This document shows, piece after piece, positions 1 through 64,000 of a stretch of 64,000 bases of DNA; the stretch's first letter is position 1, and each line of letters starts with the position of its first letter. The stretch covers positions 62,001 through 126,000 of the forward strand of contig NZ_BOOA01000005.1 in NCBI RefSeq assembly GCF_016862995.1. The letters run 5' to 3'. The translations under genes were made by a program, and so were the position numbers. This stretch comes from Acrocarpospora phusangensis (GTDB lineage: Bacteria > Actinomycetota > Actinomycetes > Streptosporangiales > Streptosporangiaceae). The notes below the pieces were generated by a model. That model did no database searches, had not been told where the DNA came from, and worked only from the letters and a program-made list of their open reading frames with translations.

Positions 1-698
1 TCGAGAAGTGGACCGGCGGCGAGCGCACGTTCTGGCCGCGGACCGACCAGCCCGGCTACCTGGTCGTCAACGAGAACTTCAACGGCGCGTGGCGGGCCCG
101 GCTCGGCGGCACCGAGCTGACCGCCGTCCGCCTCGACGGGTGGCGGCAGGCGTGGATCCTCCCTGCGGGGGCCTCCGCCCATCGGGTCACGCTGGAGTAC
201 CCGCCCGAGACGGCCTACCACGCCGCGCTGGCGACCGGGTTCCTGCTGGTGATGCTGCTGGTCGCGCTGGCCAGGTGGCGGCGTCCCGGGGCGGCGATCC
301 CGGCGGCCCTCCCCGCCGGGGTGCCCGCCCGCGCGGCGGGCGTCCTGGCCGCCGCGGCCGGGGTCTGGACGGGCGGGCTGTTCGGGTTGCTGCTGGTGCT
401 CGGCACGTACGCGCTGGTGGTGGGCCTGCGGCGGGCTCCGGCGCTGCGCGCGGCCAGGGTCGCGGACGCGCCCGTCCTGGTGGCGGTCTTCCTCGGGCTG
501 GCCGGTCTGTCGGCCGGGCTCGGTCACTACCTCGCCGGGCTCGGCCAGGACGCGGTGGCAGGGGTGTTCCGGGACGTCCTGGCCCAGCTGCTCTGCCTGC
601 CGGTGCTGGGACGGCTGGCGGCGGGGCTACCGGAACCGGAGGAACCCCCCGTCCCGGAACCCGGGGAGGTCCACGTCATGGCGGGAGCGAGCGCATGA
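1..698 (+). CDS. C-terminal part of an AftD-like alpha-(1->3)-arabinofuranosyltransferase (5' truncated by window)
   Basis: The gene begins left of the window; the visible reading frame starts at base 3 and gives 231 residues. An extracytoplasmic beta-type stretch with YLVVNENFNGAWRARL and DGWRQAWILPAG is followed by hydrophobic segments and an acidic Pro-rich tail. This layout matches the C-terminus of the DUF3367/AftD family, polytopic GT-C enzymes that add arabinofuranose from a polyprenyl-phosphate donor to envelope arabinan. The donor and acceptor here are inferred from the family; the catalytic N-terminal half is not visible. The stop overlaps the next start (ATGA at 695-698), so the two genes are probably translated together. 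A different C-terminal envelope-glycosyltransferase family is the main alternative. Confidence 0.7.
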   Translation, partial: EKWTGGERTFWPRTDQPGYLVVNENFNGAWRARLGGTELTAVRLDGWRQAWILPAGASAHRVTLEYPPETAYHAALATGFLLVMLLVALARWRRPGAAIPAALPAGVPARAAGVLAAAAGVWTGGLFGLLLVLGTYALVVGLRRAPALRAARVADAPVLVAVFLGLAGLSAGLGHYLAGLGQDAVAGVFRDVLAQLLCLPVLGRLAAGLPEPEEPPVPEPGEVHVMAGASA

Positions 699-2449
699 CC
701 CAGACCGAGATCCGGCCCGCCGTCCTCGCGCCGGCGGGTTCCCGGCTGCCCGTGCTCGCGGGCGTCGTGCTGATCGTCGCGCAGCTGGCGTGGCGGGCGC
801 CCGGGGTGCTGCGGTCGTTCTTCCGCGAGGACGACTTCGTCCTGATCGTCCGGGCGCACGAGCAGGACCTCGGATGGAGTTACCTGTTCACGCCGCTGGG
901 CGGGCGGCTGACGCCGGGCGGGCTGCTGCTGGGGTGGTTCCCCGCGCGCGCCGACGCCTACGACTGGACGCTCGTCGCGGTCACCATGCTGGTGGTGCAG
1001 GCGCTGGTGTCGCTGGCAGTGCTGCGCATGCTGGTCGTGGTCTTCGGGAAGCGCCCGGCGATCCTGGGACCTTTCCTCGTCTTCCTGGTGACGCCGCTGA
1101 CGCTGCCCGTGCTGACCTGGTGGTCGGCGTCGCTGTCCGGGCTGGTCCCGCAGCTCGCGGTGGCCATGGCCATCACCTCGCACGTGCTCTGGGAGCGGAC
1201 CGGCAGGCGGCTGCACGCGGTGGCCGCCGTGTCCTGGGTGGTCGCGGGCGCGCTGTTCTCGCTGTCCGTCGCGGCGGTGCCCCTCCTGCTGTACGCGCTG
1301 TCCCGCGTCTGGCTGGGCCGGCGGCGCGCGCCCGTCCTGTGGACCGTGTACGGATTCGTGGTGGCCGTCAGCGTCGTCGTACGCCTGGCGGCGTCCGGAT
1401 GGAACACGCCGGACCCGGCCACCGGGGTCAGGTTCCTGTGGCGGCTGGTCGGCCAGACCTTCGCGACCGGTCTCATCGGCGGGCCCGGCCGGTGGTACTT
1501 CGGCAGGCCCGACCACGGGATCGCGCTGCCCGCTCCCGCGCTCGTCGTGGCCGCGTGGATCGTCATCCTCGCCGTCGTCGCGGTCACCGTACGGACCCGC
1601 GCGAACGCGGGCGCCGCCTGGCTGACGCTGCTCGGGTACGTCCTGGCCGCCAGTGCGCTCCCCGCGCTGCTCGGACCGGTCGCCTCGGTCGGGGAGATCC
1701 TCGGCGGCCAGACCGAACTCCTGGCGGGGACCGCCCCCGTCGTGGCGCTCTGCCTCGGCCTGGCGACACTCGGGCCGGACGCCTGGCCGCGCCTGCCCAG
1801 GCTGGGAGCCGTGGCCGCGCTCGCCGGCGTGGTCGCCCTGTCCGTGTGGTCGACGTCCGCGTACGCCGGGAACATCCGTACCCAACCCGCCCGCGACTAC
1901 CTGGACACCGCCGCCGCCGAACTCGCGCGCACGCCGTCGAGCGTGCAGATCTACGACACGCCGGTGCCCCGGCAGCTGATGTCGAGCTGGTTCGGGGACT
2001 ACCGCCTGACCTCCCGGGTGCTCGCCCCGCTGGCCGGTCCCGACCTGCGGGACGCGATGCGCCGCCCGGCCCCCGCCGCCGACCCGATGGTCTTCGACCG
2101 GACCGGACGGCTCCGCCCGATGACGCTCACCCCCGTGGTCGCCGCCGCGCCCACCTCCACGCCCGCCTGCTACCGGCTGGCCGCGGGCCGGATCGACATC
2201 CCGCTCGCCCACGACCTGCCGACCATGAAGTACACGGTGGCCTTCTCCTACACCGCCACCCGCGCCGCCCTCGCCACCTTCTCCCTCGGCGGCGCCCGCG
2301 TGCCGATCACCCTCGACCGGGGCAGCGGCGTGCGCTACCTCCAGGCGGTCGGCGGCGGCCCGGCGGTGCGCATCTCCGGGATCAGCGCCGGGGCCGGGGT
2401 GTGCGTCAGCGGGATACGGATCGGGTCACCGGCGCCGCGCCCGTCGTGA
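695..2449 (+). CDS. Polytopic membrane protein, GT-C glycosyltransferase-like
   Basis: The 584-residue product has roughly ten or more hydrophobic segments over residues 18-400 and a soluble C-terminal region of about 180 residues. An acidic motif REDDFVLI (E45, D46, D47) follows the first membrane segment, the position where GT-C transferases carry their metal/acid residues in the first outer loop. The ATG at 695 was chosen because it overlaps the upstream stop as ATGA. Together with the AftD-like gene it suggests polyprenyl-dependent envelope glycan synthesis. Donor and product are unknown. The 3' end overlaps the convergent acyltransferase gene by 44 nt. Confidence 0.6.
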   Translation: MTQTEIRPAVLAPAGSRLPVLAGVVLIVAQLAWRAPGVLRSFFREDDFVLIVRAHEQDLGWSYLFTPLGGRLTPGGLLLGWFPARADAYDWTLVAVTMLVVQALVSLAVLRMLVVVFGKRPAILGPFLVFLVTPLTLPVLTWWSASLSGLVPQLAVAMAITSHVLWERTGRRLHAVAAVSWVVAGALFSLSVAAVPLLLYALSRVWLGRRRAPVLWTVYGFVVAVSVVVRLAASGWNTPDPATGVRFLWRLVGQTFATGLIGGPGRWYFGRPDHGIALPAPALVVAAWIVILAVVAVTVRTRANAGAAWLTLLGYVLAASALPALLGPVASVGEILGGQTELLAGTAPVVALCLGLATLGPDAWPRLPRLGAVAALAGVVALSVWSTSAYAGNIRTQPARDYLDTAAAELARTPSSVQIYDTPVPRQLMSSWFGDYRLTSRVLAPLAGPDLRDAMRRPAPAADPMVFDRTGRLRPMTLTPVVAAAPTSTPACYRLAAGRIDIPLAHDLPTMKYTVAFSYTATRAALATFSLGGARVPITLDRGSGVRYLQAVGGGPAVRISGISAGAGVCVSGIRIGSPAPRPS

Positions 2450-4919
2450 CCGCCCGCCCGAGCTGGTGGAAGGGCCGCTCGACCAGGTGGTACGTGAGCG
2501 CCGCCAGGGCCAGCGTGCCCGCCGCCGCCACGGCCAGCACCGTCGCGAAGCCACCGCCGAAGTACACCTCGTTGCCGGTCAGCTCGTAGTAGCCGTAGAT
2601 GACCACGAACTGCCACAGGAAGATCCCGTACGAGATGCGTCCCAGGTAGCCGACGACGGCGTTGCCGAAGACGAGCGTGCTCAACCCCCGGCGGCCGGTG
2701 GTGAACGCCGAGGGCGCGACCAGGAAGAGCCCGGCCACTCCCCACAGGACGGCCTTCGTGGTGCCTTCGGTGGCGGGGAGCGCGCCCAGGTGCAGGGGGC
2801 CGGTCAGGGGGGTGCTGCCGACGGCGAAGGCGATCGCCGCGATGGCCCAGGACAGCAGGGGACGCCTTGCCACCGCCGCGCAGAAGGCCCGCGCCCGGTC
2901 GTCCGCCGCCGCCCAGGCCGAGCCGACGGCCAGGGCCATCCCGGTCCCGAACCACAGGAAGTACCGGGGGAGCAGCATGTTGAACTCGGGCGGCATGCCG
3001 GGCTGGTGCGCGACCACCGTCCAGACGATCGAGATCACGCCGAGCGCGCCGATCCCGGCCAGCAGCGCCCGCGCGCGCGTCGCGGTGGCCGCGCTTCTGC
3101 CGGCGAGGACGGCGAGCGCGGCGGCGATGAGCGGCAGGGCCAGGTAGAAGGCCACCTCGACGGAGAGCGACCACATCTGCTCCAGGCCGCGTCCCTCGTC
3201 GCCGCCCCACCACGAGCCGACGTCGTAGATCTGGAGCAGCAGCAGCCATTTCGCCCAGACCCACTGGGAGGCGTTGTGGCCGGAGTTGAAGAAGACCATC
3301 GCGACGACGGCCACCAGCCAGTAGGCGGGGAGGATGCGGAACGCGCGCCGCCACAGGTAGGCGGTGGTCTCCGGGCCGTTCCCGGCGTCCAGGACGGCGC
3401 GGGCCCACGGGCGGTACAACAACAATCCGGACAGCGTGAAGAAGATCGCCACCCCGACGTCGCCGCGCGACACCGCCCAGGCGCCCCAGCCTTCGGTCAG
3501 GCCGGTCTTGCCGCCGACGTGGTACACGAGCACCGCCAGCGCGGCCAGCGCCCGGATCCCGTCCAGCGCGTCCTGATGCCCACTGTCCTGCGTGCCGTTC
3601 TGAGGGGCGCTGTTCTGAGCGGTCCTGTCCTGACGGGTGCCGTTTTGACGGGCGCTGTTCTGACGGGCGCTGTCCCGCTGCCGTGACTGCTTCGGCGGCT
3701 CAACCGAAATTTCCCGCTTTATCGTGACCGGTTCCGGAGCCGCGACCGCCGGCACGGGTTCCCGTGGTTCCGGACGCCCGAGCAGCGGCCGCTCCACCAG
3801 GTAGTACGTGACCGCCGCCAGCGCAACCGTCCCCAGCAGCGACAACCCCAACACAGTCAGGAAATTTCCCCCGAAGTACGGCAATCCGGTGACCCGGAAC
3901 ACCGCCTCCATCACCACGAACTGCCACAAGAAGATCCCGTACGACACCTGCCCGAGAAACCGCATCACCCCACTGCCCAGCACCCGGTTGACCCAGGTCG
4001 CCCCGGACGGCTGGCACGCCACCGGCAGCACCACCAGCAGCGTGATGAGCGTGTGCAGCAGCAGCCGGATCTCCTCGTCCCGCAACCCCGTGAACGGATC
4101 CCCGAACCGCCCCGCCACCGGCGTCATCAGCAGCCAGTACGCCAGCGCGGCCGTCACCAGCAGCGTCCCCGCCGACGAGGCCGCCGTGTCCCGCGCCCGC
4201 CGCGCCAGCAGCCCGCCGGGCGAATCCGCCTCCGCCCAGGCCAGCAGCGTGGCGATCGCCATGCCCACGGCGAAGAAGACCAGGTAGTGCGGTAACAGGA
4301 ACTGGATCCAGAACACCCGCTCCGGCACGTGCATGAAGATCGCGAACACGAACGAGACGGCGCCGAGACCGCCCAGCGCGGCGAGTAGCCGTACCGCCCG
4401 GGAATCGATGCCTTCCGAGCGGATGAAGCGGCGGGCCGCCCACGCGAGCAGGGGGAGCACCAGGTAGAAGGCGGCCTCGACGGCCAGGCTCCACATCTGG
4501 CCCAGCGCGGTCGGGCCCAGCCCGCCGTTCGGCCAGCCGGGGGCGGGGTCGTAGACGTGGACCAGCAGCAGCATCTGGATCCACTGGCGCGCCGTGTACC
4601 CGGTCGACTCGGCGAGCACGGTCATCGCCACCACGACGGTGATCCAGTACGCGGGCAGGATGCGCAGCGCCCGCCGCCACAGGTACCGCCGCACGGAGGG
4701 CGCCGGCTCCGCCAGCAGGATCTCCCGCGCCCACGGCCGGAACAGCAGCAGGCCGGACAGCGCGAAGAAGATGGACACGGCCACGTCCAGCCGCGCGGCC
4801 AGCGCGCCGGCCACCCCACCGGTCATCGTGAAGTTGCTCATCGCCGCCGCGTGGAACACCAGGATGCCGAGCGCGGCCAGCGCCCGCAGCCCGCCGATCG
4901 CGTCGATCCGCCGCGTCAC
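2406..4919 (-). CDS. Tandem acyltransferase-3 fusion protein (two complete membrane O-acyltransferase domains)
   Basis: One uninterrupted frame encodes 837 residues containing two full acyltransferase-3 (OafA/NolL type) domains, about residues 1-380 and 450-835. Each has the family landmarks: an early LVFHAAA or LVYHVGG histidine, the RRALRILPAYW / RRAFRILPAYW motif, an MWSL(A/S)VE motif and a C-terminal VERP. The linker (381-449) is rich in Gln, Asn, Arg and Ser and is encoded by a 15-bp repeat. Such proteins transfer acyl groups to extracytoplasmic sugars. The GTG start at 4919 is chosen because it overlaps the preceding acyltransferase stop (GTGA). The frame stays open far upstream only as an overlap of that other gene. 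Acyl donor and glycan acceptor cannot be deduced. Confidence 0.82.
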   Translation of the reverse strand: MTRRIDAIGGLRALAALGILVFHAAAMSNFTMTGGVAGALAARLDVAVSIFFALSGLLLFRPWAREILLAEPAPSVRRYLWRRALRILPAYWITVVVAMTVLAESTGYTARQWIQMLLLVHVYDPAPGWPNGGLGPTALGQMWSLAVEAAFYLVLPLLAWAARRFIRSEGIDSRAVRLLAALGGLGAVSFVFAIFMHVPERVFWIQFLLPHYLVFFAVGMAIATLLAWAEADSPGGLLARRARDTAASSAGTLLVTAALAYWLLMTPVAGRFGDPFTGLRDEEIRLLLHTLITLLVVLPVACQPSGATWVNRVLGSGVMRFLGQVSYGIFLWQFVVMEAVFRVTGLPYFGGNFLTVLGLSLLGTVALAAVTYYLVERPLLGRPEPREPVPAVAAPEPVTIKREISVEPPKQSRQRDSARQNSARQNGTRQDRTAQNSAPQNGTQDSGHQDALDGIRALAALAVLVYHVGGKTGLTEGWGAWAVSRGDVGVAIFFTLSGLLLYRPWARAVLDAGNGPETTAYLWRRAFRILPAYWLVAVVAMVFFNSGHNASQWVWAKWLLLLQIYDVGSWWGGDEGRGLEQMWSLSVEVAFYLALPLIAAALAVLAGRSAATATRARALLAGIGALGVISIVWTVVAHQPGMPPEFNMLLPRYFLWFGTGMALAVGSAWAAADDRARAFCAAVARRPLLSWAIAAIAFAVGSTPLTGPLHLGALPATEGTTKAVLWGVAGLFLVAPSAFTTGRRGLSTLVFGNAVVGYLGRISYGIFLWQFVVIYGYYELTGNEVYFGGGFATVLAVAAAGTLALAALTYHLVERPFHQLGRAVTTGAAPVTRSVSR
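3592..3681. repeat. 15-bp minisatellite encoding the linker of the acyltransferase fusion
   Basis: Six consecutive 15-nt units related to GCGCTGTTCTGACGG start at 3592, 3607, 3622, 3637, 3652 and 3667. A weaker unit precedes them. Being a multiple of three, the array keeps the frame and encodes five-residue blocks such as SARQN and GTRQD in the linker between the two acyltransferase domains. Replication slippage is the likely origin. Confidence 0.85.
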
Positions 4920-6157
4920 GCGCGCTTCCCGAACCACCGCGCCGGCCTCTCCACCAGCTGGTACGTCACCCACGCGAGCACCGAACTCACCGCCAGCACA
5001 ACGAAGAACACCGGAAGGAACCGCTGATCGAGGAATGGCCGCCCGCTGATGTCGTAGTACGCCCAGATCACGATGATCTGCCAGGCGAACACCCCGTACG
5101 ACAGGTTGGCCAGCCACCGCATCGCCCGGTTGCCGAGCAGCACGTTCACCCAGGTCCGCTCGGGTGGCTGCAGGGCCACCGGCGCGACGATGAGGAACGC
5201 CATCACCGCGTACGCGACGAGCCGGAACGCGTCGGGGAGCAGGTCGGGGGCGAGTGACTGCGGGGTCTTCGGCCCGCCGAGCGGGGTCGCGGCCAGGCCG
5301 AACACCATGGCGGCGAGCACGAAGCAGGTGCCCGCGTTGGCGGCGATCTCGGCGCCCCAGCGGCGGACCCGCTCCGCGCCGGGGGAGTCGGCCCTGGCCC
5401 AGACGGTGAGCACGCAGACCGCCATGCCCACGGCGAACCACGGGAAGAAGCGCGGGAGCCACCATTCCATGCGCATGGTGTAGACGGGGTGGTGCACGGC
5501 GTACATGTAGGCGAAGGACGTCGTGGACAAGACGGCGAGCAGGATGAGCAGGCGTTTCGCGCGGGTGTCGACGGACGCGCCGCCCGCGCGCGCGGCCCGG
5601 CCGAGGGCGGCGGCCAGCAGCGGCAGGAGCAGGTAGAAGCTGACGTCGATGGAGAGCGTCCACATCTGCTGGAGGCCGATGGGGGCCAGTTGGACGACCG
5701 GCCACCACGGGGTGGGGTCGAAGACGTACACGAGGAGGAGCACTTCGGCCCAGTCCCAGACGGTCTTCGCGGCGTCGAGGTTGAAGACGGCCAGCGCGGT
5801 GACGGCGACCACCCAGTAGAGCGGGAAGATGCGCAGGATGCGGCGGGTCAGGTAGACGCGGGTGCCGGGGGGTTCCGCGGCGGTCAGGAGGTGTTTGACC
5901 CAGGGGCGGTAGAGGAGCAGGCCGGAGATGGCGAAGAAGACCGCCACCCGGGCCTCGCCCCGGGAGAGCAGCCAGGCCAGGGGTCCCTCGCCGTACTGGA
6001 GGCCGGTGATGCCGGCGACGTGGAAGACGAGGACCGCCAGGGCCGCGAGCACGCGGAGGCCGTCGACCGCGTTCAGCCGGGTGGTGGCCGGGGTGGTCGC
6101 GGCGGGCTGGTCGACGTGCATGGGGCGCCTGGCCAGGGGTGCGGCGGAAGGTGACAA
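4916..6157 (-). CDS. Acyltransferase-3 family membrane O-acyltransferase
   Basis: A 413-residue integral membrane protein with about ten hydrophobic segments and the acyltransferase-3 signatures LVFHVAG, RRILRIFPLYW, MWTLSIDVSFY and a C-terminal VERPARW. It is a single-domain paralogue of each half of the downstream fusion protein, so three homologous modules lie in a row, probably by duplication. Function is by family: acylation of envelope sugars, consistent with the glycosyltransferase genes opposite. The TTG start at 6157 has a purine-rich AGGTAGGG about 9 nt upstream; an ATG at 6121 is the alternative and would remove 12 residues. Its stop overlaps the fusion gene's GTG start. Confidence 0.85.
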   Translation of the reverse strand: MSPSAAPLARRPMHVDQPAATTPATTRLNAVDGLRVLAALAVLVFHVAGITGLQYGEGPLAWLLSRGEARVAVFFAISGLLLYRPWVKHLLTAAEPPGTRVYLTRRILRIFPLYWVVAVTALAVFNLDAAKTVWDWAEVLLLVYVFDPTPWWPVVQLAPIGLQQMWTLSIDVSFYLLLPLLAAALGRAARAGGASVDTRAKRLLILLAVLSTTSFAYMYAVHHPVYTMRMEWWLPRFFPWFAVGMAVCVLTVWARADSPGAERVRRWGAEIAANAGTCFVLAAMVFGLAATPLGGPKTPQSLAPDLLPDAFRLVAYAVMAFLIVAPVALQPPERTWVNVLLGNRAMRWLANLSYGVFAWQIIVIWAYYDISGRPFLDQRFLPVFFVVLAVSSVLAWVTYQLVERPARWFGKRA

Positions 6158-6180
6158 GTCGCATTACCCTACCTCTTGCC

Positions 6181-6194
6181 TAGAATCTGTTCTA
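6181..6194. promoter_or_regulatory. Palindrome TAGAATCTGTTCTA upstream of the first DUF3068 gene
   Basis: A 14-bp near-perfect inverted repeat (arms TAGAA/TTCTA) lies 18 bp before the DUF3068 start and between the divergent acyltransferase and DUF3068 genes. It resembles TAGAACNNGTTCTA sites used by KstR-like TetR regulators of lipid/steroid genes. Related sites flank the second DUF3068 gene. The regulator is not in the window. Confidence 0.4.
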
Positions 6195-6212
6195 CTGCGG
6201 ACGGAGAGTCGG

Positions 6213-7328
6213 ATGCGGCGGTCGGTGGGTCTGCTCCTGCTCGCCGTGGCGGGATTCCTCGGGGTGCTCGCGGCGGTCGTGCCCACCTTCGTGCTGGGCG
6301 CGCTGACGGTCGCGCCGGAGGACTATTACGGGGTGTTCCGGTTACGCGCCGAAGGGGCGGAAGGGCTCGATCAGGCGAGCGGGAGGGTGCTGACCGGGCT
6401 CACGGTGGAGTCCGTCTCGACCGTCCGCGGCGACGTGAACGCGGCCACCGCCGACCTCGTCGTCTGGGACGGGACGACGACCGTGCAGACGTCCACCGGG
6501 ATCGTGCTCTCCTACAGCGACCGCCGGGTGGCGTTCGACAAGACGTCGGGGCTGGTCGTGACGTGTTGCGGGGCGTACGTGGGGGAGAGCGACGTCGAGC
6601 AGTCGGGCCTGGCCTACAAGTGGCCGTATTTCGCCGGCCGCCGCTCGTATCCGTTCTTCGATCCGGTCACGTTGCAGACCCAGCCCATGCGGTACGAGGG
6701 CGAGGAGCGCCTTTCGGGTCTGACCGTTTACCGCTATCGCCAGACGATCCCCGACCGCCGCGTCGGCCCGGTCCCCGGCGGCGTCCTGCCCGCCGCCACA
6801 CCCGACCGCGACGTGCCCGCCTCCCTGTACGCCTCCGTCGACCGCACCTACTGGGTGGAACCCGTTACAGGTACGCCGCTCCGCGTCCACGAGACCCAGA
6901 ACCAGACCATCAGGACCGCCGACGGCGCCACCCGCCTGACCGCCCTCGCCGCCGACTTCCACACCCCACCCGAGGAGACGGCCGCCCACGCGAACGACCT
7001 GCGCCCGACGGTCGCCATCCTCGGTTTCGCCCGGGGCCCCGCGCTCTGGATGTGCGGAGGAACGGCGGCGATCGCCCTCGTGGCGGGCCTGCTGCTCTAC
7101 CGGCCAGAGCGCCCGCGCAGCGTAGAGAGCGACGGCGTAGAGAATGACGACGCGGACGGCGACGACGCGGACGGCGACGACGCGGACGGCGGCGGTGTGG
7201 ACGGCGGCGGCGGAAGCGACGAGGCGGTTGACGGAAGCCTCGCCCAGGGCGAGCGGCGGGCGCCTCCAGACGACGCGCACGGCATTTCCGAAGGTTCCGA
7301 TATGGCCCGCACCACCGACACCGGATGA
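6213..7328 (+). CDS. DUF3068 (PorA-like) membrane-anchored protein with acidic repeat tail
   Basis: The product has 371 residues: an N-terminal hydrophobic anchor (about 5-30), a large extracytoplasmic domain with the DUF3068 features (TGLTVESVSTVRGDV, VVWDGTTTV, VTYWVEP-type motif as RTYWVEPVTG), and a second membrane span near residues 270-295. A cytoplasmic tail holds three DDADG repeats. DUF3068 proteins are widespread actinobacterial envelope proteins annotated as PorA-like, with unproved function. GGAGAG precedes the ATG at 6213. The gene overlaps the following methyltransferase by ATGA, so the two are likely co-translated. A paralogue lies 0.8 kb downstream. Confidence 0.8.
   Translation: MRRSVGLLLLAVAGFLGVLAAVVPTFVLGALTVAPEDYYGVFRLRAEGAEGLDQASGRVLTGLTVESVSTVRGDVNAATADLVVWDGTTTVQTSTGIVLSYSDRRVAFDKTSGLVVTCCGAYVGESDVEQSGLAYKWPYFAGRRSYPFFDPVTLQTQPMRYEGEERLSGLTVYRYRQTIPDRRVGPVPGGVLPAATPDRDVPASLYASVDRTYWVEPVTGTPLRVHETQNQTIRTADGATRLTALAADFHTPPEETAAHANDLRPTVAILGFARGPALWMCGGTAAIALVAGLLLYRPERPRSVESDGVENDDADGDDADGDDADGGGVDGGGGSDEAVDGSLAQGERRAPPDDAHGISEGSDMARTTDTG
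7146..7190 (+). repeat. Three perfect 15-bp units encoding DDADG
   Basis: GACGACGCGGACGGC occurs three times head to tail at 7146, 7161 and 7176, in frame, giving (DDADG)x3 followed by degenerate Gly/Asp/Val sequence in the cytoplasmic tail of the DUF3068 protein. Confidence 0.95.
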
Positions 7329-8047
7329 GTCAGATGGCTGAGTTGCGTGACTTCTATGAGAATCCGGAGACGCCGGTGTCGGCGGCCGAGGACCGGACCG
7401 CGCGGATCGTGGCGTTCCTCCGGGAGATCGTGGGGGCGGCGCGGGAGCCGCTGACGATTCTGGACGTGGGCTGCGGCGACGGCGGGATCACCCGGATGGC
7501 GGCCGAGGCCGCGCCCGGACACCGGGTGGTCGGCATGGACTGGGCGGCGGCACCGCTGCGGACGGCCAGCGGGAAAGGCTTGACGGTGGTGCGCGGGGGA
7601 GCGGCCCATCCCGGCCTGCCGGTGGCCTCCGGCCGGGTGGACGTGGTCATCTTCTCGGAGGTGATCGAGCACCTGGTCGACCCGGACGCGGCCATCGTGG
7701 AGCTGCGCCGGGTGCTCCGGCCCGGCGGGCACCTGCTGCTCTCGACGCCCAACCTGGCGGCCTGGTTCAACCGCGGCATGCTGCTCCTCGGCATGCAACC
7801 GGTGTTCTCCGAGGTCAGCATGGCCCACGTCTTCGGCCGCCCGGGAAACTCGGTGGCCGGACACCTGCGCCTGTTCACGCTCCCCGCCCTCCGCCAGTTC
7901 CTCCTCGCGTACGGCTTCGCGGACCTGACCGTGCGCGGTGCCGGCTACCACGACGTCCCAAAACCCCTCAAACCGGTCGATCGGCTCCTCCGGCACTGGC
8001 CCTCGGCGGCCGCCATCCTCACCGTGCACGCCCGCAAATCGCCCTAG
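7325..8047 (+). CDS. Class I SAM-dependent methyltransferase
   Basis: A 240-residue methyltransferase of the UbiE/Methyltransf_11 kind. The SAM-binding motif I is LDVGCGDGG (about residues 45-53), an acidic VVGMD follows, and the post-motif region reads SEVIEHLVDPD and LRPGGHLLLSTPN, as in methyltransferases acting on lipids, quinones or nascent glycans. The ATG overlaps the upstream DUF3068 stop. The position between two DUF3068 genes suggests modification of an envelope lipid or glycan, but substrate is unknown. Its TAG stop forms the first bases of a palindrome at 8045-8058. Confidence 0.82.
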   Translation: MSQMAELRDFYENPETPVSAAEDRTARIVAFLREIVGAAREPLTILDVGCGDGGITRMAAEAAPGHRVVGMDWAAAPLRTASGKGLTVVRGGAAHPGLPVASGRVDVVIFSEVIEHLVDPDAAIVELRRVLRPGGHLLLSTPNLAAWFNRGMLLLGMQPVFSEVSMAHVFGRPGNSVAGHLRLFTLPALRQFLLAYGFADLTVRGAGYHDVPKPLKPVDRLLRHWPSAAAILTVHARKSP

Positions 8048-8130
8048 AACATGTTTCGGTTACTTTTCGGTATCCCCAGTGACGCAGGTCACATCAGGCT
8101 CTACCATGACGCGAAACAGGAACCTGTTTC
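8045..8130. promoter_or_regulatory. Two operator-like palindromes before the second DUF3068 gene
   Basis: TAGAACATGTTTCG (8045-8058) and the 18-bp GAAACAGGAACCTGTTTC (8113-8130; 8-bp arms, two central bases unpaired) lie between the methyltransferase and the second DUF3068 start. They resemble the element at 6181 and one at 9107-9120 (TAGAACGCGTTTCA). Together they suggest control by one TetR-type dimer. Confidence 0.4.
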
Positions 8131-8152
8131 ATGGTTCGGTCATGGAGGAGCG

Positions 8153-9109
8153 ATGCGCCGCAGGCTCGGAATCCCCCTCATCGCACTCGGGGCCTTTCTC
8201 GTCGTCCTCGCGCCACTGGTCCGCTATCCCGTCGCCGACCGCCTGGTCCAGGCGCCCGGCGACCAGTACGGCATCACCAAACTGGCCGCCGAGAACGCCA
8301 CCTACTTCAGCGTCGGCGACCTGAAGGTCCTCACCGGGAACCTGGACATCACCGTCACCACGCGCGGCGACGTCTCGCAGGCGACCGGCGACCGCGTCGT
8401 CTGGGACCAGTTCACCGCCGTCGACGACATCACCAACAACAAGCAGGGCATCTCCCTCTCCGAGTTCCGCAGCGCCTTCAACAAGTACAACGGCGTCGGC
8501 GTGAACTGCTGCAACGCCAACATCGACAAGGTGCCGGTGACCCTGGAGGGGCAGATCTACCTGTTCCCGTTCGGGGTGGAGAAGAAGACGTACAAGGTCT
8601 TCAACTCCAGCACCAAGAAGGCGTACGACGCGGTGTTCGTCGGCGAGGACACGATCGGCGGGCTCCCGGTCTACAAGTTCGAGCAGAAGGTCCCCCCGAC
8701 CGTCGTCGACACGCTGGACGCGCCCGCCTCCCTGTTCGGCATGCCGGAGACCGGCAACGTCAAGGTCGACCGGGTGTACGACGGTGTCGTGACGTACTGG
8801 GTGGAGCCCACCACCGGCGCCCCCGTGAACCAGCAGCAGCAGCGGCACGAGGTCCTGAAGACGGCCGACGGCGTGGAGCGCATGCCGGCCTTCATCGCCA
8901 CCGCGAAGTTCACCCCGGCCACCGTGGACGCGCAGGTCGCCACCGTACGGGCGAGCGCCGACCAGGTCCGGCTGATCAGGACCACCATCCCGCTGGCGTC
9001 GCTCGTCCTCGGCGTGGTGGTGCTCGCCTTCGGTGTGCTGCTGACCCGCGCACGCCGTCCCGAGGTGGAACAGGTTCCCGACGAGGCCGCACCGGAGGAA
9101 TCGGAGTAG
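8153..9109 (+). CDS. DUF3068 (PorA-like) membrane-anchored protein
   Basis: The 318-residue product is a paralogue of the 6213-7328 gene. It has an N-terminal membrane segment (about 5-25), an extracytoplasmic DUF3068 domain with VTTRGDVSQATGDRVVWDQ, a paired-cysteine motif NCCNAN shared with the TCCGAY of its neighbour, TYWVEPTTG, and a second membrane span near residues 283-303 followed by a short acidic tail. GGAGGAG sits just upstream of the ATG at 8153. Longer starts are rejected because they lack this site. Function is not established for the family; the pair with an intervening methyltransferase suggests an envelope complex. Confidence 0.82.
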   Translation: MRRRLGIPLIALGAFLVVLAPLVRYPVADRLVQAPGDQYGITKLAAENATYFSVGDLKVLTGNLDITVTTRGDVSQATGDRVVWDQFTAVDDITNNKQGISLSEFRSAFNKYNGVGVNCCNANIDKVPVTLEGQIYLFPFGVEKKTYKVFNSSTKKAYDAVFVGEDTIGGLPVYKFEQKVPPTVVDTLDAPASLFGMPETGNVKVDRVYDGVVTYWVEPTTGAPVNQQQQRHEVLKTADGVERMPAFIATAKFTPATVDAQVATVRASADQVRLIRTTIPLASLVLGVVVLAFGVLLTRARRPEVEQVPDEAAPEESE

Positions 9110-9117
9110 AACGCGTT

Positions 9118-9495
9118 TCATCGGAGCAGGGCCTGGCCGAACCGGCAGTGACCGGTTCGGCAGCCCTCCAGGCTCTCCACGGCCGCCCGCCGGGCTTCGG
9201 CCAGCTCGGCGAGCTTGGCATCGATGCGCTCCACCACCGCTTCCAGCCGCCAGCGTTCGCTCTCGCAGGTCGCCCCGCCCGCGTCGTGCGCGGCCAGCGC
9301 GTCCACCACCTCGTCCAGGGTGAAGCCCAGCTCCTGGAGACCTTTGGCGAAGCGGATGCGCTCCACCGCCGCGGCGTCGAAGACGCGGTACCCCGACGGC
9401 CTGCGCTCGGCGGCGGGCAGAACCCCGCGCCGCTCGTAGAAGCGCACCGTGTCCACGCTGACGCCCGCCTCCGCGGCGACCTGCCCGATCTTCAC
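9118..9495 (-). CDS. MerR family, metal-responsive-type regulator
   Basis: A 125-residue MerR regulator: N-terminal winged HTH (KIGQVAAEAGVSVDTVRFYERRG), a dimerisation helix, and a C-terminal cysteine cluster (CESE, then CRTGHC). Cysteines in the C-terminal region are typical of thiol-binding metal sensors such as MerR, ZntR and CueR. It is transcribed away from a small Cys-rich protein gene across a MerR-type promoter (9509-9540), so it most likely autoregulates and activates that gene on metal or thiol stress. The exact ion cannot be told from sequence. Its stop is 8 nt from the convergent DUF3068 stop. Confidence 0.85.
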   Translation of the reverse strand: MKIGQVAAEAGVSVDTVRFYERRGVLPAAERRPSGYRVFDAAAVERIRFAKGLQELGFTLDEVVDALAAHDAGGATCESERWRLEAVVERIDAKLAELAEARRAAVESLEGCRTGHCRFGQALLR

Positions 9496-9508
9496 GCGAC
9501 TTCACCTC

Positions 9509-9540
9509 TTGACTCTGGAGTATGGTCCAGACTCTAGGGT
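9509..9540 (+). promoter_or_regulatory. MerR-type promoter/operator
   Basis: TTGACT (-35, 9509-9514) and TAGGGT (-10, 9535-9540) are separated by a long 20-bp spacer containing the dyad CTGGAGTATGGTCCAG (9515-9530). An overlong spacer with a central dyad is the diagnostic design of promoters that MerR regulators untwist. It drives the 9593 gene. Confidence 0.85.
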
Positions 9541-9592
9541 CGGGACGACGGCCTCACAAGACGCCGCCGCCCCGACGAGAGAGAGTCCCGGC

Positions 9593-10030
9593 ATGGACAT
9601 CCCGCCCGCCTCCACCCCGATCGTCTGCGACATGACCACCGCCCCCGACACCCCCCAGGAGCGCCTGGACGAGTACGGCCACCTCTTCGGCCGCCACCTC
9701 GTCAGCCGGGAGAGGACCCCCCAGGGCATCCGCTTCCGCCTGCGCGCCGAACCCGGCGTCGAGGACCAGGTCCGGGACCTGGCCGCCCGCGAGAAGGCCT
9801 GCTGCGCCTTCTTCGCCTTCGACGTCACCACCGAGGGCGACCAGGTGATCTGGGACTGCGCGGTCAGCGACAACGACGCGGCCCGAGCCCTCCTCGAGGA
9901 GTACTACCTCCTCCCCGACACCGCCTCCCAAACCCCCGCCGAACTCGAAGCACGCCTGGCCACCAAGGGCCTCCACTTCCGCACCGAACCCGGCGGAACC
10001 ATCCACCAGGTGGTACACCAGCCGTCCTGA
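9593..10030 (+). CDS. Conserved protein with Cys-Cys motif, MerR-controlled
   Basis: A 145-residue soluble protein without signal peptide. It has VCDMTT near the N-terminus, RFRLRAEPGVEDQVRDLA, and the invariant-looking REKACCAFFAF motif. I recall similar proteins next to MerR genes in actinobacteria, but no biochemical role. Location behind a MerR-type promoter and the vicinal cysteines suggest thiol-mediated metal binding or reduction; this is inference. ATG at 9593 lies downstream of GAGAGAG. Alternative upstream starts would overlap the promoter and are rejected. Confidence 0.7.
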   Translation: MDIPPASTPIVCDMTTAPDTPQERLDEYGHLFGRHLVSRERTPQGIRFRLRAEPGVEDQVRDLAAREKACCAFFAFDVTTEGDQVIWDCAVSDNDAARALLEEYYLLPDTASQTPAELEARLATKGLHFRTEPGGTIHQVVHQPS

Positions 10031-10033
10031 CCG

Positions 10034-10798
10034 TCAGGCGGCGGTCATGCCGCCGTCGATGGCCAGTGCGGCTCCGGTGATGAATTTGGCCTCGTCGCTC
10101 AGCAGGAACGCGGCCAAAGCGGCGACCTCCTCCGGCTGGGCGATCCGCCCGACCGGGTGCATCGCCTCGGCCGCGCGCAGGGACTCCTCCGGCGTCGGCC
10201 CCATGTTGGCCCGCAGCAGCGGGGTGTCCACACCGCCGGTGATCAGGGCGTTGACCCGTACGCCGGCCGCGGCCGTTTCGAGCGCGGCCGAGCGGGTGAG
10301 CCCGACCACGCCGTGTTTGGCGGCGCTGTAGGCGGCCATCGTCGCCTGCCCGGTGACGGCGGCGACGGACGCGTTGTTCACGATCGCGCCGCCGCCGCTC
10401 GCCCGGAGGGCGGGAATCTGGTGCTTGAGGCCGTAGAAGACGCTGCTGAGGTTGAGCGCCAGCTCGGCATTCCAGGCGTCGCCGTCCACGCCGGTCACCG
10501 CGCCGACCGCGGTGGCGGCGCCGACGTTGTTGAACACGCCGTCGAGCCGGCCGTACCGGCTCACCGCCTGCCGGACCAGTTCGGCCACCTCGGCTTCCAC
10601 GGTCACATCGGCGGGAACGAACGTGGCCTCGCCTCCGGCGGCGCGCAGCCGGGCCACCAGCGCGTCGCCGGCCTCCTTGCCCCGGGCGGCCAGGACGACC
10701 TTCGCGCCCTCGGCCGCGACCCTCTCGGCGGCGGCCCGGCCCATGCCGGAGGTGGCGCCGGTGATCAGGATGACCTTCTCTGCGAAACGTGCGGACAT
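10034..10798 (-). CDS. SDR family NAD(P)-dependent oxidoreductase
   Basis: A classical 254-residue short-chain dehydrogenase/reductase. The dinucleotide-binding motif TGATSGMG is at about residues 14-21, followed by NNVGA, the active-site YSAAK and a terminal IDGGMTAA as in FabG-like enzymes. The catalytic Ser region reads NNASVAA. It is divergent from an HxlR regulator at 10989, a common arrangement in which the HxlR protein represses the oxidoreductase until an aldehyde or quinone signal appears. Substrate is unknown; many SDRs of this kind reduce ketones or oxidise secondary alcohols. Confidence 0.87.
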   Translation of the reverse strand: MSARFAEKVILITGATSGMGRAAAERVAAEGAKVVLAARGKEAGDALVARLRAAGGEATFVPADVTVEAEVAELVRQAVSRYGRLDGVFNNVGAATAVGAVTGVDGDAWNAELALNLSSVFYGLKHQIPALRASGGGAIVNNASVAAVTGQATMAAYSAAKHGVVGLTRSAALETAAAGVRVNALITGGVDTPLLRANMGPTPEESLRAAEAMHPVGRIAQPEEVAALAAFLLSDEAKFITGAALAIDGGMTAA

Positions 10799-10856
10799 GA
10801 CTACTCCTTAATCAGACGAGCGCCGCATCCACGGCAACTCCTAGATGGTTCCTGTT

Positions 10857-10981
10857 GGATACCTGCTACGAGAACCAAACTTCGCACCGATGCGGCGGGC
10901 GCGGAAGAGAGCACTTCAACGTGCTCAGGTATCACCGGGGGAACCGTTACGGCAGGTAGAGACTGGTATCCCTCGTATACT
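10857..10981. promoter_or_regulatory. Divergent SDR/HxlR control region
   Basis: The 190-bp gap holds GGATACC at 10857-10863 and GGTATC at 10928-10933 and 10965-10970. A TATACT at 10976-10981 ends 7 bp before the HxlR ATG, so that mRNA may be leaderless. The repeated half-sites are candidates for HxlR binding. Confidence 0.4.
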
Positions 10982-10988
10982 GCGGGGC

Positions 10989-11414
10989 ATGGCGCACCCC
11001 ATCGCAGACGTCGAGGACACCGCATTCGAGGCGTGCGACGAGGGGCGCGCTCTGGTCCGGGACGTGCTCGAACGGGTCGGCGACAAGTGGTCGGTGGTCG
11101 TCATCTGCCAGCTGGCCGACACCACCCGGCGCTTCAACGAGCTGCGCCGGATGAGCGAGCCCATCACCCAGCGCATGCTCAGCGCGACCCTGCGCGGGCT
11201 GGAACGGGACGGCCTGGTGACCAGGACGGTGCACGACACCAAGCCCCCGCGGGTCGACTACGCGCTGACCCCGCGCGGGTTCAGCCTCCTTGAGGTCGTC
11301 CGCGCCCTGGCCGGATGGGCGGAGGCCAACGCCGCTGGAATCGTGCACGCGCGGACCGCCTTCGACGCCCGCGGCCTGGGGGCAAGCGATCTTCGCCGGG
11401 GTCCGGCCGCGTAG
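10989..11414 (+). CDS. HxlR family transcriptional regulator
   Basis: The 141-residue product carries a single HxlR winged HTH: DVLERVGDKWSVVVI, RRFNELRRMSEPITQRMLSATLRGLE and VDYALTPRG are the family hallmarks. HxlR proteins sense electrophiles or aldehydes, some through a conserved cysteine; here an N-terminal FEACDEG supplies one. The ATG at 10989 was preferred to longer frames because homology begins soon after it and a -10-like TATACT lies 7 bp upstream. The divergent SDR is the probable target. Confidence 0.87.
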   Translation: MAHPIADVEDTAFEACDEGRALVRDVLERVGDKWSVVVICQLADTTRRFNELRRMSEPITQRMLSATLRGLERDGLVTRTVHDTKPPRVDYALTPRGFSLLEVVRALAGWAEANAAGIVHARTAFDARGLGASDLRRGPAA

Positions 11415-11494
11415 TCGTACCAGCCGGAGCTGCGGCTGCTTTGACCGTTTGACGGACAGTGGTCCGCTTGGCGGAATTGTTTCCGGCTTGAGTC

Positions 11495-11553
11495 TTGACA
11501 TTACTCATGCGTGAGCGCAGATTGTGATCTGCGCAACGTCCGTCTAACGGACG
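11495..11553 (+). promoter_or_regulatory. Promoter region of the LIV-type operon with two perfect palindromes
   Basis: The 260-bp gap before the binding-protein gene holds TTGACA (11495-11500), GCGCAGATTGTGATCTGCGC (11515-11534, 8-bp arms, 4-bp loop) and CGTCCGTCTAACGGACG (11537-11553, 7-bp arms, 3-bp loop). The -10 is not clear. The rest of the gap shows no gene. Confidence 0.5.
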
Positions 11554-11674
11554 ATTGTCCGCCGCAAGAGGCCTCGGCTTCCGGAGGCTGCCCTGCCGAC
11601 GACCGCCGGCGCCTGGACCGGGCCGTCCCGAGCCGTCCCGAGGTCCGCACCCCCCAACGAAAGGTCATATCGAG

Positions 11675-12928
11675 ATGCGCAGGCGCTCCTTATCTGTCAT
11701 CGGCGCCGTCCTGGCGCTCGGCGTCGCGGCCGCGGGATGCGGCAGCGGCTCGGGCTCCGGCGAGAGCGGCGACAAGCCCATCGTGGTCGGCTCCACTCTC
11801 TCCCTGACCGGCGCGTTCGCCGCGACCGGCCAGATCCACAAGATCGCCGGTGAGACGTTCGTGGACCGGCTCAACGCGAACGGCGGCCTGCTGGGCCGCA
11901 AGGTCGAGTGGAAGGTCGTCGACGACCAGTCCGACCAGGCCAAGGTCAGCCAGCTCTACGAGCGCCTGATCAGCCAGGACCGGGTCGACCTCATCATCGG
12001 CCCGTACGCGACGCCGAACATCCTGTCGGCGATGGCCGTCGCCCAGCGGCACTCGTACGTGATGCCCCAGCACACCGCCGTGCTCGCCCCGCAGCTGACC
12101 TACGAGTGCCAGTTCCCGGCCTGGTCGATCAGCCCCACCCCGAACAGCTTCATCCCCAACCAGCTGTTCGACGCGATGGCCTCGCTGCCCACCCCGCCCA
12201 AGCGCATCGCGGTGCTGACCAGCCAGAGCGGATCGGCCGCCTTCGTCTCCGACGGCTTCGCCGACGACAAGGCCGGCGTGCTGAGCATCGCCAAGGAGCG
12301 CGGCCTGGAGGTCGTGGCCGACGTGCACTACCCGCCGACCACCACCGACTGGGCGCCCATCGCCACCCAGGTCCGCGACGCCGACCCCGACCTGGTCATC
12401 AACAACGGGCTCGGCGTGGACGCGGCCAACATCCTGCAGGCGATGGCCCAGCTCAACTACCGGCCGAAGCAGATGTTCGGGCTGTTCCCCGCCCCCGGGC
12501 CGCTGCTGGCGCTCGGCGACGCGTCCGAGGGCATGCTGTCGGTCTCGATGTTCGAGCCGAACAAGCCGACGCTCGACAAGCTCGGCCCCGAGGCCACCGA
12601 GATCACCGCCGAGTTCACCAAGCGCGCGACGGCGGCGAAGCTGCCGTACACGGTCTTCGAGACGCAGGCCGCGGCCTCCTGGAACGCCTGGGAGATCCTC
12701 ACCGGCGCGGTCACGGCCAGCGGCGGGACGGACCAGCGGAAGATGTGCGACACGCTCCACCAGAAGGGCGCCGACACGACCTTCAGCGGGCACCTGACCT
12801 TCGACCCGAAGGTGCACAACTTCTGGCCCACCACGCAGACCCTCAAGCAGATCCAGGACGGCGACTGGGTCACGGTGTGGCCGGCCGACCGGGCCGCCGC
12901 GCCGCTGCGGGGCCCCAGCAGCTCCTGA
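11675..12928 (+). CDS. ABC transporter substrate-binding lipoprotein, branched-chain amino acid type
   Basis: The 417-residue precursor starts with basic residues and a hydrophobic stretch ending in the lipobox VAAAGC, so it is a lipid-anchored binding protein. The mature part is a Peripla_BP_6 (LivK-like) domain: GSTLSLTGAFAATGQ, VDDQSDQAKVSQLYE and LIIGPYATPN are typical. The family binds amino acids but also amides, urea and aromatic acids, so the true ligand is open. It begins a four-gene importer operon and is separated from the permease gene by a strong hairpin, which would let it be made in excess. Confidence 0.88.
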   Translation: MRRRSLSVIGAVLALGVAAAGCGSGSGSGESGDKPIVVGSTLSLTGAFAATGQIHKIAGETFVDRLNANGGLLGRKVEWKVVDDQSDQAKVSQLYERLISQDRVDLIIGPYATPNILSAMAVAQRHSYVMPQHTAVLAPQLTYECQFPAWSISPTPNSFIPNQLFDAMASLPTPPKRIAVLTSQSGSAAFVSDGFADDKAGVLSIAKERGLEVVADVHYPPTTTDWAPIATQVRDADPDLVINNGLGVDAANILQAMAQLNYRPKQMFGLFPAPGPLLALGDASEGMLSVSMFEPNKPTLDKLGPEATEITAEFTKRATAAKLPYTVFETQAAASWNAWEILTGAVTASGGTDQRKMCDTLHQKGADTTFSGHLTFDPKVHNFWPTTQTLKQIQDGDWVTVWPADRAAAPLRGPSSS

Positions 12929-12945
12929 CCACCACCCCGCAGACT

Positions 12946-12986
12946 GCCGCCGGGTACGCGGTCCCCACCACCGCGTACCCGGCGGC
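12946..12986 (+). terminator. Strong stem-loop between binding-protein and permease genes
   Basis: Two perfectly complementary 17-nt arms (12946-12962 and 12970-12986) enclose a 7-nt loop CCCCACC. There is no U-tract, so it may be a partial terminator or an mRNA 3'-end stabiliser that raises binding-protein level relative to the membrane genes. Confidence 0.7.
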
Positions 12987-12990
12987 CACG

Positions 12991-13035
12991 GCATTCACGG
13001 CATTCACGGCATTCACGGCATTCACGGCATTCACG
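12991..13035 (+). repeat. Five perfect 9-bp tandem repeats GCATTCACG
   Basis: GCATTCACG is repeated five times without error directly after the hairpin, 59 bp before the permease start. The following GCTTTCCACG is a degenerate sixth unit. Copy number is likely to vary by slippage. Confidence 0.95.
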
Positions 13036-13093
13036 GCTTTCCACGAAAGGCCGCGCACCCGCGGCGACGATCCGACCCGAGGCGACCCCCCGT

Positions 13094-13963
13094 ATGAACG
13101 TAATCCAGGCCATTCTCACCGGAGCGCTGATCGGTGGCCTGTACGCCCTCATGGCCACCGGCCTCTCGGTGATCTGGGGCGTACTGCGCATCATCAACCT
13201 GGCCCATTTCGGGCTGATCCTGATCGGCGCGTACCTGACCTTCCAGGTGGCCACCTCCTGGCATCTCGACCCGATCCTGACGCTGGTGATCAGCGTGCCG
13301 GCCATGTTCGTCGCCGGCGCCGCGATCCAGTGGCTGTTCGACCGGCTGCGGCTCACCGAGTTCAACTCGCTGCTGGTCAGCTTCGGGCTGCTGATCATCA
13401 TCATCCAGGTGACGAGCAACATCTGGACCGCTGACTTCCAGCGCATGTCCGCCGACGTCAACCCGTACGCCACGCTGTCGGTGGCGGTCGGCAGGCTGGT
13501 CTTCCCGGTCACCACGCTGGTCGCCTTCGGGCTGGCCGCGCTGGTGGTGCTGGGGGCCCATCTGGTGCTGCGCCGTACGTTCGCGGGGCGGGCGATGCGG
13601 GCGATCGCGCAGGACCGGGCGGTGGCCGGAGCGTTCGGGGTCGACCATCGGCGGCTCAGCGTGCTGCTCGGCGGGGTGGTCGGGGCCACGGCCGCCCTGG
13701 CCGGCATGGTCTTCGCCCTCTCGAACGCGCTGACCCCCGAGACCGCGTTCGAGTGGTTCGGCACCGTCTTCGCGGTGGTCATCCTCGGCGGGATCGGCGA
13801 GGTGGTGGGCACGTTCGCGGCCGGGGTCCTGGTCGGCGTGCTGTCCGGCGTGGTCTCCGCGGTGTGGTCGCCGGCGACCGCGCCGTTCGTGCTGTTCTCG
13901 GCGATCATCCTGGCGCTGCTGGTACGCCCGCAGGGCCTGTTCGCGGTGGGAGGAGCCCGATGA
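13094..13963 (+). CDS. Branched-chain amino acid-type ABC transporter permease (LivH-like)
   Basis: A 289-residue inner-membrane permease with about eight hydrophobic segments. The LivH N-terminus is clear: GLYALMATGLSVIWGVLRIINLAHF, then in the second half RAIAQDRAVAGAFGVDHRR, the cytoplasmic coupling helix facing the ATPase, and VILGGIGEVVGTFAAG. It pairs with the permease half of the next gene. The ATG at 13094 opens directly on the first membrane helix. Its stop overlaps the next ATG (ATGA, 13960-13963). Confidence 0.92.
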   Translation: MNVIQAILTGALIGGLYALMATGLSVIWGVLRIINLAHFGLILIGAYLTFQVATSWHLDPILTLVISVPAMFVAGAAIQWLFDRLRLTEFNSLLVSFGLLIIIIQVTSNIWTADFQRMSADVNPYATLSVAVGRLVFPVTTLVAFGLAALVVLGAHLVLRRTFAGRAMRAIAQDRAVAGAFGVDHRRLSVLLGGVVGATAALAGMVFALSNALTPETAFEWFGTVFAVVILGGIGEVVGTFAAGVLVGVLSGVVSAVWSPATAPFVLFSAIILALLVRPQGLFAVGGAR

Positions 13964-15870
13964 TCCGCCGAGGTGGCGCCGGGCTGCTGGCGGCGTTCCT
14001 GGTGCTGGCCGCGGTCGGCGCGTTCAGCGACCAGCTCGGCCTGCCGTCCTTCTATCTCATCCTGCTCGGCTCGATCTGCTTCTGGATCGCGCAGGCGACC
14101 AGCTGGAACATCCTGTCCGGCTACAGCGGCTACTTCAGCTTCGGCCAGGCCGCGTACGTCGGCGTCGGCGCGTACACGACGGCCGTGCTGACCGGGCGGC
14201 ACGGCGTCGACTTCTTCCTGACCGTCCCGCTCGCCGCCCTCCTGTGCGGACTGCTGGCGCTCGGCGTGGGCGCGGTCGCGTTCCGGCTGGGCTCGCTGCG
14301 CGGCGAGATCTTCGCCCTGCTGACCCTGGCCGTGCCGTTCATCCTCGCCGCGTTCGCCCGCATCAACGCGTCGATCGACGGCGGGCAGGGCAACACCGTC
14401 CCGATCCCGGAGGCGGCGGACTCCTTCGGCTCGCCGCAGCAGTTCCAGTACCTGCTCGCCCTGGCCGTCGCGGCCGTCGCGGTCGCCGTCGCGTACGGCA
14501 TCCAGCACGGCCGGACCGGCTCCGCGCTCGCGGCCATCCGTGACGCGGAGGACGTGGCCGAGGTGCTGGGCGTGGCAACCTTCCGCTACAAGATGCTGGC
14601 GATGCTGATCAGCGGCGTGCTCGGCGGGGTGGCCGGCAGCGTGTTCGCGCTGCAGATCGGCTTCGTCACCGTGGAGAGCGTCTTCAACCTGACCATCCCG
14701 CTGTTCGTCATCGTGATGGCGGTGCTGGGCGGCCGTACCCACTGGCTCGGCCCGGTGATCGGCGCGGTGCTCATCGTCACCCTCCAGGACCGGCTCTCCA
14801 CCTACGGCCTGGACGCCTGGAACTCGATCATCCTCGGCGCCGTGCTCGCGGTGCTGGTCGCGTTCTCCCCGGACGGCCTGTACGCCCGGCTGCGGGCCCG
14901 CCCGCTGATCGCCCTGGGAACTCTGGTCGTGGTCACCGGAGTGCTCGGCGTGCTCAACGTCTGGGGCGAGACGCTCGACTGGCTGGTCGCCGGGATGCTC
15001 GCGGCCAGCCTGCTGGCGATCGTCCTGGGTTCGCGGCGGACCACCGCGGCCCCTCGGGCCGAAGCGGACGAACCCGCCGTCGAGGACGAACCGGAGGTCG
15101 TGGTCTCCGAGCCCGGGGAGCGCGTCGCCGTCGAACCCGGCAAGGTGCTCATCGAGTGCCGCCAGGTGGCCCGCTACTTCGGCGGCGTGCACGCGCTGGA
15201 GGACGTCACGCTGGACATCCGCGAGGGCGAGCTGGTGGGCCTGGTCGGCCCGAACGGATCGGGCAAGACGACCCTGGTCAACCTGCTCTCCGGCGCGTTC
15301 CGCCCCACCCGCGGGGAGCTCCGTGTCGACGGGCGGGACATCACCCGGCTGGCCCCGCACCAGATCGCCCACGTCGGAATGGCCCGCACCTACCAGATCC
15401 CCCGGCCGTTCGACTCGATGACGGTACGCGACAACGTGGCCATGGCCATCATGTTCGGCCGGGAGCCGCTGCCGCTCAGGCAGGCCAGGCCCATCGCCGA
15501 ACGGCATCTCGCCACGGTCGCGCTGGACCACCTGGCGGACGCGTACCCGGCGAGCCTCAACCTGCATCAGCGGCAGCTGCTGGAGATGGCCCGCGCGATC
15601 GCCTCCAGCCCGAAGGTGCTGCTGCTGGACGAGGCGCTGGCCGGGCTCAACCCGGCCGAGGTCGACAACGCGGTCCGGGTGGTCCGCCGGATCCACGAGA
15701 GCGGCATCACCATCGTCATCGTCGAACACCTGCTCCGGGTCCTCAACCAGCTGGCCACCCGGCTGGTCGTGCTCGACCGCGGCAGCTGCCTGGCCGACGG
15801 CGACCCGCGGACCGTGCTCAACGACCCCGACGTCATCCGTGTCTACCTGGGGAGACAAGCCCATGTCTGA
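13960..15870 (+). CDS. Fused LivM-type permease and LivG-type ATPase
   Basis: The 636-residue protein joins a LivM permease (residues 1-360, about ten membrane segments, with SGYSGYFSFGQAAYVGVGAY) to a LivG ATPase (397-636) through an acidic linker of about 35 residues. The ATPase has Walker A GPNGSGKTT (430-438), Walker B VLLLDE (553-558) and switch His in IVEHLL. The signature loop is unusual: LNLHQRQ in place of the LS.GQ.R consensus. Because LivF lies next, the importer has one fused and one free ATPase. The ATG overlaps the LivH stop. Confidence 0.9.
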   Translation: MIRRGGAGLLAAFLVLAAVGAFSDQLGLPSFYLILLGSICFWIAQATSWNILSGYSGYFSFGQAAYVGVGAYTTAVLTGRHGVDFFLTVPLAALLCGLLALGVGAVAFRLGSLRGEIFALLTLAVPFILAAFARINASIDGGQGNTVPIPEAADSFGSPQQFQYLLALAVAAVAVAVAYGIQHGRTGSALAAIRDAEDVAEVLGVATFRYKMLAMLISGVLGGVAGSVFALQIGFVTVESVFNLTIPLFVIVMAVLGGRTHWLGPVIGAVLIVTLQDRLSTYGLDAWNSIILGAVLAVLVAFSPDGLYARLRARPLIALGTLVVVTGVLGVLNVWGETLDWLVAGMLAASLLAIVLGSRRTTAAPRAEADEPAVEDEPEVVVSEPGERVAVEPGKVLIECRQVARYFGGVHALEDVTLDIREGELVGLVGPNGSGKTTLVNLLSGAFRPTRGELRVDGRDITRLAPHQIAHVGMARTYQIPRPFDSMTVRDNVAMAIMFGREPLPLRQARPIAERHLATVALDHLADAYPASLNLHQRQLLEMARAIASSPKVLLLDEALAGLNPAEVDNAVRVVRRIHESGITIVIVEHLLRVLNQLATRLVVLDRGSCLADGDPRTVLNDPDVIRVYLGRQAHV

Positions 15871-16579
15871 GCCGCTGCTGCAGGTCAGGGATCTCGACGT
15901 GCGCTACGGCGACGCGCAGGCGCTGTGGGACGTGGCGATCGAGGTCCACGAGGGAGAGACGGTCTGCGTGGTCGGCCCCAACGGAGCCGGCAAGTCCACC
16001 CTGGTCAACGCCATCGCCGGGATCCACCCGGCGCACCGGGGCCGGATCGGCGTGGGCGGCGCCGACATCACCCGGCTGCGCGGCCACCGGATCTGCGAGC
16101 ACGGCGTGGCGGTGGTGCCCGAGGGGCGGCGGATCTTCCCCAAGATGACGGTGCTGGACAACCTGGTGCTGGGCGCGTACCGCAAGAGCGCCCGGCGGCA
16201 GCACCGGGCGACCCTGGCCGACGTCTACGAGATCTTCCCCCGGCTGTCCGAACGCGCCGGGCAGCTGGCCGGCAGCCTCAGCGGCGGCGAGCAGCAGATG
16301 GTGGCGATCGGCCGGGCCCTGATGGCCCAGCCCCGGCTGCTGCTGCTCGACGAGCCCTCGCTCGGGCTGGCCCCCGTCCGGGTGGACGAGGTGTACGACG
16401 CGATCGAGCGGATCAACGAGCGCGGGGTGAGCGTGGTCGTGGTGGAGCAGGACGTGCAGCGGGCGCTCGCCGTCGCCGGCCGGGCGTACCTGCTGGGGGA
16501 GGGGCGGGTGGTGCTCTCCGGCCCGGCCGCCACGCTCCGCGACAGCGAGGAGGTCCGCCGCAGCGTCCTCGGCCTGTGA
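15863..16579 (+). CDS. Branched-chain amino acid-type ABC transporter ATPase (LivF-like)
   Basis: A 238-residue ATPase with Walker A GPNGAGKST, Q-loop region VPEGRRIFPKMTVLDNL typical of LivF, intact signature LSGGEQQ, Walker B LLLLDEPS and a VVVVEQD switch. The ATG at 15863 lies inside the last codons of the fused gene, with GGGGAGA upstream; the family's usual length is matched. It is expected to pair with the fused LivG domain, whose signature loop is degenerate, so the two ATP sites may be unequal. It ends the operon. Confidence 0.92.
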   Translation: MSEPLLQVRDLDVRYGDAQALWDVAIEVHEGETVCVVGPNGAGKSTLVNAIAGIHPAHRGRIGVGGADITRLRGHRICEHGVAVVPEGRRIFPKMTVLDNLVLGAYRKSARRQHRATLADVYEIFPRLSERAGQLAGSLSGGEQQMVAIGRALMAQPRLLLLDEPSLGLAPVRVDEVYDAIERINERGVSVVVVEQDVQRALAVAGRAYLLGEGRVVLSGPAATLRDSEEVRRSVLGL

Positions 16580-16585
16580 GAAAAG

Positions 16586-17260
16586 CTATTCCAGGTAGGT
16601 GTCGAGCGCTGCCGCGCCCGCGAGCAGCGCCCGGCCCCGCGCCGTCAGCCGGTCCCGCCACTCCCGCAGCGTCGCCTGCAGCGGCTCCGGCCCGCCCGCC
16701 GCCCGCACCTGGTCCAGCACCCGCGCGATCTGCTCCAGCCCGTGCCCGCCCCGCCGCAGCTGGTGGGCGAGCAGTACGTCGCGGACGTCGGCGGGGGTGT
16801 AGACGCGGTAGCCGGTCTGCGGGTCGCGCTGGGGCTCGATCAGTTTGGCCTGCTCCCATTTGCGCAGCGTGGCGGGCCGGATGCCGAGCCTGCGCGCCAG
16901 CGGCCCGATGAACGTCACGCCGCGCTCCAGCTCACGCGGCGGGGCCAGGTCGCCCAGCGCCCGCGTCACGGCCTCCAGCGTGCTCCGGTCGCCGGCCAGC
17001 TGCGTGTGGCTCTCGTCGACCAGCCGCAGCGCCTCCTCCACCGCGCCGCCGTTCACGGCCCGCATGATCGCTCCCGCGGTGGCGTGGCCGTGGGCGGGGA
17101 TCAACGTCAGGAACGTCCGCAACGCCGCCGCGTGGCGTGGGGCGTAGACGCGGTAGCCGTGCGGCGTACGCTCGGCCGGTGGCAGGATGCCCGCCTCCTC
17201 GTAGTTGCGCACCGCCTGCGTGGACAGGCCGTGCTCACGCGCCAGATCGACAGGCCGCAT
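16586..17260 (-). CDS. MerR family regulator with two HTH domains (TioE-like)
   Basis: A 224-residue protein with two MerR-type HTH modules: residues 1-50 (MRPVDLAREHGLSTQAVRNYEE and GYRVYAPRHAAALR) and about 113-165 (GPLARRLGIRPATLRKWEQ and GYRVYTPADVRDVLLA). The second module lies where an effector domain is usual. This double arrangement is that of TioE-family regulators. It is divergent from an erythromycin-esterase-like gene, whose expression it probably controls through the dyad at 17317-17334. It lies 6 nt from the convergent LivF stop. Confidence 0.8.
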   Translation of the reverse strand: MRPVDLAREHGLSTQAVRNYEEAGILPPAERTPHGYRVYAPRHAAALRTFLTLIPAHGHATAGAIMRAVNGGAVEEALRLVDESHTQLAGDRSTLEAVTRALGDLAPPRELERGVTFIGPLARRLGIRPATLRKWEQAKLIEPQRDPQTGYRVYTPADVRDVLLAHQLRRGGHGLEQIARVLDQVRAAGGPEPLQATLREWRDRLTARGRALLAGAAALDTYLE

Positions 17261-17316
17261 GTTGAAGGTACGCCCCCATAAGTCATGACAAACGACGCCA
17301 AAGTTTACACAGAAGG

Positions 17317-17334
17317 TTCAACGATACAGTTGAA
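17317..17334. promoter_or_regulatory. Inverted repeat TTCAAC-N6-GTTGAA before the esterase-like gene
   Basis: Perfect 6-bp arms with a GATACA centre, three bases before the ATG at 17338. A related TTGAAGG stands at the start of the divergent regulator gene. It is a likely binding site of the TioE-like regulator and would cover the initiation region. Confidence 0.55.
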
Positions 17335-17337
17335 GGA

Positions 17338-18516
17338 ATGACGGACTCGAACCAGAGTGTCCCCTTCACCGGCGACGCCCTCACCGCGCTCCTGCCCCCG
17401 GGCATCCGCCTGCTCGGCCTCGGCGAGCCCACCCACGGCGTCGAAGCCTTCCTCGACCTGCGCAACGAACTCTTCCGCCACCTCGCCGAACACGAGGGCT
17501 ACCGCTCGATCGCCATCGAGAGCGACTGCCTCGCGGCCGTGCACGCGGACGCGTACGTCACCGGCGGCGCCGGAACCCTCGACGACGCGATGAGCCGGGG
17601 CTTCAGCCACGGCCTCGGCGAGTCCGACGCCAACCGCGAACTCCTGCGCTGGATGCGCGCCCACAACGAGGAGCGCCCGCCGCACGAGCGGCTCCGCTTC
17701 TACGGCGCGGACGGCCCTCTGGAGATCACCGGCCCCGCCGCTCCCCGCCCGGCCCTGACCGCGCCGCACGACTATCTCGCCGCCCACCTCGACCTGCCCT
17801 GGAGCCGCGAGACCCTCGACGACCTGCTCGGCCCCGACGAGCGCTGGACCAGCCCGGCCGCCCTCATGGATCCCAGCCAGTCCATCGGCCGCGGCCCCGA
17901 AGCCCGGGAACTACGCCTGATCGCCGACGACCTGCGCGCGCTCCTAGCCGGGCACGCCCCCCACCTGACGGCCGCCACCTCCGCCGACGCCTGGTGGCAC
18001 GCCGACCTGCACGCCCGTACGGCAGCGGAGCTGCTGCGCTACCACGCCGGCATGGCCGACCCCACGCCCGCCCGCCTCGGTGCGCTCATGTGCCTGCGCG
18101 ACGTCATGATGGCGGGCAACCTCGACGCCATCGTCCGCCGCGAGGCCCGGCGCGGCCCCACCCTCGTCTTCGCCCACAACCGCCACCTGCAGCGCGACGA
18201 GAGCCGCTGGCAGTTCGCCGGCCAGTCCCTCCGGTGGTGGAGCGCGGGCGCCATCGCCGGCACCCACCTCGGCGACCGGTACGCCTTCGCCGCCATGACG
18301 TTCGGCTCCCGCGGCTCCGACGTCCCCCGCCCCGGCACCCTCGAAGGCTTCCTGTCGGCCTCGCCCCATGACCGCGCCGTCATCGACCCCGGCCGCCTCG
18401 CCGCCGGCCTCGACCGCGAGCTGACGCTCCGCGTCCCGGCCGACCACACGTACTTCTCCCTCGACCCGGAGACCATCGGCCAGGTCGACGCGATCGTCTT
18501 CGTCAGGGACATCTGA
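17338..18516 (+). CDS. Erythromycin esterase family hydrolase
   Basis: A 392-residue Ere-family protein. Conserved landmarks are LGLGEPTHG near residue 30 (the catalytic His region), IAIESDCLAAV, RFYGADGP, a RDVMMAGNLDAI motif and VFAHNRHLQR. Characterised members hydrolyse the lactone of 14-membered macrolides; many homologues have no known drug substrate, so resistance is inferred only. The gene ATG follows a purine-rich GAAGG and the dyad. Divergent transcription from a drug-type MerR regulator favours a detoxification role. A strong bidirectional hairpin follows. Confidence 0.85.
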   Translation: MTDSNQSVPFTGDALTALLPPGIRLLGLGEPTHGVEAFLDLRNELFRHLAEHEGYRSIAIESDCLAAVHADAYVTGGAGTLDDAMSRGFSHGLGESDANRELLRWMRAHNEERPPHERLRFYGADGPLEITGPAAPRPALTAPHDYLAAHLDLPWSRETLDDLLGPDERWTSPAALMDPSQSIGRGPEARELRLIADDLRALLAGHAPHLTAATSADAWWHADLHARTAAELLRYHAGMADPTPARLGALMCLRDVMMAGNLDAIVRREARRGPTLVFAHNRHLQRDESRWQFAGQSLRWWSAGAIAGTHLGDRYAFAAMTFGSRGSDVPRPGTLEGFLSASPHDRAVIDPGRLAAGLDRELTLRVPADHTYFSLDPETIGQVDAIVFVRDI

Positions 18517-18523
18517 GCATGAC

Positions 18524-18562
18524 GGAACCCCCGCCGCTCCTCTCGGGCGCGGCGGGGGTTCC
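18524..18562. terminator. Bidirectional hairpin between convergent genes
   Basis: Perfect 14-bp arms GGAACCCCCGCCGC (18524-18537) and its complement (18549-18562) flank an 11-nt loop. It sits between the esterase-like stop and the convergent subtilase stop and can serve both. Confidence 0.88.
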
Positions 18563-18567
18563 GGGGT

Positions 18568-21500
18568 TCACTTGATCTCGTACGCCCTGATCACGGTCTC
18601 GGTGAAGGCGTTACCGCCGGTGTCGGCGACCTTGACGCGCAACGAGGCGAACCGTCCCCGCGCACCGGCCGGGTGCTTGGTCTCGGCGGACCAGGCGTTC
18701 TTGCCCGAGGGGTGCACCTGCGCGTGCGTCCAGGTGCGGCCGTCGTCGTAGGAGATCTCCACGGTGAGCGTGCTCACCCTCAGGTCGGGGACGCCGTCCT
18801 GGCGCTGGAGCCGCAGCGGGATGCGCATCCGGCCGACGGAGGCGCGGTTGCGGTCGTCCAGCTCCGGGTCGATCTTGACGGCCAGCAGGGGCAGCACCTG
18901 CCGCTTGCCCGCCTCGGGCGTCTTGGACCGGAACTTCCACTCGGCGCTGACCCGGGTGGAGAACCTGGTCATGGCCGGGGCCCGGTCGGCGGTCATGGTG
19001 ATCCGGTAGTCGCTCTCCCTCTTCTCCGCGGGCACCTCGATGGTGCCGGGCAGGTAGTAGTCGGCCGTGAAGAGCTCCTTGCCGTCACGGTAGAGCGTGG
19101 CCCGCGGGTTCTGGTAGTCGCCGTAGGAGTAGCGCTCGGGCACGGCGTCCTCGAAGAGGGCGGTGTTGAACTGCAGCGTGTTCTCCTCACGCCAGGAGTT
19201 GTTCCCGGGGACCAGCGCGGCCGAGAAGACGCCGCTGTTCCAGCGGTCGGAGGTCTTCTGGCCGGCGCGGTGCACGGTGGTCTCGCCGAAGAAGAACTGG
19301 TCGATGTTGTCCCAGGCGTCGAGCGCCTTGTACTGGATGAACGACGGGTACCAGCCGGTGTCGCCGGGCGTGTAGTACTCGGTCCGGTGGAAGGGCAGCG
19401 GGAACATGGCCACCGAGCCGTACGGCATCCACGCCAGGTGCTTGCCGTACAGGGCGGGCAGGGCGAAACGCTCGCCGTGCTTGCCGTCCTGCTGGGCGGC
19501 GTACGTGGCGGCGACCTCGGCCAGGTCGCGGTTGCGCGGGCGGTAACCGGGGTCGGCGGGGATGCCCGGCTCGGCCTTCATCAGGTGGTAGAAGTACGGA
19601 CTGGCGTCGTAGCCGCCGTCGCCCTTCGGCTTGGCCCACTGGGTCCACCGGTAGTAGGCGAACTGCTTGCTCGCCGTGCGGTTCGACGGGATGGCCTTGA
19701 CGTCGTCGATGCGCGCGATGTCCGAGGGCAGGTCGACGTCCACGCCGAGCGGCTGCCTGCCGTCGATGAGCTGGAGCATGCCGAGCATGCCGAAGGCCAG
19801 CCGGGCCGTCGGCTCCGCCGCACGCACGTCCACGGGCTTGGCCGCGCGCGCGTCGGCGGTGATGACGCGGTCGGCGTTGAGCGTGAACTCGGGGTCGGCG
19901 GCCATCACCAGGGTGCCGTCGTGGTCGAGCATGAGGGTGACGACCGTGTAGCGGTGGCCCTTCAGCAGCCTGAGATCCAGGGCGCCGCTGAAGATGTCGT
20001 AGTTGGTCTGCTCGTAGGCGTCGCGGTCGATCACTCCGGCGAACGCGGCCTGGGCGGGCTTGCCGTCCGAGCCGGTGAAGCGCAGCTTGACCGCGTGCTT
20101 CTCCGGCTCGACCCGCATGCCGACGCCGGTGCGCACGGAGACGTCCCCGCCGGTGGCGATGACCGTGCCGCTGTACATGCCGATCGGGGCGGACTCCGCG
20201 GTCACCTCGACCTGGGCGGTGCCGTGCGCGGGCACCTCCACCGTGGTGGCGCTGAGCTTGAACGGCGCGACCGTCTCGCCCTTGCCGTCCCTGGCCGTCA
20301 CGCGCAGGTCCAGGCGGACGGCGGCGTCCCCGGCGTTGCGGTAGGTGAGGGTGCGCTTGCCGGGCGTCGCGGGCGGCTCGATCTCGCCCAGGGTCAGCGC
20401 CGTCGGCTCGGCCGTGACCTGCTGGGTGACGGCGCGGGCGACGTCCACGCGGCCGGAGCCCTGGACGTAGGCGCCCAGCTCGTCGCCCGGCGCGGTGGAG
20501 GCCATCAGCGCGGCCTTGATCTGGTCCGCCTTCCAGTCGGGGTGCAGCCCGGCGACGATCGCCGCGGCTCCCGTGACGTGCGGGGTGGCCATGGACGTGC
20601 CGCTCATCGCCGTGTACGAGTCGTTCACGGGGAACCCGGCGGACGTCCCGGCGGCCCTGGCGGCGACGACGTCCACGCCGGGCGCGATCAGGTCGGGCTT
20701 GACAGCGGCGTCGCCGGCGCGCGGGCCGGTGCTGCTGAAGTCGGCGACCGTGTCGGCGTTGCGGAAGCTCGCGCCGACCGAGAGCGCGCGGTCGGCGCTG
20801 CTGGGCGAGCCGAGCGTCTGGGGGCCGTCGTTGCCTGACGCGACGACGAACAGCGTGCCGTACCGCTCGGAGAGGGAGTTGACGGCCTGTTCCATCGGGT
20901 CGTCGCCGGGCACGTCGGGGCTGCCGAGGCTGAGGTTGGCGACCCGGGCGCCGTTCTCCGCCGCCCAGGTCATGGCCTCGATGACGGCCGAGTCCGGGCA
21001 GTTGCCGCTCTGCTCGCACACCTTGCCGATCAGCAGCTTCGCGCCCGGCGCGACGCCCTTGTGGGTGCCGCCCGAGGCCGCGCCGGATCCGGCGATCGTG
21101 GCGGCGACGTGGGTGCCGTGGCCGTGCAGGTCGCGGACGTCGGGCTCGGAGGTGAAGTTCGCGGTCTTGACGACCAGGCCCCGCAGGTCGGGGTGGTCGG
21201 CGTCGTAGCCGGTGTCGAGCACCGCGACGGGGACGTCCTTGCCGGTGTGGCCGGCCGCCCAGGCGGCGGGCGCGCCGATGTGCGGGACGCTGACGTCGAG
21301 GGAGAGCCTGGCCTTGCCGTCCAGCCAGATCTTCTCGGGCGCGGCGGCGGCTCGGGCCTGCGCGGTCAGGGACTTCCAGAGCGTGCCCGCGGCGGTTCGC
21401 GGTTCGCTCTGCGCCATACCGTTGATCGCGGTCAGCGGGCGCCCGCCCGCGACGCGCAGCGTCGCCGTACCGGCCGGGTACGTGACGATCAGCGGCAGCG

Positions 21501-21876
21501 CGGGGCTGGCGGCGTCGTCGTAGCCGAGTTCGGCGAGCCGGGTGACGTTGAACAGCCGGGGGTCGAGGCGGCCCTCGGCCAGGAGGGGCATCGCGTCCAC
21601 GGGGACGACGCTGATCCCGTCCTCGGACCGGCGGTGCAGGAAGGTGATCTTCTCCCGGCCGGGGGCCGGCTTGACGTCGAACTGGGTCTGCCCGCTGGGG
21701 AGCCGGCGAAGGCTGACCTTGTCCCCGGTGAGGAGGGTGATCGTCTGAGGCGGTACGGCCTGCCCGGTGGGGGAGGTCGAGGCCGTGGGGGTGGGGGTGG
21801 GGTTCGCTTGGGCGGGCGCGGCGGCCGCTAGCAGCGCCGATACCACAACGCCGGCCAGGGCGGTTCTCTGTAGCAC
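18568..21876 (-). CDS. Secreted subtilisin-like serine protease (S8 family)
   Basis: The 1102-residue precursor has a Sec-type signal peptide (about 1-25, AQA-N), a propeptide, and an S8 catalytic domain at about 190-480. The triad is Asp221 (VLDTGYD), His253 (HGHGTH) and Ser428 (SGTSMATPH), with oxyanion Asn349 (ASGND). A further 600 residues contain Ig-like beta modules and no membrane anchor, so it is likely released. Such large subtilases of soil actinomycetes digest extracellular protein. The TrmB-like regulator divergent at 21948 is a plausible controller. The catalytic set is complete. Confidence 0.92.
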   Translation of the reverse strand: MLQRTALAGVVVSALLAAAAPAQANPTPTPTASTSPTGQAVPPQTITLLTGDKVSLRRLPSGQTQFDVKPAPGREKITFLHRRSEDGISVVPVDAMPLLAEGRLDPRLFNVTRLAELGYDDAASPALPLIVTYPAGTATLRVAGGRPLTAINGMAQSEPRTAAGTLWKSLTAQARAAAAPEKIWLDGKARLSLDVSVPHIGAPAAWAAGHTGKDVPVAVLDTGYDADHPDLRGLVVKTANFTSEPDVRDLHGHGTHVAATIAGSGAASGGTHKGVAPGAKLLIGKVCEQSGNCPDSAVIEAMTWAAENGARVANLSLGSPDVPGDDPMEQAVNSLSERYGTLFVVASGNDGPQTLGSPSSADRALSVGASFRNADTVADFSSTGPRAGDAAVKPDLIAPGVDVVAARAAGTSAGFPVNDSYTAMSGTSMATPHVTGAAAIVAGLHPDWKADQIKAALMASTAPGDELGAYVQGSGRVDVARAVTQQVTAEPTALTLGEIEPPATPGKRTLTYRNAGDAAVRLDLRVTARDGKGETVAPFKLSATTVEVPAHGTAQVEVTAESAPIGMYSGTVIATGGDVSVRTGVGMRVEPEKHAVKLRFTGSDGKPAQAAFAGVIDRDAYEQTNYDIFSGALDLRLLKGHRYTVVTLMLDHDGTLVMAADPEFTLNADRVITADARAAKPVDVRAAEPTARLAFGMLGMLQLIDGRQPLGVDVDLPSDIARIDDVKAIPSNRTASKQFAYYRWTQWAKPKGDGGYDASPYFYHLMKAEPGIPADPGYRPRNRDLAEVAATYAAQQDGKHGERFALPALYGKHLAWMPYGSVAMFPLPFHRTEYYTPGDTGWYPSFIQYKALDAWDNIDQFFFGETTVHRAGQKTSDRWNSGVFSAALVPGNNSWREENTLQFNTALFEDAVPERYSYGDYQNPRATLYRDGKELFTADYYLPGTIEVPAEKRESDYRITMTADRAPAMTRFSTRVSAEWKFRSKTPEAGKRQVLPLLAVKIDPELDDRNRASVGRMRIPLRLQRQDGVPDLRVSTLTVEISYDDGRTWTHAQVHPSGKNAWSAETKHPAGARGRFASLRVKVADTGGNAFTETVIRAYEIK

Positions 21877-21947
21877 GACGATTTCTAACTGCGTGTGAAC
21901 TTTGGGGACAAGGGTGCGTATGTGGCCTATTGCGGCAGCCGCCCTAA

Positions 21948-22982
21948 ATGGCCAAGATCGTGGGCATGCTTGATGACGGCCCGGCGCTGGAAGTCCTGGG
22001 CATCAGCGCGTTCGACGAGCGTGTCTACCGCGCGGTGCTGGCCTCGCCCGGCATCACGGTGCAGGAGCTCGTGATGCGGAGCGGGGAGAGCTCGGGCCGC
22101 ATCCAGTCCTCGCTGAGCAGGCTCCGCGCCAAGGGCATGGTCAACCGCCTGTGGGGCAGGTCGCCCCGCTGGACCGCGACAAGCCCGGGGACCGCGATCC
22201 GCTCCCTGGTCCGCGGCCTGCAGAGCGAACTGGACCGGATCACCGAGACGGCCGACGCGATGGAGGCCGCGTTCCGCACGGTCGGCCAGGATCCCGATGA
22301 GGTCGGCCAGTTCGAGGTCCTGGCGGGGCCCGAGGAACTCGCCCGCTGGTATCTCCGGGTGCAGCAGGAGGCCAGGGACGAGGTGCTCACCTTCGACCGG
22401 CCGCCGTACGTGCTGGACTACCGGAACCCGCTGCAGAGCGACCGGCTGCGCGACGGGGTGCGCTACCGGACCATCTACGCGCCGGAGGCGTTCCAGCACG
22501 AGGGCGCGCTGGACGAGCTGGACAACATGCTCAAGGTGGGCGAGGAGGCGCGGGTCCTGCCCGGGCTGCCGTTCAAGATGGTGCTGGTCGACCAGCGGGT
22601 GGCGATCATGCCGCTGCACCTGCATCCGCCGCTGAGCCGCAGCGTGCTGATCCGGGGGTCCACCATGGTGGTGGCCCTGGTCGAGCTGTTCGAGCGCATG
22701 TGGCGGGAGGCGGTGCCGATGTATCCGCGGGCCCCGTCCCTCGACCGGGCGCCCGAGCCGGCCGGCGTACGGGGCGAGGAACCGGAGTGGGCGGACCTCG
22801 ACCTGGACGATCGGCGGCTGCTGGCGCTGCTCGCGGCCGGGCTCAAGGACGACGCCATCGCCCGCCAGTTCGGCACCAGCCCGCGCAGCCTCCGCCGCCG
22901 GCTGCGCCACCTCTTCGACGAGCTGAACGCCGAGACCCGCTTCCAGGCGGGCGTCCAGGCCAACCGGCGGGGCCTGGTGTGA
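21948..22982 (+). CDS. TrmB-like plus LuxR-type HTH transcriptional regulator
   Basis: A 344-residue regulator: an N-terminal winged HTH of TrmB type (LGISAFDERVYRAVLASPGITVQEL), a central domain with DRPPYVLDY and RYRTIY, and a C-terminal HTH (DRRLLALLAAGLKDDAIARQFGTSPRSLRRR). I recognise this three-part layout from actinobacterial regulators often beside secreted subtilases; the signal is unknown. No Shine-Dalgarno is visible for the ATG at 21948 or at 21966; the latter would give a typical N-terminus, so the start is uncertain by six codons. Confidence 0.75.
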   Translation: MAKIVGMLDDGPALEVLGISAFDERVYRAVLASPGITVQELVMRSGESSGRIQSSLSRLRAKGMVNRLWGRSPRWTATSPGTAIRSLVRGLQSELDRITETADAMEAAFRTVGQDPDEVGQFEVLAGPEELARWYLRVQQEARDEVLTFDRPPYVLDYRNPLQSDRLRDGVRYRTIYAPEAFQHEGALDELDNMLKVGEEARVLPGLPFKMVLVDQRVAIMPLHLHPPLSRSVLIRGSTMVVALVELFERMWREAVPMYPRAPSLDRAPEPAGVRGEEPEWADLDLDDRRLLALLAAGLKDDAIARQFGTSPRSLRRRLRHLFDELNAETRFQAGVQANRRGLV

Positions 22983-22985
22983 GGG

Positions 22986-23420
22986 TCAGCGGCCCGGCAG
23001 GCGGGTGGTGACCTCCTGGAGGAACCAGGCGTTGCCGTCCGGGTCGCCGAAGGTCGCGAACGAGCCGTAGCTGGCACGGTCCGGAGCCGGGCCGGGGACG
23101 CGCGCCTCGTCGCCGGCGTGGTGGAAGATCCCGCCCGCGTCGTGGAAGACCTCGCTGACCGCCGCGCCCCGGCTCACCAGTTCGGCACGGGCCGCCTCGA
23201 TGTCGTTCACCACCAGGTACAGGCCCTGCGCCGAGCCCGGTTCGGCCGCGGTGACGCCCTTGCCGAAGATGACGGAACACCCCGAACCGGGCGGCGTCAC
23301 CTGGATCACGCGGAAGTCCCCGGAGCCGAAGTCGGCGTCCTCGCGCCAGCCCAGCGCCGTGTAGAAGTCCTTGGCGCGGTCCACGTCGGTGACCGGCAGC
23401 ACGACCACCTCAAGCCTCAT
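22986..23420 (-). CDS. VOC family (glyoxalase-like) protein
   Basis: A 144-residue vicinal-oxygen-chelate domain. VVVLPVTDVDRAKDFYTALGW opens the first beta-alpha-beta-beta-beta module; FATFGDPDGNAWFLQEV closes the second, with the usual Asp-Pro-Asp-Gly-Asn-x-Trp. Members include glyoxalases, bleomycin-type binding proteins and dioxygenases, and substrate cannot be set. The ATG at 23420 begins exactly where the domain does; the longer GTG/ATG frames are rejected. It is convergent with the TrmB-like gene with 3 nt between stops. Confidence 0.85.
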   Translation of the reverse strand: MRLEVVVLPVTDVDRAKDFYTALGWREDADFGSGDFRVIQVTPPGSGCSVIFGKGVTAAEPGSAQGLYLVVNDIEAARAELVSRGAAVSEVFHDAGGIFHHAGDEARVPGPAPDRASYGSFATFGDPDGNAWFLQEVTTRLPGR

Positions 23421-23526
23421 GTCCACCGTTTCGGCCCCTTTCCCCCTGAGACCGATCTTGACATCCGGGCTGGTCCCGGCCGCCGTCGAAGCGCACAAAG
23501 AAGCGCCATTCTTTGCCCAAGCCGGG

Positions 23527-24549
23527 TCAGGTTGTCACGAACTGGACCAGCCGCCAGAGCTGGTTGGTCTGCCCGGACCCCAGGCAGAGCCAGATCTGCG
23601 CCTTCGTCCCGTCCTGCAGTCCGCCGCCGGTGTTGTCCACGTCCAGGCAGGTGCGGTCGTACGCGTGGCTGTGGTCCTCCCACACCTGGAAGACCATGCT
23701 GGCCCCGTTCAGGTCGATCGGATTCAGGTACCACCCGCCCGTGTAGTAGTCGCAGGGGCGCTGGCGGACGCGGGCGCCGTTCCGGAAGTTCTGGGCGTGG
23801 TCGAGGCACAGGCCGCTGTGCCGCGCCCGCAGGCCGTACCGCGCGGGCAGGTCGTAGTCCAGGCGGGGCAGGGAGTCCAGTTCCAGGGTGAACTGCTGGT
23901 TGTCCTGGTCCGGGCCCAGGCAGGTCCACTGCTGCGCCGGCGCTCCGGACACGTCGTCGCCGCCGGAGTCGTCGACGTCGAGGCACTTGCCGGAGTGCCC
24001 GGCGCGGAACGTGGTCCTGCCGCCGATCGGGGAGACGGCCCAGTCGTCGGCGTAGGAACAGGGCTCCTGGACCGCGTACGTCCGCGTGCCGTTCAGCGAC
24101 AGGCACAGGCCGCTGTGACCGTTGCGGAGCTTGTACGTGACGTCGTCCCACCGGTCGAAGTACCAGTACATGCGGGCGGCGTTGGCACAGCTCTCCTGGG
24201 CGATGCGGGTCCCGACGGCCGTCGAGGAGCCGGGCACCGACAGGCACCGGTTGTCGCCTATGGTGAGCTTCACCGAGTTCGTGACCGGAGCGGGCCGGAA
24301 CTGCATCGTGGACGGCACCACGGGCGGCACCTGGCCGCAGTGCTCGACCGTGACCGTCGTGCCGTCCGACGCGGCCCTGACGCAGAGCGGATCGCTCAGG
24401 TACGCGCTGATCACGATCTTCGCCGGGAGGGCCTGGGTGGCCGCCTGGGCGCCGGGCCCGAGCCCGACCACCAGGCCGCAGGTCAGGGACAGCAGGGACA
24501 GCCTGGCGACGAGCCGACGCCATCGGCGCAGGTGACTCCTGTGACGCAT
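23527..24549 (-). CDS. Secreted ricin B-type lectin domain protein
   Basis: The 340-residue precursor has an Arg-rich N-terminus, a hydrophobic signal (LARLSLLSLTCGLVVGLG) and a likely AQA cleavage. The mature chain carries repeated ricin-type beta-trefoil motifs such as GHSGLCLSLN, GHSGKCLDVDD, RHSGLCLDHA and CLDVDNTGG, each with paired cysteines and terminal QxW-like elements (NQLWRL). No catalytic domain is present, so it probably binds extracellular sugars. AGGGA stands 6 nt before the ATG at 24549; a GTG six bases upstream is the alternative. It lies 9 nt from the upstream CBM2-like gene and is likely co-transcribed. Confidence 0.85.
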   Translation of the reverse strand: MRHRSHLRRWRRLVARLSLLSLTCGLVVGLGPGAQAATQALPAKIVISAYLSDPLCVRAASDGTTVTVEHCGQVPPVVPSTMQFRPAPVTNSVKLTIGDNRCLSVPGSSTAVGTRIAQESCANAARMYWYFDRWDDVTYKLRNGHSGLCLSLNGTRTYAVQEPCSYADDWAVSPIGGRTTFRAGHSGKCLDVDDSGGDDVSGAPAQQWTCLGPDQDNQQFTLELDSLPRLDYDLPARYGLRARHSGLCLDHAQNFRNGARVRQRPCDYYTGGWYLNPIDLNGASMVFQVWEDHSHAYDRTCLDVDNTGGGLQDGTKAQIWLCLGSGQTNQLWRLVQFVTT

Positions 24550-24558
24550 GGGCACTCC

Positions 24559-25275
24559 CTAGTCGGACGGGTCGACGATGACCGCCTCCATGGCGTAGGC
24601 GGGCTTGCCGCCGCGCTGGATGATCGGGATGAACACCGGCCGGCTGGTGTCGGCGCCGTCCGGCCGGGTGAGGGTGATCGTCTGGGGGGTGTTCCAGAGC
24701 ACCGGGTGGTTCGTGAAGGTGAGCGTGCGCGGCGTGAGGACGACCTCGGGATCGGTGTCGCCGCCGCCCACCTCGACGGTGATGGCCGAGACGGGCCGCT
24801 GGGTGAGCCTGACGTTGAAGGACATCGTGCCGCCTTCGGGGAGCCGCCCCCGGGACATGCTCGCCAGCAGGTACGGCTGGGGCGTGTACGTGACCGGCTG
24901 GCCGTTGAAGACGATCACGCCTGGGGGCACGTTGATCAGGCCCGGGTCGTCGACCTGGACGGCGACGCCGAGCGTGGCGCCCGCGGGGACCGCGCCGTTG
25001 AACGGCCGGTTCGACAGCACCACGTGCCGGCCGGTCTGGGTGTAGTCGGCGTGGAAGGCGGCGGCGACCTCCTGCCCTTCGGCGAGGTCGAACTCGATCG
25101 TCCAGCCGCTCACGGCTTCGCCGGGGGTGACCGCGAGCTGCGCCTGGAAGCCCTCCCCCCAGCTGGTGGTCAGGCCGTACGCGGCGGTGGTCGCGGCGGC
25201 GTCGGCCGGGCCGGGCACCGTGAGCATCACGCTCGCGCCCAGGATCGTCGCGACCAGCGTCCTTCTGATCTTCAT
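24559..25275 (-). CDS. Secreted protein with N-terminal CBM2-like cellulose-binding domain
   Basis: The 238-residue precursor has a signal peptide (MKIRRTLVATILGASVMLTV) and then a carbohydrate-binding module 2-like region: YGLTTSWGEGFQAQLAVT, SGWTIEFDLAEGQ, TGRHVVLSNRPFNGAVPAGA. The usual binding Trp at NxPWNG is Phe here, so binding may differ. The C-terminal 120 residues form a beta-rich region with VTYTPQPY and LTFTNHPVLWNTPQTITLTR, not recognised. No enzyme domain is present. With the adjacent lectin gene it forms a two-gene secreted carbohydrate-binding unit. GGGGAG precedes the ATG at 25275. Confidence 0.72.
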   Translation of the reverse strand: MKIRRTLVATILGASVMLTVPGPADAAATTAAYGLTTSWGEGFQAQLAVTPGEAVSGWTIEFDLAEGQEVAAAFHADYTQTGRHVVLSNRPFNGAVPAGATLGVAVQVDDPGLINVPPGVIVFNGQPVTYTPQPYLLASMSRGRLPEGGTMSFNVRLTQRPVSAITVEVGGGDTDPEVVLTPRTLTFTNHPVLWNTPQTITLTRPDGADTSRPVFIPIIQRGGKPAYAMEAVIVDPSD

Positions 25276-25394
25276 CGAGGGGGCTCCCCGGGAAGTGGCC
25301 TGCCGGAAGCATGCCATCGGTGCTCACCCGGGGACAGAGCGTCGCCGTCAGGGCGGACACGACCTGGAACGGCCGCGCGGCCCGCGTGAAAGGT

Positions 25395-25784
25395 TCACCC
25401 GGCCTCCGCCGGCGTGTCGGCCAGAGTGTCCTCCCAGGCGTGCAGATAGGTCTTGATCGCCTGCCGGTTGCGCTGGAGCACCTCGATGCGTCGTTCGATG
25501 CTGCTGAGCTGACGCCGCAGTCCGTCCAGATCCTTCGCCACCGGGCACTGCTTGGGCGTGCCCTCCTTCGCGGCCTCGAGGCAGGGCAGGACCTCGCGGA
25601 TCATCTCCGTCGTCAGGCCGGCTTCGAGGAGTTCGCGAATCTGCAGCACACGGTCGATGGCGGGTTCGCCGTAGGTGCGGTATCCGTTGGCGCTCCGGAA
25701 CGGGTGCAGGATGCCGACCTCTTCGTAGTAGCGGAGCAGGCGCGGCGCGACACCGGTCTTCTCGGCCAGGTCCCCGATCTTCAC
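25395..25784 (-). CDS. MerR family transcriptional regulator
   Basis: A 129-residue MerR protein: HTH KIGDLAEKTGVAPRLLRYYEEVGIL, wing GYRTYGEPAIDRVLQIRELLEAGLT, then a coiled dimer helix. Two cysteines (LPCLEAA and KQCPVA) lie before the coiled region; this C-x..P.. spacing is common in redox or drug-responsive MerR proteins. The GTG at 25784 has GGAGG five bases upstream and is preferred to a longer frame of unrelated composition. The target is not obvious; the NAD-binding epimerase gene upstream on the same strand is a candidate. The 200 bp between them show no gene. Confidence 0.85.
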   Translation of the reverse strand: MKIGDLAEKTGVAPRLLRYYEEVGILHPFRSANGYRTYGEPAIDRVLQIRELLEAGLTTEMIREVLPCLEAAKEGTPKQCPVAKDLDGLRRQLSSIERRIEVLQRNRQAIKTYLHAWEDTLADTPAEAG

Positions 25785-25984
25785 ATGACCCTCCTCAACT
25801 GGGCAGACGTGCGGCCGGCACGCATTCGCCGCCGACCGCTCGACCTTCACATTAATGGAAACGTTTAGCTTCTTCACGTCCAAGTCCTGCCGGCGAACGT
25901 GAGATCAAGAGATGACGGGTTCCAGAACGAAAGCGTGGACCGCGGACCGGATGGCCGGGCTGACCGGGATCCGCTGGCCCGAGG

Positions 25985-26566
25985 TCAGTCGGTGATGACG
26001 ACGACGCCCGACGGCTCGTCCAGGAGCTCCACCGTGCGTGCGGCGGCACGGTCGATCTGGACGCGGGGCTCGGACGGGATCCGGTCCTCGTAGAAGGTGC
26101 CGGGCCCGTAGAACTGCCCGTAGCTCAGCACGACGCCGCCCTCCGCGAGGACGGAGCGTTCCAGCTCGGCGACGGCCGCCGCGCCGGTCCCCGTGGGCAG
26201 CTGCCAGGCGACCGTCTGGGCCAGGATCTTCGGCGATCCGCTCCGCCGGGCCGCGTCGATCAGATTCCGGTTGCCCTCGGTCCGGATGCGGGCGTTCGAC
26301 TCCGTGTACTCACCGAGCTCCGCCGCGTCGTCGGGCAGGTCGGTCAGCTCGTTCAGGATGACGTCCGGCCGGAAGTCGCACACTGCCCGGATCACGGCTT
26401 CCCGGTCGAAGACGTCACACAGGATCGGCTCGGCGCCGAGCCGGGCCAGCGACTCCGTCTTGCCGGGCGAGCGCGTCATGCCCCCGACGACGTGCCCCGC
26501 CCGGACCAGCAGGGGAATCAGCCGCTGTCCGATCACGCCGGACGCGCCGGCGAGGAATACCCTCAT
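25985..26566 (-). CDS. NAD(P)-binding epimerase/dehydratase-like protein (short)
   Basis: The 193-residue protein begins with MRVFLAGASGVIGQRLIPLL, a Rossmann motif GASGVIG at residues 7-13, followed by RSPGKTESLARLGAEPILCDVFD and ILNELTDLP as in NmrA/atypical SDR proteins. It is shorter than the 280-300 residues usual in the group: the frame ends in TVELLDEPSGVVVITD, so the distal lobe is reduced. It may be a small binder or reductase, or 3'-truncated. The ATG at 26566 begins exactly at the Rossmann fold. About 150 bp upstream hold no recognisable gene. Confidence 0.7.
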   Translation of the reverse strand: MRVFLAGASGVIGQRLIPLLVRAGHVVGGMTRSPGKTESLARLGAEPILCDVFDREAVIRAVCDFRPDVILNELTDLPDDAAELGEYTESNARIRTEGNRNLIDAARRSGSPKILAQTVAWQLPTGTGAAAVAELERSVLAEGGVVLSYGQFYGPGTFYEDRIPSEPRVQIDRAAARTVELLDEPSGVVVITD

Positions 26567-26717
26567 GATCACTCCAAGTCTCAGGTACGACGCGGCGGGA
26601 CTCGCTCGCCAGTGCGGCCGACACGCTGCGAGGACAGCGAGCTGAGCAGGATCTTGAGTGATCCGCAACCCACCGAGATGATACGGCCGGCCGCTCGGAT
26701 CACCCGAGAGGCGGCCG

Positions 26718-27380
26718 TCACGCCGGAGGACGTGCTCGCGGCCCCTCGCCGGCCGGGCGCGGCCGGCGTTCGAAGAGGGCGATCGCGAAGGGGCGGCGCT
26801 CGTCCATCAGCACGTGCTCGCTCTCGGACGTCAGCAGGGAGTCGGCGGCGAAATGACGGTGCAGGCGGCCTGATTCCGGCCACGGGTGGGCGACCGCGAG
26901 CAGGCCGCCCGGCGTGAGCAGGCCGCGGATGCGGCTCGACACCTCCCGCAGCTGGGCCGAGTCGCCCAGGTAGTAGAGCATCTCGGTGCAGATCACGAGA
27001 TCGAACGAGCCGCTGGGAAGCTGGCGGCGGATGTCCAACCGGGCGAACCGGGCCGGGGACGCCTTGCGGGCCGAGGCCGCGCGGATGGCGTGGGCGGAGA
27101 TGTCCACGCCGGTCGTCTCGGCACGGGGAAAGCTGGTGGCCACCAGGTCGGTGAACGTCCCCTCGCTGCACCCCACGTCGAGGATTCGCCGGTAGTCCCG
27201 TTCCGGCAGTCGGCCGAGGGTCGCGACGTGCCGCTCCCGCTCGTACGGATCGGTGGTGTAACGCCAGGGGTCGGGGCGGCGGTGCCGCCAGTCGAAGTAT
27301 CCGCCCAGCATGCCCGGCAGCGGAACACGGGACATCAGACCGAAAAACGCGCGATGGAGGGTGTCGCCCGTCCTGCTCAT
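26718..27380 (-). CDS. NodS-like SAM-dependent methyltransferase
   Basis: A 220-residue methyltransferase. Motif I is ILDVGCSEGTFTDL (about 67-80), then TTGVDISAHAI, FDLVICTEMLYYL and LLTPGGLLAVAHPWPE, as in NodS-family N-methyltransferases. A leading WRYTTDPYERERH stretch is also family-like. Its ATG overlaps the stop of the LysR gene on the same strand (27377-27380), so the regulator and methyltransferase form a unit. Substrate is unknown. About 150 bp downstream before the epimerase-like gene are empty. Confidence 0.82.
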   Translation of the reverse strand: MSRTGDTLHRAFFGLMSRVPLPGMLGGYFDWRHRRPDPWRYTTDPYERERHVATLGRLPERDYRRILDVGCSEGTFTDLVATSFPRAETTGVDISAHAIRAASARKASPARFARLDIRRQLPSGSFDLVICTEMLYYLGDSAQLREVSSRIRGLLTPGGLLAVAHPWPESGRLHRHFAADSLLTSESEHVLMDERRPFAIALFERRPRPAGEGPRARPPA

Positions 27381-28312
27381 CCGACTCCTTGGCTACAGGA
27401 TGGTCTGAAGGGGTCGCCGGAGGGCAGCCAGGCCGTGGCGGAATTCAGGCCGAGGTCGCCGACGTCGCGGGTGAGGGCTTCGACGGTGGCGCGGACGGCC
27501 TCGCAGGTTTCGTCGTGGCGGGAGACGAGAGCCCAGGTCCAGTACGGGGCCCGGTCGGACACCGGGCGCTGGCGGAGGTCGGGGGGCACCGGGGTGGTGA
27601 GGCCCTTGGGGGAGTTGATCACGGGGCGGCGGAGGCGGCGCACGTGGTCGAAGAAGGCGCGGCCGGTGATGCCGCCGTCGTCGATGCGTACGGCGCGGGC
27701 GCCGGTGTCGCGGGCGTACGACTCGGCGTAACAGTTCCACGAGTGCCAGCTGGCGGTGTCGGAGTCGACCAGGATGACGGTCTCCCCGGCCCGTACGGCG
27801 GAGGTGTCGGCGCCCGTGGAGACGGTGCAGAGCTGCTGCGCGCCGAGCAGGCGGGCGTCGAGGCCCCGGCTTTTCAGATCGCCGGCCTGCACCCAGCAGA
27901 CGGCCAGGTCGAGGCTGCCGTCGGCGACCCGGGCGGCCTGGTTGTGCGACGGCATCACCCACTCGTCGACGTGGACCTGCGCGACCCCGGACACGCGGGC
28001 GTCCAGGTCGGGCGGCAGCCAATGCACGTAGCCGAGCCGGACCGGCTCCGCGGCGGACAGGCCGGCCGCGGACCTGCGCAGCTCCTCGGCCTGCGCCAGC
28101 AGCGCCCGGGCCGGGTCGAGCAGGGCCCGCCCGGAGGGGGTCAGCGCCACCGAGCGGCGGTCCCGATCGAACAGACGCACGCCAAGCGTGCGTTCCAGCG
28201 CCTTGATCTGCTGGGAGAGCGAGGGGCCCGCGATGCGCAGTCGAGCCGCGGCGCGACCGAAGTGCAGCTCCTCGGCCACCGCCACGAAATAACGCAGCTG
28301 GCGCAGCTCCAC
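27377..28312 (-). CDS. LysR family transcriptional regulator
   Basis: A 311-residue LysR protein. The N-terminal HTH is ELRQLRYFVAVAEELHFGRAA ... LSQQIKALERTLGVRLFDR; the effector part (about 90-300) has YVHWLPPDLDARV and DTASWHSW. The GTG at 28312 is chosen because homology begins there (VELRQLRYF); GGGAGG abuts it, which is too close for ordinary initiation, so the mRNA may be leaderless. It is divergent from the kinase-like gene at 28368 and overlaps the downstream methyltransferase, a likely target together with itself. Confidence 0.85.
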   Translation of the reverse strand: MELRQLRYFVAVAEELHFGRAAARLRIAGPSLSQQIKALERTLGVRLFDRDRRSVALTPSGRALLDPARALLAQAEELRRSAAGLSAAEPVRLGYVHWLPPDLDARVSGVAQVHVDEWVMPSHNQAARVADGSLDLAVCWVQAGDLKSRGLDARLLGAQQLCTVSTGADTSAVRAGETVILVDSDTASWHSWNCYAESYARDTGARAVRIDDGGITGRAFFDHVRRLRRPVINSPKGLTTPVPPDLRQRPVSDRAPYWTWALVSRHDETCEAVRATVEALTRDVGDLGLNSATAWLPSGDPFRPSCSQGVG

Positions 28313-28367
28313 CCTCCCAGCGTAGCCCTGTGGGAGCCTGCGCCTACCAGCAGGGAGGTAACCGGTC

Positions 28368-29174
28368 GTGGCGGGACGGAGCCGCGCTGACGCACGATGG
28401 GTCCATGAGAACGCGACCCACTCTCCGTACGGGATCGGCACGTCATCGGGCCTCTCCGATCGCATGACGGTGGATCCTGCTCGTCCGGACCGGTCCGCCG
28501 AGAGGGATCTGGCCGAACGCCGGTTCGCCGCCGCCGCGGCCCACGAACTGCGTACGCCCCTCGCCGGGCTCAGGGCCGAACTGGAGGAGGCCCGGATGCA
28601 CCCGGGGGAGACGGACCTGCCGCTGCTCCTGGACGCGGCGCTCCGCAACGTCGCCCGTCTCGAAGCCCTCGCCGCCGACCTGCTCCTGCTCACCGAGCTC
28701 ACCGAACGCACCTGCGTACGGCACCGCCCGGTCGACCTGGCCGCGGTGGCCCGCGCGCACACCGACGGCGAACCGGGGCCGGGCCCGGACATCCGGCTGA
28801 GCGCCGGGGCCCCGATCGTGGTGCACGCGGTGCCCACGCTCCTGGACCGGCTGGTGGCCAACCTGCTGGACAACGCCCGCCGGTACGCCCTGCGGTCGAT
28901 CCAGGTCGAGGTCGTCAGGAACGGAACCACGGCCGAACTGATCGTCACCGACGACGGGCCCGGCATTCCCGCCCTGGACCGTGAACGGATCTTCGAGCGC
29001 TTCTTCCGGCTCGACGACGCCCGCTGCCGCCGCCGCGGCGGCACCGGCCTCGGCCTGTCCGTCGCCCGCGACATCGCCCACGCGCACAACGGCACCCTGC
29101 ACGTGGAGGACACGGCGTCCGGCGCGGGAGCGCGTTTCGTGCTCCGCCTGCCCGCCGCCGCTCCCCGGTCATAA
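28368..29174 (+). CDS. Orphan soluble histidine kinase-like protein (no sensor domain)
   Basis: The 268-residue product has a HisKA segment with AAHELRTPLAGL (phosphoacceptor His) and a HATPase_c domain with LVANLLDNARRYA (N box), VTDDGPGIP (G1) and GGTGLGLSVARDIAHAHNG (G2). No membrane segment, HAMP or PAS domain precedes it and no response regulator is adjacent. It looks like the C-terminal half of an OmpR-type sensor. The GTG at 28368 has GGGAGG nine bases upstream; ATG at 28464 is an alternative. It could be functional with an unlinked partner, or a decaying remnant. Confidence 0.75.
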   Translation: MAGRSRADARWVHENATHSPYGIGTSSGLSDRMTVDPARPDRSAERDLAERRFAAAAAHELRTPLAGLRAELEEARMHPGETDLPLLLDAALRNVARLEALAADLLLLTELTERTCVRHRPVDLAAVARAHTDGEPGPGPDIRLSAGAPIVVHAVPTLLDRLVANLLDNARRYALRSIQVEVVRNGTTAELIVTDDGPGIPALDRERIFERFFRLDDARCRRRGGTGLGLSVARDIAHAHNGTLHVEDTASGAGARFVLRLPAAAPRS

Positions 29175-29326
29175 GCCGCGCGAGGACCACGCGGGCAAAC
29201 CCTGCGGCAACTCACATCAAAGCCACGCTGGCCGCGCCCTGACCGCCGCGCCGATGACCAGAAAGTAAGTGGCGAGCGTTCGCTTGCCGCCGTACGTCCC
29301 GAACAGCAAGGAAAGAGAAATAATCC

Positions 29327-30034
29327 ATGAGTAACCCGAAAGTCGCCGTGATCACGGGCGCCTCCCAGGGCATCGGCGCGGGGCTGGTGACGGCTTACCG
29401 CGAGCTCGGCTACGCGGTCGTCGGGACCGCCCGGTCGATCGCCCCTTCCGACGACCCCATGGTGCGGACGATCGCGGGCGACATCGCCGCCCCCGGCGTC
29501 GGCGCGCGGGTCATCGCCGAGGCGATGGAGGCGTTCGGCCGCGTCGACACGTTGATCAACAACGCCGGCGTCTTCGTGGCCAAGCCGTTCACCGAGTACA
29601 CCGTCGCGGACTACGACCTGGTGACGGGGGTCAACCTGAACGGATTCTTCGAGATCTCGCAGCGCGCCGCCGAGATCATGCTCACCCAGGGCGGCGGGCA
29701 CATCGTCTCTGTCACGACAGCCCTGGTCGACCACGCCAACTCCAGCGTGCCGTCCGCGCTCGCGGCCCTGACCAAGGGCGGCCTCAACGCGGCCACCAAG
29801 TCCCTGGCCATCGAGTACGCCTCCCGCGGCATCCGGGTCAACGCCGTCGCGCCCGGCATCATCCGCACCCCGATGCACGCCCCGGAGACCCACGAGTTCC
29901 TCGCCGGCCTGCACCCCGTCGGCCGCCTGGGCGAGATCTCCGACATCGTCGGCGCGATCGTCTACCTGGAGACGGCCCCGTTCGTCACCGGCGAGATCCT
30001 GCACGTCGACGGCGGCCAGTCCGCGGGCCACTGA
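29327..30034 (+). CDS. SDR family oxidoreductase
   Basis: A 235-residue SDR: TGASQGIGAG at about 10-19, NNAGVF, and VDGGQSAGH at the end. The usual active-site YxxxK is altered: the segment after VTTALVDHANSSVPS reads ALAALTKGGLNAATK, so the catalytic Tyr is replaced and only the Lys remains. That makes classical dehydrogenase activity doubtful unless another residue serves. GGAAAGAG lies before the ATG. The MFS-like and NTF2-like genes follow closely on the same strand, suggesting one transcript. Confidence 0.8.
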   Translation: MSNPKVAVITGASQGIGAGLVTAYRELGYAVVGTARSIAPSDDPMVRTIAGDIAAPGVGARVIAEAMEAFGRVDTLINNAGVFVAKPFTEYTVADYDLVTGVNLNGFFEISQRAAEIMLTQGGGHIVSVTTALVDHANSSVPSALAALTKGGLNAATKSLAIEYASRGIRVNAVAPGIIRTPMHAPETHEFLAGLHPVGRLGEISDIVGAIVYLETAPFVTGEILHVDGGQSAGH

Positions 30035-30038
30035 GCCC

Positions 30039-30734
30039 ATGGTGAGCTCCGTACGGGCACGCGACGCGCACCGGGGCGGGCGGGTCCGGGGTGACCGGCC
30101 CTGGCGGATCGTGGGACAGGGCGCGGCGGCCCTCGCCGCCGGCATGTTCGTCGCGCTGCTGGTCTCTTACACCCTCGAAGGCGCCGGATACATCATCGCC
30201 GGCACGTTCCTGGTCGCCGCGGTCGGTCAGAGCACGCCCGGCTGGGCCGGCAGCGGCGCCTGGATCCTGGCGGGGCTCGCCGCTCTGCCTTCGACCGCCC
30301 TGTGGGCCCGGCTCAGCCGCACCCGGTCCCGGCCGGCTCTGCTGCGAGCCGCGCTCGCCGTGCAGGCCGTCGGCATCGCGCTGCCGGCCCTGACCGGCGG
30401 GGTCTGGGCCGCCCTGGTCTCGGCCGCCCTCTTCGGCGCGACGTTCCTCGGCGTCGCCACCCTCACCCTGGGCATCGGTGCCGGCCTCCGCGTCCCGCGT
30501 TCGGTGGCGATCCTCACCACCGGCTACAGCGCCGGCCAGATCATCGGCCCGGTCATCGTGACCCCGCTCCTGCCCCACGGGTACGCTCCGGCGCTGCTCG
30601 TCGGTGCCGCCTTGGTCGTCCTGGCAGCCGCCGTGGCTTCCACCACAAACGAGAGAAACACCAATGACCAGCACAGAAACCCATATTCTCCGGACCGTTC
30701 TGAACCGGTGGAAAGCTGGGGTGGGCGCCCATGA
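30039..30734 (+). CDS. YbfB/YjiJ-type MFS transporter, C-terminal half only
   Basis: The 231-residue product has about six hydrophobic segments. LVSYTLEGAGYIIAGTFLVAA, AWILAGLAALPSTALWARLS, FLGVATLTLGIG and GYSAGQIIGPVIVTPLLP match the second half of YbfB/YjiJ-like major facilitator proteins, which are about 390 residues with twelve segments. The first half is absent, replaced by a short basic leader, and the preceding gene ends 4 bp before. It is probably a non-functional remnant, though a half-size dimeric carrier cannot be excluded. Its 3' end overlaps the NTF2-like gene by 71 nt in another frame. Confidence 0.65.
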   Translation: MVSSVRARDAHRGGRVRGDRPWRIVGQGAAALAAGMFVALLVSYTLEGAGYIIAGTFLVAAVGQSTPGWAGSGAWILAGLAALPSTALWARLSRTRSRPALLRAALAVQAVGIALPALTGGVWAALVSAALFGATFLGVATLTLGIGAGLRVPRSVAILTTGYSAGQIIGPVIVTPLLPHGYAPALLVGAALVVLAAAVASTTNERNTNDQHRNPYSPDRSEPVESWGGRP

Positions 30735-31029
30735 GCCGGACCGGGTCGCGTCGTACTTCACGGACGACGCGATCTTCCAGGGCCTGCACCCGTACGGCGT
30801 CGGCCCCGGCGGCGTCGCCGAGTACTACGCGGCGCAGCCGATCGGCCTGACCGCCGCCTACACGATCCTGGAAACCAGGAGACTGGCCGGCGACCTCGTC
30901 CTCGGCTACTCGCGGGTGGAGTTCACCTTCCCCGACCGGCCGGGCGTCACCGTCTACCTCTGCGTCATCCTGCGGCGGACCGGCGAGGACTGGCTGATCG
31001 CCCACTACCAGGTGTCGCGGCTCACCTGA
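30664..31029 (+). CDS. NTF2-like / SnoaL-like small protein
   Basis: A 121-residue single-domain protein of the nuclear transport factor 2 fold: RTVLNRWKAGVGAHEPDRVASYFTDDAIFQGLHPYGVGPGGVAEYY and a C-terminal VTVYLCVILRRTGEDWLIAHYQVSRL strand pair. Members are polyketide cyclases, isomerases, or binding proteins (SgcJ/EcaC group). The ATG at 30664 is inside the preceding MFS-like frame and follows GAGAGAAAC. It probably shares a transcript with the SDR, but the substrate is unknown. Confidence 0.75.
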   Translation: MTSTETHILRTVLNRWKAGVGAHEPDRVASYFTDDAIFQGLHPYGVGPGGVAEYYAAQPIGLTAAYTILETRRLAGDLVLGYSRVEFTFPDRPGVTVYLCVILRRTGEDWLIAHYQVSRLT

Positions 31030-31043
31030 GCCCCGGCCGCCGG

Positions 31044-31688
31044 TCAGGGTTCCTCCATGACCTCCGCTTTCAGCCGGGCGTACTCCTCCTGGCTGATCTC
31101 GCCGGAGGCGAGGGCGGCTTCCAGCCGGGCCAGGAACTCGCCGAGCGGATCGATCGCCGGGGGGAGGCCCAGGCGTTCCGCGACCGCCTGCACGTCGAGG
31201 ACGATCGGGTCGCCGCGCGAGCCCGGGTCGCGGGCGACCGTCACGGTGGCGCCCTCGGGCAGCCGGGTCAGGGTGTGGTGGCGGAACTCCAGGCCCGGCA
31301 CGGCGGGCACCTGGATGACGAGCCGGTGCACCGGCCGGCCGTTCTGGTACGTCGAGGTGACCTGGACGGAGGTCACGACACCCTGCTCCCGGACGCCGTG
31401 CTCCCGCAGGCGCCGTTCCCGGCGGTCCCGCAGGAGCAGGCGCACGACCAGCCACAATCCGGCGACCAGCGCGACGAGCCCGAGGGTCAGGAACAGGATC
31501 GCGGCGACCCTGTCGGCGGGCTCGCCGTCCGGGCAGACGTGCGGGCCCTCGTCGGTCCCGCAGTCGAACGTCCCGTCCGGGTTGTCGGGGACCAGCCAGA
31601 GGTAGGCGAAGAAGACGCCGAGCGGGAGGATCCACACCGCTTGCACGAGCACGCCGAGCGCGATCGAGAGACGCTCTTTCCTGGGCAT
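31044..31688 (-). CDS. Membrane protein with C-terminal SHOCT motif
   Basis: A 214-residue protein with two membrane segments (about 9-32 and 63-86) enclosing a short outer loop with two cysteines (FDCGTDEGPHVCPDG), a DUF3592-like soluble beta region (GVVTSVQVTSTYQNGRPVHRLVIQV), and a C-terminal SHOCT helix pair (DPLGEFLARLEAALASGEISQEEYARLKAEV). SHOCT segments are short oligomerisation motifs on many actinobacterial membrane proteins; the role here is not known. It is convergent with the NTF2-like gene and transcribed alone. Confidence 0.8.
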   Translation of the reverse strand: MPRKERLSIALGVLVQAVWILPLGVFFAYLWLVPDNPDGTFDCGTDEGPHVCPDGEPADRVAAILFLTLGLVALVAGLWLVVRLLLRDRRERRLREHGVREQGVVTSVQVTSTYQNGRPVHRLVIQVPAVPGLEFRHHTLTRLPEGATVTVARDPGSRGDPIVLDVQAVAERLGLPPAIDPLGEFLARLEAALASGEISQEEYARLKAEVMEEP

Positions 31689-31741
31689 GCGCGAAGGCTA
31701 ACCAGCGGGCTCCCGAAACCGGTACCGGGTTTCCGCCCTGC

Positions 31742-32950
31742 CTAAGAGCCGGTCAGATCTCCCAGGGCGTTGAGCAGGCGGTCCACGTCCGACCGGTCGT
31801 TGTAGTGCACCAACCCGGCCCGTACGGCGGATCCGCTGTCGCGGATCCCGAACGCGCCCGTCAGCTCCCAGGCGTAGCAGTGCCCGTCCCACACGTTGAC
31901 CTTGCGGGCGGCCAGGTGCTCGGCCACCTGGCGGGGCTTGTGCCCGGCGACGTCGAAGAACGCGGTCGCCGTACGGCGGCGGGGCGAGCCGATCAGCCCG
32001 ACCCCGGGCAGGGAGGCCAGCCCGTCGAGCAGACGGGCGAACTCGGCCTGCTCGTGCGCTTCGACCGCCGTCATGGAGGCCAGCAGCCGCTCCCGCCGGG
32101 TGCCCGTCGCGTCCGGGTCCAGCCCGGCGAGATGGTCGACCGCGGCGGTCACCCCGGCCAGGTCGGCGAAGGGCAGGGTGCCCGTTTCGAACCGGTCCGG
32201 CACCTCCTCCGGGGACGAGGCGAGCTTGTCGGGGGAGAGTCGTTCGAGCAGGTCAGGGCGGGCGATGACGGTGCCGGTGTGCGGTCCCGACCACTTGTAG
32301 GAGCTGGTCGCGTAGAAGTCCGCGCCGAGGGCCGCCATGTCGATCGGGGTGTGCGGGGTCGCGTGCACGCCGTCCACGTAGGCCAGCGCTCCGACGGCGT
32401 GGGCCCGCGCGGTGATGCGCCGGACGTCGGGCATGGTGCCCAGGATGTTGCTGGCCGCGGTGACGGCGACGAGCCTCGTGCGGTCGGTCACCAGTTCGTC
32501 GTACTGCTCGGCGGGCAGTTCCCCGCTGGGCACGTCGACGGCCGCCCATCTGATCCGGGCTCCCGCCCTGGTGGCGGCCTGCACCCAGGGGCGTACGTTC
32601 GCGTCGTGGTCCAGCCGGGACACCACGATCTCGTCGTCGGGCCCCCAGTCCTTGGCCAGCGCGTACGCGAAACGGTAGGTCAACGTGGTCATGTTGGGGC
32701 CGAACACGACGCCGCCCGGGTCGCCGCCGACGAGGTCCGCGACGGCCTGCCGCGCCTGCGAGACGATCTCGTCGGAGCGTGCGCTGCCCGGGAAGGCGCC
32801 GTGGGTGTTGCCGATGCCCTCGGTGTAGGCGGCGGCGATGGCGTCGATGACGGGCTGGGGCACCTGGGTGCCCGCGGCCGCGTCCAACCAGGCAAATCCA
32901 TCAGAAAGGGCGGGGTAGAGCGCGCGGATCCGCGCGATGTCGAGGCTCAT
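31742..32950 (-). CDS. Cysteine desulfurase-like PLP enzyme (class V aminotransferase fold)
   Basis: A 402-residue PLP protein. FAWLDAAAGTQVPQPV opens the fold; the Schiff-base Lys lies in FYATSSYKWSGPHTG; ASNILGTMPDVRRI and AYVDGVHATPHTPID contain the Asp/His cofactor contacts. It resembles the cysteine desulfurase-like / isopenicillin N epimerase-like subgroup more than housekeeping SufS or IscS, and no iron-sulfur assembly genes adjoin. The catalytic mobile-loop Cys of true desulfurases is not evident. The divergent region at 32951-32987 leads straight into an SDR remnant. Confidence 0.82.
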   Translation of the reverse strand: MSLDIARIRALYPALSDGFAWLDAAAGTQVPQPVIDAIAAAYTEGIGNTHGAFPGSARSDEIVSQARQAVADLVGGDPGGVVFGPNMTTLTYRFAYALAKDWGPDDEIVVSRLDHDANVRPWVQAATRAGARIRWAAVDVPSGELPAEQYDELVTDRTRLVAVTAASNILGTMPDVRRITARAHAVGALAYVDGVHATPHTPIDMAALGADFYATSSYKWSGPHTGTVIARPDLLERLSPDKLASSPEEVPDRFETGTLPFADLAGVTAAVDHLAGLDPDATGTRRERLLASMTAVEAHEQAEFARLLDGLASLPGVGLIGSPRRRTATAFFDVAGHKPRQVAEHLAARKVNVWDGHCYAWELTGAFGIRDSGSAVRAGLVHYNDRSDVDRLLNALGDLTGS

Positions 32951-32987
32951 GGCACCTCAGTCTCGTGGGTCGCCCGATCGGAGGTAA

Positions 32988-33485
32988 GGGGGCCCCGCCG
33001 GGGTCTTCTTCGCCCACCCGATCACCGAGGTCTCGTACGAGGAGTGGCAGACCGCCTGGCACCGGACGCTGGCCGTCAACCTGCTCGGCGCGGCCAACGC
33101 GACCTGGTGCGCGGTCCGGCACATGCCCCACGGCGGCAGGATCGTCAACGTCTCCTCGCGCGGCGCCTTCCGCGGCGAACCCGACAGTCCCGCCTACGGC
33201 GCGAGCAAGGCCGGCATGAACGCGCTGGGCCAGTCGCTCGCCATCGCCCTGGCCCCGCACGGCATCGCCGTGGGCACCGTCGCGCCCGGCTTCGTCGAGA
33301 CCGACATGACCAACGAGCACCTCAAGGCGCCGCGGGGCGACGCGATCCGCGCCCAGAGCCCGTTCGGGCGGGTGGCCGAGGCCGACGAGATCGCCGCCGC
33401 CGTGCTGTACCTGGCCTCCCCGGCGGCCGAATGGGCGAGCGGCGCCATCATCGACCTCAACGGCGCCTCCTACCTGCGCAGCTGA
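32988..33485 (+). pseudogene. SDR oxidoreductase remnant lacking the nucleotide-binding N-terminus
   Basis: In this frame the sequence opens after a TAA at 32985 and immediately reads [20 protein letters not shown], equal to the position after NNAGV in an SDR, then VNVSSRGAF, the active-site YGASKAG, and DLNGASYL at the end. About 85 N-terminal residues including the TGxxxGxG motif are gone. No start codon with a ribosome site precedes the homology; ATG at 33123 would make only a fragment. The join lies just upstream of the divergent PLP-enzyme start, so a deletion probably fused the two loci. Confidence 0.8.
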
Positions 33486-33491
33486 CCCCCC

Positions 33492-34148
33492 TCACCCGGT
33501 GCGGGGAACCACCAGGCCCGATTCGTACGCGAGGACGACCAGCTGAGCCCGGTCGCGGGCGTGGAGTTTGGCCATGGCCCGGTTGACGTGGGTTTTGGCG
33601 GTCAGCGGGCTGATCACCATGCGTTCGGCGATCTGGTCGTTGGACAGGCCCCGCGCGACCAGGGCGACCGCCTCGCGTTCGCGGTTGGTGAGTCCGTCCA
33701 GTCCGGCGCCGGTGGTGAGCGGCTGGGTGACGTACCGGTGGATCAGCCGGCGGGTGATGGAGGGGGCGAGGAGGGCGTCGCCGCGCGCGGCGACCCGTAC
33801 GGCATGGAGGAGGTCTTCGGGGAGGATGTCCTTGACGAGGAAGCCGGCCGCGCCGGCGCGGAGCGCGTCGAAGACGTACTCGTCGAGGCCGTAGTTGGTC
33901 AGGATGACGACGTGCACCCCGGCCAGGGCGGGGTCGGCGGCGATGCGCCGGGTCGTCTCGATGCCGTCGGCTACCGGCATCTGGATGTCGACGAGCGCGA
34001 TGTCGGGCAGATGTTCCCTGGCCAGCGCCAGGCCCTCGTCTCCGTCGGCGGCTTCGGCCACCACCTCGATGTCGTCCTCGATGTCGAGGAGCGCGCGGAA
34101 TCCGCTGCGGATGAGCGGCTGGTCGTCGACCAGCAGGACCCGGATCAT
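33492..34148 (-). CDS. NarL/LuxR-type response regulator
   Basis: A 218-residue regulator: receiver domain (RVLLVDDQPLIRSGFRALLD; phosphoacceptor Asp in DIALVDIQMP; switch Thr in VVILTNYG; Lys in FLVKD) and a C-terminal LuxR HTH (LTNREREAVALVARGLSNDQIAERMVISPLTAKTHVNRAMAKL). The ATG overlaps the kinase stop (ATGA at 34145-34148), making a cognate pair. The DUF6223 membrane gene divergent from the kinase is a candidate target. It is convergent with the SDR remnant, 6 nt apart. Confidence 0.93.
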   Translation of the reverse strand: MIRVLLVDDQPLIRSGFRALLDIEDDIEVVAEAADGDEGLALAREHLPDIALVDIQMPVADGIETTRRIAADPALAGVHVVILTNYGLDEYVFDALRAGAAGFLVKDILPEDLLHAVRVAARGDALLAPSITRRLIHRYVTQPLTTGAGLDGLTNREREAVALVARGLSNDQIAERMVISPLTAKTHVNRAMAKLHARDRAQLVVLAYESGLVVPRTG

Positions 34149-35251
34149 GACGTCCGGTCTACGGGGAGTTCGGCCTGCACGGTGAAGCCGCCCCCGCCGC
34201 GCGGGGCCGCCCGCAACCGGCCGCCGAGGGCGGTGACACGTTCCCGCATGCCGAGGAGCCCGACACCGGGGACGGGCGCGGTGTCCGGCGTTGCCTTGCC
34301 GTCGTCGTCGACTCGGATGACCAGGGCGTCGGGCCGGTAGTCGATCCGAACCGACGCGGTCGTGGCGGCGGCGTGGCGGGCGATGTTGGTCAGCGACTCC
34401 TGGACGATCCGGTACGCGGTCCGGTCCACCGCGGCGGGTACGTCGTCACGGTTGCCCTCGATCGTCAGCTTCGCGTCCAGGCCGGTCGTCCGGGCGCGTT
34501 CCACGAGTTCGGGGACGTGGTCGAGCCCGTGCGGCGGGTTCTTGCCGTCGTCGCGCAGCACCTCCAGGGTCGCCCGCAGCTCTCTGGCCGCCTCACGACC
34601 GGCCTCCCGGATCGCCAGCAGAGCCTCCGGCACCGGTTCGCCCCGTTTGCTGGCCACGTGGACGGCGGCCTCGGCCTGCACCTTGATCACCGAGATCTGG
34701 TGGGTGAGCGAGTCGTGCAGTTCTCGCGCGATGTGCAGCCGCTCTTCGTCGGCGCGGCGTCGCGCGGTCTCCTCCCGGGTGCGTTCCGCCTCGTCCGCCC
34801 GCCGTTCGGCCTGCCGCAGCGCCTCGCCCGCGGCACCGGCGGCGATCAGCCAGGCGATTTCGAGAGCGCCCCGGGCCTGCGCGAGCGCCTCGCCCATGTC
34901 GTGCAGGGAGACCAGCGCCGCGAGCGGGAGAGCGGCCAGCATGGCCACACTCGCGGCCACGGCGACCACGCGGTGTCCCGCGCGGACGGCGGCGTACACG
35001 CCGAACAGGAACGCGACGGCGGGCACGTCGAAACCGGCCGCCTGGTAACCCACCGCGCACAGCCCGGTGACGGCCAGCACGGGAATCGGAGCACGGCGTC
35101 GGGCGGCCAGCGCCAGTCCGCTGCCGGTCAGCAGCGCGTAACCGAGCCAGTCGAGGCCGCTGGACGAGCTGTCCGCGGACAGTCCGGTGACAAGGAGGAC
35201 CGCCGCCACACAGATGGCGATCGCCCAGTCTCCGACACTGATCCGACCCAT
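34145..35251 (-). CDS. Two-component sensor histidine kinase (HisKA_3 type)
   Basis: The 368-residue kinase has four to five N-terminal membrane segments (about 8-150), a dimerisation helix with the phosphoacceptor motif ARELHDSLTHQISVIKVQAE, and an HATPase_c domain (YRIVQESLTNIARHA, IRVDDDG, GVGLLGMRERVTALGG). There is no large outer sensor, so it likely senses the membrane. The ATG at 35251 begins at the first membrane helix; the longer frame upstream is rejected. It partners the overlapping response regulator gene. Confidence 0.92.
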   Translation of the reverse strand: MGRISVGDWAIAICVAAVLLVTGLSADSSSSGLDWLGYALLTGSGLALAARRRAPIPVLAVTGLCAVGYQAAGFDVPAVAFLFGVYAAVRAGHRVVAVAASVAMLAALPLAALVSLHDMGEALAQARGALEIAWLIAAGAAGEALRQAERRADEAERTREETARRRADEERLHIARELHDSLTHQISVIKVQAEAAVHVASKRGEPVPEALLAIREAGREAARELRATLEVLRDDGKNPPHGLDHVPELVERARTTGLDAKLTIEGNRDDVPAAVDRTAYRIVQESLTNIARHAAATTASVRIDYRPDALVIRVDDDGKATPDTAPVPGVGLLGMRERVTALGGRLRAAPRGGGGFTVQAELPVDRTS

Positions 35252-35445
35252 GCGTGCACCATAACCGGACGTCCGCGCGGACGAATCCTGCGTACGGACG
35301 AGCAGCCGGCTACCGCATCCGCGGTACTTCCACGGTTCCTGCGGCATCCGCCGCAGCGCTAAGTGTCCGCGCGGGCAGGACGACCGGCGCCGGGTCCGGC
35401 GGACATCATCAGGCGACATCCAGTCGTAGGGGAGAGGAGCACCTC

Positions 35446-35808
35446 ATGTCCGTCCGTCACCTGCTCGAAGCGCACGTCATAGCCCAGCCGTCCGACGTCA
35501 CTGCGTACGCCCTGACCGCCGGGCGTCTCTGGTCCATGGTGGCCGGGCTGCTGGGCCTGGCCGGCGCGGCGGTGGGAGGGCTGACCCTGGCCCGGCCCAA
35601 CGGTCGTATCGGCAGAAGCGGAAGGGGAGGAGCCGTGGCCCTGCTCGCAGGGCTGGCCGGCGTGGTGATCGGGGGAGTGGTCGTGGCCGTCGCCGATGGG
35701 GGACCGGGCTCGGGCAGCGGAATCGTCGGGGGAGTCCTGGCCCTGGTGGTGGGGCTGGTCGCCATGATCCTCGGCTGGCGGGCCCGCTCCTCCGTCGGGT
35801 CGGCGTGA
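35446..35808 (+). CDS. DUF6223 family small membrane protein
   Basis: A 120-residue protein with a short polar N-terminus and three Gly/Ala/Val-rich membrane segments (about 28-48, 63-83, 93-112); repeated GLAGVVIGGVVV and GIVGGVLALVVGLVAMILG are typical of DUF6223. Function of the family is unknown. The ATG at 35446 has GGGGAGAGGAG upstream. It is divergent from the sensor kinase, and small membrane proteins in this position are often regulated by the neighbouring two-component system. The 94 bp downstream are A/C-rich with no hairpin. Confidence 0.75.
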   Translation: MSVRHLLEAHVIAQPSDVTAYALTAGRLWSMVAGLLGLAGAAVGGLTLARPNGRIGRSGRGGAVALLAGLAGVVIGGVVVAVADGGPGSGSGIVGGVLALVVGLVAMILGWRARSSVGSA

Positions 35809-35902
35809 AACCCGAGTACCAACCTTACTTTGTCAAGGGCGTCGCGTGGTGCAAAATCCGCGCAACCAAAACCACAACAACCAGCACCAACGACCAACGG
35901 CG

Positions 35903-37330
35903 CTACGCGGTCAGGGCGATGTACTTCTCCTCCAGGAACTCCAGGATGCCCTCAGAGCCGCCCTCCCGGCCCAGCCCGCTCTGCTTGACCCCTCCGAAGG
36001 GGGCGGCCGGGTCGCTGACGACGCCCCGGTTCACCGCGACCATGCCGGCTTCGAGCCGCCGGGCGACGCCGATGGCTTCGCGTTCCTCGCCGAAGACGTA
36101 CGCCATGAGGCCGTAGACGGTGTCGTTGGCCATGCGGACGGCCTCGTCCACGTCGTCGTACCGCACGACCGCCGTGACGGGGCCGAAGATCTCGGTGGTG
36201 TTGATGGTGGAGCCGTGTCTCACGCCGGTGAGGAGGGTCGCGTCGTAGAACGCGCCGGTGGGGGAGGCTTTCCCGCCGCGGACGATCGTGGCCCCTTCGG
36301 CTACGGCGCTCTCGACGAGGGCGGCGACCTTGTCGCGCTCCAGGACGGAGACGAGCGCGCCGAGGTCGTTCGTGCGGTCGAGGCCGGGCCCGGCGGACAC
36401 GTTGCCGAGGGCGAGGTTCATGCGGGCGACGAATTCGTCGTGGACGGAGCTGTGCACGTAGAAGCGGTTGGCGGCGGTGCAGGCGGAGCCGCCGTTGCGC
36501 ATCTTCGCGAGGAGGGCGCCCGCGACGGCGGCGTCCAGGTTCGCGCCGGGGAGGACGATCAGCGGGGCGTTGCCGCCGAGTTCCATTGAGGTGCTGACGA
36601 CGCTGTCGGCGCACGCGTGGAGGAGTTCGCGGCCGACTTCGGTGGAGCCGGTGAAGGACAGTTTCCTGACTTCCGGCCGGTCGATCATGCGTTTGACCAG
36701 GGGCCCGGTCGGTACGGGGGTGACGAGGTTGACGACGCCGCGGGGGAGTCCGGCGCGGTGGAGGACGTCGACGACGTAGGCGGCGGTGAGGGGGGTTTCG
36801 CGGGCGGGTTTGAGGATGGTGGTGCAGCCGGCGGCCAGGGCGGGGCCGAGTTTGCGGGTGGCCATGGCGGCGGGGAAGTTCCAGGGGGTGATGAGGAGTG
36901 ATACGCCGATGGGCTGCCGGTCGACGATGATCCTTTTGTCGCCGGAGGGGGAGAGTCGGTAGTCGCCGGGGACGCGTACGGCTTCTTCGGCGAACCAGCG
37001 GAAGAACTCTTTGGCGTAGCCGGCTTCGGCGACGGCGTCGGCCCAGGATTTGCCGTTCTCGCGCACCATGAGCTCGGCGAGGTCCTCGGTCTCGTCGGTG
37101 AGGATCTCGTACGCGGCGCGGAGGAGTTCGCTGCGTTCGCGGGGGGCGGTGGCGGCCCATGCGGGTTGGGCGGCGGCGGCCGCGTCGACGGCGTCCATGC
37201 AGTCCTGTTCGCCGGCGGCGGCGAAGCGGGCGATGGTGGACAGGTCGGCGGGGTCGGTGACGTCGAAGCGCTGGTCGTCGGAACCGGGCCGCCACTGTCC
37301 GTCGATGAACAGGTCGGTGTGCGGTTTCAC
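35903..37330 (-). CDS. NAD(P)-dependent aldehyde dehydrogenase, succinate-semialdehyde dehydrogenase type
   Basis: A 475-residue ALDH. WNFPAAMATRKLGPALAAG, FTGSTEVGR, MELGGNAP (general base Glu) and GGSACTAANRF (catalytic Cys) are in order, and the C-terminus has PFGGVKQSGLGREGG. Length and motifs match GabD-like succinate-semialdehyde dehydrogenases. The GTG at 37330 overlaps the Fe-ADH stop. It is the last gene of a seven-gene operon that includes an HpaI aldolase, a family able to release succinic semialdehyde, which fits this oxidation step; the true aldehyde is not proved. Confidence 0.9.
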   Translation of the reverse strand: MKPHTDLFIDGQWRPGSDDQRFDVTDPADLSTIARFAAAGEQDCMDAVDAAAAAQPAWAATAPRERSELLRAAYEILTDETEDLAELMVRENGKSWADAVAEAGYAKEFFRWFAEEAVRVPGDYRLSPSGDKRIIVDRQPIGVSLLITPWNFPAAMATRKLGPALAAGCTTILKPARETPLTAAYVVDVLHRAGLPRGVVNLVTPVPTGPLVKRMIDRPEVRKLSFTGSTEVGRELLHACADSVVSTSMELGGNAPLIVLPGANLDAAVAGALLAKMRNGGSACTAANRFYVHSSVHDEFVARMNLALGNVSAGPGLDRTNDLGALVSVLERDKVAALVESAVAEGATIVRGGKASPTGAFYDATLLTGVRHGSTINTTEIFGPVTAVVRYDDVDEAVRMANDTVYGLMAYVFGEEREAIGVARRLEAGMVAVNRGVVSDPAAPFGGVKQSGLGREGGSEGILEFLEEKYIALTA

Positions 37331-38529
37331 GCGGTTCTCTCTTCCGTGAGTTGTCCGGTGTGTGCTCGTTGGAGGATGTCGAGGAGGAGGTCTCGGGTGG
37401 GTGTGACGGGGGAGATGGCGAGGAGCCGGGCCGATCCGAGCGCGAGGTCGGCGATCTGTGGTAGTTGCTCGCGTCCGACGCCGATTTCGGCGAGTGTCGC
37501 GGGTATGCCGATTTCGCGGTTGATCTCGGCTGCTCTGGTGACCACTGGGATGCCTTCCAGGGCCGTACTCAGAGCGGTCAGTCGTTCGGCTACGTCGTTG
37601 TCCTGCCGGAGTACGTCCATCACGTAGGGGAGCATCAGCCCGGTGCCGAGGCCGTGGGGTGTCTTGGTCAGGGCTCCGATCGGGTACTGCAGGGCGTGGC
37701 ACAGGTGGGTTCCTGTCGATCCGAAGGCCATCCCGCCCAGAAGTGCCCCCATGGCGACTTCCGCGCGTGCCTGCCGGTCGTCCGGTTGGCGTACGGCGAC
37801 CGGCAGCCACGGCCCGAGATGCCGGGCGGCTTGGAGCGCGATGGATTCGATGAGCGCGTTGCGCCCGGTGAAGACGGGCAGGGTGCCGGGCCAGGTGATG
37901 TCGAGTGGCCTGGCGGTGTAGGACTCGATCGCGTGCACGAGCGCGTCGATGCCCGCGTACGCGGTGACGGTGGCCGGTGATCCGAGCGTGTACTCGGGGT
38001 CGACGATGGCGGCGGCCGGGACGAGGAACGGGCTGGAGATGCCCACTTTGAGTTCGCGTGCCGGGTCGGTGACGACGGCGACGGGTGTCACTTCCGACCC
38101 GGTCCCCGCGGTCGTGGGTACGGCCACGATGGGGAGGACGGGTCCGGGGACGAGGTTCTCGCCGTAGTAGCGGCTGAGCGGGCCGTCGTGCGTGGCGAGC
38201 AGGGCGATGAGTTTGGCCGCGTCGAGCGTGCTGCCTCCGCCGATGGCGAGGATGACGTCCGCGCCGTACTCTCTGGCGGTCGCCCCGGCCGCGTCGAGGG
38301 TGTCGACGGGCAGTTCCGGGGTGATGTCGGAGTAGACCCGCAGCTCCAGTCCGGCGGCGGTGAGCGCGTCGGTCGTCTCGCCGTAGAGCGGGGAGCGCAG
38401 GAGGAAGGGGTCGAGGACGGCGAGCACCCGGCGGCCGTGGATGTGGATGGCCTCGGGCAGTTGGGCGCGGGCTCCGTAGCCGAAGTGCATCCGCGGTGGG
38501 AGCCGCAGGGTGGCGACGGCGTCAGGCAA
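37327..38529 (-). CDS. Iron-containing alcohol dehydrogenase
   Basis: A 400-residue group III dehydrogenase. GGGSTLDAAKLIALL and PTTAGTGSEVTPVAV bind nucleotide; metal ligands lie in DALVHAIESYTARP and in STGTHLCHALQYPIGALTKTPHGLGTGLMLP. It resembles both maleylacetate reductases and 4-hydroxybutyrate-type dehydrogenases; the extra HYPIG-like region favours a small hydroxy-acid/semialdehyde substrate, but this is inference. It overlaps neighbours on both sides by 4-8 nt, so it is part of the catabolic operon. Confidence 0.88.
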   Translation of the reverse strand: MPDAVATLRLPPRMHFGYGARAQLPEAIHIHGRRVLAVLDPFLLRSPLYGETTDALTAAGLELRVYSDITPELPVDTLDAAGATAREYGADVILAIGGGSTLDAAKLIALLATHDGPLSRYYGENLVPGPVLPIVAVPTTAGTGSEVTPVAVVTDPARELKVGISSPFLVPAAAIVDPEYTLGSPATVTAYAGIDALVHAIESYTARPLDITWPGTLPVFTGRNALIESIALQAARHLGPWLPVAVRQPDDRQARAEVAMGALLGGMAFGSTGTHLCHALQYPIGALTKTPHGLGTGLMLPYVMDVLRQDNDVAERLTALSTALEGIPVVTRAAEINREIGIPATLAEIGVGREQLPQIADLALGSARLLAISPVTPTRDLLLDILQRAHTGQLTEERTA

Positions 38530-39289
38530 CGAATCCTCCGTCCACCGGTAGCACGACTCCGCTGAGGTGGCTGGCCCGGTCGCTGAGCAGGAACGACGCC
38601 ACCGAGCCGACTTCTGCTCCGGTGCCGGGTTTGCGGAGCGGGGTGGCGGCGATTCTGGCTTCCACGCCGCCGGGGATGGCCAGCCGGGTCTGGTCGAGCA
38701 TGGGTGTCTCGGTGGGTCCGGGCGCGAGTACGTTGACCCGGATGCCGTGGGGGCCGAAGTCGTGGGCGGCGGTGCGGGTGAGGCCGATGACGGCGTGTTT
38801 GCTGGCCTGGTAGGCGCCCATGCCCGAGCTGCCTCTGACGCCGCCGATGCTGCTCATGTTGACGATGGAGCCGTGGCCCTGTTCCAGCATGACGCGTGCC
38901 TCTTCCCGGATGCACAGCCAGGTGCCTTTGACGTTCACGGCCATGATCTGGTCGAAGTCGGTTTCGGGGACCTGGTCCAGGCGGCCGGCCTGGGTGATCG
39001 CCGCGTTGTTGAAGGCTCCGTCGAGGTGTCCGAAGGTTTCGACGGTGGCGTTGACGAAGTGGGTGACGTCGTCCGGGTGTGAGACGTCTCCGGTCGTGTA
39101 CGCGACGTGGTGGCCGGCGTTGTCGAGTTCCTTGGCGATGGCGGCGAGGGGGCCTTCGGTGCGGGCGACGAGCATGAGGCTGGCCCCGTCGGCGGCGAAG
39201 ACGCGTGCGGCGTCGGCTCCGATGCCCGCGCTGGCTCCGACGACGAGGATGACTTTGCCGGCGAGTGGCGGGTGGGTGGGGTCAGGCAT
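38522..39289 (-). CDS. SDR family oxidoreductase
   Basis: A 255-residue classical SDR: VVGASAGIGADAARVF at about 15-30, NNAAIT, the catalytic Ser in NMSSIGG and YQASKHA, and a C-terminal VDGGFVA. All catalytic residues are present. It sits between the HpaI aldolase and the Fe-ADH with overlaps of 8 nt on each side. In a pathway with a BKACE enzyme it could make the beta-keto acid from a beta-hydroxy acid; this is a proposal from context. Confidence 0.88.
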   Translation of the reverse strand: MPDPTHPPLAGKVILVVGASAGIGADAARVFAADGASLMLVARTEGPLAAIAKELDNAGHHVAYTTGDVSHPDDVTHFVNATVETFGHLDGAFNNAAITQAGRLDQVPETDFDQIMAVNVKGTWLCIREEARVMLEQGHGSIVNMSSIGGVRGSSGMGAYQASKHAVIGLTRTAAHDFGPHGIRVNVLAPGPTETPMLDQTRLAIPGGVEARIAATPLRKPGTGAEVGSVASFLLSDRASHLSGVVLPVDGGFVA

Positions 39290-40058
39290 GGGGTCTCCGG
39301 TGTGTCACGGTTCTGGCTGTTTCGACGGCTGTTCTGGCGGCGGCGCCGAACAGGCTGGCGTCGTTGCTGAGCAGGGTGAAGGTGTAGCCGGTGGCGATGG
39401 CCGCGCGTATGGCGTCGGTGGTGGCGGCGCCCGCGTTGCCGACGGGGGTGCCCGCGTCCTGGGCTTGGCGGACGGCGTGGGTGATGAGTTGGGTGATGGC
39501 GGGGTCGGTTTCGGTGGTGCCTTCGCTGACGGACAGGTCGGCGGCGCCGATGAGGAGGGCGTCGATTCCTTCGGTTTTCGCGATGGCGCCGGTGTTCCGT
39601 ACGGCGGTGGCGCTTTCGATCTGGGCGATGAGGGCGACCTCGTGCCGGCCGTACTGGAGGTAGTCGGCGCGGGGGAGGGCGCCCCAGGCGCCGGCGCGGC
39701 TGGTGGAGCCGACTCCGCGGGTGCCGAGTGGGGGGAAGCGGGCGGCGGATACGGCTGTTCGGGCCTGGTCGGGGGTGTCGACGTGGGGGACCATGATGCC
39801 TTCGGCTCCGGCGTCGAGGATGCGTTGGATGAGTCCGGCGTCGAGTCCGGGGACGCGGACGATGGGGGAGACGCCGGTGTGGAGGGCTGTGCCGATGAGC
39901 CGGTAGGCGGTTTCGAGGTTGATCGGCGCGTGTTCGAGGTCGATCACGGCGAAGTCGAATCCGGCGAGTGCGACCAGTTCCATGATCTCCATTGCTGGGA
40001 TCTTGATCCAGGTCCCGAAGGCGGGCGGGCTGGCCAGGGCTGTGCGGAAGAGGCTCAT
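39282..40058 (-). CDS. HpcH/HpaI family class II aldolase
   Basis: A 258-residue aldolase of the HpcH/HpaI (citrate lyase beta/2-oxo-3-deoxy acid) family. FGTWIKIPAMEIMELVALAGFDFAVIDLEHAP opens the barrel; IVRVPGLD holds the substrate Arg; IESATAV and IGAADLSVSEG provide the Glu and Asp metal ligands. Family members cleave 4-hydroxy-2-oxo acids to pyruvate plus an aldehyde, classically succinic semialdehyde. An SSADH-type gene lies in the same operon, consistent with this product. The ATG at 40058 overlaps the cupin gene's stop. Confidence 0.9.
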   Translation of the reverse strand: MSLFRTALASPPAFGTWIKIPAMEIMELVALAGFDFAVIDLEHAPINLETAYRLIGTALHTGVSPIVRVPGLDAGLIQRILDAGAEGIMVPHVDTPDQARTAVSAARFPPLGTRGVGSTSRAGAWGALPRADYLQYGRHEVALIAQIESATAVRNTGAIAKTEGIDALLIGAADLSVSEGTTETDPAITQLITHAVRQAQDAGTPVGNAGAATTDAIRAAIATGYTFTLLSNDASLFGAAARTAVETARTVTHRRPHA

Positions 40059-40966
40059 CTGGAGGGGTAGTCGGCGGCGTTGAGCACCCAGCCGGAGGCG
40101 GAGAAGTCCGCGCGCGGCGGGGAGAAGATGTCGATCAGCTGCTGGTGGGGGCCGACGCCCTGGGTGGTGTGCACGGTGGGCGGGGGGATGACGCAGATGG
40201 AGGGTGTGGCGATCTCGCGGCGTTCGTCGGGCCGCCACAGGGTGGAGTCGGGGCCCCACGGGTAGCGGATGTGGTGCATGAAGCGTCCTTTGACGGCGAG
40301 TGAGATCTGCTCGAAGTCGTCGTGGTGGTGGGGTGAGAGTCGGTGCGCGTCGCGGGGGTGCGGTTCCTCCGCGAGGAAGTTGACCATGAGGGTGGTGGTG
40401 CGGAAGATCCGGCCGAACCGTCCTTCGGCGATGGGGGTGTCCGCGAGGCGGTAGACGCGCAGGGTGAAGCCGCCGACGGGGTCGGGCCACGGGTCGAGGG
40501 GTGTCACGCGCGGGTCGGGTTCGGTGTACGCGTCGGCGTTGGCGGCGCTCTCCCACAGGTCGCGGGTGTTGACGGAGAAGACGCGGATGAGGACGCCGTC
40601 GCCGTCGGCGCGGATCTCGCTGTCGCCCGGCGGGATGACCACGAAGGCTTCTTCGGCGACGGACTCGGTACGGCTGCCGCCGGTCACGGTGACGGGGGCG
40701 CTGTCGGAGTACATGAGCAGGGCGTACTCGTCCGGCTGGCCGGTGCGGGGGAAGACGTCGCCGGCTTTGGCGTCGGTGTAGGCGATCACCAGGTTGGCCG
40801 CGCAGGCGATCCAGGTCGTGCTTCCGTTCGCGCCGGCCTCGTACGGGGGCTGTTCGTGGAATTCGATCCATTGGGCGGGCCTGATGGGGGTGGCGGCGTC
40901 CACGGTCCGGGTGGGGGTGGCGGGGGTCAGCCGTGAGCGGATGTCGTCCGCCGCGTACATGGTCAT
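40055..40966 (-). CDS. Bicupin-like protein of unknown function in catabolic operon
   Basis: A 303-residue protein with no signal or membrane segment. Two beta-barrel regions can be seen: about residues 60-150 (VTGGSRTESVAEEAFVVIPPGDSEI) and about 215-290 with LSPHHHDDFEQISLAVKGRF and CVIPPPTVHTTQGV, where HHH, Glu and a later His fit a cupin metal site. It could be an isomerase, dioxygenase or lyase; I do not recognise the subfamily. Overlaps of 4 nt with both neighbours tie it to the BKACE/aldolase pathway. An internal ATG at 40960 is an alternative start. Confidence 0.72.
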   Translation of the reverse strand: MTMYAADDIRSRLTPATPTRTVDAATPIRPAQWIEFHEQPPYEAGANGSTTWIACAANLVIAYTDAKAGDVFPRTGQPDEYALLMYSDSAPVTVTGGSRTESVAEEAFVVIPPGDSEIRADGDGVLIRVFSVNTRDLWESAANADAYTEPDPRVTPLDPWPDPVGGFTLRVYRLADTPIAEGRFGRIFRTTTLMVNFLAEEPHPRDAHRLSPHHHDDFEQISLAVKGRFMHHIRYPWGPDSTLWRPDERREIATPSICVIPPPTVHTTQGVGPHQQLIDIFSPPRADFSASGWVLNAADYPSR

Positions 40967-41898
40967 GCGGGTGTGCTCCCGTCTGTGTTGCCCCGCAGCG
41001 CGAGCATGGCGCGGGCGTCCGCCGGGGTGGCGATCTGTTTGCCGAGGTCTTCGATGACGTCGCGGATCTTGCGGACCTGCTGGGCGCTGTTTTCGGCCAG
41101 CCGGCCTTTGCCGATCCAGAGGCTGTCCTCCAGTCCGACGCGTACGTGGCCGCCGAGCCGGGCGCTGTGGGTGCAGAACGCCATCTGGTCGCGTCCGGCG
41201 GCGAAGGCGGAGAAGGTGTAGTCGTCGCCGAAGAGTTTGTCGGCGATGCGGACCATGTGGTCGAGGTTCTCGTGGTCGGCGCCGATGCCGCCGAGGATGC
41301 CGAAGACGCCCTGGATGAGCAGTGGGGGTGGGGCCAGGCCTTTGTCGGCGAAGTGGGCGAGGGTGTAGAGGTGGCCGATGTCGTAGCACTCGTATTCGAA
41401 GCGGGTGCCGTTGGCGCCGAGGGTTGTGAGGGTGTGCTCGATCCGGTCGAAGGTGTTGACGAACGGCTGCGCGTAGGTGTTGAGGACGTACGGTTTCTCC
41501 CACGCGTGTTTCCAGTCGGTGATCCGGTCGGCGATGCCGGAGTAGACGAAGTTCATCGAGCCCATGTTCATGCTGGCGAGTTCGGGCTGGAAGCGGGTGG
41601 CGGCGGCCAGCCGCTGGTCCATGGTCATGGCCGAGGAGCCGCCGGTGGTGATGTTGACGACGGCGTCGGTGCGTTCGGTGATGCGGGGGATGATCTGTTG
41701 GAAGATCTCGGGTTCGAAGGCGGGCCGGCCGTCCGGGTGGCGGGCGTGCAGGTGGACGACGGCGGATCCGGCCTCGATGGCGGCGAGGGCGTCGGCGACG
41801 ATTTCGCCGGGGGTCAGGGGCAGGTGGGGGCTCTGCGAGGGGATGTTGACGGAGCCGGTGACGGCCGTGGTGATGATGACCTTCTCCGCCGTGCGCAT
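40963..41898 (-). CDS. BKACE family (3-keto-5-aminohexanoate cleavage-type) enzyme
   Basis: A 311-residue beta-keto acid cleavage enzyme. VIITTAVTGS begins the barrel; HLHARHPDGRP carries the two zinc-ligand His; NITTGGSSAMTMDQRL and VRVGLEDSLWIGKGRLAENSA include the conserved catalytic Glu. The family condenses a beta-keto acid with acetyl-CoA to give acetoacetate and a new CoA ester; substrates range over lysine, carnitine and betaine products. The particular substrate is not deducible. TGATG joins the ATG at 41898 to the DUF6282 stop, so translation is coupled. Confidence 0.92.
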   Translation of the reverse strand: MRTAEKVIITTAVTGSVNIPSQSPHLPLTPGEIVADALAAIEAGSAVVHLHARHPDGRPAFEPEIFQQIIPRITERTDAVVNITTGGSSAMTMDQRLAAATRFQPELASMNMGSMNFVYSGIADRITDWKHAWEKPYVLNTYAQPFVNTFDRIEHTLTTLGANGTRFEYECYDIGHLYTLAHFADKGLAPPPLLIQGVFGILGGIGADHENLDHMVRIADKLFGDDYTFSAFAAGRDQMAFCTHSARLGGHVRVGLEDSLWIGKGRLAENSAQQVRKIRDVIEDLGKQIATPADARAMLALRGNTDGSTPA

Positions 41899-42818
41899 CA
41901 GTTCGTCTCTTCCAGGCCGAGCAGGTAGGCGGTGTTGCGGCAGATCATCTGGCGGATGTCGGCCTCGGGGACGCCGTGGTCGAGGAGCTGCTGGACGATC
42001 AGGAGGTAGGCGTCGACGGGGAGCGGGTTGCCCTGCTGGCCGAGGTCGGAGTTGATGACGGTCCGTTCGGGGCCGATCTTCTCGATCCAGTCCACGAGGC
42101 GTTCGATGGGCCAGGCGGGGGCGGGCACCTTGGGGTGGTACATGGACAGTTCGTGTTCGACGAACGCGCCGTAGGTGAGCATCTCCTCGATGTCGGTCTC
42201 GGAGGCGTTGACGATGAAGTCGGGGTGGTGCAGGAGCATGCGCCGTACGCCGTTGTCGCGGGCGGTCCTGAAGAAGGCCTTCATGGATTCGCCGTCGAGG
42301 TGGCCGCCGGTGAGGAGGATTCCGGCTTCGGCGACGAGGCGGGTGACGAGGTGGGTGTCGGCGGAGATGTCGCCGGTCTCGTCGAAGATCGAGACTTCTT
42401 TTTCGTGGAGGTCGCCGGTCGCGCTGGGGAAGCCGTCGTCGTGGCTGTGGGCGCGCCTGTGCTGGGCGGCGGAGACGGTGGGTCCCCAGACGCAGCGGCC
42501 GCCCATGGTGATGGCGACGGCGACGGCGGAGGGGTTGACGCCGCCGACTTCGGAGTTGAGGGCGACGCCGCCGTACATGGGGGTGGGGGCGTCGGCCAGC
42601 GGGGTGCGCATGGCGAGCAGGTCCATGACGGTGTTGTGGTGGTGGGATTTGCAGAGGATGGCCCGCATGTTGATGCGGGCGCCGTCGTATGAGGCTTCGA
42701 CGTGGTCGAAGCGGCGGGGGAAGGGGCTCGGGCCGGAGTGGCAGTGGAGGTCTACGGTCCCGTCCAGGACCTTGAGCAGTCCGGGGGTGGGGGTGCGGGC
42801 CTCCTCGGCGATCGACAT
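41898..42818 (-). CDS. DUF6282 family amidohydrolase-like protein, first gene of catabolic operon
   Basis: The 306-residue product has TVDLHCHSGPSPFPRRFD near residue 22, LCKSHHHNTV, GGHLDGES and HHPDFIVNA, a spacing of metal-binding His/Asp seen in PHP/amidohydrolase barrels and in DUF6282. The likely chemistry is hydrolysis of a C-N or lactone bond, as first step of the pathway; this is inference. An operator-rich 218-bp gap separates it from the divergent IclR gene. AGGAGG lies in the correct position upstream of the ATG at 42818 (as CCTCCT on the top strand). Confidence 0.8.
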   Translation of the reverse strand: MSIAEEARTPTPGLLKVLDGTVDLHCHSGPSPFPRRFDHVEASYDGARINMRAILCKSHHHNTVMDLLAMRTPLADAPTPMYGGVALNSEVGGVNPSAVAVAITMGGRCVWGPTVSAAQHRRAHSHDDGFPSATGDLHEKEVSIFDETGDISADTHLVTRLVAEAGILLTGGHLDGESMKAFFRTARDNGVRRMLLHHPDFIVNASETDIEEMLTYGAFVEHELSMYHPKVPAPAWPIERLVDWIEKIGPERTVINSDLGQQGNPLPVDAYLLIVQQLLDHGVPEADIRQMICRNTAYLLGLEETN

Positions 42819-42833
42819 CCGAGAACCTCCTTA

Positions 42834-42964
42834 TGTTCAGAATGCGGTTTCGCCGTTCACCATACGGACGAAGATTGAAGGTGTCTAGCCGCTGTTCTGC
42901 GGGGAAACACGGTGACAGGAGGCTCACTGTTCACATTGCGAATCGATGGGTTGCAATATGAACA
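42834..42964. promoter_or_regulatory. Operator region with four TGTTCA-type boxes between divergent catabolic genes
   Basis: TGTTCAGAATGCGG (42834-42847) and CGTTCACCATACGG (42854-42867) are direct repeats 20 bp apart. TGTTCACATTGCGA (42928-42941) and TTGCAATATGAACA (42951-42964) form a large dyad (12 of 14 bases symmetric, 9-bp centre). They are probable IclR sites for the DUF6282 operon and the IclR gene. Confidence 0.6.
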
Positions 42965-42997
42965 TTCGACTGCTCTACTGACAGCACTCAGCGGGCC

Positions 42998-43028
42998 CCG
43001 GTGAGCCCCCGGTGAGCCCCCGGTGAGG
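42998..43028 (+). repeat. 11-bp tandem repeat CCGGTGAGCCC before the IclR start
   Basis: Two perfect units (42998, 43009) and a partial third (43020) end in the GGAGG used as ribosome site of the IclR gene at 43037. Confidence 0.85.
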
Positions 43029-43036
43029 AGGTGGAG

Positions 43037-43795
43037 ATGAGCGTCGAGTCCAACGGCCGTCACCCGGCCGCCGTCGCCGCCGACCTGGCCCCCATCCAGT
43101 CCATCGATCGCGCCGCCAACGTGCTCGCGCTGCTGAACCAGGACACGCCCGTGCTCACGGCGGCGTTCGTGGCCGAGCGGCTCGGCCTCAACCGCACCAC
43201 CGCCCGGCGGTACCTGCAGTCGTTGCAGCGTGCCGGCTTCCTGAGCCCGTCGTTCGGGCCGGGGCCGCTGCTGGACCAGCTGTCGTCGCTGGTGTCGGTG
43301 CGCCAGCAGATCCTCACCTTCGCGCCCGCGATCATGCGGCAGCTGTCCGACAGCACGGGCCTGACCACGGTGCTGAGCTTCCTGGGGCGTACGGGGGCGG
43401 TGGTGACGCTGGTCGAGGAGGCCGGCCAGGGCACCATCATCCTGACCGTGCGCGTCGGCACGGTGCTCGAACTGAAGGCGGCCCAGACGCGGGTGCTGCT
43501 GGCGTTCGCCTCCGACCCGGCCGCGGTGACCCGCGCGCACGCGGCGCTGTCCCCGGCGGAGGCCGCCAGGGAGCGGGACACGCTGGCCGGGGTGCGGCGG
43601 CACCGGCTCGCCTGGGCCGACCTCGGCCGGGAGGGGCTGGCGTCGGCCGCGGTGCCGGTCTTCGCGACGCACGAGGTGCAGGCGGCGATGGCCATGCTCG
43701 GCACGACCGCGATGCTCGGCCCGGACCGTTCGGCCGAGCGGGTGGCGGCGCTCGAACAGGCGGCCCAGACGCTCAGTTCCATGATCGCGAGATGA
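43037..43795 (+). CDS. IclR family transcriptional regulator (first of two)
   Basis: A 252-residue IclR protein: winged HTH (PIQSIDRAANVLALLNQD and LTAAFVAERLGLNRTTARRYLQSLQRAGFL) and a GAF-like effector domain (VSVRQQILTFAPAIMRQLSDSTGLTTVLSFLG, LAWADLGREGLASAAVPVF). GGAGG lies before the ATG at 43037; a GTG at 43031 is rejected as too near. It heads a plus-strand operon with the polyamine-type importer and faces the seven-gene catabolic operon, so it probably senses a pathway intermediate and controls both. Confidence 0.9.
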   Translation: MSVESNGRHPAAVAADLAPIQSIDRAANVLALLNQDTPVLTAAFVAERLGLNRTTARRYLQSLQRAGFLSPSFGPGPLLDQLSSLVSVRQQILTFAPAIMRQLSDSTGLTTVLSFLGRTGAVVTLVEEAGQGTIILTVRVGTVLELKAAQTRVLLAFASDPAAVTRAHAALSPAEAARERDTLAGVRRHRLAWADLGREGLASAAVPVFATHEVQAAMAMLGTTAMLGPDRSAERVAALEQAAQTLSSMIAR

Positions 43796-43810
43796 GCTGC
43801 GAGGACAGAT

Positions 43811-44683
43811 GTGAACACGCCAGATCCCGCGCGGTGGCGCGGTCCCAGCCCGCGGTGGCTGCTGCTGGTGCCGGCGCTCGCGCTGCTCGCCGCGATCCTG
43901 CTGCTGCCGCTGGGGCAGAGCCTGTTCCGCAGCGTCGGGCAGGGCGACTGGACGCTGGACCACTACGCGCGGCTGTTCACCGACGGGGTGACGTTACGCG
44001 TGCTCGCCCGTACGGCCGTGACGGCGGCCGTCGTGACCGTGATCGCCTTCGCCTTGGGGTACCCGTACGCGTACGTGATGACCAGGGTGGGGCCGCGCAT
44101 GCGCGGCGTGCTGCTGGTGATCGTGCTGATCCCGTTCTGGACCTCGGTCATGGCCCGCAACTTCGCCTGGATCGTCATCCTCCAGCGTGAGGGTCCCGTG
44201 CACTCGTTCTTCCGGCTGTTCGGCCTGGACGTCGTGCTGTACGGGTCGGTGGCCGGCGTGACCGTCGCGATGAGCCAGGTGCTGCTGCCGTTCATGGTGC
44301 TGCCGCTGTTCAGCGCGCTCAGCGGCATCGACCGCCGCCTGCTCCTGGCCGCCCGCGGGCTGGGCTCGCACCCGCTGGTGGCCTTCTGGAAGATCTACTG
44401 GCCGCTGTCGCGCGGCGGCGTCGTGGCCGGGCTGATCCTCGTCTTCACGCTGAGCCTGGGCTTCTACGTCACGCCGGCACTGCTCGGCTCGCCGAAGGAG
44501 TCGCTGGTCGCCCAGCTGCTCGGCCAGCGGACGACGCAGCTGCTGGACTTCGCCGGGGCCGGCGCCCTGGGCATGCTCGTGCTCGTGGTCACCCTCGTGC
44601 TGGTGGCCTGGGCGAACCGTTTCGGGGGAACGATCTCGGCGATCGGCGTGGTCGCCGCCGCTCCGGTGAAGGACCGCACATGA
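43811..44683 (+). CDS. ABC transporter permease, spermidine/putrescine type (PotB-like)
   Basis: A 290-residue permease with about six membrane segments. The conserved EAA-type loop reads LLLAARGLGSHPLVAFWKIYWPLSRGG, where the ATPase docks. LVPALALLAAILLLPLGQSLFRS and VLLVIVLIPFWTSVMARNFAW match PotB-like proteins. GAGGA precedes the GTG at 43811, 15 nt after the IclR stop. The four-gene set (this, the next permease, ATPase and binding protein) resembles importers of small cationic or zwitterionic molecules. Confidence 0.9.
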   Translation: MNTPDPARWRGPSPRWLLLVPALALLAAILLLPLGQSLFRSVGQGDWTLDHYARLFTDGVTLRVLARTAVTAAVVTVIAFALGYPYAYVMTRVGPRMRGVLLVIVLIPFWTSVMARNFAWIVILQREGPVHSFFRLFGLDVVLYGSVAGVTVAMSQVLLPFMVLPLFSALSGIDRRLLLAARGLGSHPLVAFWKIYWPLSRGGVVAGLILVFTLSLGFYVTPALLGSPKESLVAQLLGQRTTQLLDFAGAGALGMLVLVVTLVLVAWANRFGGTISAIGVVAAAPVKDRT

Positions 44684-45498
44684 GAGCCCCGCGCCGCTCC
44701 CTGCGCCGCGACCGCGGGGTGGACCCCGTCCCCTGGTGGCAGAAGATCTTCGTCGCCGTGGTCGGCCTGTACTTCATCCTGCCCACCCTGTTCGTCATCC
44801 CGATGAGCTTCAGCACCGCCTCCACGTTCCAGTTCCCGCCGCGGGGTTTCTCGCTGAAGCTGTACGAGAACTTCTTCACCAACCAGGTCTGGCTCACCTC
44901 GCTGCGCAACTCGGTGCTGGTGGCCTTGCTGGCGGCGCTGCTGGCGACCGTGGCAGGGACGGCCGCCGCCCTCGGCCTCCACCGGCTGACCGGGCGGATG
45001 GCGCGGTTCGCGCGGACGCTGCTGATGGTGTCGATCGTGACGCCGGCGATCGTTCTCGCGGTCGCGGTCTACATCTCCTTCCTCAAGTGGCACCTGGTCG
45101 GGACGGTCACCGGCTACGTGCTGGCGCACGCCGCGATCGGCGTGCCGTTCGTGCTGGTGTCGGTGACGAGCGCGCTGGGCGGGTTCGACCCGAGGCTGCT
45201 GCGCGCCTCCGCGTCGCTGGGCGCGCCCCCGTTCCGTACGTTCCTGCGGGTGACGATGCCGCTGATCAGCCGGGGCATCCTCACCGGAGCGATCTTCGCC
45301 TTCGTGACCTCGTTCGACGAGGTGGTGATCGCGCTGTTCCTGCGGGCGCCGGGTTTCCAGACGCTGCCGGTGCAGATGTACAACAGCGTCACCGTCGAGA
45401 TCGACCCCACCATCGCCGCGTCGTCCAGCCTCGTGGTCACCGCGGTCACGGCCGTGTGCCTGGTCCTGCAGTTCGTGGGCCGCCGGAGAAAGTCCTGA
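44680..45498 (+). CDS. ABC transporter permease, spermidine/putrescine type (PotC-like)
   Basis: A 272-residue permease of about six membrane segments with the loop LLRASASLGAPPFRTFLRVTMPLISRG. LPTLFVIPMSFSTASTFQFPPRGFSLKLYENFF is the classic PotC N-terminus. Its ATG overlaps the PotB-like stop by 4 nt and its stop overlaps the next ATG as TGATG. It would form a heterodimer with the preceding permease. Confidence 0.9.
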   Translation: MRAPRRSLRRDRGVDPVPWWQKIFVAVVGLYFILPTLFVIPMSFSTASTFQFPPRGFSLKLYENFFTNQVWLTSLRNSVLVALLAALLATVAGTAAALGLHRLTGRMARFARTLLMVSIVTPAIVLAVAVYISFLKWHLVGTVTGYVLAHAAIGVPFVLVSVTSALGGFDPRLLRASASLGAPPFRTFLRVTMPLISRGILTGAIFAFVTSFDEVVIALFLRAPGFQTLPVQMYNSVTVEIDPTIAASSSLVVTAVTAVCLVLQFVGRRRKS

Positions 45499-46679
45499 TG
45501 GGAGCTCACATGTCCGCCACCAAGTTCCCCACCGCGTCCCCCACAGCGTCCCCCGCAGCGTCCGCCACCGCGCCTGGGCCTGTGGCCGTGCCCCGGCGAG
45601 CCGGGACGCAGATCCGCCTCACCGGCGTCACGAAGGACTACGGGCTGGCCAGCCCGGCCGTGGCCGGGGTGTCGCTCACGATCGAGCCGGGCGAGTTCAT
45701 GACGCTGCTCGGGCCGAGCGGTTCGGGCAAGACCACGACGCTCAACCTCATCGCGGGCTTCGAGACGCTGACGGCCGGGTCGATCGCGTTCAACGGGGCC
45801 GACGTGAGCCGCCTGCCGCCGCACAAGCGGAACCTGGGCATGCTCTTCCAGAACTACGCGCTCTTCCCCCACCTGACGGTCGCGCAGAACGTCGCCTACC
45901 CCCTGCGGGAGCGGAGGCTGCCCAAGCCCGAGATCGCGCGCAGGGTCTCCGAGGTGCTCGAACTGGTGCAGCTGACGGGACGGGACGGCACCTATCCCGC
46001 CCAGCTGTCGGGCGGGCAGCAGCAGCGGGTGGCGCTGGCGCGCGCCATCGTCTTCGACCCCAGCGCGCTGCTCCTGGACGAGCCGCTCGGGGCGCTGGAC
46101 CGCAACCTGCGGTCCACGTTGCAGCTGGAGATCCGCCGGATCCACCGCGAGGTGGGGTCGACGTTCGTGTTCGTCACCCACGACCAGGAGGAGGCGATGA
46201 ACCTGTCCGACCGGATCGCGCTCTTCAACGACGGGCGCATCGAGCAGGTCGGGACGCCGGAGGCGCTCTACCAGACCCCCGAGACGCTCTTCACCGCCCG
46301 GTTCCTGGGGGATTCCACCGTTTTCGAGCTGCCGTACGGGGACGGCGCGGGCGCCGCCTGGGAGGACGAGGTGTGGGCGGTCGATCCGGCCACGGTCTCG
46401 GCCCGGGTGGTCGCCGGTTCGCGGGCCGCGCTGGTGGTGCGGCCGGAGGACGTGCGCATCGCGGCCGACCGGAGCGCGGTGCCGTCCGGGGCGAACGCGG
46501 TGAGCGCGACCATCCGCGACGTCGAGTACATGGGCGCCTACCGCACGGCCGTACTCGCCCTCGGGCGGGGCGGGGTGGCGGGGCGCGCCCGGCTGGACGC
46601 CCTGGAGAGCGACCTCGGCGCCGGCCAGTCCGTGACCGCCTGGTGGCGCGTCGACCGGCAACGCCTCGTCGCGGCCTGA
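45498..46679 (+). CDS. ABC transporter ATP-binding protein, spermidine/putrescine type (PotA-like)
   Basis: The 393-residue ATPase has Walker A GPSGSGKTTT, Q-loop in MLFQNYALFPHLTV, signature LSGGQQQR, Walker B LLLDEPLGALD and a C-terminal TOBE domain (ALVVRPEDVRI, VEYMGAYRTAV). A Ser/Thr/Ala/Pro-rich N-terminal extension of about 35 residues is unusual. The ATG at 45498 (TGATG coupling) is used; an ATG at 45510 with GGAG five bases upstream is equally possible and four residues shorter. Confidence 0.9.
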   Translation: MGAHMSATKFPTASPTASPAASATAPGPVAVPRRAGTQIRLTGVTKDYGLASPAVAGVSLTIEPGEFMTLLGPSGSGKTTTLNLIAGFETLTAGSIAFNGADVSRLPPHKRNLGMLFQNYALFPHLTVAQNVAYPLRERRLPKPEIARRVSEVLELVQLTGRDGTYPAQLSGGQQQRVALARAIVFDPSALLLDEPLGALDRNLRSTLQLEIRRIHREVGSTFVFVTHDQEEAMNLSDRIALFNDGRIEQVGTPEALYQTPETLFTARFLGDSTVFELPYGDGAGAAWEDEVWAVDPATVSARVVAGSRAALVVRPEDVRIAADRSAVPSGANAVSATIRDVEYMGAYRTAVLALGRGGVAGRARLDALESDLGAGQSVTAWWRVDRQRLVAA

Positions 46680-46680
46680 C

Positions 46681-46769
46681 CCGGTCCGCCGCCGGTCCGC
46701 CGCCGGTCCGTGGCCTCGCACGGCCTCACGAGTGTTCGGGGGATGAAGTACAACTCCATATTTTGAACA
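46681..46769 (+). promoter_or_regulatory. Gap before the binding-protein gene: 11-bp repeat and a TGTTCA box
   Basis: CCGGTCCGCCG is repeated twice with a partial third copy (46681-46709). CATATTTTGAACA (46757-46769) contains, on the minus strand, the TGTTCA half-site seen at the IclR operators. It lies 24 bp before the binding-protein ATG and may give this gene its own regulated promoter. Confidence 0.45.
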
Positions 46770-46792
46770 ATCACGATCGAAGGAAGTGACGA

Positions 46793-47860
46793 ATGGTCTC
46801 CCGAACCGTTCGCGTCGGCGCGACTCTCAGTACGCTCGCCCTCCTCGCCACGCTGGCCGCCTGCGGCGGCGAAACCACCCCCGCCGACCCCGACGGGAAC
46901 GTCGCGCTGACGTTCGTCGGGTACGGCGGCGTCGGCCAGCAAGCCATGATCGACAACTACCAGAAGCCCTACACCGCCGCGCACCCCAACATCACGTTCG
47001 TCAACACCTCCCCGCCCGACGTCGCCCAGGTGAAGGCCCAGGTCGAGAGCGGTTCCGTGGTCTGGGACGTGGTCGCGGTGGCGCCCGCCGCCGCCACCCA
47101 GAACTGCGGGACGCTCTTCGAACCGCTCGACTTCTCGGGCGTGGACCCCAAGGACCTGGTCAAGGGCACGATCGGCAAGTGCTACATCGGCAACTTCATC
47201 AACGCCTCGCCGTTCGCGTACCGCACGGAGGCGTTCCCCGACCCGGCAAAGGCGCCCAAGACGGTCGCGGACTTCTTCGACGTGCAGAAGTTCCCCGGCC
47301 AGCGGGGCATCCTCACCAACCTGCAGAACGGCATCCTGGAGTACCCGCTGCTCGCCGACGGCGTCGCGCCGGACGCCCTCTACCCGCTCGACGCCGACCG
47401 GGCGCTGAAGAAGCTCGACACGATCCGCGACGTGACCACGTTCGCCCCCAACGTCGGCGCGCTCCAGCAGGCCGTCGGCGCCAAGCAGGTCGACATGTTC
47501 TTCCTCGCCGACTCCCGCCTGGTGCCCCTGATGAACGACGGCACCGCCATCACGGTCGTCTGGGACACGACGGTCGCCTCCATCAACGCCTTCGCCGTCC
47601 CGAAGGGGTCGCCGAAGGTGAAGGCCGCCCAGCAGTTCATGGCCACCGTGGTCGCCCCGCAGGCGGTCGCCGGCATCTCCGAGGTGCTCGGCACCGCGCC
47701 CGTGAACCTGGCCGCCAAGCCGAACCTGTCGGAGAACGCGACGAAGGTCCAGGTCTACGGCCCGGCCAACACCGGCAAGACCGTCCTTCAGGACGTCGAC
47801 TGGTACGCCGCCAACTTCAACGAGGTCACCACCAAGCTCACCAACTGGCTCGCCGGCTGA
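46793..47860 (+). CDS. ABC transporter extracellular binding lipoprotein, polyamine type (PotD-like)
   Basis: The 355-residue precursor has a basic start, hydrophobic stretch and lipobox LAAC, so it is lipid-anchored outside the membrane. The mature part is a type-II periplasmic binding fold: TFVGYGGVGQQAMIDNYQKPY, SGSVVWDVV, WDTTVASINAFAVPKGSP. The group binds polyamines and other amino compounds; the acidic polyamine-pocket residues cannot be confirmed by eye. GGAAG precedes the ATG. A TGTTCA box in the 113-bp gap suggests extra promoter control. It completes the importer. Confidence 0.88.
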   Translation: MVSRTVRVGATLSTLALLATLAACGGETTPADPDGNVALTFVGYGGVGQQAMIDNYQKPYTAAHPNITFVNTSPPDVAQVKAQVESGSVVWDVVAVAPAAATQNCGTLFEPLDFSGVDPKDLVKGTIGKCYIGNFINASPFAYRTEAFPDPAKAPKTVADFFDVQKFPGQRGILTNLQNGILEYPLLADGVAPDALYPLDADRALKKLDTIRDVTTFAPNVGALQQAVGAKQVDMFFLADSRLVPLMNDGTAITVVWDTTVASINAFAVPKGSPKVKAAQQFMATVVAPQAVAGISEVLGTAPVNLAAKPNLSENATKVQVYGPANTGKTVLQDVDWYAANFNEVTTKLTNWLAG

Positions 47861-47866
47861 CCACGC

Positions 47867-47880
47867 TGTTCAAACTACGA
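47867..47880. promoter_or_regulatory. TGTTCA box before the second IclR gene
   Basis: TGTTCAAACTACGA shares TGTTCA and the A/T-rich then CGA ending with the boxes at 42834-42964. It is 7 bp before the IclR start, consistent with autoregulation. Confidence 0.4.
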
Positions 47881-47887
47881 TCCTGGG

Positions 47888-48655
47888 ATGGCGAACTTTG
47901 ACCCGCACGAAGCCTTGAACGCCGACATCAGGGCGGTCGCCCGCGTCGGACAGATCTGTGCGCTCTTCGAGCCCAGGGTCCTGGAGCTCACGGCGGCGGA
48001 CGTCGCCGAGCGCACCGGTCTGAACCGCACCACGGCCTACCGCTACTGCGCGTCGATGGTCGCCGCGGGCATCCTCGAACGGGGTGCCCGCCGGGGGACG
48101 TTCACGCTCGGCGGGCTCATGGTGGAGCTCGGGACGCTCGCCCTGGGGCGCCGGCGGGTCGTCGACATCGCCGGGCCCCACCTGCGGAAGCTGAGCGCCG
48201 AAGCCCGGATGACGGCGGTGCTCAGCATCCGCGGCCTCCAGGGTCCCGTGGTCGCCCTCGTCGAGGAGGACCGGAGCCGGGCGGTCGTGGTGACCGTGCA
48301 CCCCGGCACCCGGCTGGACACGACCGCGGCCCAGACCCACGTGCTCCTCGCCTACGCCGACGCGGCGACGCTGGAGCTCATGGCGGCCGGGCTGTCGCCC
48401 GCCGAGCGGGCCCGCCTGGAGTCGGAGGTGGCCTCCGCGCGGCGGCGGGGGTTCAGCCTGGTCCGGCACGAGGGCGGGGCGTGCGCGGTCGCCGCGCCGG
48501 TCTTCGACGAGAAGGGGCTGTGCGCGACCGTGGCCATCCTCGGCGCCGACCTCACCGACCTGCCGCCCGCGCTCGAACAGCTCTCGGCCACCGCCGCCGC
48601 GCTGAGCGAGGAGCTCGGCGGCCCCACAGAAGGGCCACCCGATGCCGACGTATGA
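47888..48655 (+). CDS. IclR family transcriptional regulator (second of two)
   Basis: A 255-residue IclR paralogue: HTH VLELTAADVAERTGLNRTTAYRYCASMVAAGILERG, and effector domain with VALVEEDRSRAVVVTVHPGTRL and FSLVRHEGGACAVAAPVFDEKG. It is shifted in sequence from the first IclR but has the same fold. Located between the importer and the cyclase hydrolase, it may sense the imported compound. Its last codons overlap the hydrolase start by 14 nt. Confidence 0.88.
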   Translation: MANFDPHEALNADIRAVARVGQICALFEPRVLELTAADVAERTGLNRTTAYRYCASMVAAGILERGARRGTFTLGGLMVELGTLALGRRRVVDIAGPHLRKLSAEARMTAVLSIRGLQGPVVALVEEDRSRAVVVTVHPGTRLDTTAAQTHVLLAYADAATLELMAAGLSPAERARLESEVASARRRGFSLVRHEGGACAVAAPVFDEKGLCATVAILGADLTDLPPALEQLSATAAALSEELGGPTEGPPDADV

Positions 48656-49619
48656 CGAGCTCGCCTCCGCCCATCCGCCCCGGTCGAGCTGGGAGTTCTT
48701 CGGCCGCGGCGACGAGCTGGGAACGATCAACCTGCTGACGCCGGAACGGGTCGCGAACGCCGCGAGGCTCGTCCGCGGCGGCCGCCGCTTCACCCTCGAC
48801 TACCCGGTCAACGCATTCGACCCCTACCCGACCGGTACGCGTCCCGCCACCGAGCACCACGTGTTCGCCAACAACGAGTTCCACCGCGACGACTGGCTCG
48901 ACTCGTTCTACCTCCAGTCGACGTCCCAGCTGGACGCGCTCCGCCACATCGGCCACCCCGTACACGGCTTCTACAACGGGCTCTCGTCGGCCGACAACAC
49001 CGGGGAGTCGGCGCGGCTGGGCATCCACAACTGGGCGGAGTCCGGGATCGCGGGCCGGGGCGTGCTGCTGGACGTGCCGCGTTTCTTCGCGGCGGAAGGG
49101 CGCGCGTACGACTGCGAGACGACCGTGGTGCTGGACGTGGCCACGCTGGAGGCGGTCGTCGCGTACCAGGGGGTGCGGTGGAAGGGCGGGGACATGCTGC
49201 TCCTGCGTACCGGGTGGGCGGAGAACTACGTGGCCAAGTCGCGGGAGGAGCGGGTGGAGTTCAACCGGCGCAACAGGTCGCCGGGGCTGGCGCAGCGGGA
49301 GGAGATCCTGCGCTGGCTCTGGGACCGGGAGATCGCGCTGGTCGCGAGCGACACGCCCGCCGTCGAGGCCGACCCCGTGATCGAGTCGGACTTCCGGGTG
49401 CCGGGGGAGCGTCCGCCCGAGCGGGGGGTGGACCACAGCGGCATGCTGCACCGGCCGTTGATCGCGCTGCTCGGCATGGCCATGGGCGAGCTGTGGCGGC
49501 TCGGTGAGCTCGCCGCCGACTGCGCGGACGACGGCCGTTACGACTTCTTCCTGACGTGCAAGCCGCTGAACATCGTGGGCGGGGTCGGCTCCCCGCCCAA
49601 CGCCATGGCCATCAAATAG
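48642..49619 (+). CDS. Cyclase family metal-dependent hydrolase
   Basis: A 325-residue protein of the cyclase/kynurenine-formamidase-like family. DELGTINLLTPERV near residue 25 and the metal motif QSTSQLDALRHIGHPV (a variant of HxGTHxDxxxH) mark the active site; VVAYQGVRWKGGDMLLLRTGW and IALVASDTPAVEADPV follow as in that family. Members hydrolyse cyclic or formylated amides or esters. It sits beside the importer and could open a ring in the incoming compound; that is inference. AGGGCCACC precedes the ATG. Confidence 0.85.
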   Translation: MPTYDELASAHPPRSSWEFFGRGDELGTINLLTPERVANAARLVRGGRRFTLDYPVNAFDPYPTGTRPATEHHVFANNEFHRDDWLDSFYLQSTSQLDALRHIGHPVHGFYNGLSSADNTGESARLGIHNWAESGIAGRGVLLDVPRFFAAEGRAYDCETTVVLDVATLEAVVAYQGVRWKGGDMLLLRTGWAENYVAKSREERVEFNRRNRSPGLAQREEILRWLWDREIALVASDTPAVEADPVIESDFRVPGERPPERGVDHSGMLHRPLIALLGMAMGELWRLGELAADCADDGRYDFFLTCKPLNIVGGVGSPPNAMAIK

Positions 49620-50114
49620 ATGGAGGTCCGTTTGGACGGCATGTCCCCGTCCGTGGCCGGGACGGCGTACGTCGCCGCCGGCGCGGTGCTGGTCGGCGAG
49701 GTGCGGGTGGAGGAGGAGGCGAGCGTCTGGTTCAACGCCGTGCTCCGCGGCGACACCGGCGCGATCGTTCTCGGGGCGCGCAGCAACATCCAGGACCTGG
49801 CGGTCGTGCACGAGGAGACCCGCATCGGCACGGGTGTCAGCGTCGGCCACCGGGCCACGGTGCACCGGGCGGTCGTGGGCGACGACGTGCTCGTCGGCAT
49901 GGGTGCCATCCTGCTGAACGACTCCCGCGTCGGATCCGGGGCGATCGTCGCCGCCGGCGCGGTCGTCCGCGAAGGGTTCGAGGTGCCGCCGGGATGCCTG
50001 GTCGCGGGCGTGCCCGCCCGAATCGTCCGCGAGGTCACCGAGAAGGAACGGGAATCCATCCGGGAAAACGCCGCCGCCTATGTCAGACTCGCTGCGAGAT
50101 ATCGGACGATGTGA
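49620..50114 (+). CDS. Gamma-class carbonic anhydrase family protein
   Basis: A 164-residue left-handed beta-helix with hexapeptide repeats. VWFNAVLRGDTGAIVLGARSNIQDLAVVHEE and SVGHRATVHRAVVGDDVLVGMGAILLNDSRVG contain the three His metal ligands (VVH, VGH, TVH) of the gamma-CA/PaaY group. The ATG follows the hydrolase stop directly with no ribosome site, so translation is probably by re-initiation. PaaY-like members act as thioesterases in catabolic pathways, an alternative to carbonate chemistry. It closes the importer-side operon. Confidence 0.88.
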   Translation: MEVRLDGMSPSVAGTAYVAAGAVLVGEVRVEEEASVWFNAVLRGDTGAIVLGARSNIQDLAVVHEETRIGTGVSVGHRATVHRAVVGDDVLVGMGAILLNDSRVGSGAIVAAGAVVREGFEVPPGCLVAGVPARIVREVTEKERESIRENAAAYVRLAARYRTM

Positions 50115-50218
50115 GGTCCGGCTTGTCCGTCCATCCGCGGACTATCCGCCGCGGGCGCAATGCGAAATGTCGGACGGTGTGGGTGGGCCGATTGTCCGTC
50201 CAGCGCGGACTATTCGCC
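50102..50218. repeat. Pair of 49-bp imperfect direct repeats upstream of helR
   Basis: Copy A (50102-50150) and copy B (50170-50218) share TTGTCCGTCCA and CGGACTAT plus a TCGGACG start; the copies are about 80% alike and 68 bp apart. Each contains GTCCG and CGGAC in inverted orientation. Copy A covers the gamma-CA stop. The remainder of the 309-bp gap holds the RAE block and the leader. Confidence 0.75.
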
Positions 50219-50254
50219 AGGAAGCTGAAGGGAGAGGGGGCGAACCCGCTCCTC

Positions 50255-50317
50255 TCCACTTCTAACCTATAGCGCACCCCGGGGCTTGCGGCAAGACCCC
50301 CCTCGTGCCGCAGAATC
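50255..50317 (+). promoter_or_regulatory. Rifamycin-associated element (RAE) within extended promoter block of helR
   Basis: The palindromic RAE GGGGCTTGCGGCAAGACCCC is at 50281-50300. It is flanked by TCCACT (50255), TATAGCG (50268-50274, likely -10) and GTGCCGCAGAATC (50305-50317). All lie at the same spacing in the rgt block at 59453-59515 (49 of 63 positions identical). TGCGGCA (50287-50293) can pair with TGCCGCA (50306-50312). RAEs mediate induction by rifamycins in actinomycetes. Confidence 0.88.
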
Positions 50318-50379
50318 AGCGGCCGAAGCCAGAAGCTGCGGAAACGGGGGGTTCGACGTGCGTGTGTCGTCGTCGGCGT

Positions 50380-50427
50380 ATGGCCATCAAGTTCAACATC
50401 AAGTTCAACAAGGTGTGGTTGCCGTGA
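50380..50427 (+). CDS. Possible 15-codon leader ORF overlapping the helR start
   Basis: ATG at 50380 opens MAIKFNIKFNKVWLP and stops at TGA 50425-50427, which overlaps the helR GTG (50424) as GTGA. The peptide is rich in Lys, Phe, Asn and Ile, against the Ala/Gly/Arg bias of this genome. A perfect 12-bp tandem repeat ATCAAGTTCAAC (50386-50409) encodes its IKFN-IKFN core. No clear Shine-Dalgarno precedes it, so it could be chance. If real, it would couple or attenuate helR translation. Confidence 0.35.
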   Translation: MAIKFNIKFNKVWLP

Positions 50428-52556
50428 GCGCGTTCGACCTTCCCGGCAATCTCGCCGCCAAGGCCGACCCGAAACTGATCGCCGCTGATGAGCGGCATTT
50501 CGCGGCCATCGCGGAAACCCTGGAGCAGTCGATCGCCGAGCTGTCCGAACGCCTGGACGCCGAGCGCAGGGCGCCCGGCGGCGCGGGCCGCAGGGCGCTG
50601 GACCGGGACCTGGAGATCCACCGGCTGACCGCCCGCCTGCGCGCCCTGCGCCGTTTCGGCCTGGACCTGTGCCTCGGGCACATGGTCGGCGCGGACGGCT
50701 CCGGGCCCGTGTACGTCGGACGGCTCGGCCTCACCGACAGCGCGGGACGCCGGCTGCTGCTCGACTGGCGTTCCCCGGCGGCCGAGCCGTTCTTCGGCGC
50801 CACCCACGCCAACCCGATGGGCCTGGCCAGCCGCCGCAGGTACCGCTGGACCCGGGGCAGCATCAGCGACTACTGGGACGAGGTGTTCACCCCGGACGGG
50901 TTCGACGGTCACGCCGCGCTGGACGACCAGTCCGCGTTCATCGCCAGCCTGGGCGGCAACCGGTCGGGCAGGATGCGGGACGTGCTCGGCACCATCCAGG
51001 CCGACCAGGACGCGATCATCCGCGCGGGTTCGCGCGGCGCTCTCGTCGTCGACGGCGGGCCGGGCACCGGGAAGACCGTCGTGGCGCTGCACCGCTCCGC
51101 CTACCTGCTCTACTCCGACCCGCGGCTCGGTCACCGCCGGGGCGGTGTGCTGTTCGTCGGGCCGCACCAGCCGTACCTGGCGTACGTCGCGGACGTGTTG
51201 CCGAGCCTCGGCGAGGAGGGGGTGCGGACGTGCACGCTGCGGGACCTCGTCGCCGAGGGAGCGGCGGCGACGGTCGAGGCGGACCCGCGGGTGGCCGGGC
51301 TGAAGTCGTCCGCGGATCTGGTGAAGGGGATCGAGAAGGCGGTCCGGTTCTACGAGAACCCGCCGGCCACGGGGATGAAGGTGACGACCCCGTGGGCGGA
51401 CGTCTGGCTGAGCGCCGAGGACTGGGCGCAGGCGTTCGAGGCGCCGGAGCCCGGCACCCCGCACAACGAGGCGCGGGACCAGATCCTGGAGGAACTGCTC
51501 ACGATCCTGGCGGACAAGCACGACGAGGACGTGCCGCCGGCTCTGCTGCGCAGGGCGCTGCTGCGGGACCGGGAGCTGCTGACGGCCCTCAACCGGGCGT
51601 GGCCGCTGATCGAGGCGGCCGACCTGGTCGGCGATCTGTGGTCGGTGCCCGCCTACCTGCGGTTGTGCGCGCCCTGGCTCGGCCGCGAGGAGGTTCGGGC
51701 GTTGCAGCGCGAGGACGCCCAGGCGTGGACGGTGTCGGATCTGCCGCTTCTGGACGCGGCCCGGCAGCGGCTCGGAGACCCGGAGGCCTCCCGCCGCAGG
51801 CGCCGGGAGGAGGCCGCCGTGACCGCCGAGCGGGAGCGCATGGCGCGGGTGGTCGACGATCTGCTCGCGGCCGACGACGACGGTGAGGGCCTGGTGACGA
51901 TGCTGCACGGGCAGGACCTGCGGGACGCCCTGGTCGACGAGACCGCCCTGCCCGGCGTCGCCCCGGACCTGCTGGCCGGCCCGTTCGCGCACATCGTCGT
52001 GGACGAGGCCCAGGAGCTCACCGACGCGGAGTGGCAGATGCTGCTGCTGCGCTGCCCGTCCCGGAGCTTCACCATCGTCGGGGACCGGGCCCAGGCCAGG
52101 CACGGGTTCACCGAGTCGTGGCGGGAGCGGCTGGAGCGGATCGGCCTCGACCGGATCACCCTGGCCTCCCTCAGCATCAACTACCGGACGCCGGAGGAGG
52201 TCATGGCGGCGGCCGAGCCCGTCATCCGCGCCGTGCTCCCCGACGCGAACGTGCCGACCTCGATCCGGACCGGCGGCGTCCCCGTCGCGTACGGCTCGGC
52301 CTCGGAGCTGGGCTCGATCCTGGACGGGTGGCTGGCCGGGCACGCCGACGGGGTCGCCTGCGTCATCGGCGATCCGGCGTTCCCGGCGACGTCCCGTGTG
52401 CAGTCGCTGACCCCGGAGCTGTCGAAGGGTCTGGAGTTCGACCTGGTCGTGCTCGTGGACCCGGAGGCGTACGGGGAGGGGGTCGAGGGGGCGGTCGATC
52501 GTTATGTCGCGATGACCCGGGCGACCCAGCGGCTGGTGATCCTCACGACCCCCTGA
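50424..52556 (+). CDS. helR: HelR-type RNA polymerase-recycling ATPase (HelD-like)
   Basis: The 710-residue protein starts SAFDLPGNLAAKADPKLIAADERHFAAI and has an N-terminal coiled arm, a UvrD-like ATPase with Walker A GGPGTGKTVVALHR, a motif II HIVVDEAQELTDAEW, SINYRTPEEVM and a C-terminal VDRYVAMTRATQRLVIL. The arm and the split ATPase match HelD/HelR proteins that clear stalled RNA polymerase; HelR also releases rifamycins from the enzyme. An RAE lies 124 bp upstream of the start. The GTG at 50424 fits homologous N-termini; GTG 50415 is an alternative. Confidence 0.9.
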   Translation: MSAFDLPGNLAAKADPKLIAADERHFAAIAETLEQSIAELSERLDAERRAPGGAGRRALDRDLEIHRLTARLRALRRFGLDLCLGHMVGADGSGPVYVGRLGLTDSAGRRLLLDWRSPAAEPFFGATHANPMGLASRRRYRWTRGSISDYWDEVFTPDGFDGHAALDDQSAFIASLGGNRSGRMRDVLGTIQADQDAIIRAGSRGALVVDGGPGTGKTVVALHRSAYLLYSDPRLGHRRGGVLFVGPHQPYLAYVADVLPSLGEEGVRTCTLRDLVAEGAAATVEADPRVAGLKSSADLVKGIEKAVRFYENPPATGMKVTTPWADVWLSAEDWAQAFEAPEPGTPHNEARDQILEELLTILADKHDEDVPPALLRRALLRDRELLTALNRAWPLIEAADLVGDLWSVPAYLRLCAPWLGREEVRALQREDAQAWTVSDLPLLDAARQRLGDPEASRRRRREEAAVTAERERMARVVDDLLAADDDGEGLVTMLHGQDLRDALVDETALPGVAPDLLAGPFAHIVVDEAQELTDAEWQMLLLRCPSRSFTIVGDRAQARHGFTESWRERLERIGLDRITLASLSINYRTPEEVMAAAEPVIRAVLPDANVPTSIRTGGVPVAYGSASELGSILDGWLAGHADGVACVIGDPAFPATSRVQSLTPELSKGLEFDLVVLVDPEAYGEGVEGAVDRYVAMTRATQRLVILTTP

Positions 52557-52593
52557 AACCGGTCGCCCGGTTTGTCCTGTTTGATCCATTTGC

Positions 52594-52611
52594 CCTGTAG
52601 TGCGCTACAGG
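52594..52611. promoter_or_regulatory. Perfect palindrome CCTGTAG-N4-CTACAGG, MerR operator candidate
   Basis: Seven-base arms with a TGCG centre end 16 bp before the MerR ATG at 52628. Position and symmetry suit binding by the MerR dimer and autoregulation. Confidence 0.7.
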
Positions 52612-52627
52612 TGGCACAGTCGTAGGC

Positions 52628-53053
52628 ATGCGCAAGGTACTTCTTCCCGACGTCGGCGTGGAGGTCCCGGACGCCGGCCTGTCGATCAGTGAGGCGGCCA
52701 GGGCGACCGGAGTCGGCGTCGAAGCCCTTCGCTACTACGAGCGCGAAGGGCTGCTGCTGGACCCGGCTCCGCGGGACGGAGGCGGGCACCGGCGCTACGG
52801 CAAGGGCGATCTGGCCTGGATCGCCGGGCTGGTCATGCTGCGGGAGACGGGGATGTCGATCGCCGACATGCGCGTCATGGCCGACCTGTGCCGGCGTACC
52901 GGTACGGAGGCCGAGCGCCTGGAGGTGCTGACCCGGCATCGGGACCGGGTGGTCGAAGAGGTCCTGCGCACGCAGCGGCATCTCCAGGCCATCGACAAGA
53001 AGATCGCCGCGTACCGGGCGGTCGCCGGCGAGCCCGACGACCGTCGGGGATAA
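52628..53053 (+). CDS. MerR family transcriptional regulator
   Basis: A 141-residue MerR protein: SISEAARATGVGVEALRYYEREGLL, a wing GGHRRYGKGDLAWIAGLVMLRETGM, and a long dimer helix. A 17-residue extension precedes the HTH. The C-terminus (VLRTQRHLQAIDKKIAAYRAV) resembles regulators found beside aldo/keto reductases, and such a gene lies 90 bp downstream on the same strand. The operator palindrome sits just upstream. One Cys (DLCRR) may be redox-active. Confidence 0.88.
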   Translation: MRKVLLPDVGVEVPDAGLSISEAARATGVGVEALRYYEREGLLLDPAPRDGGGHRRYGKGDLAWIAGLVMLRETGMSIADMRVMADLCRRTGTEAERLEVLTRHRDRVVEEVLRTQRHLQAIDKKIAAYRAVAGEPDDRRG

Positions 53054-53143
53054 ACCACCCGGCACGTCACCACTCCGGCTTGCCGACGCCCGGCATGACT
53101 ACTTTGCGCATTCAATCAAGCACTTAGAGAGAGATTTCTGGAT

Positions 53144-54118
53144 ATGAAGGACATCAGTCTCGGAGGCCAAGGGCTCCGGGTGTCCCCGCAGGGCTTCGGC
53201 GCCATGGGCATGAGCGCCTTCTACGGAGCCCGCGACGAGACCGAGGCCGTCGCCACCCTCAACCGGGCCGTCGACCTCGGCATCACCCACATCGACACCG
53301 CCGAGGCCTACGGCCCGTACGAGAACGAGAAGCTGATCGCCCGGGCGCTGGGCAGGCGGCGGGACGAGATCACCATCGCCACGAAGTTCGCGCTCGACTT
53401 CGACAACGGCGCGGTGATGGACGGCAGCCCCGCCCACGTGCGCCGGGCCGTGGAGCGGTCGCTGCGCCACCTAGGGGTGGACACGATCGACCTCTACTAC
53501 CTGCACCGGGTGGATCCGGCCGTGCCGATCGAGGAGACCGTCGGCGCCATGGCCGAGCAGGTCGCGGCGGGCAAGGTCCGCTACCTCGGCCTCTCCGAGG
53601 CGGGTCCCGAGACCATCCGCCGCGCCCACACGGTCCACCCGATCACGGCGGTCCAGTCGGAGCTGTCGCTCTTCGCGCAGGATCACCTGTTCAACGGGGT
53701 CAAGCGGACGCTCGACGAGCTCGGGATCGGCCTGGTCGCCTTCTCGCCCATCGGCCGCGGCCTCCTCACCGGCGCCATCCGCAGCCTCGACGACCTGGAC
53801 CGGGACGACGCCCGCAGGACGCTGCCCTGGTTCACGCCGGAGAACATCGAGGCCAACGCGCCGCTGGTGGACGGCGTCCGCGAGATCGCGGAGACCCGCG
53901 GCGCGACCCCGTCCCAGATCTCCCTGGCGTGGGTGGCCGCGCAGGGCGCGGTGCCCATCCCCGGCACCAAGCGCCGCCGGTACCTGGAGGAGAACGCGGC
54001 GGCCGTGGAGATCGAGCTCACCGAGGCGGAGTTGCGGGCGCTGCGCGAGGCCGTACCGGACGGGGCCGTGAGCGGCGCCCGCGACACACCCGCGGGCCTT
54101 GCCAGGAACAACCTGTGA
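53144..54118 (+). CDS. Aldo/keto reductase
   Basis: A 324-residue AKR of the YajO/AKR13 type. The catalytic tetrad can be read: Asp in GITHIDTAEAYG, Tyr in YGPYEN, Lys in IATKFAL and His in YYLHRVDP. The NADPH-binding end has PIPGTKRRRYLEENA. It reduces aldehydes or ketones; its partner regulator is the preceding MerR, so oxidative or electrophile induction is likely. AGAGAG precedes the ATG. It is convergent with the MMPL gene, 4 nt apart. Confidence 0.9.
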   Translation: MKDISLGGQGLRVSPQGFGAMGMSAFYGARDETEAVATLNRAVDLGITHIDTAEAYGPYENEKLIARALGRRRDEITIATKFALDFDNGAVMDGSPAHVRRAVERSLRHLGVDTIDLYYLHRVDPAVPIEETVGAMAEQVAAGKVRYLGLSEAGPETIRRAHTVHPITAVQSELSLFAQDHLFNGVKRTLDELGIGLVAFSPIGRGLLTGAIRSLDDLDRDDARRTLPWFTPENIEANAPLVDGVREIAETRGATPSQISLAWVAAQGAVPIPGTKRRRYLEENAAAVEIELTEAELRALREAVPDGAVSGARDTPAGLARNNL

Positions 54119-54122
54119 CCGG

Positions 54123-56273
54123 TCAGCCGATGCGCTCGGGCACGCGTTCCGCGGACGCGGCCAGGTGGTGGCTGAGCCGCTCGCCCTCCACGTCGAGGTC
54201 GGGCAGCACCCGGTCCAGGACCTTCGGCAACCACCAGGCCGCCCTGCCGAGCATCGCCATCACGGCCGGGACCAGCGTCATGCGCACCACGAACGCGTCG
54301 ATCAGCACGCCGAGCGCCAGCGCGAAGCCCATCGACTTGATGATCGGGTCGTCCATGAAGACGAAGCCGCCGAACACCGAGGTCATGATGAGCGCGGCGG
54401 CGGTGACCACGCGGGCGTTGTGGCCCATGCCGTTGATCGTGGCCTGCCGGGCGGTGTCGCCGTGCACGAAGTCCTCGCGCATGCGCGAGACCAGGAACAC
54501 CTCGTAGTCCATGGCCAGGCCGAACAGGATGCCGATGAGCAGGATCGGCAGGAAGCTGACCAGCGGGCCCGGCACCTCGACGCCGAACAGCCCGGCCAGG
54601 GTCCCCTCCTGGAAGATCGCCACGGTGATGCCGAACGTCGACCCGATGGTCAGCAGGAAGCCGAGCGCCGCCTTCACCGGCACCAGGATCGACCGGAAGA
54701 CCAGCATCAGCAGCAGGACCGAGAGGCCGACGACGAGCAGCAGGTAGACGGGCATGGCCTCGCCCAACTTGTCCGACACGTCGATGCCGACGGCGGTCGC
54801 GCCGGTGACGGAGATCTCCGCGCCCGCGACCGTGGCGACCTTGCCCCGGATGGCGTGCACGGCCTCCTCGGTGGAGGCGGCGGTCGGGCCCTCCTTGGGG
54901 ATGATCGCCAGCAGCGCGGTCGTGCCGGTCGCGTTGGGCTGCGGCGGCGCGACCGCCAGCACGCCCGGCACCTGCTGGATCAGCGCGGCCGCCTGACCGG
55001 CGGCGGCGGTCACGGCGGCGGCGTCCTCGGCCGAGACGACGGCGATCAGCCGCGCGTTGAAGCCCTCGCCGAAGCCCTCGCTGGTGAGGTCGTAGGCGGC
55101 GCGCGCCGGGGTGCCGGGCGCGGCCGTGCCCGCGTCGGGCAGCGCCAGCCGCAGATCCTGGGCGGGCAGCGCCAGTACGCCGAGGCCGGCGATGCCGACC
55201 AGCAGGATCGGCACCCGCAGGCGGCTGACCAGCCGTCCCCACGTGTAGCCGAAGCCCTCCGTGGCGATGACCTGGCCGTCGCGCTGCTTGCGGGGCAGGA
55301 CGCGCGGCCCGGCGTACGCGAGGATCGCCGGCAGCAGCGTCAGCGCGACGAGCACCGCGACGGCGACGGTCCCGGCGGCGGCCAGGCCCATGACGGTCAG
55401 GAACGGGATGCCGGCGACGAACAGGCCGGCCAGCGCGATCACCACGGTCGCGCCGGCGAACACGACGGCGGATCCGGCGGTGCCGGTGGCCCGGCCGGCG
55501 GCCTCCTCCGGCTCCAGCCCTTCGGCCAGGAACTGGCGGTAGCGCGAGGTGATGAACAGCGAGTAGTCGATGCCGACGGCCAGGCCCAGCATCAGCGCGA
55601 GCACGGGGGTCACGGAGGTGAGTTCGGCGACGCCGCTGAGGGCGTACAGGCCGGCCATGCCGACCCCGACGCCGACCAGCGCGTTGAGCAGCGTCATACC
55701 GGCCGCGACCAGCGACCCGAAGGTGACGATCAGGACGATCGCGGCGATCAGCACGCCGATCGCCTCGGAGCCGCCGACCTCGGGCGCGGCCCGCAGCACC
55801 TCGCCGCCGTGCTCCACCTGGATGCCGGTGGCGGAGGCCCCCGCCTTCAGGTACGCCTCCCGCTGGGCGTCGGTGATGTGGTCGACGTTGTCCTTGAACT
55901 GGACCTGGACCAGCGCGTACCGGCCGTCGGGGGAGAGGGCGCGGGCCTGGAAGGGGTCGATCGCGGCCAGCACGCCCGGTACGGCGGCGGCCTCCCGCAC
56001 CACCGGGGCGACGGCCGCCGGGTCCAGCTTGCCGCCTTCGGGGGCGGCGATCACGATGGTGCCGACGGCGCCGCTGGCCTGCGGGAACTCCCGTGCGAGC
56101 GAGTCGAGGGCACGCTGGGACTCGGTTCCCGGCATGGAGAACTTGTCGCTGGACGGGCCGTGGAACAGGGCGGCGGCCACGCCCATGAGCGCGAGCAGCA
56201 GCAACCAGACGGCGGCGACTCGCCCCCGGTTGCGGAAGGAGAACCGGCCGAGCCGGTACAGCAGGGTCGCCAT
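54123..56273 (-). CDS. MMPL family transporter
   Basis: A 716-residue RND-type permease with about twelve membrane segments and two large outer loops. Hallmarks are AVGIDYSLFITSRYRQFLAEGLEPEEAA (first repeat) and LFGLAMDYEVFLVSRMREDFVHGDTARQA (second repeat), with the conserved Asp/Tyr pair of MMPL proton relays. It exports lipids or lipophilic drugs using the proton gradient; the cargo is unknown. The TetR gene immediately upstream is a probable repressor. Confidence 0.92.
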   Translation of the reverse strand: MATLLYRLGRFSFRNRGRVAAVWLLLLALMGVAAALFHGPSSDKFSMPGTESQRALDSLAREFPQASGAVGTIVIAAPEGGKLDPAAVAPVVREAAAVPGVLAAIDPFQARALSPDGRYALVQVQFKDNVDHITDAQREAYLKAGASATGIQVEHGGEVLRAAPEVGGSEAIGVLIAAIVLIVTFGSLVAAGMTLLNALVGVGVGMAGLYALSGVAELTSVTPVLALMLGLAVGIDYSLFITSRYRQFLAEGLEPEEAAGRATGTAGSAVVFAGATVVIALAGLFVAGIPFLTVMGLAAAGTVAVAVLVALTLLPAILAYAGPRVLPRKQRDGQVIATEGFGYTWGRLVSRLRVPILLVGIAGLGVLALPAQDLRLALPDAGTAAPGTPARAAYDLTSEGFGEGFNARLIAVVSAEDAAAVTAAAGQAAALIQQVPGVLAVAPPQPNATGTTALLAIIPKEGPTAASTEEAVHAIRGKVATVAGAEISVTGATAVGIDVSDKLGEAMPVYLLLVVGLSVLLLMLVFRSILVPVKAALGFLLTIGSTFGITVAIFQEGTLAGLFGVEVPGPLVSFLPILLIGILFGLAMDYEVFLVSRMREDFVHGDTARQATINGMGHNARVVTAAALIMTSVFGGFVFMDDPIIKSMGFALALGVLIDAFVVRMTLVPAVMAMLGRAAWWLPKVLDRVLPDLDVEGERLSHHLAASAERVPERIG

Positions 56274-56313
56274 GAGTTGGGGGTCTCTCCCTGTGAGGTG
56301 ATCTGTGAGGTGA

Positions 56314-56850
56314 TCAGTCGGTCGGGCGGCCGAGGGTGCGCAGCGCGCCCCGGGTCAGTTCCACACGCATGACCTCGTCGGGGACGTCGACGCCGCGGGC
56401 GCAGCTGAGGAAGATGCCGACCAGGGCCATCCAGCCCGCGACCCGGCACTCCTGCCCCGGGGCGCGGCCGACCAGGGCGTCCACCAGGCTCTCGGTGGCG
56501 TGGTCGACGTCGGGCAGTTCGGGGTGGCCGAGCAGGTCGTCGACGTCCACGATCAGGATCTTGACCTGGCGGCGGAACCGCAGCGCGAGCTCCACCAGCC
56601 CTTCGACGGCCTCCCGCGCGGCCTGCTCGCCTTCGAGGGGGGCGAGCTTCTCCTGGATGGTTTCCAGGTCCCGCCCGACCGGCGCGAACAGCTCGCTCAG
56701 GATCGCGTCCTTGTTGGTGAAGTGGTAGAGCAGGGACGCCTTGGAGCAGCCCACGTCGGACGCGATGTCCTGGAGGGACGTGCCGCGGAAGCCGTGGGCG
56801 GCGAACAGGCGGGCCGCCGACTCCAGGATCTCCGCGCGCATCGAGGTCAT
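56314..56850 (-). CDS. TetR family transcriptional repressor of the MMPL transporter
   Basis: A 178-residue TetR: RAEILESAARLFAAHGFRGTSLQDIASDVGCSKASLLYHFTNKDAIL is the HTH; the C-terminal ligand domain is variable. The ATG at 56850 is chosen over a TTG at 56859. It lies 40 bp upstream of the MMPL gene on the same strand. The perfect 35-bp dyad beginning 15 bp upstream covers its promoter and is a strong candidate for self-repression, with release by an exported ligand. Confidence 0.92.
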   Translation of the reverse strand: MTSMRAEILESAARLFAAHGFRGTSLQDIASDVGCSKASLLYHFTNKDAILSELFAPVGRDLETIQEKLAPLEGEQAAREAVEGLVELALRFRRQVKILIVDVDDLLGHPELPDVDHATESLVDALVGRAPGQECRVAGWMALVGIFLSCARGVDVPDEVMRVELTRGALRTLGRPTD

Positions 56851-56864
56851 GACGCCCAACCTAG

Positions 56865-56899
56865 CTGACCGATCGGACAGGATCTGTCCGATCGGTCAG
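56865..56899. promoter_or_regulatory. Perfect 35-bp TetR operator dyad
   Basis: Arms CTGACCGATCGGACAG (56865-56880) and CTGTCCGATCGGTCAG (56884-56899) are exact complements around GAT. Each arm also contains CCGATCGG, itself a palindrome, so two dimers could bind on opposite faces. It lies between the TetR gene and the divergent methyltransferase promoter. Confidence 0.88.
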
Positions 56900-56958
56900 A
56901 AGGTAAGCCAAATCACACGAACCGTTCCCCGATTGTCGCGCACAGGTACTTAAACGGA

Positions 56959-56987
56959 TTGACAATCAACTCATTTGAGTATTCTAT
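56959..56987 (+). promoter_or_regulatory. Consensus promoter for a leaderless methyltransferase mRNA
   Basis: TTGACA (56959-56964) and TTCTAT (56982-56987) are separated by exactly 17 bp. The expected start site, 7-8 bp further, falls on the ATG at 56995. ACTCATTTGAGT in the spacer is an inverted repeat that a repressor could occupy. Confidence 0.75.
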
Positions 56988-56994
56988 GGCGTTC

Positions 56995-57597
56995 ATGAAC
57001 GCTCGGACCTGGTACAACATGGGCTATCGGCTGGCCAGGATGCCGTGGGAGATGGGGCCGCGGCAGGAACTGGTCGAACTCGTGTCCGGCGGGCGGCTGC
57101 TGCCGTGCCGGGCCCTCGATCTCGGCTGCGGGACCGGCGCCAACGCCATCTACCTCGCGCGGCACGGCTTCGACGTCACGGGCGTCGACTTCGCGCCCGC
57201 GGCGCTGGCCAAGGCCAGGCGGGCCGCGGCAGCCGCCGGGGTCGCCGTGCGGTTCGTGGAGGACGACCTCACCGGCCTGCGGAACCGGTACGGGGAGTTC
57301 GATCTACTCGTCGACTACGGCACCCTCGACGATCTGTCGCAGGACAACCGGGCCAGATACGTCGCCAACGTCCTGCCGCTGACGCGGGCCGGCACGCGGT
57401 TCCTGCTCTGGGCCTTCGAGTGGCCGCCGCGCTGGTTCGAACGGCGGATCGGCCTCGGCCCGATGGCGCCCGGGGAGGTGGTGCGGCGTTTCGGCGGTGA
57501 GTTCGCCATCGAGCGGATCGCGGGCACCGAGACGCCCGGGCGGTGGCGGATGATTCCGGGGGTCGCCGCGTACCTGATGACCCGGACGGCCGGGTGA
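56995..57597 (+). CDS. SAM-dependent methyltransferase
   Basis: A 200-residue methyltransferase with motif I LDLGCGTGANAIYLARHG (about 40-57), VTGVDFAPAALAKARR, VEDDLTGL and LLVDYGTLDDL. The last, rather than the usual D-x-I-h-C-x-x-x, suggests the thiopurine/tellurite-like subgroup; the substrate is unknown. The start at 56995 was chosen from the promoter spacing, which gives a leaderless mRNA, and from the absence of any Shine-Dalgarno. It lies between two resistance-type regulators. Confidence 0.82.
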   Translation: MNARTWYNMGYRLARMPWEMGPRQELVELVSGGRLLPCRALDLGCGTGANAIYLARHGFDVTGVDFAPAALAKARRAAAAAGVAVRFVEDDLTGLRNRYGEFDLLVDYGTLDDLSQDNRARYVANVLPLTRAGTRFLLWAFEWPPRWFERRIGLGPMAPGEVVRRFGGEFAIERIAGTETPGRWRMIPGVAAYLMTRTAG

Positions 57598-57651
57598 AGG
57601 ACGCCGCCGGTGGTAGAGTTGCCAAGATCATGTAACTGACAGGCGAGGATC

Positions 57652-58128
57652 GTGGTGGCCGAGCAATCCGAGGGCGAGGACCTCGCGCTCTCGCTCACCC
57701 ACGAGCTGTTCGACCTGGGCACCGCCATCGACCTGATCGGCAACGCCGCCGCCACCCGGCTGGGCATCAACCAGACCGACCTCATCTGCCTGAACCTCCT
57801 GGTCCGGTACGGCCCCATGAGCCCCGGCCAGATCGCCGCCACCCTGGGCGTCACCACCGCCGCCATCAGCGCGATGGCCTCCCGCCTGGAGTCCGGCGGG
57901 TACGCCCACCGCGAGATCGACCCGGCCGACCGTCGCCGCGTCCTCCTGCACGCCTCACCCACCGGCGCCAGCCAGGCGTTCAACCTGTTCGACCACTTCT
58001 ACGCGGCGACGGCGGCCCTCCAGGAATCCTCCACCGAGAGCGAACTCCGCGCCCTGCTCACCCTGCTCACGCGATTCCGCGAAGTCATCCAGGAACAGGC
58101 CGCCGCGATCCGCTCCGACGACACCTGA
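57652..58128 (+). CDS. MarR family transcriptional regulator
   Basis: A 158-residue MarR protein with the winged HTH NLLVRYGPMSPGQIAATLGVTTAAISAMASRLESGGYAHREIDPADRRRVLLHASP. Helices at both ends form the dimer. GAGG precedes the GTG at 57652; GTG at 57655 is equivalent. AGTTGCC and GTAACT in the 54-bp gap upstream are possible half-sites. It is convergent with rgt, but no link to rifamycin control is shown; MarR proteins usually regulate neighbouring genes such as the methyltransferase. Confidence 0.88.
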   Translation: MVAEQSEGEDLALSLTHELFDLGTAIDLIGNAAATRLGINQTDLICLNLLVRYGPMSPGQIAATLGVTTAAISAMASRLESGGYAHREIDPADRRRVLLHASPTGASQAFNLFDHFYAATAALQESSTESELRALLTLLTRFREVIQEQAAAIRSDDT

Positions 58129-58197
58129 GCAGGACGCACGTCACCGATGACGAGGTGTTCGGCCGGTTCGAGATCGTTGATGCGCGTGTATCCATCT

Positions 58198-59421
58198 CTA
58201 CTTCCAGCGGGCAGCCTTTCTCCGGCTTGCCGCGTCGAGCAGTAGCTTCGCGGCCATCGTCGTGCCGTCGGTGCGGATCGCGGCGGCCACGGCCGACGCT
58301 CGGGCCCGGGTCTCGGGGGCCAGGGCGGTCCTGAGCGCGGCCGACAGGGACTCGGTGGTCGGAGTGGGACCGTCGTGGCCCGCGCCGATGCCCAGGTCGG
58401 CCACCCGGCCCGCCCAGTAGAGCTGGTCTCCCGCCTGGGGGACAACCACCTGGGGAGCGCCGGCCCTGGCGGCCGTCGTCGTCGTTCCCGCGCCGCCGTG
58501 ATGGACGACGGCGGCCACCCGGGCGAACAGCGCCTGGTGGTTGACCTCGCCGACGGCGAAACAGTCGTCCCGATCGTCGATCAGGGCCAGGCCGGCCCAG
58601 CCGCGACCGACGAGCGCGCGGCGGCCCTGCGCGCGGATCGCCTCGATGGCCGCCCGGGCGGTGTCCTCCGAGACGCCGCGCATGCTGCCGAAACCGGCGT
58701 ACACCGGGGGTTCGCCGGCGTCCAGGAACGCCAGCAAGCCGGCGGGGAGCGGCCGTTCGTCCGGCAGGATCCACGCGCCGGTGTGGACGACGTCGAGGTC
58801 CGGGGTCTGCCGCCACGGGCCCAGGGTCGGGTCCGCCGCCAGCCATGGCCGGTCGGTGAAGATGAAACCGCGCACGTCGTCGACCCGGGGCAGGCCGATC
58901 GAAGCCCGGTGGGTGTTGAGCGCTTCGCCGTGCAGCGCGTTGAAGGTCCGGGCGTTCAGGTCCCACAGCACCCGGTTGTCCGTCACCCCCGGCGGGACCG
59001 ACTCTCCCGCCAGGACCAGCGGCGGCGGATGGTACGGCGACGGCAGCAGGAACGAGCAGAAGGTCGCGTACACGTAGGGGATGTCCAGCTTCTCCGCCAC
59101 CGACCGCGAGGCGAAATGCGCCAGCCCGGTCGCCAGGAGCGCGTCGTATCCCTCGGCCGCCGCCGCGATGGTGTCGTACAGCGCGGCCAGTTCGGACACG
59201 CGCCGGGACGCCTCCGCAGCGGACGAGGGCCGCACCATCGAGCCCATCGGCGGGCCGACCGGCACCAGCGGCACGCCGACACCGGTCAGCAACTCCGCGA
59301 ACTCCTCGTCCGGCGGCGCGCACACCCGCACCTCCGCGCCGAGCTCCCGCAGTCGCACGGCGAGCCCCGCCACCGGTTCGACATCGCCCCGCGACCCGTA
59401 CGTCGACAACAACACCCGCAT
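58198..59421 (-). CDS. rgt: Rifamycin-type glycosyltransferase (MGT/GT1 family)
   Basis: A 407-residue GT-B enzyme. The N-terminus MRVLLSTYGSRGDVEPVAGLA and VRVCAPPDEEFAELL are typical of antibiotic glycosyltransferases, with the UDP-sugar-binding motif HHGGAGTTTTAARAGAPQVVVPQAGDQ in the C-lobe. Rgt enzymes glucosylate the C-23 hydroxyl of rifamycins. The assignment rests on family resemblance plus the RAE block immediately upstream. The ATG at 59421 has GGGGG six bases before it. Another macrolide-type glycosyltransferase is the main alternative if the RAE were absent. Confidence 0.85.
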   Translation of the reverse strand: MRVLLSTYGSRGDVEPVAGLAVRLRELGAEVRVCAPPDEEFAELLTGVGVPLVPVGPPMGSMVRPSSAAEASRRVSELAALYDTIAAAAEGYDALLATGLAHFASRSVAEKLDIPYVYATFCSFLLPSPYHPPPLVLAGESVPPGVTDNRVLWDLNARTFNALHGEALNTHRASIGLPRVDDVRGFIFTDRPWLAADPTLGPWRQTPDLDVVHTGAWILPDERPLPAGLLAFLDAGEPPVYAGFGSMRGVSEDTARAAIEAIRAQGRRALVGRGWAGLALIDDRDDCFAVGEVNHQALFARVAAVVHHGGAGTTTTAARAGAPQVVVPQAGDQLYWAGRVADLGIGAGHDGPTPTTESLSAALRTALAPETRARASAVAAAIRTDGTTMAAKLLLDAASRRKAARWK

Positions 59422-59452
59422 CTCGCACCCCCGATTCCTTACCGGTTCCGGC

Positions 59453-59515
59453 GATTCTGCGGCACACCCCGGCTCTTGCCGCAAGCCCCCCGGCTCGCTA
59501 TACGTTGAGAGTGGA
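59453..59515 (-). promoter_or_regulatory. Rifamycin-associated element (RAE) within extended promoter block of rgt
   Basis: On the minus strand GGGGCTTGCGGCAAG occupies 59475-59489; TATAGCG is at 59496-59502, TCCACT at 59510-59515 and GTGCCGCAGAATC at 59453-59465. The order and spacings equal those at helR, with no gaps over 63 bp. The block ends 31 bp before the rgt ATG. Confidence 0.88.
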
Positions 59516-59529
59516 AGGCGCGCCTCGGG

Positions 59530-60078
59530 TTACGAGCGCCCGCCGAACTGCCAGTTGTGCACCTCGATGTCGGCATACCTGTCAGCGGTCAGGACGGCGC
59601 GTGCCGTGTCCGCGTCCGGTGCCAGGACCAGTGCCGCCGTGCCCAGCCAGGCCGCGCCGTCGTCGGACGACAGTGGCCCGTACGCGATCACCGTGTCCCG
59701 GTCGGCCGGTACGGCGAGGTCGGCGGCCTGCCCCATGCCGAGGCCGAGCACCAGGTACCTGTTGCCGCCTTCCCGGCCGCCCGGGAAGTCCCACATGGTT
59801 CGCCCCAGTGTGTTGCGCCACCGTCGCAGCAGTACGTCCCGGTAGACACCGGCCTGGTAGGTCGGCTCGTCGAAGGCGAACGCGCGGGCGGCGGCGGGAT
59901 CCGGAAGGTCGACGATGTGCACGCTGCCGGTGGGGGTGTCGCGGTCGTCGGCGAGGGTCGGGCCCCGGGCGATCATCTCGGTCGCGTACCGGTCCATGTA
60001 GGACCAGTGCTCTTCGAGCAGTTCGTGGCGGAGGGCCAGGGAGCCGGGCCGGTCGCGGTGGTAGCAGAAGAACTCCAT
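59530..60078 (-). CDS. Protein with two YCII-like domains
   Basis: A 182-residue protein in which the YCII ferredoxin-like fold seems to occur twice: residues 1-90 (MEFFCYHRDRPGSLALRHELLEEHWSYMDRY and GSVHIVDLPDPAAARAFAFDEPTYQAGVY) and about 105-182 (VIAYGPLSSDDGAAWLGTAALVLAPDADTARAVLTADRYADIEVHNW). The first His (EEHW) and Asp pattern is the usual conserved site. Function is unknown. An ATG at 60078 is used; GTG at 60084 is possible. It is transcribed on its own toward the rgt promoter. Confidence 0.7.
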   Translation of the reverse strand: MEFFCYHRDRPGSLALRHELLEEHWSYMDRYATEMIARGPTLADDRDTPTGSVHIVDLPDPAAARAFAFDEPTYQAGVYRDVLLRRWRNTLGRTMWDFPGGREGGNRYLVLGLGMGQAADLAVPADRDTVIAYGPLSSDDGAAWLGTAALVLAPDADTARAVLTADRYADIEVHNWQFGGRS

Positions 60079-60136
60079 GCCCACAGTCTCGTTGGGCCAC
60101 TGGCCGAGGCGGGCGTTGTCGTCGGTCCTGCTCGGC

Positions 60137-60955
60137 TCACGCTGGGCCGGGCGGTCCGCCGGTGCGGTCGGTGGAGATCGGGAGGCACAGCGGGGTGCCG
60201 GTGACGGGGTGGGGGATCACCACGGCTTCGACGCCGAAGACGGTTCGGATCAGGTCGGGGGTGAGGAGGTCGGCGGGGGTGCCGGTGGCGTGGACGCCGC
60301 CGTCGGCGACGGCGATGAGGTGGTGGGCGTACTGGGCGGCCTGGTTGAGGTCGTGCAGCACCATGACGACGGTGCGGCCCTCGGTGCGGTTGAGGTCGGC
60401 CAGCAGGTTGAGGACGTCGAGCTGGTGGGCGATGTCGAGGTAGGTGGTCGGCTCGTCCAGCAGCATGATCGGGGTCTCCTGGGCGAGGGCCATCGCGATC
60501 CAGGCGCGCTGGCGCTGGCCGCCGGAGAGCCGGTGCAGGGGGTGTTCGGCGAGGTCGTCGAGGCCGGCGGCGGTCAGCGCGTACGCGACGGCGGCGTGGT
60601 CCTGCGGGGTGTCGCGGGAGAACAGGCCGCGGTGCGGGTGGCGGCCGAAGCCGCACAGCTCCCGTACGGTGAGGGTCTCGGGGGCCGTGGGGGTCTGCGG
60701 CAGCAGGGCGAGCAGCCGGGCGACGGAGCGGCGGGGTTCGGCGGCGATGTCCTTGCCGTCGAGCAGGACCGTGCCGCCGAGCGGGTCGAGGGCGCGGCCC
60801 AGGGTGCGCAGCAGGGTGGACTTGCCGCAGCCGTTGGCGCCGATGAGCGCGGTGATCCTGCTCTCGGGGATGTCGACGGTCACGTCGCCGAGGACCACGG
60901 TGGCGCCGTAGCCGGTGGTCAGGTCGCGGGCGCCGAGCCGGTGCGCGTCAGGCAT
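60137..60955 (-). CDS. Iron-siderophore ABC transporter ATPase (FecE/FepC-like)
   Basis: A 272-residue ATPase: Walker A GANGCGKST, Q-loop ALLPQTPTAPETLTV, GFGRHPHRGLF and signature LSGGQRQRAWIAMALAQ, Walker B IMLLDEPTTYLDIAHQ and switch VLHDLNQAAQYA. These are the classic features of siderophore, haem and B12 importers. The ATG overlaps the permease stop by 8 nt. It is the last gene of a four-gene operon that reads leftward. Confidence 0.93.
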   Translation of the reverse strand: MPDAHRLGARDLTTGYGATVVLGDVTVDIPESRITALIGANGCGKSTLLRTLGRALDPLGGTVLLDGKDIAAEPRRSVARLLALLPQTPTAPETLTVRELCGFGRHPHRGLFSRDTPQDHAAVAYALTAAGLDDLAEHPLHRLSGGQRQRAWIAMALAQETPIMLLDEPTTYLDIAHQLDVLNLLADLNRTEGRTVVMVLHDLNQAAQYAHHLIAVADGGVHATGTPADLLTPDLIRTVFGVEAVVIPHPVTGTPLCLPISTDRTGGPPGPA

Positions 60956-62048
60956 GCTTTCTGGTCTCTCGGATGAGGAGGTACAGGAGGTAGGGGCCGC
61001 CCACGACCACGGCGACGATGCCGGCCGGGATCTCGTTCGGCACGGCCACGACACGGCCGGCGAAGTCGGCGAGGCAGAGGATCAGCGCGCCCGTGAGGGC
61101 GGCCATCGGCACCAGGCGGTGGCCGCGTGAACCGACCGCGAACCGGGCCAGGTGCGGGGCCAGCAGCCCGAGGAAGCCGATGCCGCCCACGCTCGTCACG
61201 GCCCCCGCGGTGAGCAGCACCGCCGCGGTGACGAGCAGGGCGCGCACCCGTACGGGATGCCGGCCCAGGCTGACCACGCTGTCGTCGCCGAAGCCCGCCA
61301 CGTCCACCGAGCGGGTGGCCAGGACGACCAGCGGCAGGCAGACGGCCAGCCAGGCGAGCAGCGCGGTCACGTCGGCGCGGTCGCTGCCGTACACGCTGCC
61401 GGCCAGCCAGACCATGGCCTGGTCGGCGCTCTGCGGTTCGCGTACGAGGAGGTATTCGATGGCCGCGCCCGCCAGCGCGGAGAGGGCGGCGCCGACCAGG
61501 ACGAGGGTGGTCAGGCTGCCGCCGAGGCGGCGGCTGATGAGCAGCAGGCCCGCGGCGGTGACGGAGGTGCCGGCGATCACGCCCACCGGGATGGCCCACG
61601 CCTGGGCGGCGGGGGAGCTGAGCATCACCGCGGCCATCGCGCCGACGCCGCCGCCCTTGGTGAAGCCGACGACGTCCGGGGAGGCGAGCGGGTTGCGCAG
61701 GGCGGCCTGGAGGAACACGCCGGCGACCCCGAGCGCGGCCCCGGCCAGGATGGAGACGGCGACGCGGGGCAGCCGGTACTCCTGCACGATGAACGTGTTC
61801 GCGCCTCCCGTCAGGCCGTCGACGACGTCGGCGGGGGACAGGGAGACTGCGCCGAACGCGATGCCGGCCAGGGCGGTGGCGAGCAAAAGGATCAAGGCGA
61901 CGGCGTATGCGACAAGGGCCGTCCGGCGCCGGGCGGGCCGGGCGTTGGCGGCGTGCAGGCTGAGGGCGGCGAGGGTGGCGAGGGCGCTCTTGACGGCCGA
62001 TGCGGTCCGTGGCCGGGCCGGGGTCTTCCCGGGGGTCCTGGGAGTCAT
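60948..62048 (-). CDS. Iron-siderophore ABC transporter permease (FecD/FepG-like)
   Basis: A 366-residue FecCD permease with about ten membrane segments. FIVQEYRLPRVAVSILAGAALGVAGVFLQAALRNPLASPDVVGFTKG and VGGIGFLGLLAPHLARF match the family. A cytoplasmic N-terminal stretch of about 45 residues rich in Arg, Pro and Thr is longer than usual. The ATG overlaps nothing but lies on the upstream stop region (62045-62048, ATGA). Confidence 0.92.
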   Translation of the reverse strand: MTPRTPGKTPARPRTASAVKSALATLAALSLHAANARPARRRTALVAYAVALILLLATALAGIAFGAVSLSPADVVDGLTGGANTFIVQEYRLPRVAVSILAGAALGVAGVFLQAALRNPLASPDVVGFTKGGGVGAMAAVMLSSPAAQAWAIPVGVIAGTSVTAAGLLLISRRLGGSLTTLVLVGAALSALAGAAIEYLLVREPQSADQAMVWLAGSVYGSDRADVTALLAWLAVCLPLVVLATRSVDVAGFGDDSVVSLGRHPVRVRALLVTAAVLLTAGAVTSVGGIGFLGLLAPHLARFAVGSRGHRLVPMAALTGALILCLADFAGRVVAVPNEIPAGIVAVVVGGPYLLYLLIRETRKHA

Positions 62049-63061
62049 CGGTGGCGCTGCCTCGCCGCGAGTAGGAGAAACGTCGGCGTCCCGATCAGCG
62101 CCGTCACGATGCCGACCGGGAGCTCCGCCGGGAAGGCGACGACCCGGCCGAGCAGGTCGGCGCAGACCAGCAGCAGCGGCCCGCCGACCAGGCACAGCCC
62201 GGCCAGCCGCCGCAGGTCCCCGCCGCCGGGCAGCCGGCGCACGATGTGCGGCACGATCAGGCCGACGAAGCCGATCGGGCCGCTGACCGCGACCGCCGAC
62301 CCGGCCAGGAGCACGACCAGCAGCGAGGCGAGGGCGGCGACGTGCCGGGTGTTCTGGCCGAGCGACTGCCCGGTCGTCACGTCGAGTTCGAGGACGCCGA
62401 GGTGCCGCCCGAACAGCAGCGCCGCCGCGCACCCGGCGATCGTGAACGGCAGGATCACCGAGACCTTCGACCAGTCCGCCCCCGTCACCGAGCCCGCGAG
62501 CCAGAACACCAGGTCCTGGGTGCTGGCGCTCATGATGAGCAGGGCCTGGACGAGCGCGGTGAGCACGAGCTGCAGAGTGATGCCGGCCAGGGCGAGCCCC
62601 ACGGTGGTCACCGCGCCGGAGAGCGACAGGAACCACATGATCGCCCCGACCGCGGCCGCCCCCGCGAAGGCGGGCAGCACGGTTCCGCCCGTGCCGAGGC
62701 CCGGCAGGATCGCGACGGTCAGGACGATGGCCACCGAGGCGCCGGCGTTGATGCCGAAGGTCTGCGGGGAGGCCAGCGGGTTGCGGGTGAGAGTCTGCGC
62801 GAGCAGCCCGGCGACGGCGAGATTGGCCCCGACGAGGACGGCCAGTACGGCCCGCGGGAGCCGTACGTCGAGGACCAGCGCGTGGTCGGCCGACCCGTCC
62901 CAGACCAGCAGCCCCTGCAGGGCCCGGCTGAACGACAGGCCGGAGGCCCCGACGCACACGCTGGCGACCACCGCCACGGCGAGGAGTCCCGCCATGGCGA
63001 GGACCGGCGCCGGGGCCTTCCTGATCTCGCTGCTGACCGTGTGCTGGTCAGGCGTCGCCAT
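62045..63061 (-). CDS. Iron-siderophore ABC transporter permease (FecC/FepD-like)
   Basis: A 338-residue FecCD permease with about ten membrane segments. LVLDVRLPRAVLAVLVGANLAVAGLLAQTLTRNPLASPQTFGINAGAS and GPIGFVGLIVPHIVRRLPG are diagnostic. It forms a heterodimer with the next permease. Overlap with the binding-protein gene is 14 nt and with the other permease 4 nt. Confidence 0.93.
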   Translation of the reverse strand: MATPDQHTVSSEIRKAPAPVLAMAGLLAVAVVASVCVGASGLSFSRALQGLLVWDGSADHALVLDVRLPRAVLAVLVGANLAVAGLLAQTLTRNPLASPQTFGINAGASVAIVLTVAILPGLGTGGTVLPAFAGAAAVGAIMWFLSLSGAVTTVGLALAGITLQLVLTALVQALLIMSASTQDLVFWLAGSVTGADWSKVSVILPFTIAGCAAALLFGRHLGVLELDVTTGQSLGQNTRHVAALASLLVVLLAGSAVAVSGPIGFVGLIVPHIVRRLPGGGDLRRLAGLCLVGGPLLLVCADLLGRVVAFPAELPVGIVTALIGTPTFLLLAARQRHR

Positions 63062-64000
63062 AGACGTTCCGCAGGATCGTCTGGGCGATCACCTCGGCGG
63101 TGCCGAGGCCGCGGAACCGGGAGAACTGGTTGCGGTCGACCACGTAGACCTGCTTGTCCCGCTCGGCGGCGACGCCCTTCCAGGTGGCGGTGTCCTTCCA
63201 CTGGTCGTAGGCGGTGCCGGCGCCGTCGGTGGCGATGAGGAGCACGCCGGGGTTGACCGCCGCGACCCGCTCCAGACCGGCCCCGGACTCCGTGGGGTCG
63301 GTGGCCTGTACGGCCGGGGTGAGGCCGAGGGTCTGGAAGACCGAGCCGGTGAAGGAGGCGGCCGTGTGCAGGGTCATCGAGTCGGGGGTCGAGACGGCCA
63401 GCATGAAGGTGCGCTTCTCGTCTGCGGGGATCTTCGCCGCCAGGTCCGCCATGGTCTGTTCGTGCTTCTTGACGGCCTGCACGCCGGTCTCGCGGTCGCC
63501 GAGCGCCTCGCCGATGGTGACGACGGCGTCCTTGATCTCCTGGTAGCTGCCCTCCCAGCTGTTGAGGACGATGGTCGGGGCGATGGACCCGAGCTGCTTG
63601 TAGATCTTGGCGTGCCGGGTGGAGTCGGCGATGATCAGGTCGGGCTTGAGGCTGCTCACCAGCTCCAGGTTGGGCTCCAGCCGGGTGCCGACGGAGGTGT
63701 ATTCGATCTTCTTGTCGAGGAGCTGCTGGATGCGCTCCGCCGACTCGTCGTCGGCGATGCCCACCGGGGTGACGCCGAGCAGGTCCAGCGCCTGGACGAA
63801 GGAGTACTCCAGGGCGACCACCCGCTGGGGCTTCGCACCGACCTCGGTGGTGCCGAGGACGTGGGTGATCGTGTGCGTGGGGCCGGCCGACGCGGCGCCG
63901 GACGAATCGCCGCCGCAGCCCGCGAGGACGGTGGCGCCCAGGAGCAGCGTCGCGATGGTCGCGACCAGGGTTCTCCAGGAGCGTGAGTCCTGCCGGGGTG
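63048..64000 (-). CDS. Iron-siderophore ABC transporter binding lipoprotein (start beyond window)
   Basis: The frame is open to the right edge and gives 317 residues. The signal peptide is seen almost whole: basic residues (PRQDSRSW), a hydrophobic run and the lipobox VLAGC, so only a few N-terminal residues are missing. The mature domain is a class III periplasmic fold: RVVALEYSFVQALDLLGVTPVGIA, LKPDLIIADSTRHAKIY, PTIVLNSWEG. It resembles FecB/YfmC-like iron-citrate or hydroxamate binders; the ligand is not certain. It is the first gene of the operon that continues with two permeases and the ATPase. Confidence 0.9.
   Translation of the reverse strand, partial: PRQDSRSWRTLVATIATLLLGATVLAGCGGDSSGAASAGPTHTITHVLGTTEVGAKPQRVVALEYSFVQALDLLGVTPVGIADDESAERIQQLLDKKIEYTSVGTRLEPNLELVSSLKPDLIIADSTRHAKIYKQLGSIAPTIVLNSWEGSYQEIKDAVVTIGEALGDRETGVQAVKKHEQTMADLAAKIPADEKRTFMLAVSTPDSMTLHTAASFTGSVFQTLGLTPAVQATDPTESGAGLERVAAVNPGVLLIATDGAGTAYDQWKDTATWKGVAAERDKQVYVVDRNQFSRFRGLGTAEVIAQTILRNVYGDA

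What the first reader, a model, noticed from the sequence alone, without database searches (positions are those of the whole stretch)
50255..59515. helR and rgt share a 63-bp promoter-RAE-leader block, not only the known RAE
Both genes carry the RAE (50281-50300; 59475-59489 minus strand). Around it, TCCACT, AAC, TATAGCG, the RAE core and GTGCCGCAGAATC occur at identical spacing, 49 of 63 positions matching with no gap. The conserved 3' element can pair with the RAE core (TGCGGCA/TGCCGCA, 12-nt loop in both), so a DNA dyad and an RNA hairpin are both possible. This suggests the RAE sits at the transcription start of a defined promoter class. That the RAE is known to mediate rifamycin induction is established; the extension is what I see here.
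Basis: partly seen in the sequence, partly recalled or inferred. Interest (0 to 1): 0.82.

Follow-up and report, generated by a model that had tools for sequence, protein, structure and literature searches.

The report
Back-to-back promoter behind rifamycin resistance genes
The DNA signal known to switch on rifamycin-resistance genes in actinobacteria looks like the shared middle of two promoters that point in opposite directions, and this switch seems to have been handed from one resistance gene to another, sometimes leaving a scrap of the old gene behind.

Summary
helR and rgt share the block, and so do the other two RAE genes of this genome, a second rgt and rox. Other genomes add rph, arr and a DrrA-like ABC ATPase.

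In 102 sites chosen by the RAE alone, the opposite strand has TANNNT exactly 21 bp left of the RAE centre in 99; the gene strand has CANNNT exactly 21 bp right in 96. Each strand has TTGC[S]G in the RAE, 19 bp from its hexamer. I read the RAE as the overlapping -35 region of two back-to-back sigma-A promoters, not a transcription start. TATAGCG as a sense -10 and the RNA hairpin are not supported.

The outward promoter looks stronger (T-12 in 100/102, purine discriminator in 92/102), the gene-ward one conserved weak (C-12 in 98/102). This resembles the B. subtilis antisense-promoter rifampicin alarm, but divergent and overlapping. RAE letters beyond -35 needs keep an unknown binding factor possible.

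26 of 161 distinct non-rgt leaders keep fossils of the rgt gene start: promoter capture.

Transcription and rifamycin sensing were not tested.

The parts
50281..50299 (.). RAE palindrome of helR, dyad centre 50290
50286..50291 (+). predicted -35 (TTGCGG) of gene-ward promoter S
   Evidence: 19 bp from its -10
50289..50294 (-). predicted -35 (TTGCCG) of outward promoter A, overlapping that of S
   Evidence: 19 bp from its -10
50311..50316 (+). predicted -10 (CAGAAT) of S, 21 bp from dyad centre
   Evidence: CANNNT at this offset in 96 of 102 sites
50264..50269 (-). predicted -10 (TAGGTT) of A, 21 bp from dyad centre
   Evidence: antisense TANNNT at this offset in 99 of 102 sites
50253..50263 (-). 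conserved discriminator and first transcribed bases of A; start predicted near 50257
   Evidence: columns -27 to -37
50323..50326 (+). predicted start region of the helR transcript from S
   Evidence: distance from the -10 only; not mapped
50358..50383 (+). degenerate copy of an rgt start (GTG 50358, +68) in the helR leader
   Evidence: DNA alignment with rgt; below the 22-bit protein threshold used
50424..52556 (+). helR coding sequence from GTG 50424
   Evidence: weak UvrD-type helicase matches in Pfam
59471..59489 (.). RAE of rgt, dyad centre 59480
59454..59459 (-). predicted -10 (CAGAAT) of S of rgt
59501..59506 (+). predicted -10 (TACGTT) of A of rgt
59507..59517 (+). conserved discriminator and first transcribed bases of A of rgt
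58198..59421 (-). rgt coding sequence from ATG 59421 (glycosyltransferase)
   Evidence: Pfam EryCIII-like_C and Glyco_transf_28

Best explanation
The block is a pair of back-to-back, overlapping sigma-A-type promoters. The RAE is their shared -35 region: TTGC[S]G on each strand, each 19 bp from its own -10. S (-10 CANAAT) reads into the resistance gene. A (-10 TANNNT with a purine-rich discriminator) reads away from it. Only one RNA polymerase can use the RAE at a time and A is built to win, so A holds S down without drug; rifamycin upsets that balance and frees S. The unit has moved between unrelated resistance genes by recombination, in several cases out of an rgt gene. Shown from sequence: anatomy, exact spacing, asymmetry, breadth, gene classes, rgt fossils. 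Inferred: that A and S are transcribed, that they exclude each other, and how rifamycin shifts them. One candidate for the last step: A is held by initial complexes whose RNA is longer than rifamycin permits (2-3 nt), so the drug shortens its occupancy.
For: RAE-only sites: antisense TANNNT at exactly -26..-21 in 99 of 102 (next best offset 3 of 102), CANNNT at exactly +21..+26 in 96 of 102. Weighted columns A-26 .98, T-22 .98, A-21 .95, A+22 .95, T+26 .95. Asymmetry: T-12 100/102 for A, C-12 98/102 for S; purine discriminator 92/102 for A, 0/102 for S. Same picture in helR, rox, rgt, rph, and the few arr and ABC sites, in HelR loci chosen by protein (of 31 RAE-like blocks facing the gene, A intact in 28, S in 29) and in 11 of 225 genomes of the phylum outside the class. 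PMC10719064: the RAE overlaps the -35 of a mapped M. smegmatis helD promoter. PMC12802891: in B. subtilis an antisense promoter, also with a 19-bp spacer, holds helD down until rifampicin acts. Fossils of rgt in 26 of 161 distinct non-rgt leaders; 20 rounds of shuffled leaders gave one hit in all.
Against: No transcript was measured. The left hexamer also reads YANNNT on the gene strand in 99 of 102, so it could be a sense -10. M. smegmatis helD has a mapped sense start about 20 bp upstream of the RAE, which this model does not explain. RAE letters that a -35 does not need are conserved though unasked: GGG .99/.93/1.00, CCC .83/.93/.84, C-5 and G+5 1.00 (84 rows chosen by eye), middle CNG in 140 of 150 listed rows. 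That points to a dedicated binding factor. In B. subtilis, bringing the promoters close enough to clash abolished induction, and five E. coli bidirectional promoters showed no competition at basal level. Plain steric exclusion predicts that rifamycin-trapped polymerase at A would block S more, so an extra step is needed.
Confidence: 0.5

Rival explanations
1. The RAE is the operator of an unknown dimeric regulator that responds to rifamycin or to stalled polymerase. It sits over the -35 of the gene-ward promoter and represses or activates it. The outward hexamer is a second promoter under the same regulator, or a by-product of a symmetric site.
For: RAE letters beyond a -35 are nearly invariant although not asked for. 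The authors of PMC10719064 and PMC12802891 also suspect a factor.
Against: A symmetric operator alone does not explain why A has T-12 and a purine discriminator while S has C-12, why the left flank is conserved out to -37, or why the right arm is looser than the left. No candidate regulator is in hand; neighbouring genes were not searched for one.
Confidence: 0.33
2. The left hexamer is a sense -10 (YANNNT, -27..-22) of an upstream tandem promoter, as mapped for M. smegmatis helD, and there is no outward promoter. Rifamycin shifts use between two tandem promoters, as proposed for mycobacterial rpoBC.
For: YANNNT on the gene strand at -27 in 99 of 102. Two sense starts are reported for M. smegmatis helD, and the rpoBC precedent is described.
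Against: No conserved -35 for it. A-21, at 2.32 bits the better conserved end of the hexamer (-27 has 1.06), is unexplained. The predicted start would be about 6 bp, not about 20 bp, from the RAE. The spacing to the RAE is rigid.
Confidence: 0.1
3. The conserved part is a structured RNA leader that controls elongation or translation.
For: The helix is present in both window copies. Cells paired are slightly above permuted partners (612 of 714 against 606.5, 13 of 500 reach it).
Against: 40 of 102 keep all seven pairs; 4 swapped against 26 broken pairs at the most variable position; +-6 mostly G-A or G-G. The conserved left flank would be upstream of the S transcript. Induction is reported as transcriptional.
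Confidence: 0.03

Closest known systems
Rifamycin-associated element (RAE) of actinobacteria
   Same: Same 19-bp palindrome, before rifamycin-resistance genes, needed for induction (PMC10719064 section 9, PMC12802891 discussion; primary papers recalled, not held).
   Different: Described there as a 19-bp palindrome possibly bound by a factor and overlapping the -35 of one sense promoter. Here it is the middle of a unit of about 70 bp with two opposed -10 hexamers.
B. subtilis dual-promoter rifampicin alarm (helD, pps; PMC12802891)
   Same: A stronger antisense promoter opposes a weaker sense promoter of a rifampicin-protection gene; the antisense spacer is 19 bp.
   Different: There the promoters converge and must not overlap; here they diverge and share the -35 region, so the mechanism cannot be the same collision model.
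Bidirectional promoters of the Warman/Grainger type (PMC12825309)
   Same: Pseudo-symmetric DNA that can bind polymerase in two orientations, one excluding the other.
   Different: Those share the -10 element; here the shared element is the -35, and the two -10s lie 42 bp apart. The left hexamer YANNNTA could in addition be of their kind.

Membership tests
RAE | 19-bp palindrome around CTTGCNGCAAG upstream of a rifamycin-resistance gene | tested here: met
   the rgt copy in the window has GAGCC instead of G(A/G)CCC in the right arm
RAE | mediates induction by rifamycins | not testable with these tools
   published for other species; no expression data here
sigma-A promoter | -10 with A-11 and T-7 conserved | tested here: met
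   A-11 and T-7 .95 to .98 on both sides
sigma-A promoter | -35 like TTGACA at 16-18 bp | tested here: inconclusive
   TTGC[S]G keeps TTG; the spacer is 19 bp on both sides; the standard scan finds no promoter
B. subtilis dual-promoter alarm | sense and antisense promoter upstream of the same gene | tested here: met
   by sequence only
B. subtilis dual-promoter alarm | convergent, non-overlapping arrangement (39 bp between starts) | tested here: not met
   divergent and overlapping; definition
Bidirectional promoter with shared -10 | opposed -10 elements overlap, starts either side of or within them | tested here: inconclusive
   A and S do not share a -10; the left hexamer alone reads both ways in nearly all sites
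Structured RNA leader | compensatory base changes in the stem | tested here: not met
   (4 swapped against 26 broken pairs at the most variable position)

The most novel reading that the evidence does not exclude
The rifamycin sensor of actinobacteria is not a regulator protein but this promoter pair itself: RNA polymerase parked on the outward promoter represses the resistance gene, and the drug releases it by acting on that polymerase. The same drug-sensing promoter has been captured repeatedly by unrelated resistance genes across the phylum, partly by cutting down an rgt gene and keeping its promoter.
Probability: 0.25. Interest if true: 0.88.

Novelty: new variant of a known kind. Interest (0 to 1): 0.7.

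Why it matters
How the RAE senses rifamycins is stated to be open in a January 2026 paper (PMC12802891). The anatomy found here makes it directly testable: losing one or the other -10 separates a promoter-pair mechanism from a regulator. It also gives a 53-bp signature for rifamycin-response genes with little background (135 of 296 class genomes, control in 1 of 296), which already points to an ABC transporter that was not among the RAE genes named in the passages I read. The rgt fossils show how a drug-responsive promoter is passed to new resistance genes.

Tried and rejected
RNA hairpin between the RAE core and GTGCCGCAG, and an RAE self-hairpin: not supported by pair counts (an earlier count on 84 rows). 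There is a slight excess of paired cells over permuted partners, told in the rivals.

TATAGCG as sense -10 with the start in the RAE: not supported, T at its sixth position has weighted frequency .00.

Common leader peptide: in both window copies a TTG inside the RAE opens a frame that runs into the gene. Not pursued; gene starts, projected from homology, lie at +56 to +561 from the RAE centre.

Standard promoter/terminator scan of 49900-50450: none found; its rules (16-18 bp spacer, 9 of 12 matches) leave out this promoter type. No terminator for an outward transcript was seen there.

Mobile carriers: no exact match to the block in viral contigs. 36 plasmid records, 28 of them Streptomyces, hold DNA similar to window 50245-50345; not followed.

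M. smegmatis helD itself was wanted, to place its two mapped starts. The one named-genome scan did not list it among its 80 loci; M. wolinskyi (L241) is a relative by recall.

Rows dropped or handled by hand: L027 could not be oriented and is not in the 163 sites; L039 lacks a full left flank, so 102 of 103 RAE-only sites are counted. L005-L025 of the own genome were not used. In one search, 13 of 104 sites were oriented by eye from the block; all but L081 and L173 are oriented by the gene. In one search I left out near-duplicates and evident chance rows by eye, which may inflate the arm frequencies. In one search the best upstream candidate was picked by a score that includes the flanks, which favours intact blocks where the core has a mismatch. 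Weights are identity clusters, not a tree. Four of the 165 leaders repeat earlier loci (L267, L268, L270, L273), so 161 are distinct.
Full report
WHAT WAS CLAIMED AND WHAT IS THERE. Searches confirm it letter for letter. The genome that holds the window has three exact and two one-mismatch copies of GGGGCTTGCGGCAAG. Four of these five carry the full block, before helR, rgt, a second rgt-like gene and a rox-like monooxygenase; the fifth lacks it (gene names for the last two are from the sequence and later homology, not from an annotation).

BREADTH. The RAE alone (GGNNCTTGCNGCAAGNNCC) is in 120 of 296 genomes of the class; its reversed control also hits about 27 genomes, so this short pattern has a background. 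From these and later searches I took 163 distinct oriented sites. The genes behind them are helR 68, rox 51, rgt 17, rph 13, arr 9, DrrA-like ABC ATPase 3, unassigned 2. Pfam supports the arr (Arr-ms), rph (PPDK_N) and ABC examples tried. In one search the list of sites where gene and block orientation conflict was empty; 60 of the 163 sites had been chosen by the block.

ANATOMY. Count from the dyad centre of the RAE. In the 102 RAE-only sites with full flanks, the opposite strand has TANNNT at exactly -26..-21 in 99; the next best offset within 140 bp has 3. The gene strand has CANNNT at exactly +21..+26 in 96. Each strand of the RAE carries TTGC[S]G, and each of these is 19 bp from its hexamer. 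In the window: gene-ward -35 50286-50291 and -10 50311-50316; outward -35 50294-50289 and -10 50269-50264. The best conserved columns outside the RAE are those a -10 needs: A-26 .98, T-22 .98, A-21 .95 and A+22 .95, T+26 .95 (104 sites, effective number about 27). Conservation runs on from the left hexamer to -37 as a mostly pyrimidine tract on the gene strand, that is a purine-rich discriminator and start for the outward transcript. Beyond -40 it fades.

NOT AN ARTEFACT OF THE SEARCH. A pattern asking only for the two hexamers (without the -12 base of S) and TTGCNGCAA hits 135 of 296 genomes; the reversed pattern hits one. The RAE arms GGG/CCC reappear unasked (84 typed rows). With the middle three bases of the RAE free, 140 of the 150 listed rows still have CNG, 9 have one change (TTGCGTCAA 3, TTGTGGCAA 4, TTGCCACAA 2) and 1 looks like chance; the list is cut, and controls hit 3 of 296 genomes. 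HelR loci chosen by protein give an independent sample. Of 80 loci, which include HelD paralogues, 31 have an RAE-like block facing the gene; A is intact in 28 and S in 29. The four core mismatches never fall in TTG or CAA. One more, L228, has the block facing away, and 48 have none. Outside the class, 11 of 225 genomes of the phylum have the block with its arms, 12 sites, 7 of them with CATAAT as gene-ward -10 and two without the C-12. The other non-class rows of that call lack the arms and look like chance, and controls hit 4 genomes.

ASYMMETRY. The outward hexamer has T at -12 in 100 of 102 and four purines after it in 92. The gene-ward one has C at -12 in 98 and never four purines; its discriminator averages 3.2 G/C of 4 against 1.6. 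By general promoter knowledge (recalled: sigma region 1.2 favours a purine-rich, GGGA-like discriminator) the outward promoter should bind more stably. A weakness kept across a class is likely useful.

WHY OUTWARD AND NOT SENSE. The left hexamer also reads YANNNT on the gene strand in 99 of 102. I prefer the outward reading for four reasons. A-21 is its T-12 and would otherwise be unexplained (2.32 bits, against 1.06 for -27). Its -35 would be the RAE at the same 19 bp as the gene-ward promoter, whereas the sense reading has no conserved -35. The conserved tract falls where a discriminator and start would be. The spacing to the RAE is rigid. Against it stands a published sense start about 20 bp upstream of the RAE in M. 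smegmatis (PMC10719064 section 9), which neither reading explains well. Both could be used, as in bidirectional promoters with a shared -10 (PMC12825309, abstract and passages).

MECHANISM. [quoted passage not shown] In B. subtilis a stronger antisense promoter silences helD until rifampicin arrests polymerase there; its spacer is also 19 bp (PMC12802891 sections 47, 48, 50). The same paper says the RAE mechanism is open and a factor is possible. Inferred here: S and A exclude each other at the shared -35, A normally wins, and rifamycin tips the balance. The weak point is the last step. Trapped polymerase at A should block S more, and in B. subtilis bringing the promoters together abolished induction. 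So either A's hold depends on RNA longer than rifamycin allows, or a factor bound to the RAE takes part. RAE letters beyond -35 needs favour a factor; the asymmetry and the conserved outward start favour a role for A. I give 0.5 to the promoter pair as the working switch and 0.33 to a regulator as the main cause.

PROMOTER CAPTURE. In the window, helR's leader aligns (with gaps) with rgt up to about rgt codon 9: score 25.0, 1000 shuffles at most 19.0. At the protein level this copy is too decayed to pass the threshold used below. The pattern is general. Of 161 distinct leaders of non-rgt genes, 26 (helR 11, rox 10, rph 5, none of arr or ABC) hold a stretch similar to the rgt N-terminus at 22 bits or more. 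Twenty rounds of dinucleotide shuffles of the 165 leaders gave one such hit in all (25.4 bits). In 25 of the 26 the relic start codon projects to +64 to +72; intact rgt genes start at +59 to +71 in seven of the eight whose start matched a motif, of 17 rgt sites. 19 of the 26 have at least one stop in that frame before the new gene, so these are fossils. Among loci of the window's own family 11 of 24 leaders have one. The rox gene of this genome has one too (L004). Thus part of the spread of the RAE unit was replacement of the body of an rgt gene by another resistance gene. The direction, rgt to others, is inferred from the remnants.

LITERATURE LIMITS. The searches cover only openly licensed PMC papers. 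I saw listings from all of them, passages of six papers, and full sections of two. In what I saw there was no mention of an outward promoter at the RAE or of rgt fossils. The primary RAE papers (Spanogiannopoulos 2014, Hurst-Hess 2022, Surette 2022) are not held; they are cited from recall or through reviews and could contain part of this.

VERDICT. Observation confirmed and extended; interpretation partly supported. By sequence the RAE block is a conserved back-to-back promoter unit, a new variant of known kinds (RAE, bidirectional promoter, antisense-promoter alarm). Its function remains to be tested.

Noticed in passing
L075, L140, L141; three genera of one family (seen again as L266, L268, L270): The full block stands before a DrrA-like ABC transporter ATPase (Pfam ABC_tran; DrrA1-3_C in two of three), a candidate rifamycin-response efflux gene.
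   Followed up: partly
window 50380-50427: A 15-codon ORF (ATG 50380, repeated AAGTTCAAC) ends in a TGA that overlaps the GTG start of helR, so helR may be translationally coupled. The frame from the TTG at 50286 also runs into helR.
   Followed up: no
L173: A full block stands before a gene with an Amidase_2 domain, not a known rifamycin gene.
   Followed up: no
L228 (Pseudonocardia xinjiangensis): A block 291 bp upstream of a HelD-family gene points away from it.
   Followed up: no
L147, L149, L150, L151, L171, L172: Two different types of Arr-ms ADP-ribosyltransferase, judged by their N-termini, both stand behind the block.
   Followed up: no
window 50120-50225: Upstream of the helR block TTGTCCGTCCA...GCGGACTAT occurs twice by eye, with an indel; the repeat tool at minimum length 20 reported none.
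   Followed up: partly
L194, L205, L218 (mycobacteria): Named HelR loci with a decayed or shifted left or right hexamer, natural variants that could be compared for inducibility.
   Followed up: no
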